The notes beneath the pieces are model-generated. The model had not been told where the DNA came from, did no database searches, and worked only from the letters and a program-made list of their open reading frames with translations. From a virus, in IMG/VR virus record IMGVR_UViG_3300025168_000802, positions 1 to 21,452 of that record: DNA of 21,452 nucleotides; one strand, 5' to 3'. Positions within the stretch are counted from its first letter, which is position 1; each line of letters opens with the position of its first letter. A program made the position numbers and the translations under genes. Shown one piece after another: positions 1 to 21,452 of the stretch.

Positions 1-1
1 T

Positions 2-196
2 CTTTTAGATGTTAGACAGCTTGAATCTACTAAATCTGTAGGAGTTTGGAAAAGAAATAAAAAAGATGGAGAGGAGTTCTGGTCAGTTAGCATTAGCGAT
101 TACTCTACAACTTCTGAAAGTCAAGATAATCAAAACAATCAAGATTTAGATAATACAACTATAAGCGAAGATTTAGAAGATGAAATACCCTTTTAA
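2..196 (+). CDS. 3' end of an SSB-like protein with acidic DEIPF tail (5'-truncated)
   Basis: An open frame runs in from the window edge and stops at TAA 194-196, giving 64 visible residues. A short conserved-looking stretch (VGVWKRNKKDGEEFWSVSI) is followed by a low-complexity Gln/Asn/Asp linker and the acidic terminus EDLEDEIPF. This closely resembles the C-terminal tip of bacterial and phage single-stranded DNA-binding proteins (E. coli SSB ends DDDIPF), which recruits replication and repair partners. The DNA-binding fold lies outside the window, so the family is inferred from the tail alone. Other ssDNA-binding phage proteins with the same tip are possible. The next gene starts inside it and overlaps by 17 bp, so the two are probably cotranscribed. 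Confidence 0.55.
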   Translation, partial: LLDVRQLESTKSVGVWKRNKKDGEEFWSVSISDYSTTSESQDNQNNQDLDNTTISEDLEDEIPF

Positions 197-545
197 ACCT
201 AACTTTAAAACTAAAAAAACTTATAAGTCTAAGCCTAAAAGATTTCTAAGTAAAAAACATTTAGAGCATGTTACAACTTTAGATTGTATTTTGTTTCCTT
301 ATTCATGGTGTAATAGGCGACCAGTACAAGCACATCATTTATTAAAACCTGTGTATTCAGTAAGAGGCATGGGAATGAGAGCTTCAGACAAAGATGTTAT
401 TCCTTTGTGTTATGAATGCCATACTAAATTGCACGCATATGGTAACGAATTAAAATTTTTTAAATTAATTACAGATAATGAAAATATAGGAAAAGAAAAG
501 TGCAAAGAGATATGGGAGGGCAGTCCATATTATGAAAAGATATGA
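180..545 (+). CDS. HNH-type endonuclease (DUF968-like)
   Basis: This 121-residue protein has a very basic N-terminus (residues 1-26) followed by an HNH/zinc-finger core. Visible elements are C36 and C44, the AHH motif at 51-53, a glycine/arginine loop (GMGMRASD, 63-70), then CYEC at 77-80 and H81-x3-H85. The cysteine pairs probably hold a structural zinc, and the AHH plus H81/H85 supply the beta-beta-alpha-metal catalytic site. The spacing resembles the DUF968 group of phage HNH proteins, thought to act in recombination or DNA processing. Its place just after an SSB-like gene fits a recombination role. It overlaps its neighbours by 17 and 14 bp. The exact substrate cannot be read from the sequence. 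Confidence 0.75.
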   Translation: MKYPFKPNFKTKKTYKSKPKRFLSKKHLEHVTTLDCILFPYSWCNRRPVQAHHLLKPVYSVRGMGMRASDKDVIPLCYECHTKLHAYGNELKFFKLITDNENIGKEKCKEIWEGSPYYEKI

Positions 546-1143
546 TTTATTTAGAGGCTATGAAAAAACATATATTAACCAAGAAGTAAAAATTTTTTGT
601 AATAATTTGTTAGATAATAAAGAATATAAAGGTTTATTTCCTAGAATTAATAAAGAAATAGAAAATTATATAAAAAAAACTGGCGACCAAATAAAACGTA
701 TAAGCAATGTCAAAGCAACTATCACGGATTGGCAAACACATACAAAAGATGGAAACTTTATGGCTATAGCTATGTTAGCTCAAGATATGTGCTATGACGC
801 TATGAAAGTTAAATATCCTATAGATATAGGTGATGTTTGGGGAGCTTTATATAAAGACAAAGATTTTACTGCACCTCATTCCCACAAGCCTTCTATGTGG
901 AGTTTTATATATTATATCAAGAGTAATGATGCGCCATTAATTGTTCATGATGCTATTAACAATTCAGATGGCTTGCCAATAGACTTGCCTATATTTCCAA
1001 AAGAAGGAGATATGTTTATTTTTTCTTCTGCTATTCGTCATAGTGTCCCACCAATATATAATGAAAAAGAGAGAATTATAGTAGCAGGAAATTTTTGGTA
1101 CAATTTTAAAAAACAATTAAAAAACTATGAAAGGAAGAAATAA
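532..1143 (+). CDS. 2OG-Fe(II) oxygenase-like protein (PF13759-type)
   Basis: This 203-residue protein has a C-terminal half that reads as a double-stranded beta-helix oxygenase. It shows PHSHKPSMWSFIYYI (115-129), a turn ending in a small acidic segment (LIVHD, 136-140), then EGDMFIFSSAIRH (158-170) and ERIIVAGNFWY (180-190). The order H-x-H ... GD-x3-F-x5-H ... R resembles the putative 2OG-Fe(II) oxygenase family PF13759. H118 (or H116), H170 and R181 are the likely iron and 2-oxoglutarate ligands. A textbook HxD is not present, so the carboxylate ligand is uncertain. The N-terminal 60 residues are helical and not recognised. The substrate is unknown: protein, nucleotide or small molecule are all open. 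The start overlaps the HNH gene. Confidence 0.7.
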   Translation: MKRYDLFRGYEKTYINQEVKIFCNNLLDNKEYKGLFPRINKEIENYIKKTGDQIKRISNVKATITDWQTHTKDGNFMAIAMLAQDMCYDAMKVKYPIDIGDVWGALYKDKDFTAPHSHKPSMWSFIYYIKSNDAPLIVHDAINNSDGLPIDLPIFPKEGDMFIFSSAIRHSVPPIYNEKERIIVAGNFWYNFKKQLKNYERKK

Positions 1144-1352
1144 TGAATGATTCACAAATAAAAAAAGTTTCAAAACACTTAAAAGAAAAAAACAAAATTA
1201 CTTCTTGGGAGGCTATAGAAAAATATAGATGTACTAGATTGTCAGCAATAATATATATATTGAGGAAAGATGGTTGGGATATTACAACCAATAATAAATT
1301 TAATAAAACTACTAAAACAAATTTTGCAGAATATGTATTGGAGAGCAATTAA
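1143..1352 (+). CDS. Small helix-turn-helix protein (HTH_39-like)
   Basis: This 69-residue basic protein shows a compact winged-helix-like pattern: ITSWEAIEKYRCTRLSAIIYILRKDGWDI (residues 19-47). It strongly resembles the small phage HTH domain PF14090, with its usual 'T-S-x-E-A ... TRLSA-I--LRK-GW-I' pattern. A recognition helix lies around RLSAIIYILRK and a short wing around GWDI. It is probably DNA-binding and may regulate transcription or assist replication. Its start overlaps the upstream oxygenase gene by 1 bp (TAATG) and its stop abuts the next ATG at 1353, so it sits within one operon. No other function can be supported. Confidence 0.65.
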   Translation: MNDSQIKKVSKHLKEKNKITSWEAIEKYRCTRLSAIIYILRKDGWDITTNNKFNKTTKTNFAEYVLESN

Positions 1353-1784
1353 ATGACTGATGCAGTAATAAAAGGAACGTATTCAGACTTTAAACTTATA
1401 AAAACAAGGAATGTTGTTCAAATGATTATAGAAGTTCCTATTGAACAAGCTAATCAAATTACAACAAAGTTTGGTATGCCACAGCCTAATGAAGAAAAAT
1501 GGGTAGCAGTTGCTTTAATAAAAACAGAGTCCGTACCTATTAATAATGATGCTTCTAGAGCTATTCAACAAGCAGGAGTATTAGGACAAGATGTAGCTTT
1601 TGGAACTTGGCTTTCACAAACCAGAACTGATGTGTCAGTAACCCCTAGAAACATTGCAAGTATACAACAAGCGATAAGAGTTATATGTGGTGTAACCTCT
1701 AGAGCAGACTTTAAAAACAATGATAAAGCCTTAGAAACTTGGCAAAAACTCTATAGTGCATACCAATCAGAAAATAAAAGTTAA
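1353..1784 (+). CDS. Conserved phage protein, function unknown
   Basis: This 143-residue protein has the pattern 'GTYSDFKLIKTRNVVQMIIEVPIEQA' near its N-terminus and 'AIRVICGVTSRADF ... W-x-LYSAYQ' at its C-terminus. I recognise this combination as recurring in alphaproteobacterial phages near replication and recombination genes, but it has no assigned function that I can name. No catalytic motif, membrane segment or signal peptide is visible. It is the last gene of the first plus-strand block. The 100-bp gap that follows holds the next promoter. The start ATG immediately follows the stop of the HTH gene. Confidence 0.6.
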   Translation: MTDAVIKGTYSDFKLIKTRNVVQMIIEVPIEQANQITTKFGMPQPNEEKWVAVALIKTESVPINNDASRAIQQAGVLGQDVAFGTWLSQTRTDVSVTPRNIASIQQAIRVICGVTSRADFKNNDKALETWQKLYSAYQSENKS

Positions 1785-1812
1785 TTTTTTTTAATTATTT
1801 TGTTTATTTTAG

Positions 1813-1840
1813 TTGACATATGTATATTAATGTTTATATT
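1813..1840 (+). promoter_or_regulatory. Sigma70-like promoter P1
   Basis: A perfect -35 TTGACA (1813-1818) is followed after 16 bp by a -10 TATATT (1835-1840). It lies in the only long gap of this stretch, 45 bp before the ATG at 1885, after the RBS-like TAAAGGA (1871-1877). The same arrangement recurs at 2923-2950, which supports a real regulatory unit rather than chance in AT-rich DNA. Confidence 0.72.
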
Positions 1841-1850
1841 AGTATACATA
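1819..1850. promoter_or_regulatory. Operator-like inverted repeat in P1
   Basis: TATGTATA (1819-1826) is the exact reverse complement of TATACATA (1843-1850). A second, overlapping arrangement is ATGTTTA-N6-TATACAT (1830-1849, one mismatch), whose half-sites flank and enter the -10 box. The same right half-site (TATACATAAGTT) is repeated at the second promoter. A bound dimeric repressor would block RNA polymerase. The Cro/CI-type protein encoded at 4080 is an obvious but unproven candidate. Confidence 0.5.
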
Positions 1851-1884
1851 AGTTAATTATAACAATAAAATAAAGGATAAGAAA

Positions 1885-2247
1885 ATGACAAACTTTGATA
1901 AACTAGATGCTCATGATTTAAAGCAAAAATTGTATATAGTAAAAAGAATAAAAAAATCTTACACAGCTAATTGGGAGATTCAAGAAATTAATAATCAAGA
2001 CAAATTAATAGAAGAGTTTGATTCAACAGCTATTAGTGATAATTTTTCTTTAGATTTTTCAAGGTTATTTACAAATAAAAAACAAGCAAAATCATTTCAA
2101 AAATTACTGAATAAGAGTTTTAGTTTTCAACTCACAGATAATCAATTAAGATGGGGCATACAAAATTATGGTTATAATAAAAAAGAAAATTGTTATCAAT
2201 GTATTACTTCACATTATAGTCTAAGTTTAGTTGGGAGTACGATATGA
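1885..2247 (+). CDS. Hypothetical protein, first gene of promoter P1
   Basis: This 120-residue protein has no family I recognise. It is rich in Lys, Asn, Gln and aromatic residues, with mixed alpha/beta character and no hydrophobic membrane segment. The C-terminus (YGYNKKENCYQCITSHYSLSL) contains a C-x2-C pair at Cys 105 and 108 (approximate), too little to call a zinc site. The start is well supported: RBS-like TAAAGGA lies 7 bp upstream and the promoter 45 bp upstream. It overlaps the following lipoprotein gene by 4 bp (ATGA), so the two are translationally coupled. Confidence 0.6.
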   Translation: MTNFDKLDAHDLKQKLYIVKRIKKSYTANWEIQEINNQDKLIEEFDSTAISDNFSLDFSRLFTNKKQAKSFQKLLNKSFSFQLTDNQLRWGIQNYGYNKKENCYQCITSHYSLSLVGSTI

Positions 2248-2498
2248 GAAAAACTATTATAATTATAAGTTTAATCGCTCTAGGAGGTTGCACTACTGCA
2301 TGGAAACCTATTGTAGATGTAAGAGTAAGCGAAGAGCCTAGAGAATTAACTAGGGACATTTTAGAATGTAGAGAATTGACTGCTGAAATAGTTGGCAGTA
2401 AGTTTAGTTGTTGGGATAAACCTTATTGGCAATGCGATAAAGAGTCTGCACCCATTAGACAATGCCTAATAAATCGTGGACATAGTGTATTAAATTAA
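2244..2498 (+). CDS. Small phage-encoded lipoprotein
   Basis: This 84-residue protein starts with a textbook lipoprotein signal: MRK, a hydrophobic run IIIISLIAL, then the lipobox LGGC with the acylated cysteine at residue 16. The mature part reads WKP-x-VD ... DILECRELT ... C ... C ... IRQCLINRGHSVLN. This resembles small bacterial and phage lipoproteins that end in 'C-x3-RGY-x-VL' and carry a 'D-L-x-EC' element. It would be anchored in a periplasm-facing membrane leaflet. Because it sits in an early-type operon away from the lysis genes, a role at the host envelope such as superinfection exclusion is plausible, but this is inference. A spanin role is less likely given the location. Confidence 0.7.
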   Translation: MRKTIIIISLIALGGCTTAWKPIVDVRVSEEPRELTRDILECRELTAEIVGSKFSCWDKPYWQCDKESAPIRQCLINRGHSVLN

Positions 2499-2507
2499 GG
2501 AAGTATA

Positions 2508-2693
2508 ATGAAATATATATTAAATGAAGAAGAAATAATATCTTTAAATAACATTGTAGGAAGTTTAATGATTTCACAATTTAATAACCAAGATGACTAT
2601 AGAGATTGTATAACTAATATTATAACAGAATTTTTTAAGCCTAATTTAGAGGAAAGAAAAACTGTACCAATAGAACTAATGAAAGGACATTAG
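2508..2693 (+). CDS. Small hypothetical protein
   Basis: This 61-residue, mostly helical and mildly acidic protein has no motif I recognise. It has a plausible ribosome-binding site (AAGGAAG at 2499-2505) just upstream and directly abuts the next gene, whose ATG follows its TAG stop. The tight spacing and consistent operon position support it as a real gene. No signal peptide or membrane segment is visible. Confidence 0.55.
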   Translation: MKYILNEEEIISLNNIVGSLMISQFNNQDDYRDCITNIITEFFKPNLEERKTVPIELMKGH

Positions 2694-2903
2694 ATGACTA
2701 AAATAAAAGCTATTGTAGAAGAAATAATTATAGAAAACGAAGTGTCAATGAATGAAAAGGACAACAGAACATGGGAAAGAAGAATAGATAACTGTATTAA
2801 ATCTAGAGATGATGCTGAAGATGAAGATATTAAAAAGATATGGGACAGAACTTTGAAGTCTATTTTGAAGTTAGCAAAGAGAAAAACAACTTTAATAAAT
2901 TAA
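2694..2903 (+). CDS. Small charged hypothetical protein
   Basis: This 69-residue protein is very rich in Lys, Glu, Asp and Arg and probably forms two long helices. Nothing identifies a family. It begins immediately after the stop of the preceding gene, with AAGGA about 6 bp upstream of its ATG, and ends the P1 transcription unit. The following 92 bp contain the second promoter. Confidence 0.55.
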   Translation: MTKIKAIVEEIIIENEVSMNEKDNRTWERRIDNCIKSRDDAEDEDIKKIWDRTLKSILKLAKRKTTLIN

Positions 2904-2922
2904 AAAAAAATCCTTTTTATTG

Positions 2923-2950
2923 TTGACAAGTGTTTATTAATGTATATAAT
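2923..2950 (+). promoter_or_regulatory. Sigma70-like promoter P2
   Basis: Consensus TTGACA (2923-2928) and TATAAT (2945-2950) are separated by 16 bp, matching P1 in both boxes and spacing. The -10 is a perfect consensus, so P2 should be intrinsically stronger than P1. It drives the gene at 2996, whose RBS-like TAAAGGA lies at 2981-2987. Confidence 0.78.
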
Positions 2951-2959
2951 AGTATACAT
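2940..2959. promoter_or_regulatory. Operator-like palindrome over the P2 -10 box
   Basis: ATGTATA (2940-2946) and TATACAT (2953-2959) form a perfect 7-bp inverted repeat with a 6-bp spacer that includes most of the -10 hexamer. P1 has the same element with one mismatch. Dyad symmetry over a -10 box is typical of a repressor operator. Confidence 0.55.
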
Positions 2960-2995
2960 AAGTTGATAATAATAACTAAATAAAGGATTAAAAAA

Positions 2996-3175
2996 ATGAC
3001 AAATACTACTTACAAAACAGAAGAACCATCATACACAGATGTTATTTATGAAAGACTTGAAAAGAAAGCAAGACAAGTTGTTAGATTAGAAAAAGAAATT
3101 AAAGACAAAGAAGACGAAATAAAAATGATGCAACATAAAATAGACTTTATGAAAAACGCAATGGGTATTAAATAA
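2996..3175 (+). CDS. Small coiled-coil protein (59 residues)
   Basis: This short frame runs from ATG at 2996 to TAA at 3173-3175. It follows a consensus promoter and an RBS-like TAAAGGA 8 bp upstream. After about 14 residues it becomes a nearly continuous charged helix (VIYERLEKKARQVVRLEKEI, then DKEDEIKMMQHKIDFMKN) with heptad-like spacing of hydrophobics, so a coiled-coil dimer is likely. The stop overlaps the next start by one base (TAATG). The function is unknown. The first residues MTNTTY resemble the MTNFD start behind P1 because the promoter-leader repeat extends into the coding region. Confidence 0.7.
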   Translation: MTNTTYKTEEPSYTDVIYERLEKKARQVVRLEKEIKDKEDEIKMMQHKIDFMKNAMGIK

Positions 3176-3534
3176 TGATAAATATTCAAGCAGGAAAAGT
3201 TGTTACGATATATCCAGACAATAAAACTTATTATAGAACCAGAACAGTTACTAATGAAGGTCTAACTATAAAAATAATAAATCATTTTCTTAAAAATTCT
3301 GGATATAGATTGTATCATATAACTAATAGACAAGGAGGTATTTCATCTACTCCTTATCAGTTGCTACCCGTAAATAAAAATTATAAGTGTTTAAAAAAGA
3401 AAAAATATTTTGATACTCTTATTATAACACAATATGGAAATTGGAACAAAAATAACTACACCTCTTACACTATTGATTGGTGGAATAAAGAAATAAATAA
3501 AAAACTTAAATATGCTAAGAGGTTAAATACATGA
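3175..3534 (+). CDS. Basic hypothetical protein
   Basis: This 119-residue protein is strongly basic and rich in Tyr, Asn and Lys. It is predicted to be mainly beta in the first half (AGKVVTIYPDNKTYYRTRTVTNEG) with a lysine-rich tail. No known domain is recognisable. The charge suggests nucleic-acid contact but this is weak. It overlaps the coiled-coil gene upstream by 1 bp and the following gene by 4 bp (ATGA), which supports it as part of the P2 operon. Confidence 0.5.
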   Translation: MINIQAGKVVTIYPDNKTYYRTRTVTNEGLTIKIINHFLKNSGYRLYHITNRQGGISSTPYQLLPVNKNYKCLKKKKYFDTLIITQYGNWNKNNYTSYTIDWWNKEINKKLKYAKRLNT

Positions 3535-4025
3535 ATTTATTTTATTTAGACCAAAATCCAAAAAAATGTGCCGAGTACCATTGCGATAAGCATGTATGTA
3601 AAATGATTGTTGAAACAGCGCAAATGCTATCAACTGCTCATCATACTAATAAGAATGTTAGTTTTGCTATAATTAATAAACTCTATAAACCTGCATACAC
3701 TCACCACCCTAGCACAAAATGGATTGGACACACTAAAGGCAATTATGAATATGCTTATGAGTTATTTGAAAATTTATTAGAACAATATACTTATAGATAT
3801 AAAAAAACACATGCTTGCGAAAGACTTTTAAGTCCATTAAGAATTAAACCTAGATTTATTGATATAGGTGGATTTTATGACCCTCCTCAATGTATGCCAG
3901 ATAAATATAAAACTACTAGAACCTCTGATGACTTTACAGTTATTGCTTATAGAAATTATTACATGGGCGACAAAAAAAGATTTGCTAAATGGAATCACAG
4001 CATTTCTCCTTTTTGGTTTAAATAA
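3531..4025 (+). CDS. Conserved phage 'CDKH' protein, function unknown
   Basis: This 164-residue protein carries a set of motifs I recognise from many unrelated phages and large viruses but cannot assign to a reaction. They are an N-terminal FYLDQNPKKCA, CDKHVCKM (18-25), ETAQMLSTAHH (28-38), a THHPSTKW element (57-64), PPQCMPDKYK (118-127) and AYRNYY...AKW (139-154). The conserved His, Cys, Asp and Lys clusters suggest a metal-dependent or catalytic protein, possibly acting on DNA or nucleotides. Members are usually near this length, so the gene looks intact. It is the last gene before the third promoter. Confidence 0.7.
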   Translation: MNLFYLDQNPKKCAEYHCDKHVCKMIVETAQMLSTAHHTNKNVSFAIINKLYKPAYTHHPSTKWIGHTKGNYEYAYELFENLLEQYTYRYKKTHACERLLSPLRIKPRFIDIGGFYDPPQCMPDKYKTTRTSDDFTVIAYRNYYMGDKKRFAKWNHSISPFWFK

Positions 4026-4028
4026 AAG

Positions 4029-4056
4029 TTTACTAATATATATTATTGTATATAAT
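4029..4056 (+). promoter_or_regulatory. Sigma70-like promoter P3
   Basis: TTTACT (4029-4034) and a perfect TATAAT (4051-4056) are separated by the same 16-bp spacing as P1 and P2. A strong AAGGAG Shine-Dalgarno (4065-4070) and the ATG of the HTH gene at 4080 follow. The palindrome seen in P1 and P2 is not fully preserved here, although TGTATATAAT is shared with P2. Confidence 0.58.
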
Positions 4057-4079
4057 CATTTAAAAAGGAGTTAAAAATT

Positions 4080-4295
4080 ATGGAAGAACCAAGAGCTAAA
4101 CACCCTATTCAAACTATAGCTGATTTTAAAATATGGCGAATGGTAGATATGGTTTGGACACAAGATGAATGTGCTAAACACTTAGGATATAAAAGTAGAC
4201 AAAGTGTTGCTAAGTTAGAAACTGGAAGAGCAAAAATAACACCTAGAATTTCTGGATTATTAGAATTACTATCACATAAAAAATTTAATACATGA
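4080..4295 (+). CDS. Cro/CI-type (XRE) HTH transcriptional regulator
   Basis: This 71-residue protein has a single helix-turn-helix domain: TQDECAKHLGYKSRQSVAKLETGRAKITPRISGLLELL (residues 27-64). It matches the lambda-repressor-like pattern 'T-x2-x-x-A-x-x-LG--S-x2-x-V-x-x-E-x-G-R-x-x-P'. The recognition helix is around SRQSVAKLE. There is no C-terminal oligomerisation or autocleavage domain, so it resembles Cro-type or small MT-like regulators. It has its own promoter (P3) and a strong RBS. It is the natural candidate to bind the palindromes at P1 and P2. It overlaps the downstream oxygenase gene by 4 bp (ATGA). Confidence 0.78.
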   Translation: MEEPRAKHPIQTIADFKIWRMVDMVWTQDECAKHLGYKSRQSVAKLETGRAKITPRISGLLELLSHKKFNT

Positions 4296-4864
4296 GCCTA
4301 GCAATACCTCCTATTATGGGAGGCTCTCATGGTGTTGTAAGTGCAGGAGAATTAACTAAATTAGACTGTAAGAAATTAATTAACTTGCATAAGACATCAC
4401 CCCATACAAATGGAAAAGTTCAAACATCATCTAGTGATAATAAAAAAATTGTTTCTATAAGACAAGTTGATGCATGGCGCATACATGAAAATCAATTATG
4501 GGTAGATGAATTATTAGTATCAACAATAAGAACAGTTAATGAAGATGTGTTTCAATACAATCTATCTGGTTTAGTAGAAAGACCACAACTGCTTAGATAC
4601 AATGCAGGTTCAATGGGTTATGATTGGCACACCGATATAGGACAAGGTGATGCTAGAAATAGAAAATTAAGTATGTCTATTATTTTAAATAATGATTATG
4701 AAGGTGGTGAGCTAGAGTTTTTTGGTGATGGAGTAACGAATATTCCTACTCAGAAAGGCGATATAATAGCCTTCAGTAGCTTTATACCCCATAGAGTTAC
4801 TAATATAGTATCTGGTGAGAGATGGGCGATTGTAGCATGGTTCTCTGGACCACAATTTCGCTAA
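4292..4864 (+). CDS. 2OG-Fe(II) oxygenase, PKHD-type hydroxylase
   Basis: This 190-residue protein carries the full set of non-haem iron oxygenase landmarks. LLRYNAGSMGYDWHTDIG (100-117) provides H113 and D115. ELEFFGDG (140-147) forms the core strand. GDIIAFSSFIPHRV (156-169) provides H167, and R177 ten residues later is the expected 2-oxoglutarate salt bridge. This matches the prolyl 4-hydroxylase-like superfamily (PF13640 and PKHD types) common in marine phages. The substrate is unknown; protein prolyl hydroxylation or DNA/nucleotide modification are candidates. The gene is coupled to the HTH regulator by ATGA and is the last plus-strand gene. Its stop overlaps the stop of the converging minus-strand gene. 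Confidence 0.85.
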   Translation: MSLAIPPIMGGSHGVVSAGELTKLDCKKLINLHKTSPHTNGKVQTSSSDNKKIVSIRQVDAWRIHENQLWVDELLVSTIRTVNEDVFQYNLSGLVERPQLLRYNAGSMGYDWHTDIGQGDARNRKLSMSIILNNDYEGGELEFFGDGVTNIPTQKGDIIAFSSFIPHRVTNIVSGERWAIVAWFSGPQFR

Positions 4865-5091
4865 TTATCTTCTGGATTTCTATTAGTTAAACCCATTATA
4901 TTAGACAATCTTTCTATTTCATTCTGACCTTTTTCAGATAACTTCAAATCACCATGCCCATTATCGTCTGCATAACCTTCCGATTGTAAGTTATGTTTAA
5001 TGTTGTCCGAAAGTTCAGCTACATTTTCTGCACCATCTACTCTTACTAATGCAGTTAACCTTTTCATTTGAGTATGACTTAATCTAGGCAT
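4861..5091 (-). CDS. Small hypothetical protein at the end of the late operon
   Basis: This 76-residue helical, charged protein ends in a winged-helix-like segment (LKLSEKGQNEIERLSNIMGL). I know no family for it. A clear RBS (AGGAG) precedes its ATG, and 2 bp separate it from the holin-like gene upstream. It is the last gene of the minus-strand arm. Its TAG stop overlaps the TAA of the converging oxygenase gene. Confidence 0.6.
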   Translation of the reverse strand: MPRLSHTQMKRLTALVRVDGAENVAELSDNIKHNLQSEGYADDNGHGDLKLSEKGQNEIERLSNIMGLTNRNPEDN

Positions 5092-5093
5092 TG

Positions 5094-5549
5094 CTACTCC
5101 TGCTTAGGTTCTACTTTTTGTTTCGGTTGTTGTGGTGGTTTTTTTACTGCACCTATCATACCCATGCCACCTTTAGCTACTCTGTAACCAAATGATGCTG
5201 ATATTGATATATAGATACAATTAGCAAACCAATCTGGTGTGCTTTCATCTAAGAAAACAAAACCTTCTTTTACAGCATCTTGAGTCCACGGCAGGAAACA
5301 ACCTGCTAACACAGCAATAAAGAATATTGTCCACGCTTCATCTTTCCAAGAACCACCCATTTGTTCTGTTAAAGATTTCTCCATATCTAATTCACCAGTT
5401 GCTTGTTTCTCATAAACTGTAGCTTCTGCTTTTGCTTTTGCTACTTTTATTGATGTTAAGGCTTTTTTCTCTTCTACTTTGCCTTTTACCCATGAGCCTG
5501 CAATATCACCAACTGCTCCGAGTAATCCTCCTATTAAAGGTAATGCCAT
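5094..5549 (-). CDS. Three-TM-type holin
   Basis: This 151-residue protein resembles the GTA/phage 'holin of 3TMs' family. It has an N-terminal hydrophobic glycine-rich helix (residues 3-20), a charged helical stretch (21-66), the conserved SWKDE motif (67-71) leading into a membrane segment (72-88), and a final membrane segment (about 107-123) ending FGYRVAKGG. A proline, lysine and glutamine-rich cytoplasmic tail follows (136-151). Holins permeabilise the inner membrane so the endolysin can reach the cell wall. The gene lies next to an M15 peptidase (endolysin), as expected for a lysis cassette, and abuts it with a 1-bp overlap. Confidence 0.72.
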   Translation of the reverse strand: MALPLIGGLLGAVGDIAGSWVKGKVEEKKALTSIKVAKAKAEATVYEKQATGELDMEKSLTEQMGGSWKDEAWTIFFIAVLAGCFLPWTQDAVKEGFVFLDESTPDWFANCIYISISASFGYRVAKGGMGMIGAVKKPPQQPKQKVEPKQE

Positions 5550-6013
5550 TAAACTATCAATCCTTTCTGGTAACTTTTACCATCATAAGTTAATATTTGT
5601 TTTCGATTTCCTTCATTCTTATAAGATACATGAACCCAACCAGAAGTTGGTTCACCTTTTTTATAAAATTCTAAAATTAATTGGTCATAATCTAAATTAT
5701 CTATAATCCATTGTGCTAGAGTTGCGTTGTCTACTGTAGGCACTTCTATATCAACAGCTTCTCCTAATGAGTGCTGTGAGGTCTTACTACCTCCTATGGC
5801 ATCATTTAAAGCAGGTGAGCGATAACCTGAAGATGGAGTAAACGGGATATTAAAGTTTTCTCTTATGGGTTGCAAAATATTACCTGCTAATTCAACTAAA
5901 TTTTCTACAATATGTTTTTCCCATGAAGCATCTGGAACATTATTCAAACCTTTTCTTGCGGCAGTTTGGGATTTGCACAATTCTTTTAAAGAAAAGTTTG
6001 GGGAAAGGTTCAT
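5549..6013 (-). CDS. Peptidase M15 endolysin (D,D/L,D-carboxypeptidase-like)
   Basis: This 154-residue protein matches the peptidase M15A family. The N-terminus reads LSPNFSLKELCKS-x-TA (3-18), followed by GYRSPALNDAIGG (63-75), then the zinc motif SQHSLGEAVDIEV (79-91, ligands H81 and D88) and WVHVSY (126-131, ligand H128). All three zinc ligands are present. It should cleave peptide cross-links or stems in peptidoglycan and act as the endolysin. There is no signal peptide, which fits holin-dependent release. It lies between a small XhlA-like protein and the holin, with overlaps of 4 and 1 bp. Confidence 0.88.
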   Translation of the reverse strand: MNLSPNFSLKELCKSQTAARKGLNNVPDASWEKHIVENLVELAGNILQPIRENFNIPFTPSSGYRSPALNDAIGGSKTSQHSLGEAVDIEVPTVDNATLAQWIIDNLDYDQLILEFYKKGEPTSGWVHVSYKNEGNRKQILTYDGKSYQKGLIV

Positions 6014-6192
6014 TGTGCAAACCCCTTTACTATTGCAAATACTTTAAAATAATCTGCTACTACTAATGCTATAAAAGTATAAGCAACTCTTTCGAGTCTT
6101 TTTAATCTTGCGTTAACACCTAAACGATACATAGAACATTCTGCTGTATGTTTTTCTATTTCTATCAGAGCTTTTGTTGCTACATCATTCAT
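6010..6192 (-). CDS. Small coiled-coil/one-TM protein, XhlA-like
   Basis: This 60-residue protein has an N-terminal helix, then RLKRLERVAY (residues 29-38) running into a hydrophobic segment (TFIALVVADYFKVFAIV). The layout of a short coiled coil, 'RL-x-RLE' and one C-terminal TM resembles haemolysin XhlA-type accessory lysis proteins. It overlaps the endolysin gene by 4 bp, so a lysis role (holin accessory or antiholin) is likely. The length is short but typical for this family. Confidence 0.55.
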   Translation of the reverse strand: MNDVATKALIEIEKHTAECSMYRLGVNARLKRLERVAYTFIALVVADYFKVFAIVKGFAQ

Positions 6193-6863
6193 TATTGAGG
6201 CATTCCATCTGGTTCTTTTGGAAAGTTATACAAAGGAGCAGGAGCAGTTTCTTCACCTGCGTCATTATAAGTAGCATCAAATAAAGCACATATAGCATCA
6301 AAATCTGCCGCTCCTGCAATACTAGCTATCATAGAAGTGTGTGCAGTTCTTATTCCATCTCTATAAGTAGTAACAGAACTAGGAATTGCAGTTCCTTTTT
6401 CTGATTTTCTAGTAACCCATTTATCAGTTTTATTTAATAAACTACTTTGCAAAGATTTTACAAAAGCAGTTAATTCAGTCTTTAACCCTATTACAATTAT
6501 TTGATTTCCATCTCTATCTTTTTTAGGGTCGCCTGCTTTAGTACCTGAAGGTGCATGTCCATCATCTATTTCTGATTGTGTCCATACTTGAGGAACATCT
6601 GCAATACTTCTCGCTGTATAATCATAAGTTCCATCTACTATTTTTTTTGAATTATTCCATACAAAACTTTCTGCACCACCTGTATAAAGATTAGTTTTAG
6701 AAGGTATTGAATTTTTAAATACTACAGGATATACAGAAAATGTTGCTAATTTTGTATTGTCTGTAAAGTAACTAGCAGGATATACTGTTCCTTCTGCGTC
6801 TTTTAATCGTACAGGATTACTATACATTGTTACAATGTTACCTGCTTCTATTTTAGCCCACAT
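6192..6863 (-). CDS. Probable tail fibre accessory or assembly protein
   Basis: This 223-residue soluble protein begins MWAKIEAGNIVTMYSNP, the kind of start seen in phage fibre assembly or chaperone proteins placed just after fibre genes. It has a mixed central part and an alpha-helical second half ending in a proline-rich tail (APAPLYNFPKEPDGMPQ). No catalytic motif is visible. A good RBS (AAAGGAG) lies upstream in the 21-bp gap after the large fibre gene. The position between the fibre and lysis genes supports a role in fibre folding or attachment, but the identity is inferred from context. Confidence 0.5.
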   Translation of the reverse strand: MWAKIEAGNIVTMYSNPVRLKDAEGTVYPASYFTDNTKLATFSVYPVVFKNSIPSKTNLYTGGAESFVWNNSKKIVDGTYDYTARSIADVPQVWTQSEIDDGHAPSGTKAGDPKKDRDGNQIIVIGLKTELTAFVKSLQSSLLNKTDKWVTRKSEKGTAIPSSVTTYRDGIRTAHTSMIASIAGAADFDAICALFDATYNDAGEETAPAPLYNFPKEPDGMPQ

Positions 6864-6884
6864 ATTATTGTTCTCCTTTATTAA

Positions 6885-9464
6885 TTATCTTGCTGTTGCA
6901 TATTTAAATGGATTAGAACTCATTGATAAGAAGACCCATTCACCACCACTTCCGTTAAATCCGCTTCCAGCAGTACGAAATTTCCAACCATTAGAATAAA
7001 TATCAATTACATCAGTAGTTGCATTACTAGATTCAGCTACATTACGATCTGGATTTAACAAACGTGCGCCTGTTCCATTAAAAGGATTTCTAGATGCGTC
7101 TATGATATACCAAAAGTCGCCACTACGATTATATCTTTTTAACATAATCCATGCAGGTTTATGTCCAGTATAAATAAATTGCCCATTTGTAGAGCCATTT
7201 CCCTTGTATGTCCCTGCTCTTATATATCCATCTATATTTGTAAAACAATAATAAATATAATTATTTGTACTTGCCCAAGTATAATTCTGTTTACAAGTAA
7301 ATATAGAAGAATTAACAGTACCCCATCTACCAGTAAAAGGAGCTTCAGAAGTATTTAATCTCATGCCTGACCCAGCAGAAACACCTTCTGCAAAGTAAGT
7401 ATCCCAGTTATAGGTTGTATCTCTATTTTTAGCTAATATAACTGTGGGTGCTGATGATAATCCATGAGATACAGTTTTATCTCCAGAACCTCCATCACCT
7501 ACTGCTTTAACAATACTAAACCCACCACTAGGGTCTACTTGATGTGTTGATGTTAAATCTCCAGAACCAGAGCTTGTCGTTCCTCCATTAGCCCTCCACA
7601 ACCAACCTACATGACCTCCATCATTATCATCAAAATTAGTATATAGTTTAGTACTTCCTCCAGTAGTAAATCCATCACTACCTATTGCTGATATATCTTG
7701 TCCACTTGTTTGGTCATTTTCAGCGGCATTTGTATTAGTAAATAATCTTTTACCACCATTAGAAGCTATACCTCTTGTAGTATCGTATAGTCTATTAGAA
7801 GAATCATAATCTCTAGCTTTAAACCATATCCAATCAGTTTTAAAACCTACTCCTGTAATAGCACGACCAACAGCATTATTACCTGTCCATATTGTAGCAC
7901 TAAACAATTTCTGTGGAAAATTACTATCAGTTTGTGCAGGGTCTACTGCATCTGCTGTTGGTAGATTGCCAGAACATAGTGCTAAATATCCTTTTGGGTC
8001 GTATTTAAATGTTCCTAAATTTTTATCACCACCACCATTATTACTAGCTCCTGAAATTTCCCCTGTAAAAGTTGGCTCTTGTCCTGCATTTAGTATAGTA
8101 TCATCTCCGTTATATATTTGAGCAGTAAATGTTATTGGATTAGCAGGTGTTGTAGTCCAAGCCCATTGTGGATATGCTCCTGTTTCAGGATTACCAGAAT
8201 TAGGTATAGTACCATTCTTTGCTATCCATGCTTTTCTATTATCACAATCTAAATAATAACTAATAATATCTCCATCAGTAGCAGTAGCAACTCCTGTAGT
8301 TACAGTTGTTAGTGAACCTAATCCTGTTATATTAGCACCACTATTTCCTTGTACTGCTCCACTACCAATGTCATAACGCATAGCCCAGATATCTCCACCA
8401 GTAGTAGCTGAATTTGCTATATTTCCAAGAACAGTAAGACCAGTATAAGGATAACCAGAAACATAATCTTTAATTAACATTTCCCAATACCATTTACCAC
8501 TTGTCACAGCAAAAGAACCAGAAGGATTAGATGCACCACTACCTGTACCAGTAGTTTGTAAATTACCTTCTGATAAAGTAGTATAACTTCCTGCATTTAA
8601 AGGATTCCAAGTAGCAAAATTATTAGTTGGTGAATCAGTAAGTTGTCTAAAAATTTTATGTGAGGCCCAATCATTTCCTTCACCACTTGTATCATCCCCA
8701 AAATTAGAACCATCTTGAAACATTAATAAATGTCCTGCACTCCCCCAAGTAATTCCGCTACTTAAATCCTTGGGAATCCAAACTCCATTTTTTTCTTCTG
8801 AAAAAACAGTAGGTGGATGTGTATAACCATCTACATATGCCCATTGTGCTATGTAACTTTGAATAGGATAGCCATAACCATAATAATCTCCTATTGTCCA
8901 AGCACCAGCGGCAATACCTGAAAATGAACTAAAAGAACCTCTATTATCTGTATTATAACTAGCTTCTGTCCCATTAATAAAAAATTTTAATTTTTCACTA
9001 TTTGTTCCATTATCAAGGTCTGCTTGTATATGAATATTGTACCATGCAGAAGTATCACGAAATAAATTATCTGTACTTAAAACTATAGCATTACTATTTG
9101 TGTTTACAAGCATAAGAGCATCACCTGCTGTATTACCTGCTGTAGGAGAAGAAAATTTAAGTTCCATTAAATTAGTAGCACTTGTACCACTTCTAGGGGT
9201 AAAAATATCTAATGGTCTAGCACTTGTAATTGGATTAGTTCCTTCTATTGCTGACCTTTTAATCCAAAAGTTTAAAGTAAAATGCACACTAGAATCAACA
9301 GTACCAAATGTTTTTGTTAATCTACTACTATTTGCTGAAGTAGAGTTTGCTGAAAATCTGCAACTATTAGGTATAGAATGTGTATAGAAATCACCACCAC
9401 CTCCACCACCTGATACTACTCCTGATGCTCCTGCTCTTGGGCTAGTTTCTTGTAGTTGACTCAT
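6885..9464 (-). CDS. Large lectin-like tail fibre / receptor-binding protein
   Basis: This 859-residue Ser/Gly/Thr/Asn-rich protein has several beta-sandwich modules. A polyglycine linker (about 19-24) is followed by a LamG/concanavalin-A-like module (about 35-235, with FTLNFWIKRS and WYNIHIQADL). Next are a junction with DDTSGEGNDW and SPTNNFATWNPL (258-289), and a SPRY-like module (about 290-455, FAVTSGKWYWEMLIK and DCDNRKAWIAKNG). The last two modules (about 515-660 and 665-859) have the form 'K-DWIWFKARDYDSSNRLYDTTRG' and end in GEWVFLSMSSNPFKYATAR. That final signature is common in marine phage fibres (DUF7483-like). It probably binds host surface glycans. It lies downstream of the tip protein, where a host-range determinant is expected. 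Confidence 0.75.
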   Translation of the reverse strand: MSQLQETSPRAGASGVVSGGGGGGDFYTHSIPNSCRFSANSTSANSSRLTKTFGTVDSSVHFTLNFWIKRSAIEGTNPITSARPLDIFTPRSGTSATNLMELKFSSPTAGNTAGDALMLVNTNSNAIVLSTDNLFRDTSAWYNIHIQADLDNGTNSEKLKFFINGTEASYNTDNRGSFSSFSGIAAGAWTIGDYYGYGYPIQSYIAQWAYVDGYTHPPTVFSEEKNGVWIPKDLSSGITWGSAGHLLMFQDGSNFGDDTSGEGNDWASHKIFRQLTDSPTNNFATWNPLNAGSYTTLSEGNLQTTGTGSGASNPSGSFAVTSGKWYWEMLIKDYVSGYPYTGLTVLGNIANSATTGGDIWAMRYDIGSGAVQGNSGANITGLGSLTTVTTGVATATDGDIISYYLDCDNRKAWIAKNGTIPNSGNPETGAYPQWAWTTTPANPITFTAQIYNGDDTILNAGQEPTFTGEISGASNNGGGDKNLGTFKYDPKGYLALCSGNLPTADAVDPAQTDSNFPQKLFSATIWTGNNAVGRAITGVGFKTDWIWFKARDYDSSNRLYDTTRGIASNGGKRLFTNTNAAENDQTSGQDISAIGSDGFTTGGSTKLYTNFDDNDGGHVGWLWRANGGTTSSGSGDLTSTHQVDPSGGFSIVKAVGDGGSGDKTVSHGLSSAPTVILAKNRDTTYNWDTYFAEGVSAGSGMRLNTSEAPFTGRWGTVNSSIFTCKQNYTWASTNNYIYYCFTNIDGYIRAGTYKGNGSTNGQFIYTGHKPAWIMLKRYNRSGDFWYIIDASRNPFNGTGARLLNPDRNVAESSNATTDVIDIYSNGWKFRTAGSGFNGSGGEWVFLSMSSNPFKYATAR

Positions 9465-9473
9465 TCTATACTC

Positions 9474-10112
9474 CTATGATGGTGTTTTAATATCTTTTGT
9501 TAATACTAACTGTATAGCTGTTGTAGTTCTTATAATATAATCTATTCTATCCACAGCATTAGCCCCTGTGGATAAAACTCCTGCTGTTCCTCCTGCAAAA
9601 TCATAAGAAGAGCCATATGCAAGGGTTCTACCTCCTGTACCATCTTGTACTATAAAAATACTTCCACTTTGTCCTACTACAGCATTGGTTGGGTTAGCTA
9701 GGGTGTATCCACCAGAATTATCATTCGCTAAAACTCCATTTCCTGCCGCATCTGATAATATAAAATGATTATTTAATGAAATATCTGGAGTAATAGTACC
9801 ATTTGCCGCACTATTTACAGTTGTTATACTTGCTCTTTGCGCCTTACTAAATGTTTGAGCAGTTGATATTTTAGCAAGGTCTGTCGCATTACTTCCTTGC
9901 GTAAATGTAGCTAAATTAATCCAATTATTATTTGCGGCATTTCTTACTTTAAGAATATTATCACCTGTGTCATAATACCACATATAAGCATAAACTGTTG
10001 ATGGGTCTGAGCCACTACTATTATTTGAAACTATTGCCGCTAATGCTCCATTGATATCTGCTCTAACTGTAGCACCATCTCCATTTGCGATTACATAATC
10101 ATGTGTTGCCAT
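9474..10112 (-). CDS. Tail appendage / fibre-related structural protein
   Basis: This 212-residue beta-rich protein begins MATHDYVIANGDGATVRADIN and contains a 'WYYDTGDNILKVRNAANNNW' motif that recurs in marine phage tail proteins. Its repetitive Gly/Asn/Thr-rich strands suit a trimeric fibre or spike segment. The C-terminal part forms a jelly-roll-like run ending DYIIRTTTAIQLVL. It lies between the gpJ-like tip gene and the large fibre, with a clear RBS (AGGAG) upstream and 9-bp gaps on both sides. It probably connects the fibre to the baseplate, or is a short spike. Confidence 0.6.
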   Translation of the reverse strand: MATHDYVIANGDGATVRADINGALAAIVSNNSSGSDPSTVYAYMWYYDTGDNILKVRNAANNNWINLATFTQGSNATDLAKISTAQTFSKAQRASITTVNSAANGTITPDISLNNHFILSDAAGNGVLANDNSGGYTLANPTNAVVGQSGSIFIVQDGTGGRTLAYGSSYDFAGGTAGVLSTGANAVDRIDYIIRTTTAIQLVLTKDIKTPS

Positions 10113-10121
10113 TATATTCTC

Positions 10122-12749
10122 CTATAAATTTGTACTTGTAACAGATAAAGCACTAACTTGAATGTTGTATGCTGTATCTTCTGTAGATAATTCTGCTTTA
10201 AATTTAAACCCTCTAGCAAATGCTTCATTGGATTGCAATAGTTTATAAGGCGACCAAGTAGCACCTCCACTTGCAGGGTCATCATTTGTACTTGCATAAT
10301 AAGTTTCAACATTGCAAACTGCCGCATCTCCTGTACCATCAAAGTCAGCCCATGTATCAATATTAGCCGCTCTTGAATCAACTAAATCTAATATATTGAC
10401 AATAGCTGAAGTTACTGATGCTTGCAAACGTATTCTTGTAGGACTACTTTTGTCTAATTTAGTTGCAAATTCATATATTCCTGTTGTATTTACATTTCCT
10501 AAGAAATCAAAATCAGCAATTAAGTCAAAATTTGCAACATCATCTAAGTCTACTGAAGAGGTTAATTGCAATTTATTACTAGAAACCATAGTTCTAGTTT
10601 TAGTTCCTGTAAAGTTAGGGCTTTCAGTAATAGTTGCGGCATTTGTGTAAGCTAAGATAGTTTCATTTTCAGATACTACTCCCACAGCAGTTGGTGAATA
10701 ATTACCACTACTATCAAAGAATTTAGCTAAATAAGTTCCTGCTCTTAAAGGTAATGTTTTATTTGTTGCTGAGCCTGCTACTCTGCCATCAACTAAAATA
10801 GAAGTAATCCATGTAGCACTACTTGTTGCAGGAGTCCATCTAATCTCTACACCACCACCAATAGTAACATCTAAGTCTGTTGACTTATCCCAAGCTAAAA
10901 CTCCTAGCCCTCCTCCTGTTATCAAAGTAAAGTTTGTTACATTTGCAGGAGCGGCAGAAAGACCAGATAAAGAAAAAACTGTTGTAACATATTCAGAAAC
11001 TTTACCTAATATATTTTTTGCTCTCACTCTAATATTATAAACTCCAGCAGGCAAATCTAATACTTCTGCTTCTGTTGCTACAGTATTTCCTGCTGATATA
11101 AAAACTGAGTCTGTAGATAGTTTATATTCTACTTGATACATATCAACTTGACTATCATTAGCGGCAACCCAAGTAATTTTCATTCTTGATGCTACTCTTG
11201 CATTATCTCTAGTTGTAAATAAATTTTCAGATACTTGTAAATTAGTCGGTGTTAATACAACAAAAGCACTTGGCAAATTAGTATTAGGTGCATCTGCCAT
11301 TGCTTGTTGCTCTGTAGTAGACCAAGAATAACTACTTGCCGCATATTCTGTTAAACCCATATTAACAAGTAATCCGTTAGGAGTAGTAGCAAAACCCCAT
11401 GAAGTAACTCTAAATTCTTTATTAGACCAACCATATCGAGTGTTACTCACTTTGATAATATCGTTTATATCTGCAATGAAACAAGTGCATTTAAACACAC
11501 CTTGAATATGAACTGGTTGTCTTGCCGCATATAATTGTATTTTTGCAATTCTTTGAGCCATTGAAGATGATGTCGTAAATGGCAAACTGAAATCTCTATA
11601 TATAGTTGCTCCATTATCTTCTGCTATAAAACTTGCTACTTCTAAAGCAGGATAGTCTGTTTCTTCCCAATCTGACTCTGATGATATAAATGTTCCTTTA
11701 ATTGCATTAAAAGTATCTCTTCGGCTTAATCTTGATTGAACAGTTAGCTCTCCTACCATATCACTTTCATTAATAGATAGTACCGAAGTTCCTGTTCCTG
11801 CGGCAAATACTTTATATAAACCATTACTATATGATAAAACTCCTGACATAGATGTTAATAATTCATTAAGTATTTCTCTTGGTTTTGATTCTGTACTTAT
11901 CATTCCATGAGCTTCATATCTATTTTCTGTACCACCACCTGATAAAGATTGTGATTCATCACAGATATTTGCGGCAGTTACTACAGTATCATTATCAATT
12001 TTACCTGCTGAAACTTTTAACCCTAAATCACTTATAAGATAATCTCTTATTATCATAGCAGGGTTAGATGAAAATGCTGTTTGACTTGTTCTTGTGTCTA
12101 ATATTTTTTTACCTTTAATAACTGCTTTAACATTAGGCACTCCACTATAAATATTTTGCTCAAATCTAAATCTAAAATATATATATGCCATACCAGATAA
12201 GGTATGTGCTGAAGTCCACTTGCCACCACTCTCACTTATTAAATCTGAATTTGCACTTTGTGTATCAGTACCTAAAGCTGTTTGTATTCTTAAATAAGGA
12301 TTACCTTTATAATACTCACTACCAGATGCTTCTGTTATATTACCACTACCATCAAGCATAGAAGGTGTAATTAGATTGCCATTTACATAAAACTCTTTAA
12401 ATTCTGTTATTTCATGTGAGGCTACCACTATGACCATATGCAAATAAGTATTAATAGCTGAATCACCTGCATCTCCGTTACCTGCTGTAGTTTCTAGGAA
12501 TACTATTGGTCCACCTACTTGGATTTCTCCATATACAACTTTTCTTGCAGTAATTGGTTGTCTAAAGTTTTGTTTTCTATCTTGAGCAGTAACAGAAAAA
12601 TTAGGTGCATCTGGTTTTTTAGGTTTTGGTGCTAATGCCATAGATGCAAAAGCTAGAGCAACAGAAATTACCATTCCTACATAACCACCTTGTATATAAC
12701 CTGTAACTGCGGCTACTACAATATTAAGTACATCTGATGCACCACCCAT
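10122..12749 (-). CDS. gpJ / GTA megatron-like central tip (host specificity) protein
   Basis: This protein is 875 residues from the chosen ATG at 12749. That start overlaps the previous stop as TAATG and has GGAAGG upstream; a TTG at 12776 would add nine residues. The hydrophobic N-terminus (about 3-38) precedes the KPKKPDAPNF segment and the ARKVVYGEIQVGGPIV motif typical of lambda J-like tip proteins. The hub part (to about 480) contains the FKEFYVNG and IIRDYLISDLGL signatures. A fibronectin type III domain follows (about 495-595), then beta-rich modules at the C-terminus. It should form the central tail tip and help contact the host. It is shorter than lambda J (1132 residues). Host recognition probably also involves the downstream fibre. 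Confidence 0.8.
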   Translation of the reverse strand: MGGASDVLNIVVAAVTGYIQGGYVGMVISVALAFASMALAPKPKKPDAPNFSVTAQDRKQNFRQPITARKVVYGEIQVGGPIVFLETTAGNGDAGDSAINTYLHMVIVVASHEITEFKEFYVNGNLITPSMLDGSGNITEASGSEYYKGNPYLRIQTALGTDTQSANSDLISESGGKWTSAHTLSGMAYIYFRFRFEQNIYSGVPNVKAVIKGKKILDTRTSQTAFSSNPAMIIRDYLISDLGLKVSAGKIDNDTVVTAANICDESQSLSGGGTENRYEAHGMISTESKPREILNELLTSMSGVLSYSNGLYKVFAAGTGTSVLSINESDMVGELTVQSRLSRRDTFNAIKGTFISSESDWEETDYPALEVASFIAEDNGATIYRDFSLPFTTSSSMAQRIAKIQLYAARQPVHIQGVFKCTCFIADINDIIKVSNTRYGWSNKEFRVTSWGFATTPNGLLVNMGLTEYAASSYSWSTTEQQAMADAPNTNLPSAFVVLTPTNLQVSENLFTTRDNARVASRMKITWVAANDSQVDMYQVEYKLSTDSVFISAGNTVATEAEVLDLPAGVYNIRVRAKNILGKVSEYVTTVFSLSGLSAAPANVTNFTLITGGGLGVLAWDKSTDLDVTIGGGVEIRWTPATSSATWITSILVDGRVAGSATNKTLPLRAGTYLAKFFDSSGNYSPTAVGVVSENETILAYTNAATITESPNFTGTKTRTMVSSNKLQLTSSVDLDDVANFDLIADFDFLGNVNTTGIYEFATKLDKSSPTRIRLQASVTSAIVNILDLVDSRAANIDTWADFDGTGDAAVCNVETYYASTNDDPASGGATWSPYKLLQSNEAFARGFKFKAELSTEDTAYNIQVSALSVTSTNL

Positions 12750-13231
12750 TATCCAACCTTCCAAGCTATTTGACAATCTACTCTAGGCAAATCTAAATAT
12801 CCTTTATTAGTTACAAATCTAGCATCATCTCCTGTTAATATACCTACAGTTAAATTAGTTTCATTGCTAGTTGCATCTAAATAATTTAATTTTAAAGTTC
12901 CTACAATATCTCCTCTTTGTGCAAAATTAATATGTACTCTAGGAAAATGATAATCCCAAAAATTTATTATATAATTATTAAGTGTGTCTTTAGGTTTATA
13001 AGAAATATTATGTTCTTTAAAATATTTAATACCATATTTATATGCGTTAATAGGATTGTTAAACATTCCTATGTGTTTTATTCCAAAATCTTTATTGGTG
13101 TATTTAGAAACTACATCTACAGCATAGCAAACACAATCTGATACACCCCATTGAAATTTTCTAGGCTTATCAATCTCTTCACAAAGAGTTATTTGCCAAT
13201 CTTCTAGCTTGTGCGTACTTCGTTGCCCCAT
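12749..13231 (-). CDS. NlpC/P60-like tail tip peptidase (GTA gp14 / DUF6950-like)
   Basis: This 160-residue protein has the start pattern of phage tail cell-wall peptidase homologues: KLEDWQITLCEEI, then FQWGVSDCVCYAVD (26-39). The cysteine of the S-D-C motif is the likely nucleophile, and it sits at the start of a helix as in NlpC/P60 enzymes. A possible later His is in YHFPRVHINFAQRGDIV, which also carries the GD pair usual in this family. It would open the peptidoglycan locally during DNA entry. The gene order hub, peptidase, megatron is that of the Rhodobacter GTA. The central part is divergent and Lys/Asn-rich. It overlaps the hub gene by 28 bp. Confidence 0.68.
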   Translation of the reverse strand: MGQRSTHKLEDWQITLCEEIDKPRKFQWGVSDCVCYAVDVVSKYTNKDFGIKHIGMFNNPINAYKYGIKYFKEHNISYKPKDTLNNYIINFWDYHFPRVHINFAQRGDIVGTLKLNYLDATSNETNLTVGILTGDDARFVTNKGYLDLPRVDCQIAWKVG

Positions 13232-14115
13232 AATATTTCATCATCCTGTAGTGCCGCTACATATTCTAAACCTTTATCATTAGGAAAATCTATAGCTTGG
13301 TCTTGTGGTGTATATCTTTTTATTTTTGGATTTTCTAATGTTACTAATTCACTTTCACAATTAACAGTAACAGTTGATGTGTCGCCTTTATCTTTTAATG
13401 TCATAACATCCATAAAACCAGAAAAAACAATATATGGGTCTGAAACTATAATACTAGGATTGTTAAATAACTCTCCTCCCATTCCTGTATGATTTGTGCA
13501 GTAATAATATAAATAAGAAGGAAAAGTTGCAGGTGCTACCCAAGTTGCTGTTGCTCCTGCTGTTCCTGAAGTTCCTGATTCTGTCCAAGATGCTGTAGTA
13601 TATTGAGAACCTCCTCCTCTTGTTCCATCAACTGTTGTAGATAATCTAAATTGATGTCCTGCATTACTAGAATCACTAACATCAAATATATATTTATTAC
13701 CTGCATAAATATCTAAATCTGGTGTTAATAAATTCTCAATGTAATATTTACCTCCACTTGCAGTAACCTTAAAAGTTGTAGCAATTTCTGGTTCTGGAAC
13801 CATAAAAGCTGTTTTAACTTTTACAGGTCTGCCATTATAGGCTTCTGCTAAAGCTATTGATATAATAGAAGAACTCATGCCTGATAAAGTAACAGAGAAA
13901 CCATTTGCTCTCATCTCTAAACTTTCAGCACTTTGGTCAATATTCATTAATGTTCCTGCACCTGTATATGTAACTCCACCTACTGATATATCTCCATAAC
14001 CAGTCCATAGGTTAACATCTCCACTATCAAATTCTGCTTCTACTAATACTGCTGAACGCAAAGTATCGGCTCTAGCATAAGCTCTAAATGCGGCAGTTGT
14101 TGTTCTATTAGCCAT
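13204..14115 (-). CDS. Baseplate hub protein (DUF2163/GTA gp13-like) with inserted cupredoxin-like domain
   Basis: This 303-residue protein is assigned mainly by position (GTA gp13 slot) and by outer segments typical of these hub proteins: LVEAEFDSGDVNLWTGYGDI (24-43), GFSVTLSGM (72-80), AYNGRPVKVKTAFM (92-105) and, after an interruption, IVFSGFMDVMTLKDKGD (229-245) with PKIKRYTPQDQ (263-273). Residues about 115-215 are inserted and look like a cupredoxin. A Greek-key-type strand set carries H154 (NAGHQF), then C206, H209 and M212 in YYYCTNHTGMGG. Those are all four type 1 copper ligands with C-x2-H-x2-M spacing. The outer domain joins the tail tube to the tip. The start overlaps the upstream stop (TAATG). 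Confidence 0.75.
   Translation of the reverse strand: MANRTTTAAFRAYARADTLRSAVLVEAEFDSGDVNLWTGYGDISVGGVTYTGAGTLMNIDQSAESLEMRANGFSVTLSGMSSSIISIALAEAYNGRPVKVKTAFMVPEPEIATTFKVTASGGKYYIENLLTPDLDIYAGNKYIFDVSDSSNAGHQFRLSTTVDGTRGGGSQYTTASWTESGTSGTAGATATWVAPATFPSYLYYYCTNHTGMGGELFNNPSIIVSDPYIVFSGFMDVMTLKDKGDTSTVTVNCESELVTLENPKIKRYTPQDQAIDFPNDKGLEYVAALQDDEILWGNEVRTS
13471..13773 (-). other. Cupredoxin-like domain inside the hub gene
   Basis: This covers hub residues about 115-215. The pattern is FKVTASGGKYYIENLL, DIYAGNKYIFDVSD, then NAGHQF (H154), a Gly/Thr/Ser loop, and a final YLYYYCTNHTGMGGEL (C206, H209, M212). The ligand order His, Cys, His, Met and the C-x2-H-x2-M spacing are those of amicyanin-type type 1 copper proteins. 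Similar 'YYYC-x2-H-x-GMGG' domains occur in marine phage structural proteins, to my recollection. Whether copper is bound is unknown. Confidence 0.7.
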
Positions 14116-14741
14116 TATAAAACTTCCCTAACAGCAAAAGTAATTCCGTAAGTAGATACTGCATTTGTATCCCAATTAGTTTCACTAGCTGATAATCTAA
14201 AAACACCTTTTGTATCTGCTACAGTTATTGCTAAATTATTTGTAGGACTTTCTCTTAATGCAGGTTCAATAGATAAAGTAAAGTTTCCTGAACCATCTGA
14301 ATTAGAATCTGCTGTTACCATATGCAATCTTGATGCTGTACCTGTTCCTAATTGTATATAATCACCTGCTTTTAAATATCCTGTTTTACTATTTGGCGCA
14401 CCATCACACACTAAAGTATTACCTGTTTGGTCTGCTCCATTGACTAATGGTGTTCCTGCACTTGTTCCTGCTGTACCTAAAGCAACTCTAGCATCCCAAT
14501 CTCCCAAGAACATACTGCCATACTGCCCTCTAAGGCTTACTAAAAAAGCTACAAAAGCTCTAGCATTAGCAGTACGCATGGGAGGCATAGTAACCTCGCA
14601 CTCCCACCATTCTCCTGTATACTGGTACACTTGTTGCTCTCCAGTAAATACACTTGTTGATGTGCCTATAATTCTTTTTATTCTCCAAGATGTGCCACTA
14701 GGTGCAACAGTTGCAGGAATAGTTACTGGATATGTTGTCAT
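14115..14741 (-). CDS. Distal tail protein (GTA gp12-like position)
   Basis: This 208-residue beta-rich protein has N-terminal strands (TSWRIKRIIGTSTSVFTG) leading into EQQVYQYTGEWWECEVTMPPM (35-55) and an 'ARAFVAFLVSLRGQYGSMFLGDWD' element (60-83). The 'F-T-x-EQQVY ... G-x-W--x-x-x-x-PPM' pattern recurs in phage tail proteins placed between tape measure and hub. Distal tail proteins form the hexameric ring joining the tube to the baseplate. It overlaps the tape measure gene by 4 bp (ATGA) and the hub by a TAATG junction. The family assignment rests on position as much as sequence. Confidence 0.65.
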   Translation of the reverse strand: MTTYPVTIPATVAPSGTSWRIKRIIGTSTSVFTGEQQVYQYTGEWWECEVTMPPMRTANARAFVAFLVSLRGQYGSMFLGDWDARVALGTAGTSAGTPLVNGADQTGNTLVCDGAPNSKTGYLKAGDYIQLGTGTASRLHMVTADSNSDGSGNFTLSIEPALRESPTNNLAITVADTKGVFRLSASETNWDTNAVSTYGITFAVREVL

Positions 14742-16864
14742 GAGAACGTATCAGCCATTTGACCACCCCTCTTTTTAGCATCCATAACAGCATTTACAGA
14801 TTCTTGTTTAAATTGTGGTAATAAAGCAACCATCTCTGCTCTTACTGTTTGTGATACTCCTGTTTCTATATTTATAGTTTGATTAACTGTTGCTCCACCA
14901 CCACCTGAATTTTTAAGACTTCTGTTTGTAAATATACCTCCTGATGTGTGTGGAACAAATAATTCTGGTCCTTTTTCTCCTACTAATGACGGAGTATTAG
15001 GATTGACACTTCCTCCGTTAGCAAATCCAAATATATTACCTTGACCACCAGAGCTATTAGGATTAAATCCTCCACCACCTCCTCCAAAGAATGAGCTACC
15101 AATAGATATTATCTTTCCTAAATCAAATCCTCCTCCACCACTACTACCACCACCACCAAAAGTTTTCATTATAGCTTGTTTTGCTTGTAGTTTAAGTAAG
15201 TCAGAAATAATATCTCTAATTATGCTTTTAAGACCATCTCTAAAGCCTTTCCAACCTTCTGTCATTCCTGCTAAAGCATCTGCTGTGCTATCAGCTAAGA
15301 AATCTGTTACTCTTTCTATTCCTTCAAGAGCAATCTTGCCCTCTTCAGTTGATTCTATCATAGCTACTTTTAATCTACCCATAGATAAAGCATACTCATC
15401 ATTAGTTATCTCACCTAAAGCTAAAGCCTCTCTTAAAAAATGTATTTCTTCTGCATAATCTTTAGTTACCAACCCTAATTCTTGTAATACTTTTTGTCTT
15501 TCATCATAATTTTCTTGTTCTTGTTCAGATTGAATATTTACCTGTACTTGTGCATCTTCTAAATCTCTGTAAGCATCTGCCATAGCTTGCATTAAATCTA
15601 TGCTCTCTTGTTGACTTACTAAATTTGGAAGATTCTCATTAACAAGGTCTGCACCTAATATTTTTGGTTTCTTTTTTTCTTCTACTTTCGTACTTTTAAC
15701 AACTATATCATCAATTTTTTCAAATTTATCATCTTCAAATAAATCATCATAAAGCTCTCTTACTTTTTTCATAGCTACTTCAAGTAACTCCATTTTTTCT
15801 GCTACTACTAATGCTCCAAGAGCTATAAGTCCAAGAGGTGATTTTTTTGCTATCATATTGAAAGCAAGCATTGCACCTTTTGCAGTAGTAATACCTTTAG
15901 CCAAAGTAAAAAATCCTGCGCCTAATGTAATTACTAATAAACCTAATTTTAAAGCAACAAAAGCTGTAGCTATTCTTAGTAAAGCATCCCATTCTTCATA
16001 AACAAAATTTATTGCGTCTGCTAAAGCATCCATTGCAAATACTAAACCATCACTTATAGCTTCTGCGTATCCTTGTAATTTTTCTGTATTATTAGCTAAA
16101 GTTGTATCTAAATCTTTAAAATGTCCTTTTAATGCGGCAAAAAATCCTGCATCATTAATTGCTCTTTGGAAATTAAAGACTTTATCCCCAATCATACTTA
16201 AATTACCAGAAAAAGTGTTAGCTAATTTATCTGTAATTCCTTCATTATCTGCGGCAAATTGCTCTAAAGCTAATTTTGTATCAGCTAAAGATACTTTTGT
16301 TCCTGCCGCAAAGCCTAACATAGCAGTAACACCTTTATCTCTAAAGAGGTCTGCCGCTCCTATTCCTGCACTCAATGACCTTTGAATTTGTTGAGATGTT
16401 GTTTCAAAATCTAGTCCTGTTGCGGCGGCAATAGTACCAGTCATTTCTAATAATTCACCTAATTCTACTGCATCATCTGCTACAGATAATAAACTTCCTG
16501 AACCTGCTTGAATTTCTTTTAAGCTAAATGGTACTTTAGATGCAAATTTAGACATTGTTTCAAAGGCTTTTCCACCTTCTTCTGCTGATTTAAATAAAGT
16601 TTCAAATCTAATTTGCAAACTTTCTATATCATTACCTACTTTAACTAAAGACCTTATTCCTGCTCCTACTCCTAGACCTATTAAAGCTCCTTTAAGACTA
16701 AAAATAGCTTTACCCACACCTTGCATTTGTGTTTTAACCTTCATGAAATGTCTATTCATTAAGGTTGTTGATTGTTTACTGGCATTTGATGCTTGTTTTA
16801 AACCTCTTTTGAGGTCTTTCATGTCAGCTTCTATGCGTACTATGAGTTTATCTACAGTTGCCAT
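14738..16864 (-). CDS. Tape measure protein
   Basis: This 708-residue protein has the classic layout: a helical N-terminus (ADMKDLKRGLKQASNASKQS, about 14-33), a hydrophobic glycine-rich segment (about 52-74), and the conserved LQIRFETLFKSAEEGGKAFE (83-102) and VPFSLKEIQAG (111-121) motifs. A second hydrophobic region follows (about 295-330). Next are long Glu/Gln/Lys coiled coils and a polyglycine/serine linker leading to a C-terminal SLVGEKGPELFVPH motif. At about 1.5 angstrom per residue the tail would be near 106 nm (inference). The start overlaps the stop of the frameshifted chaperone frame (TAATG). No lytic peptidase motif is visible, consistent with the separate NlpC/P60-like gene. Confidence 0.88.
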   Translation of the reverse strand: MATVDKLIVRIEADMKDLKRGLKQASNASKQSTTLMNRHFMKVKTQMQGVGKAIFSLKGALIGLGVGAGIRSLVKVGNDIESLQIRFETLFKSAEEGGKAFETMSKFASKVPFSLKEIQAGSGSLLSVADDAVELGELLEMTGTIAAATGLDFETTSQQIQRSLSAGIGAADLFRDKGVTAMLGFAAGTKVSLADTKLALEQFAADNEGITDKLANTFSGNLSMIGDKVFNFQRAINDAGFFAALKGHFKDLDTTLANNTEKLQGYAEAISDGLVFAMDALADAINFVYEEWDALLRIATAFVALKLGLLVITLGAGFFTLAKGITTAKGAMLAFNMIAKKSPLGLIALGALVVAEKMELLEVAMKKVRELYDDLFEDDKFEKIDDIVVKSTKVEEKKKPKILGADLVNENLPNLVSQQESIDLMQAMADAYRDLEDAQVQVNIQSEQEQENYDERQKVLQELGLVTKDYAEEIHFLREALALGEITNDEYALSMGRLKVAMIESTEEGKIALEGIERVTDFLADSTADALAGMTEGWKGFRDGLKSIIRDIISDLLKLQAKQAIMKTFGGGGSSGGGGFDLGKIISIGSSFFGGGGGGFNPNSSGGQGNIFGFANGGSVNPNTPSLVGEKGPELFVPHTSGGIFTNRSLKNSGGGGATVNQTINIETGVSQTVRAEMVALLPQFKQESVNAVMDAKKRGGQMADTFS

Positions 16865-17076
16865 TAGTCTGGATATACCTCCATCATTTCTTTAAGGTCG
16901 TCTTTTTGCATAGGAGCTTCTTTGCCACCATTAAATTCTTGGAAACCTTCTATGGCTAAATTTAATTCTATTAAACTCATATCCCAAAACTCCTTTGGTG
17001 GTATATGAAGCATTCCAATTCCGATTTGTATATATCGTTGCCAGTCTAATCGGTCTGATTTGACACCGCTTCTACG
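16864..17076 (-). CDS. Tail assembly chaperone second frame (PF09550-like), reached by -1 frameshift
   Basis: This frame has no good start of its own. It is closed upstream by a TGA just before the slippery site and stops at TAA 16866-16864. Read from the slip point it gives 70 codons containing DWQRYIQIGIGMLHIPPKEFW (residues 11-31 after the slip), followed by DMSLIELNLAIEGF. That is the core of the small GTA/phage tail assembly chaperone family PF09550 ('W--L-x2-G---L-x-x-P-x-x-FW-x-x-x-x-x-EL'). It sits in the -1 frame relative to the upstream chaperone. Fused after 113 upstream residues it would make a 183-residue protein, the equivalent of lambda gpGT. An internal ATG (GMLH) could make a truncated form but has no clear RBS. 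Confidence 0.82.
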   Translation of the reverse strand, partial: RRSGVKSDRLDWQRYIQIGIGMLHIPPKEFWDMSLIELNLAIEGFQEFNGGKEAPMQKDDLKEMMEVYPD

Positions 17077-17414
17077 TTTTTTTCAGAATCTTCTTCTTCA
17101 TCTTTGTTGCCACCTGTAATAGCATTAGCAAGAATTTCTCCTGTGACTTTTATGCCTTCTGTTAAACCTGATTCAAATACTAACTCACCTATTTCTTTTT
17201 GTGTCATGTTATTACCACCTGCTCTAATAGCTATTGATAATACTGTTACACAATCTGTTATAGAAAGATTACTATTCATAAGCTCTGTTGCTAACTTTAG
17301 AATAGGTCTTCCTGTGCCTGCCTCAATCCTCATAATACCATCTAGTGTTAGTCTAGTGTTGTACTCAGTATTATTTAGATTTACCTTTAGTTCTCCTCGA
17401 AATTTGTTCGCCAT
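17046..17414 (-). CDS. Tail assembly chaperone (GTA gp10-like, PF11836-type)
   Basis: This 122-residue protein begins with a beta-strand pair (FRGELKVNLNNTEYNTRLTLDGIMRIEAG) followed by helices and an IGELVFESGLTEG segment. It matches the pattern of GTA gene 10-type tail tube-associated proteins, placed between major tail protein and tape measure. These act as chaperones for the tape measure in tail assembly. The acidic tail (DEEEDSEKN) carries the A_AAA_AAC slippery heptamer. It ends in NVEAVSNQTD when translation stays in frame. A strong RBS (AGGAG, 7 bp before the ATG) fixes the start, although the gene overlaps the upstream frame by 44 bp. Confidence 0.8.
   Translation of the reverse strand: MANKFRGELKVNLNNTEYNTRLTLDGIMRIEAGTGRPILKLATELMNSNLSITDCVTVLSIAIRAGGNNMTQKEIGELVFESGLTEGIKVTGEILANAITGGNKDEEEDSEKNVEAVSNQTD
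17076..17082 (-). promoter_or_regulatory. Programmed -1 frameshift site A_AAA_AAC
   Basis: Minus-strand bases 17082 to 17076 read A AAA AAC, in register with the chaperone codons GAA AAA AAC. A slip of one base back after AAC makes the next codon CGT at 17076-17074, and the frame is then open for 70 codons. A heptamer of this X_XXY_YYZ form at this place, just before the tape measure gene, is the standard siphovirus arrangement. I did not find a strong downstream pseudoknot by eye. Confidence 0.75.
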
Positions 17415-17622
17415 CTTCTACTCCTAATGTTAAAGTTTCACCTCTATCACCATCATTGGTAATAGTCTTAACAATGAAATCTTTACTATTAGATGTAACT
17501 GTTGAACCAACTTCAATTCCTTCAATATAAGGTATTGTAATTATAACAGTATCGTTGGACTTATTCATTTGTCCTTCTACAGTTTCACCTGAAACAACGA
17601 TTTCACTTTTAATCCATGACAT
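17371..17622 (-). CDS. Small beta-rich hypothetical tail-region protein
   Basis: This 83-residue protein appears to be mostly beta strand (VVSGETVEG, DTVIITIPYI, VGSTVTSNSKDFIVKTITNDGDRGETLTLG) with a basic C-terminus (ISRRTKGKSK). It has no family I recognise. It lies between the major tail protein and the tail chaperone, and overlaps the chaperone start by 44 bp. Its start is supported by an AGGAG-type RBS upstream of the ATG at 17622. The GTA has no obvious equivalent here. A role in tail assembly is inferred from position only. Confidence 0.55.
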   Translation of the reverse strand: MSWIKSEIVVSGETVEGQMNKSNDTVIITIPYIEGIEVGSTVTSNSKDFIVKTITNDGDRGETLTLGVEDGEQISRRTKGKSK

Positions 17623-17638
17623 GTTCTATGCTCCTAAA

Positions 17639-18052
17639 TTATACAGTTGCAAAAGTAATAGCACCAGAACTTTCAAATGCGAAAGAATAGGTTACTTCAC
17701 CATTATACTCACCTGCATATTCTAATGATGTTAATTGAAACTTTCCTGTGTAAGTTCCAAAATCTGGGATTAAGAATTGATAGTTAGTCAATGCCGCTTG
17801 GTTCATATCTCCTTGAAGTGTAGCTTCTGAAGCAGAATCAGTAAATACCCCTGAACCACTTACACTCATTGACATTATACCACCATTAGCTAATAAAGTT
17901 CTAGCTGTACCACTATCTTTGTTTGTTATATCAACAGTTTCATCATTAATAGATATACTTGTTGACCTCATTCCTCCTATAGTAGTGAAAACTTCTGGTG
18001 AAGCCGCATTACCTAGTTTCATTAAGAGGGACCTACCTTTTTGTGCCGCCAT
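17639..18052 (-). CDS. Major tail tube protein (TP901-1 family)
   Basis: This 137-residue protein matches the TP901-1-type major tail protein pattern (PF06199). It starts MAAQKGRSLLMKLGNA-x3-EVFTTIGGMRSTSISINDETVDITNKD (approximately residues 1-45). A SMSVSGSGVFTDSAS motif follows, and the closing strands are KFQLTSLEYAGEYNGEVTYSFAFESSG. The length is typical for the family. It forms the repeated hexameric rings of the tail tube. An AAGGAG RBS precedes the ATG. In the GTA this is the gene 9 position. Confidence 0.9.
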   Translation of the reverse strand: MAAQKGRSLLMKLGNAASPEVFTTIGGMRSTSISINDETVDITNKDSGTARTLLANGGIMSMSVSGSGVFTDSASEATLQGDMNQAALTNYQFLIPDFGTYTGKFQLTSLEYAGEYNGEVTYSFAFESSGAITFATV

Positions 18053-18067
18053 TTCGTATACTCCTTG

Positions 18068-18469
18068 TTATTGGTCAGTTATAAATGCTCTAAAACGCAT
18101 TATGCCATGCCTCGTTACACCATCTCCATCTATGACTTGCGTTGTAAACTCACACCTCAAGTCTATCAGATTAGCTCCCGAAACGCTAAGAGAATATTCA
18201 TGTAATAATAAATAAACCCTACTCATTATATCTTTTAGCGTTTTCATGCCTTGATATGCACTCCAAACATCAACAGTAAAAATATAATCTCTTGCATCTA
18301 ATGTTTTACTTCCATCATCTACAGATGTGCCTTCGCCTATAACTACACAAGGCAAAACTGTATCTTCTGGAACAGCATCAAACACTCCTGTTACTAAATC
18401 ACCTAAAGCTGAATCCCCATTTAAGCGAGAATACAAAGCAGTCTGTAATGCAAATGCGTGTAGAGCCAT
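18068..18469 (-). CDS. Tail terminator (DUF3168)
   Basis: This 133-residue protein has the DUF3168 pattern. An N-terminal helix (LHAFALQTALYSRLNGDSAL) is followed by a turn at VTGVFDAVPEDTVLPCVVIGEGTS. The core strands are YIFTVDVWSAYQGMKTLKDIMSRV and the last strand reads GIMRFRAFIT. DUF3168 proteins cap the tail tube and join it to the neck. It occupies the GTA gene 8 position, next to the major tail protein, and its ATG overlaps the upstream stop (TAATG). Confidence 0.85.
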   Translation of the reverse strand: MALHAFALQTALYSRLNGDSALGDLVTGVFDAVPEDTVLPCVVIGEGTSVDDGSKTLDARDYIFTVDVWSAYQGMKTLKDIMSRVYLLLHEYSLSVSGANLIDLRCEFTTQVIDGDGVTRHGIMRFRAFITDQ

Positions 18470-18768
18470 TAGATTAAAACCTTTGCTATATCGTCATCTT
18501 TTCCAATAATTCTGCCGACTATATCGTCATGAATCCATGTATCATCTAATGGAGTAGCAACTGCAATAATATCTTTGCTATTGTTATCGCTTGAACCCAC
18601 TACATAATCTCCAATTTTAAATTCATTACTATACATCTTTAACTCGTAAATTCCTGTAGTTTTTACTTCTACAGGAGTTACAGAATCATCTACAATAACA
18701 AAAACTTTGGCTTTATCTATAGTATCTGATAAATCTCCATTCATATCGAATGCCATTAATCTCATCAT
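18469..18768 (-). CDS. Small hypothetical neck-region protein
   Basis: The frame could begin at an ATG at 18819, but that lies inside the upstream membrane-protein gene. The doublet ATGATG at 18768 and 18765, 3 bp after the upstream stop, is the more likely start, giving 99 or 98 residues. The protein looks beta-barrel-like (KAKVFVIVDDSVTPVEV, IYELKMYSNEFKIGDYVVGSS, DDIVGRIIGKDDDIAKVLI). I do not recognise a family. Its position between a tail-terminator gene and the HK97 gp10-like gene suggests a structural or assembly role. Confidence 0.55.
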   Translation of the reverse strand: MMRLMAFDMNGDLSDTIDKAKVFVIVDDSVTPVEVKTTGIYELKMYSNEFKIGDYVVGSSDNNSKDIIAVATPLDDTWIHDDIVGRIIGKDDDIAKVLI

Positions 18769-18770
18769 TG

Positions 18771-18938
18771 TTATTTCTTTTCGCCTTTTATAAAGCCTAT
18801 TGCACCACAAGCTCCACATCCTAACATTGCTATTGTCTGTAAAAGGTCATTTGGTATAATAACACCTCCCATTGCTAACACTCCACTTAGTGCCGCATAA
18901 GATGATGGTTCTTTAAATCTTTCTATTATTTTCTCCAT
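18771..18938 (-). CDS. Small two-TM membrane protein in the neck-gene cluster
   Basis: This 55-residue frame runs from ATG 18938 to TAA 18771. A strong AGGAGG lies 9 bp before the ATG and the stop is 3 bp from the next start, so it looks like a genuine gene. Residues 1-10 are charged (MEKIIERFKE). Then PSSYAALSGVLAMGGVIIP and NDLLQTIAMLGCGACGAIGF form two short hydrophobic helices, and the end is KGEKK. Similar small 'EPSTYAGLAGL' membrane proteins occur in marine phage structural clusters. It could be a holin-like or antiholin protein, but it is far from the lysis genes, so the function is open. Confidence 0.65.
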   Translation of the reverse strand: MEKIIERFKEPSSYAALSGVLAMGGVIIPNDLLQTIAMLGCGACGAIGFIKGEKK

Positions 18939-18951
18939 ATTCTTGTCCTCC

Positions 18952-19395
18952 TTATTTTAAGCCATTTTTGATAGCTTTTGTTAATTGTTGTTCGTACTTT
19001 TTTCTTGATTCTTCAGCGGCAGGTTGCATAAAAGGTCTTGCCGCCATTTTTATAGTACCAAACTCTAATGCTTCACTATAGTCAGCATTACTAATAATGT
19101 CAGCACCTAACTTGTTTCCATCTATTTTTACTACTATTTGTGATGCTAAAAATCCTGAATCACTTGCAGGTGGGTCGCCTGCTTTAGATACATTTATAGT
19201 TCTTTTTGGGTCATATCTTGTTGTTTGACCACCTGACCTAGAATTTTGAAGGATAGATTGAACTGCTATGTTTCTAATATTATTAGCTATAGAATTTACA
19301 ACTCTCTCAACATTTCTTTGCGTTGATGAAGATTGCTTTCTTATTCTATTATCAAATCCACTTTGATTCATTACTTTTAATTTAAAGCCTGCCAT
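18952..19395 (-). CDS. HK97 gp10-like tail completion/neck protein
   Basis: I chose the ATG at 19395 (protein starts MAGFKLKVMN; 147 residues), which overlaps the upstream stop as TAATG; an ATG at 19440 would put 15 extra residues inside the previous gene. The sequence shows the HK97 gp10 pattern (PF04883): a long N-terminal helix (NIRNIAVQSILQNSRSGG), a DPKRTINVSKAGDPPASDSGFLASQI segment (about 76-101), ADYSEALEFGTIKMAARPFMQPA and a helical C-terminus. Proteins of this family complete the tail or neck. The upstream adaptor and downstream DUF3168 fit this role. Confidence 0.85.
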   Translation of the reverse strand: MAGFKLKVMNQSGFDNRIRKQSSSTQRNVERVVNSIANNIRNIAVQSILQNSRSGGQTTRYDPKRTINVSKAGDPPASDSGFLASQIVVKIDGNKLGADIISNADYSEALEFGTIKMAARPFMQPAAEESRKKYEQQLTKAIKNGLK

Positions 19396-19766
19396 TATAA
19401 ATCTGCATCTCCTCCCTCTGTGCAACGGAACAACAACCATCTATCTCTTTCTTCTAAAGTATATACATATTTAACTGAGAGCAGTCGTGTTGTTCCGAAG
19501 TCATTCCAAGAGATACGCATTTGACCACCATTAGCTTTAAAGTTTATATTGCTATAATACCTAGTGTATACATCATGCGTTAATGTATGGTCTATTCTTC
19601 CTGCTTTATAAGCATTATCTCCATTGGTAGGCTTAACACTTGCAAATAAAGTTCTAGTAGTACCCCAAGAAGAAGTGTATCCTCCTCCTGCGTCTGTTGA
19701 CCTGCTTCTGCTTTGCAGTATTACTGAGAATTGTAAATCACCTATTGCGACTGATTGTTTAGCCAT
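19395..19766 (-). CDS. Phage head-tail joining protein (PF05521-like)
   Basis: This 123-residue beta-rich protein starts with the family-like LQFSVILQSRSRSTDAGGGYTSSW and continues with TLFASVKPTNGDNAYKAGRID. The THDVYTRY segment and the closing RLLSVKYVYTLEERDRWLLFRCTEG are typical of head-tail joining (stopper) proteins. It occupies the GTA gene 7 position. It closes the portal after packaging and provides the surface for tail attachment. Its start overlaps the stop of the upstream connector gene. Confidence 0.82.
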   Translation of the reverse strand: MAKQSVAIGDLQFSVILQSRSRSTDAGGGYTSSWGTTRTLFASVKPTNGDNAYKAGRIDHTLTHDVYTRYYSNINFKANGGQMRISWNDFGTTRLLSVKYVYTLEERDRWLLFRCTEGGDADL

Positions 19767-20440
19767 TAACTAAATCCTATGCCGAACCTTGTAACTTTAT
19801 AGGGTCTTAAGAGTGAACTTATTAACCCAGATACATTAGATGTACTTTCACCTTTTAATATAGGTTCTGGATTCTCAAAATAATTAACTGCCATAACAGT
19901 TATTGCTTGTTTAATAGGTGTAGGTACTGTAGATGCCGCTGTACCATAACCTGCATCATAAGTAACTTCTATAGCATTAGCTACTCTTAATAGATTATCC
20001 CAAGTTTGCCCTGTTCTAAGAATAATTCTTGGGATTGGTGATTGACTGTCTACATAATAAGTTGATGCCGCTACTGTTGTTGCATTATTACTATCATCAA
20101 AAGTTTTTACATGAGTAACAGAAATTAAAGGAGGTCTAGGCAAATAAATTGCATTTCCTATTCTGTTCATGTATGGACCAACTGTTATTCCCTCAGTATA
20201 AGGCAGAGAATCATCTGCTGAACCATAACCATATGGATAAGCATCTAAACCTAATTTTAAAGTTTCTTTAGTTAGTGTTCTTTGCAACATCTCCATAACT
20301 ACTTTGGTAGCAACATCTCTACAAGTGCCTATAAGTGTATTATGTGTGCTATCACTATCTGGAATCCTTAATGCTGACTTTACTTCATTAGTAGAAACAA
20401 CGTCAGTTGTATAAGAAGTTGTAGTAGTTAATCCTGACAT
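19766..20440 (-). CDS. Head-tail connector / adaptor (phiE125 gp8-like)
   Basis: This 224-residue protein has the phiE125 gp8/GTA gp6 pattern: EVKSALRIPDSDSTHNTLIG (19-38), a helical MEMLQRTLTKETLKLGLDAYP, then 'IYLPRPPLISVTHVKTFD' and 'IEVTYDAGYG ... VPTPIKQAITVMAVNYFENPEP'. The C-terminal LLRPYKVTRFGIG is typical of this adaptor family. It forms the first ring below the portal. Its ATG has an AGGA-type RBS within the 32-bp gap upstream. The conserved motifs are intact. Confidence 0.87.
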   Translation of the reverse strand: MSGLTTTTSYTTDVVSTNEVKSALRIPDSDSTHNTLIGTCRDVATKVVMEMLQRTLTKETLKLGLDAYPYGYGSADDSLPYTEGITVGPYMNRIGNAIYLPRPPLISVTHVKTFDDSNNATTVAASTYYVDSQSPIPRIILRTGQTWDNLLRVANAIEVTYDAGYGTAASTVPTPIKQAITVMAVNYFENPEPILKGESTSNVSGLISSLLRPYKVTRFGIGFS

Positions 20441-20472
20441 TTTGTTATCCTGTAAATTATTTTATATCAATA

Positions 20473-20706
20473 TTATTTTTTGTTAGTAGGCTTAATAACT
20501 TTTTTTTCTATAGGTTTTACTATTTTAATTTCTTTTACTGGAGCTTCTTTTAACTCTTCTGCATAATCCATAGAAATCCAAGCAATAGCTATATCTTTTG
20601 ACCATTCTTCATTCATGTCATATGTTTTACCCTCATCATAACTCATAGTTACATTACCAAGAGCAGAATTTGCACCATCTACAGTTTTTTTCATTTTAAT
20701 TTTCAT
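20473..20706 (-). CDS. Small hypothetical protein between capsid module and connector
   Basis: This 77-residue protein has an N-terminal part that looks beta-rich (IKMKKTVDGANSALGNVTMSYDEGKTYDMNEEW), followed by a helix and a strongly basic, proline- and lysine-rich tail. Similar small proteins of the form 'MKIKMKKTVDGS ... GKTYD' lie between capsid and connector genes in related phages, but I know no function. It is the first gene after the terminator hairpin, so it may need its own promoter or depend on read-through. Confidence 0.6.
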   Translation of the reverse strand: MKIKMKKTVDGANSALGNVTMSYDEGKTYDMNEEWSKDIAIAWISMDYAEELKEAPVKEIKIVKPIEKKVIKPTNKK

Positions 20707-20722
20707 AATAAATACTTTCTTT

Positions 20723-20757
20723 AAAAATAAGGGGGAGTATAAATTATCTCCCCCTTA
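20723..20757 (-). terminator. Intrinsic terminator after the capsid/decoration genes
   Basis: A perfect 10-bp stem, TAAGGGGGAG (20728-20737) and CTCCCCCTTA (20748-20757), surrounds a 10-base AT loop. On the minus strand the stem is followed by TTTTT (20727-20723). The strong GC core in otherwise AT-rich DNA and the following U-run make this a convincing rho-independent terminator for transcripts coming from the capsid side. Confidence 0.9.
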
Positions 20758-20767
20758 AAGTTATGGT

Positions 20768-21244
20768 TTAGTGTCCAGTTGGAGTACCATCATTTCCACC
20801 TGATTCTGGTAGATGGATTTTTCTAGTAAGTGCATTAATAGCTAAAGGTGTACCACTTGAGTGATTTCCTGCCGCTATTATATTAACTCTTACATATCTT
20901 TTTCCACCTGCATATCCGATTTGATAATTAGCATCATCTTCTGCTCCATCATCAACAGTTGCAAAAATTCCATTTGCGTCTACTGTGCCATAAGTTACAT
21001 CTGAAGCTGATGTTACATTTGCAAATCCAGAACCTGAAACGTCTGAATGTTGTAATGCAAAATCATACTTTAATGAACCAGACAAAGTATCAGCAGATGT
21101 ACCTACACAAACTTGCAACATAATACCTTGAGTTGTTGCTGTATCATGCTCTGCACTATTTACTGTTGCCGCATTTGATGTATTTACTATTGGTTTTAAC
21201 AACTGAAAGGACTTAATGTTGTTTGCTAAATCTTTAGTTGACAT
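20768..21244 (-). CDS. Probable capsid decoration / head protein
   Basis: This 158-residue protein starts MSTKDLANNIKSFQLLKP and is rich in Ala, Gly, Ser and Thr with strong beta character, including a conserved-looking YDFALQHSDVSGSGFANV region. The last strand, GGKRYVRVNIIAAGNHSSGTPLAINALTRKIHLP, resembles a family found just after the major capsid gene in marine siphoviruses. It is probably a head decoration or stabilising protein. A terminator follows immediately, so it is the last gene of a capsid transcription unit. An AAAGGA RBS lies upstream of the ATG. Confidence 0.6.
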   Translation of the reverse strand: MSTKDLANNIKSFQLLKPIVNTSNAATVNSAEHDTATTQGIMLQVCVGTSADTLSGSLKYDFALQHSDVSGSGFANVTSASDVTYGTVDANGIFATVDDGAEDDANYQIGYAGGKRYVRVNIIAAGNHSSGTPLAINALTRKIHLPESGGNDGTPTGH

Positions 21245-21266
21245 ATTATTTTCCTTTATTTTAAAA

Positions 21267-21452
21267 TTATGCTGATACTTTTTGCTTACGAATAGCTTCA
21301 GCTAAAACAACCTGTCCACCTACACGTTTACGAGCTATATATCTTATAGAGCCTGTACTTGCTTGAGTGTATGGGTCACGCAAAATTGCTAATGAGATTC
21401 TATCTACGATAGTGTAAGCTCTTCTCATATCACCAAATACAATTGGGAAAAG
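21267..21452 (-). CDS. Major capsid protein, HK97 fold (3' end only)
   Basis: The C-terminal 61 residues are visible, ending at TAA 21269-21267. They contain GDMRRAYTIVDRISLAILRDPYTQ and IRYIARKRVGGQVVLAEAIRKQKVSA. That is the closing part of HK97-fold major capsid proteins (PF05065), with the typical 'GD-x-RRAYTIVDR ... DPYT ... RVGG-x-V---EA' pattern. The remainder lies beyond the right edge. Portal, protease and terminase would be expected further right. Confidence 0.85.
   Translation of the reverse strand, partial: LFPIVFGDMRRAYTIVDRISLAILRDPYTQASTGSIRYIARKRVGGQVVLAEAIRKQKVSA

Follow-up and report, generated by a model that had tools for sequence, protein, structure and literature searches.

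The tail hub protein encoded on a 21,452-base linear virus record (the window, meaning the whole stretch of DNA analysed) carries an inserted cupredoxin-like domain of ~110 aa (residues about 106–217; 13465..13800, minus strand). This segment is a module with a predicted fold of its own and conserved putative copper ligands; it is under purifying selection, entered the hub lineage once, and has lost its ligands elsewhere on an all-or-none basis. We regard the chances as about even that it is an accessory cupredoxin module of marine virions, acquired once, which binds copper mainly to stiffen an exposed contact module. The preliminary description of this DNA had proposed a cupredoxin-like domain with a full type 1 ligand set in the hub, and this was supported by structure prediction (AlphaFold2), fold comparison (Foldseek) and residue conservation, with profile alignment (hhalign) pointing the same way less firmly.

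Tail gene cluster and hub gene

The minus strand of the window contains a siphovirus tail module comprising the genes for the tape measure protein (14738..16864; PF20155, E 5e-6, under the Pfam cut-off, and PHROG tape measure families), the distal tail protein Dit (14115..14741; PHROG 1302, E 5e-42), the hub (13204..14115), a DUF6950 protein adjoining the hub (12749..13231; PF22262, E 8e-17) and a J/megatron-type central tail protein (10122..12776; PHROG 5616, E 1e-90; PHROG 31, E 2e-76). The gene order is the same in RcGTA and roseophage R4C, and the DUF6950 protein probably occupies the place of the RcGTA/lambda tail-tip peptidase. The hub gene is intact, with an unbroken translation of 303 aa, and its assignment is based on an attachment domain that matches PHROG 2048 (tail protein; E 1e-35) and on the synteny Dit, hub, peptidase, megatron/J; RcGTA g13, the R4C hub and lambda gpL occupy the same place in the gene order and have the same attachment domain. 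No tRNA genes were found in the window, nor was there a DNA-level match of the whole window to known phages. Further genes encode an 859 aa virion protein with DUF7483 at its C-terminus (6885-9464, minus strand; E 1.4e-76) and, on the plus strand, two proteins resembling 2OG-Fe(II) oxygenases, as judged by eye (532-1143 and 4292-4864); similar oxygenase-like genes are also located near module-bearing genes in P-HM1, MED4-213 and S-TIM4.

Hub relatives were collected by a search of IMG/VR, which returned 136 encoded proteins, 80 of which were kept for comparison. The insert was present in seven of them (L001-L007) and missing from 71 (L010-L080). The closest hubs from isolates were those of the Roseobacter phages CRP-6, CRP-821 and CRP-406, the last being annotated as minor tail protein L. 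In the alignment, the insert follows '...VKTAFM' and precedes '...VSDPYIVFSGFMDV', hub sequence being aligned on either side, and it separates the N-terminal part of the attachment domain (residues 1-105; 13801..14115) from its C-terminal part (residues 218-303, FSGFMDV...WGN; 13207..13464), which lacks a four-Cys cluster. The preliminary description had placed the insert at residues 115-215 (13471-13773), within a DUF2163-like domain that was interrupted and then resumed. Both the insert and the interruption proved real, as the flanks align, while comparison with insert-free relatives widened the boundaries to those given above; the interrupted domain is the hub attachment domain, PF09931 giving only a weak match under its cut-off (E 0.081).

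Insert-bearing hubs formed a single clade with a support of 100/100 in a tree computed without the insert, so that one acquisition suffices. The G+C content of the insert did not differ from that of the remainder of the hub gene (0.349 vs 0.350), and its dN/dS was ~0.2 in most pairs, similar to that of the hub, indicating purifying selection. Flanked by hub sequence, confined to one clade, ordinary in G+C content and conserved at this dN/dS, the insert is thus an established, selected domain. Four PHROGs (27200, 693, 30742 and 677), all of them marine phage tail or structural families, matched the insert segment alone. The hub residue C253 (13357-13359) was found in all insert-bearing hubs vs 1 of 20 insert-free ones. 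Some insert-free relatives of 349-369 aa have, behind a Gly-rich tail, a C-terminal domain that looks like the Hint/intein type (GCF...DTFxxxNxVVHNK), as in L062 (3998-5044; same in L067 and L068), L077 (3956-5062) and L079 (2366-3472).

In the hubs of RcGTA, R4C and lambda (gpL), four Cys residues bind a [4Fe-4S] cluster, which according to the R4C paper is essential for tail assembly and activity. A metal centre at the tail tip thus has a precedent, which had been overlooked in the earlier statement that no need for redox copper is known in tail proteins. An iron-sulfur site was considered for the window hub and rejected, because its only Cys residues are C206 and C253. Among the insert-free relatives, 60 of 66 are without Cys and the remainder have a single one, so this hub lineage does without an iron-sulfur cluster. 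RcGTA and R4C hubs resemble the window hub in carrying an inserted accessory domain, an oligosaccharide-binding domain, but it is located elsewhere in the protein, and the window hub is devoid of the C-terminal iron-sulfur and oligosaccharide-binding part. The copper-type module is situated elsewhere in the hub chain, not at the place of the cluster.

Conservation of the putative copper ligands

Translation of the hub gene placed the four proposed ligand residues where they had been described, with H154 at 13654..13656, C206, the sole Cys of the domain, at 13498..13500, H209 at 13489..13491 and M212, the putative axial ligand, at 13480..13482 (all minus strand). They have the order and C-x2-H spacing of a type 1 (blue) copper site. 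Given the composition, a C-x2-H-x2-M motif would be expected by chance ~0.0015 times per 300 aa, and a chance motif was ruled out by conservation of the ligands across relatives. All four residues were retained in the seven insert-bearing hubs, and loss of the ligands in most homologues that keep the insert, which would have spoken against the original proposal, was not seen. Among 215 unique domain segments, His, Cys, His and Met were the four most conserved columns, one separate clade being without ligands; both H154 and M212 were 99.5% conserved among 213 domains, and 79 of 81 representative ligand-bearing domains had a single Cys.

Some of the searches had used the C-x2-H motif, and the samples were split to counter this bias. 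Loci found by N-terminal patterns only comprised 45 complete domains, 44 of which had all of H, C, H and M, the sole exception reading DCHL, whereas the C-x2-H pattern omitting H154 and Met recovered domains with all four residues in 72 of 72 cases. These two unbiased samples speak against ligand conservation as an artefact of motif-based searching. Of the roles suggested earlier, metal-triggered locking, sensing of an envelope metal and a frozen non-metal fold would all look alike in sequence. A frozen relic appears unlikely in this hub lineage, where selection maintains the ligands, although ligand-free members exist elsewhere.

A set of two His with one Cys and one Met can bind several soft metals. 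The module might, for example, hold Zn, Cd, Ni or Ag, or act as a Cu(I)-only scavenger that shields the virion from copper or thiol damage. The marine setting and the chemical suitability of the H, C, H, M set speak for such a use, which we nevertheless consider very improbable, as copper cupredoxins have this ligand order and this C-x2-H spacing, a C-x2-4-H rule having been described for them (PMC4059628).

Predicted fold and relation to cupredoxins

An AlphaFold2 model of the insert domain, built with 40 related sequences, showed a beta-sandwich with a mean pLDDT of 89.6 and a pTM of 0.82; a model of the whole hub was poor (pLDDT 53). In the domain model, C206 closes one strand, H209 and M212 are located in the loop to the next strand and H154 immediately precedes a strand, an arrangement resembling that in cupredoxins. 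When the model was compared with the PDB using Foldseek, ranks 1-20 were all cupredoxins, including nitrite reductase, rusticyanin, AcoP and small laccase (E 6e-4 to 4e-3), with moderate TM-scores (TMq) of 0.46-0.59. Amicyanin and auracyanin were found below rank 20, and later ranks included unrelated beta proteins. The similarity to cupredoxins is thus clear but moderate, and a predicted fold of another kind, which would have contradicted the initial proposal, was not obtained. The fold search also returned giant-virus 'beta-sandwich proteins' (Marseillevirus LCMAC201, Pithovirus LCPAC302/304), the match spanning most of the length of the Pithovirus proteins.

Searches of the insert as a single sequence in Pfam and the PDB gave no useful match, and the domain stayed below the cut-offs of the Pfam copper families. 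A family profile matched mostly copper proteins in the PDB, if weakly (E 0.03 and above), and a broader profile gave still weaker results. Profile comparison by hhalign with aligned marine-genome proteins of the plastocyanin and pseudoazurin type gave probabilities of 86% (E 5e-6) and 76% (E 2.4e-5), and H154, C206 and H209 coincided with real ligands in the 76% alignment; the control, the hub minus its insert, reached 0.1%.

The insert is like amicyanin, plastocyanin, pseudoazurin, rusticyanin and AcoP in its model fold and the order His...Cys-x2-His-x2-Met, but it differs from them in that it sits within a virion protein, has Pro or Gln after the first His, contains a long, conserved Gly/Thr-rich loop and has no known redox partner. 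Electron-transfer cupredoxins usually have Asn or Ser after the first His, although exceptions exist; in this hub, the position is occupied by Gln155, and the family consensus is Pro. At the first ligand, the insert-family consensus is His-Pro-(Phe/Leu), which recalls the HPF motif in the type 1 copper domain of multicopper oxidases; unlike these enzymes, the insert is a single small domain without the His-x-His motifs of type 2/3 copper. With neither Asn/Ser at this position nor a redox partner gene recognised among the window proteins scanned (Pfam, PHROG), the insert departs from a typical electron-transfer cupredoxin. A redox-active site that transfers or senses electrons at the tail tip, for instance as a trigger on contact with a respiring or photosynthetic envelope, would be in keeping with the four-ligand type 1 set and its strict axial Met, with the electron-transfer cupredoxins among the best fold matches and with the iron-sulfur cluster in hubs of the RcGTA/lambda gpL kind. 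Given the missing partner gene, the Gln/Pro and a ligand-free clade in which the virion module dispenses with the site, we judge this reading improbable.

The module in other marine phages and in cells

The preliminary description had mentioned related YYYC-x2-H domains in structural proteins of marine phages, and such domains were indeed recovered. A tblastn search with the insert identified 24 phage records, a search with the family consensus 284 and one with the N-terminal part alone 263, all of them marine. The carriers are cyanophages, pelagiphages, OM43 (Methylophilales) phages and other marine phages, and the proteins concerned include tail fibres, the baseplate wedge protein gp7, connectors, large virion structural proteins and the fibres of T7-like phages, some with two copies of the module. 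Among predicted viral structures, 67 matched the domain model with E-values of 0.001 or lower; those with names were mainly cyanophage proteins, several of them annotated as 'tail fibre' or 'baseplate wedge tail fiber connector'. The modules in structural proteins of cyanophages and pelagiphages, for example S-TIM5, P-SSM2 (tail fibres), Baldr and Melnitz, belong to the same family and share the ligands, with 38-52% identity in the best tblastn matches, but their carrier proteins differ from the hub, and the records assign no function to them.

A scan of GTDB genomes revealed 55 loci with the domain, many of which are on short contigs and perhaps viral. At 12 of these loci, mostly from SAR86 and Woeseiaceae, the protein has a lipobox-like N-terminus (ACGGGGG start), with the domain usually near the C-terminus. 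Lipoprotein loci with all four ligands are L203, L212, L213, L215, L219, L226, L227, L228, L236, L239, L240 and L241, and in L239 two module-bearing lipoprotein genes are adjacent. These marine bacterial lipoproteins suggest that cells, too, use this domain at an exposed surface.

The same distribution could reflect docking, in which a copper-loaded phage exploits copper-handling or redox proteins on the host surface. This would be a copper version of the 'Ferrojan horse', a use of tail iron by phages that has been proposed in the literature. In favour of docking are the fact that tail tips and fibres bear all the ligands of a high-affinity copper site, the restriction of phage occurrences to marine phages and the presence of the domain in SAR86 and Woeseiaceae lipoproteins. 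However, the module occurs in many different virion proteins and in phages of unlike hosts, which gives no hint of a single receptor, and we hold docking to be a rather unlikely explanation. The presence of the module on many virion proteins of unlike phages fits better with a common physical job, that of a stable and exposed contact module, than with pathway-specific redox chemistry.

Members without the ligand set

A clade of cyanophage proteins (Syn33_035, S-TIM4 ORF35; L326, L330, L333-L412), with 80 IMG/VR loci and 18 representatives, has no Cys and no metal ligand except for the first His in S-TIM4, yet keeps the module in cyanophage structural proteins. PSS2_gp080 (L323, 3992-4330) is a free-standing copy of 112 aa encoded beside tape-measure genes, in which three of the four ligands (both His and the Cys) are lost. 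A tree computed without the ligand columns needed only two changes of ligand state, although it was poorly resolved (80 columns). Judging from these sequences, the cyanophage clade has lost the ligand set as a whole, in an all-or-none manner. An acidic 'D..DDG' motif lies in the loop near the site in 17 of the 18 ligand-free representatives vs 0 of 81 ligand-bearing ones. The acidic loop of this clade, DGTxGNSDDGTE, resembles a calcium-binding loop. This is no more than a hint that copper may have been swapped for calcium here, in one clade and perhaps one event.

The ligand-free members bear on the notion of a non-metal adhesion module, in which H, C, H and M would be part of the structural core or a relic and the conserved loops would bind molecules on the host surface. 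Three observations are in its favour: virion proteins of a whole cyanophage clade retain the module although the ligand set is gone, the free-standing copy PSS2_gp080 has lost three of the four residues, and much of what is conserved between the two clades falls outside the site. Conversely, the ligands are the most conserved columns and are lost as a set rather than as single residues, and the retention of a lone Cys in almost all copies would be difficult to account for unless it is a ligand. Adhesion without metal seems unlikely to us.

Proposed role of the module

Four such residues, arranged as in cupredoxins on a predicted cupredoxin fold, are most simply read as a copper-binding site. 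We propose that the module is mobile among marine phage virions and entered a hairpin of the attachment domain once. Each domain would bind one copper ion, so that a tail tip would hold three, provided that the hub is trimeric as in RcGTA. Cytosolic copper is kept very low, so the metal would probably be picked up outside the cell, after release of the virion. In the least certain step, copper would tie the C-terminal loop (C206, H209 and M212) to the H154 strand, rather than serve electron transfer, and the stiffened module would form an exposed, surface-contact part of the tail tip. The inserted oligosaccharide-binding domain of RcGTA and R4C hubs, which is thought to play an accessory contact role, provides a precedent for such a domain on a hub. 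Two considerations count against stiffening: an ion with a structural role alone might permit more ligand variation than was observed, and the strict axial Met could point to a redox role.

Recurrence of the four-ligand module in the virions of many marine phages suggests that their tails carry copper. A wider proposition is that copper-bearing tails are general in marine phages. A type 1 copper module, shuffled among the hubs, baseplates and fibres of cyano-, pelagi- and roseophage-like viruses, would then make adsorption or ejection depend on copper at some step, and the present hub lineage would have a copper module where its relatives have an iron-sulfur cluster. This is put forward tentatively, as something that is possible but doubtful.

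Significance

Cupredoxins and phage hubs are both known, and public records already contain the module, labelled for instance as 'virion structural protein'. A literature search that covered open-access articles, few subscription papers and no bioRxiv preprints found no paper describing a cupredoxin domain in phage virions, and none in the open-access literature joined cupredoxins with phage baseplates, tail fibres or cyanophage structure. The question can be addressed directly, given that it concerns one small domain and that cultured phages (S-TIM5, P-SSM2, P-HM1 and Baldr) are available. Should the domains hold copper, the tails of many ocean phages would bear a trace metal, and phage tails would possess a metal centre of a second kind, next to iron and iron-sulfur sites. 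Copper could then affect virion stability, adsorption and the holding of dissolved copper in seawater.

Follow-up and report, generated by a model that had tools for sequence, protein, structure and literature searches.

The tail assembly chaperones G and GT of phage lambda are encoded between the tail tube and the tape measure protein. The zero frame codes for a chaperone, ribosomes slip by -1 at an X_XXY_YYZ heptamer (GGGAAAG) near its 3' end, and the second domain is made only as part of the fusion. The two products are made at a ratio of ~30:1 (PMC5009743, a review citing Xu, Hendrix and Duda 2004), with the T domain binding the tail tube subunit and the G part binding the tape measure (PMC5009743). 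In the GTA of Rhodobacter capsulatus (RcGTA), g10 is tail chaperone 1 and g10.5 (also g10.1) is tail chaperone 2 (PMC11409702, PMC9765227), and g10 carries pfam11836 (PMC11409702). A frameshift is usual in the tail chaperone genes of R. capsulatus phages and is not evident in RcZahn (PMC8601537). Our literature search found no mention of a frameshift in papers on RcGTA g10/g10.5 and no mention of PF09550 by name. It also found no statement that GTA g10/g10.5 is joined by frameshifting or is split in GTAs, to which we attach little weight, as subscription papers were mostly outside its coverage.

The window (the whole stretch of viral DNA that was analysed, 21,452 nucleotides, IMG/VR record IMGVR_UViG_3300025168_000802) carries a siphophage-like head-to-tail gene set on the minus strand of the right half of this 21.5-kb record. 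Two chaperone frames occupy the G/T position, with the tail tube upstream and the tape measure downstream (Table 1). The zero-frame gene, ORF A, matched PF11836 (Phage_TAC_11, GTA-gp10) at 44.8 bits (E value 1.3e-11), above the gathering cut-off of 27.8, and the tail protein family PHROG 2115. The score against TIGR02216, the rcc01693 family of RcGTA type, was 44.2 bits, below the NCBIfam curated cut-off of 56.1; the locus is related to this equivalog and by the curated cut-off is not a member. The -1 frame matched PF09550 (Phage_TAC_6) at 50 bits (E value 4.1e-13, gathering cut-off 23.4). The domain covers residues 12–72 of the 72 in the frame, and the PF09550 part was also recovered by the genome search. 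A PDB sequence search for relatives of solved structure gave no credible match, the single hit being a designed protein (E value 0.008).

Table 1. Coordinates of the chaperone locus and neighboring features in the window
Feature	Position	Strand	Details
Zero-frame gene, ORF A; GTA-gp10-type tail assembly chaperone (G-like)	17046..17414	-	122 aa + TAG; PF11836
Slippery heptamer A_AAA_AAC	17076..17082	-	Phase right for tandem -1 slippage
TGA of the -1 frame, immediately 5' of the heptamer	17083..17085	-	Kept in all close relatives
-1 frame (T-like part), RRSGVK...EVYPD	16864..17076	-	70 codons (17076..16867; 72 including the heptamer) + TAA (16866..16864); PF09550 Phage_TAC_6
Tape measure protein	14738..16864	-	PHROG tape measure matches; PF20155 below cut-off
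Major tail tube protein, TP901-1 type	17639..18052	-	PF06199 1.2e-37; TIGR02126
Candidate stem-loop, 6 nt downstream of the heptamer	17040..17069	-	Possible stimulator

An earlier note, made from the sequence alone, had proposed a programmed -1 frameshift that joins the two frames, and its description of the site was reproduced. The heptamer lies in frame at ORF A codons 111–113 (GAA AAA AAC), nine sense codons ahead of the ORF A stop, and the -1 frame is open from the slip point for the claimed 70 codons, with a TGA just upstream. When recomputed, the predicted fusion of ORF A and the -1 frame again had 183 aa. The -1 frame is, as had been said, of the PF09550 type and has no good start of its own: between its TGA and the interior of the PF09550 domain there is no ATG, GTG, or TTG, and the first possible start, an ATG, comes only after about one-third of the frame, already within the domain. 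Since the TGA lies just 5' of the heptamer in the -1 frame, the heptamer is the sole way to read into it. At the far end, the TAA of the -1 frame and the ATG of the tape measure gene share one base (TAATG).

The locus thus has the lambda gene order, a zero-frame chaperone, an X_XXY_YYZ site near its 3' end, and a second domain predicted only as a fusion. It differs in its heptamer, A_AAA_AAC, and in its proteins, which are of the PF11836/PF09550 GTA type, and the likeness to lambda gpG/gpGT that had been drawn holds as a functional and positional analogy. With RcGTA g10/g10.5 the pair shares its two families, by Pfam/NCBIfam naming, and its order ahead of the tape measure.

Other frames in the window also drew attention. 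An 83-aa frame between the tail tube and gp10 genes (17371-17622, minus strand) overlaps the gp10 start by 44 bases and has only weak matches, to the head completion protein PF05521 (E value 0.01) and to DUF7234; this is an odd place for a head-completion-like fold. Two plus-strand frames (532-1143 and 4292-4864) look by eye like 2OG-Fe(II) oxygenases (HxD...H pattern), two in one phage fragment.

Of the codon positions in the window's genes, 0.76% carry an in-phase XXXYYYZ heptamer, which gives P = 0.09 for an overlap of 12 codons. There are 51 in-phase heptamers in the window, and only two open onto a long -1 frame, namely the A_AAA_AAC described here and one that results from an ordinary 4-nt gene overlap. 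Because of this 9% chance of an in-phase heptamer in the overlap, the window locus alone is weak, suggestive evidence; the heptamer is placed beyond chance by the comparison with close relatives and diverged pairs.

The heptamer, the TGA ahead of it, and the -1 frame are kept in 11/11 IMG/VR relatives (76–100% identity). Across seven aligned sequences, synonymous change was observed at 37 of the 68 codons for conserved residues 5' of the site, and the three heptamer codons showed none. Double coding is no explanation for this conservation, because the -1 frame is non-coding through the heptamer if the shift occurs there; it does constrain the stretch 3' of the heptamer, which was for that reason left out of the count. 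One close relative (L011) has an indel in gp10, upstream of position 3343, that puts the zero frame out of register ahead of the heptamer and may be a sequencing error or a broken gene. That contig is what speaks for an artefact of sequencing or assembly, or a broken gene, as the origin of the two frames in the window; the earlier note had itself named sequencing error as a way of failing. The eleven contigs, which come from several metagenomes, nevertheless agree base for base over the heptamer, and the frame relation is repeated in 42 diverged clusters, so this explanation is extremely improbable.

To these we added more distant loci. A wide alignment of gp10 had no conserved stretch that could serve to find related loci. 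A further 80 contigs were fetched by the window's tail tube protein, irrespective of their chaperones, reference phages were added from two protein searches, and profiles of both parts (A1, A2) were run on every stop-to-stop frame of the loci. The PF09550 frame is in -1 in 96 of the 98 loci with both parts, the exceptions being L011 and an overlapping copy (L039). Clustering at 80% gp10 identity yielded 42 diverged phage/prophage clusters (<80% between clusters), 29 of them fetched through the tail tube only. An in-phase X_XXY_YYZ is present in the gp10/PF09550 overlap of all 42, compared to 4.7 expected from the in-phase heptamer rate in gp10 bodies, and the PF09550 frame is always in -1. Heptamers among the relatives include AAAAAAC, AAAAAAG, GGGAAAC, GGGAAAG, GGGAAAA, AAACCCT, and CCCTTTA, and in this phage survey the stop of the -1 frame is often close ahead of the heptamer. 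Ten reference phage loci have the same frame relation. Selection for slippage predicts the pattern seen, in which the heptamer sequence turns over and its phase is retained.

The 11 close relatives and the 42 diverged pairs with their differing heptamers strongly support the programmed -1 frameshift. Conservation of heptamer and frame in related phages had been suggested as a check, and both are kept throughout, with the heptamer sequence changing among the diverged pairs. A search among phages for relatives in which the two frames are separate and each has an RBS of its own gave none. A start codon is also present upstream of the PF09550 domain in 10 of the 45 phage representatives on the tree, and internal initiation may occur in these.

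The same survey bears on transcriptional slippage, by which mRNAs with one extra A, produced at the A7 run, would encode the fusion. The window does have seven consecutive A residues and some relatives (L012, L038, and L106) have longer runs, but many relatives carry GGGAAAC, GGGAAAG, AAACCCT, or CCCTTTC and therefore no long run, and the X_XXY_YYZ phase required for tandem tRNA slippage is present in all of them. We consider transcriptional slippage very unlikely.

Public annotation mostly records two genes, with the second start inside or beside the PF09550 domain. In four reference phages (L018, L019, L020, and L022), the annotated ATG of the second chaperone has this position, although the frame is already open from a point further 5' and the locus has an in-phase heptamer. 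Streptomyces phage OnionKnight (genes 15/16, OQ938575) has an annotated chaperone and joined product, an in-phase GGGAAAC, and a -1 part similar to the PF09550 part of the window (tblastn E value 9e-3). It differs in being an actinophage, in its much longer overlap, and in a zero-frame protein that the gp10 profile missed.

PF09550 was also found in bacterial genomes, including 45 of the 385 genomes sampled from one class, to which Rhizobium phaseoli belongs, and 170 of 195 genomes of one order, taken to be Rhodobacterales. Of the 45 PF09550 genomes, 30 also carried GTA_TIM, a domain of the GTA g15 protein, as did all of the 40 further genomes that were checked; it mostly lay within ~4–9 kb of PF09550, on the same contig and strand. 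GTA_TIM is multi-copy in some genomes, so some of the bacterial loci may belong to GTA-like prophages and not to GTAs. From each genome search the best-scoring 30 loci were taken, with 33 lower-scoring ones added, and the alphaproteobacterial junctions were classed by the presence of a heptamer and of a start codon upstream of the PF09550 domain. A heptamer without a start was found at 23 loci, all in -1. A start without a heptamer was found at 81 loci; in 61 of them the start sits exactly on the gp10 stop (38 ATGA, 23 GTGA), and the others are spread over any of the three frames. Eight loci have both and four have neither. Heptamer and own start are nearly mutually exclusive (Fisher P ~1e-13, a description rather than a strict test because the loci are related). 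Separate frames with their own starts are a second design in bacterial GTAs and no sequencing artefact.

The two designs are unevenly distributed among orders. In the GTA-rich order of G333, an own start is present in 50/50 sampled loci, 48 of them without a heptamer. In that of G145, 21 loci have an own start and nine, all CCCTTTC, have a heptamer and no start. Loci sampled from the GTA-rich order, our proxy for RcGTA, differ from the window in that the second frame has a start, most often an ATGA or GTGA overlapping the g10 stop, and in that nearly all lack a heptamer. The codons of a PFPW-like motif are CCC TTT in 14/14 heptamer loci, where TTT makes up 44% of Phe codons. A quick tree of both parts indicates at least seven changes between the designs, with several long branches and no readable direction.

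Several individual loci were noted. Nine GTA-like loci from one order (L130, L133, L140, L194-L198, and L231) have CCCTTTC and a PF09550 part without a start codon; other members of that order have ATGA or GTGA, which suggests that the frameshift was kept or regained in GTA-like lineages. Three bacterial -1 pairs (L116, L128, and L220) lack both a standard heptamer and a start codon ahead of the domain.

The own-start loci of bacterial GTAs give substance to another explanation for the window: the PF09550 frame would be a gene in its own right, reached by translational coupling or by re-initiation close to the stop of gp10, with a non-standard start in the role that ATGA and GTGA have in GTAs. 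Bacterial GTAs mostly use an own start for the same pair, and an ATGA or GTGA overlap likewise places the second frame in -1. The window, however, has no ATG, GTG, or TTG from the -1 TGA to the domain interior; a separate gene would have no need of a conserved heptamer, yet the heptamer is invariant; and heptamer and start nearly exclude each other in the bacterial loci. Separate translation is accordingly a highly improbable account of this locus. A rare-codon start in the -1 frame was also considered and rejected, as there is no ATG, GTG, or TTG 5' of the domain and conservation points to no other start.

We conclude, with a probability of about 93%, that the locus is a lambda G/GT-like programmed -1 frameshift cassette for tail assembly chaperones. 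The frames, the heptamer with its conservation and phase, and the gene order were read directly from the DNA, and from them we infer slippage, its efficiency, and the roles of the products. Most ribosomes would make the 122-aa G-like chaperone. A minority, whose P and A sites hold AAA and AAC, would slip back one base at A_AAA_AAC and read 70 more codons, giving a minor 183-aa G-T-like fusion with the PF09550 domain. If lambda is a guide, the part common to both products would bind the tape measure protein, the rare C-terminal domain would recruit the tail tube protein, and neither chaperone product would stay in the virion.

A_AAA_AAC is a weaker bacterial slip site than A_AAA_AAG, and candidate stimulators were sought on both sides of the heptamer. 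An SD-like sequence upstream of it is enriched over the rest of gp10 (median rank 0.135, 42 loci), which may be partly due to a Glu/Asp/Gly-rich linker; that of the window is weak (-1.9 kcal/mol, rank 0.61). Downstream, the folding energy of the candidate stem-loop was not significant (z = -1.3), and the corresponding segment of another locus (L009) folds differently. A general downstream RNA structure was rejected, since folding ranks over the 42 loci did not differ from uniform (KS P = 0.16). Covariation among the close relatives amounted to two double-change pairs, both within one pair of related sequences; one of the two sits in a helix running into the heptamer, and covariation was not used.

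The frameshift device is already known for tailed phages, and the window is a further instance. The surprise for specialists would be a split design in GTAs beside the frameshift design in phages. We consider it probable that the GTA-type pair is widely expressed by a G/GT-like frameshift in phages, that GTAs of major alphaproteobacterial lineages use a coupled ATGA or GTGA and make a free T-like domain, and that a few GTA-like lineages (CCCTTTC) keep the frameshift. The earlier suggestion of a relation between the GTA-type and lambda-type arrangements gains strength, as linked and separate pairs occur side by side within a single chaperone family and have changed into one another. For deposited phage genomes (e.g., L018, L019, and L022), the joined reading corrects the two-gene annotation. 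One pair thus exists in linked and unlinked forms, the unlinked dominant in the GTAs sampled, so that the need for a T-G fusion in building a fixed-length tail becomes directly testable. If the distribution proposed here is true, it would be a natural experiment showing that tail assembly does not require the G-T fusion, and domestication would have changed how the chaperone ratio is set.
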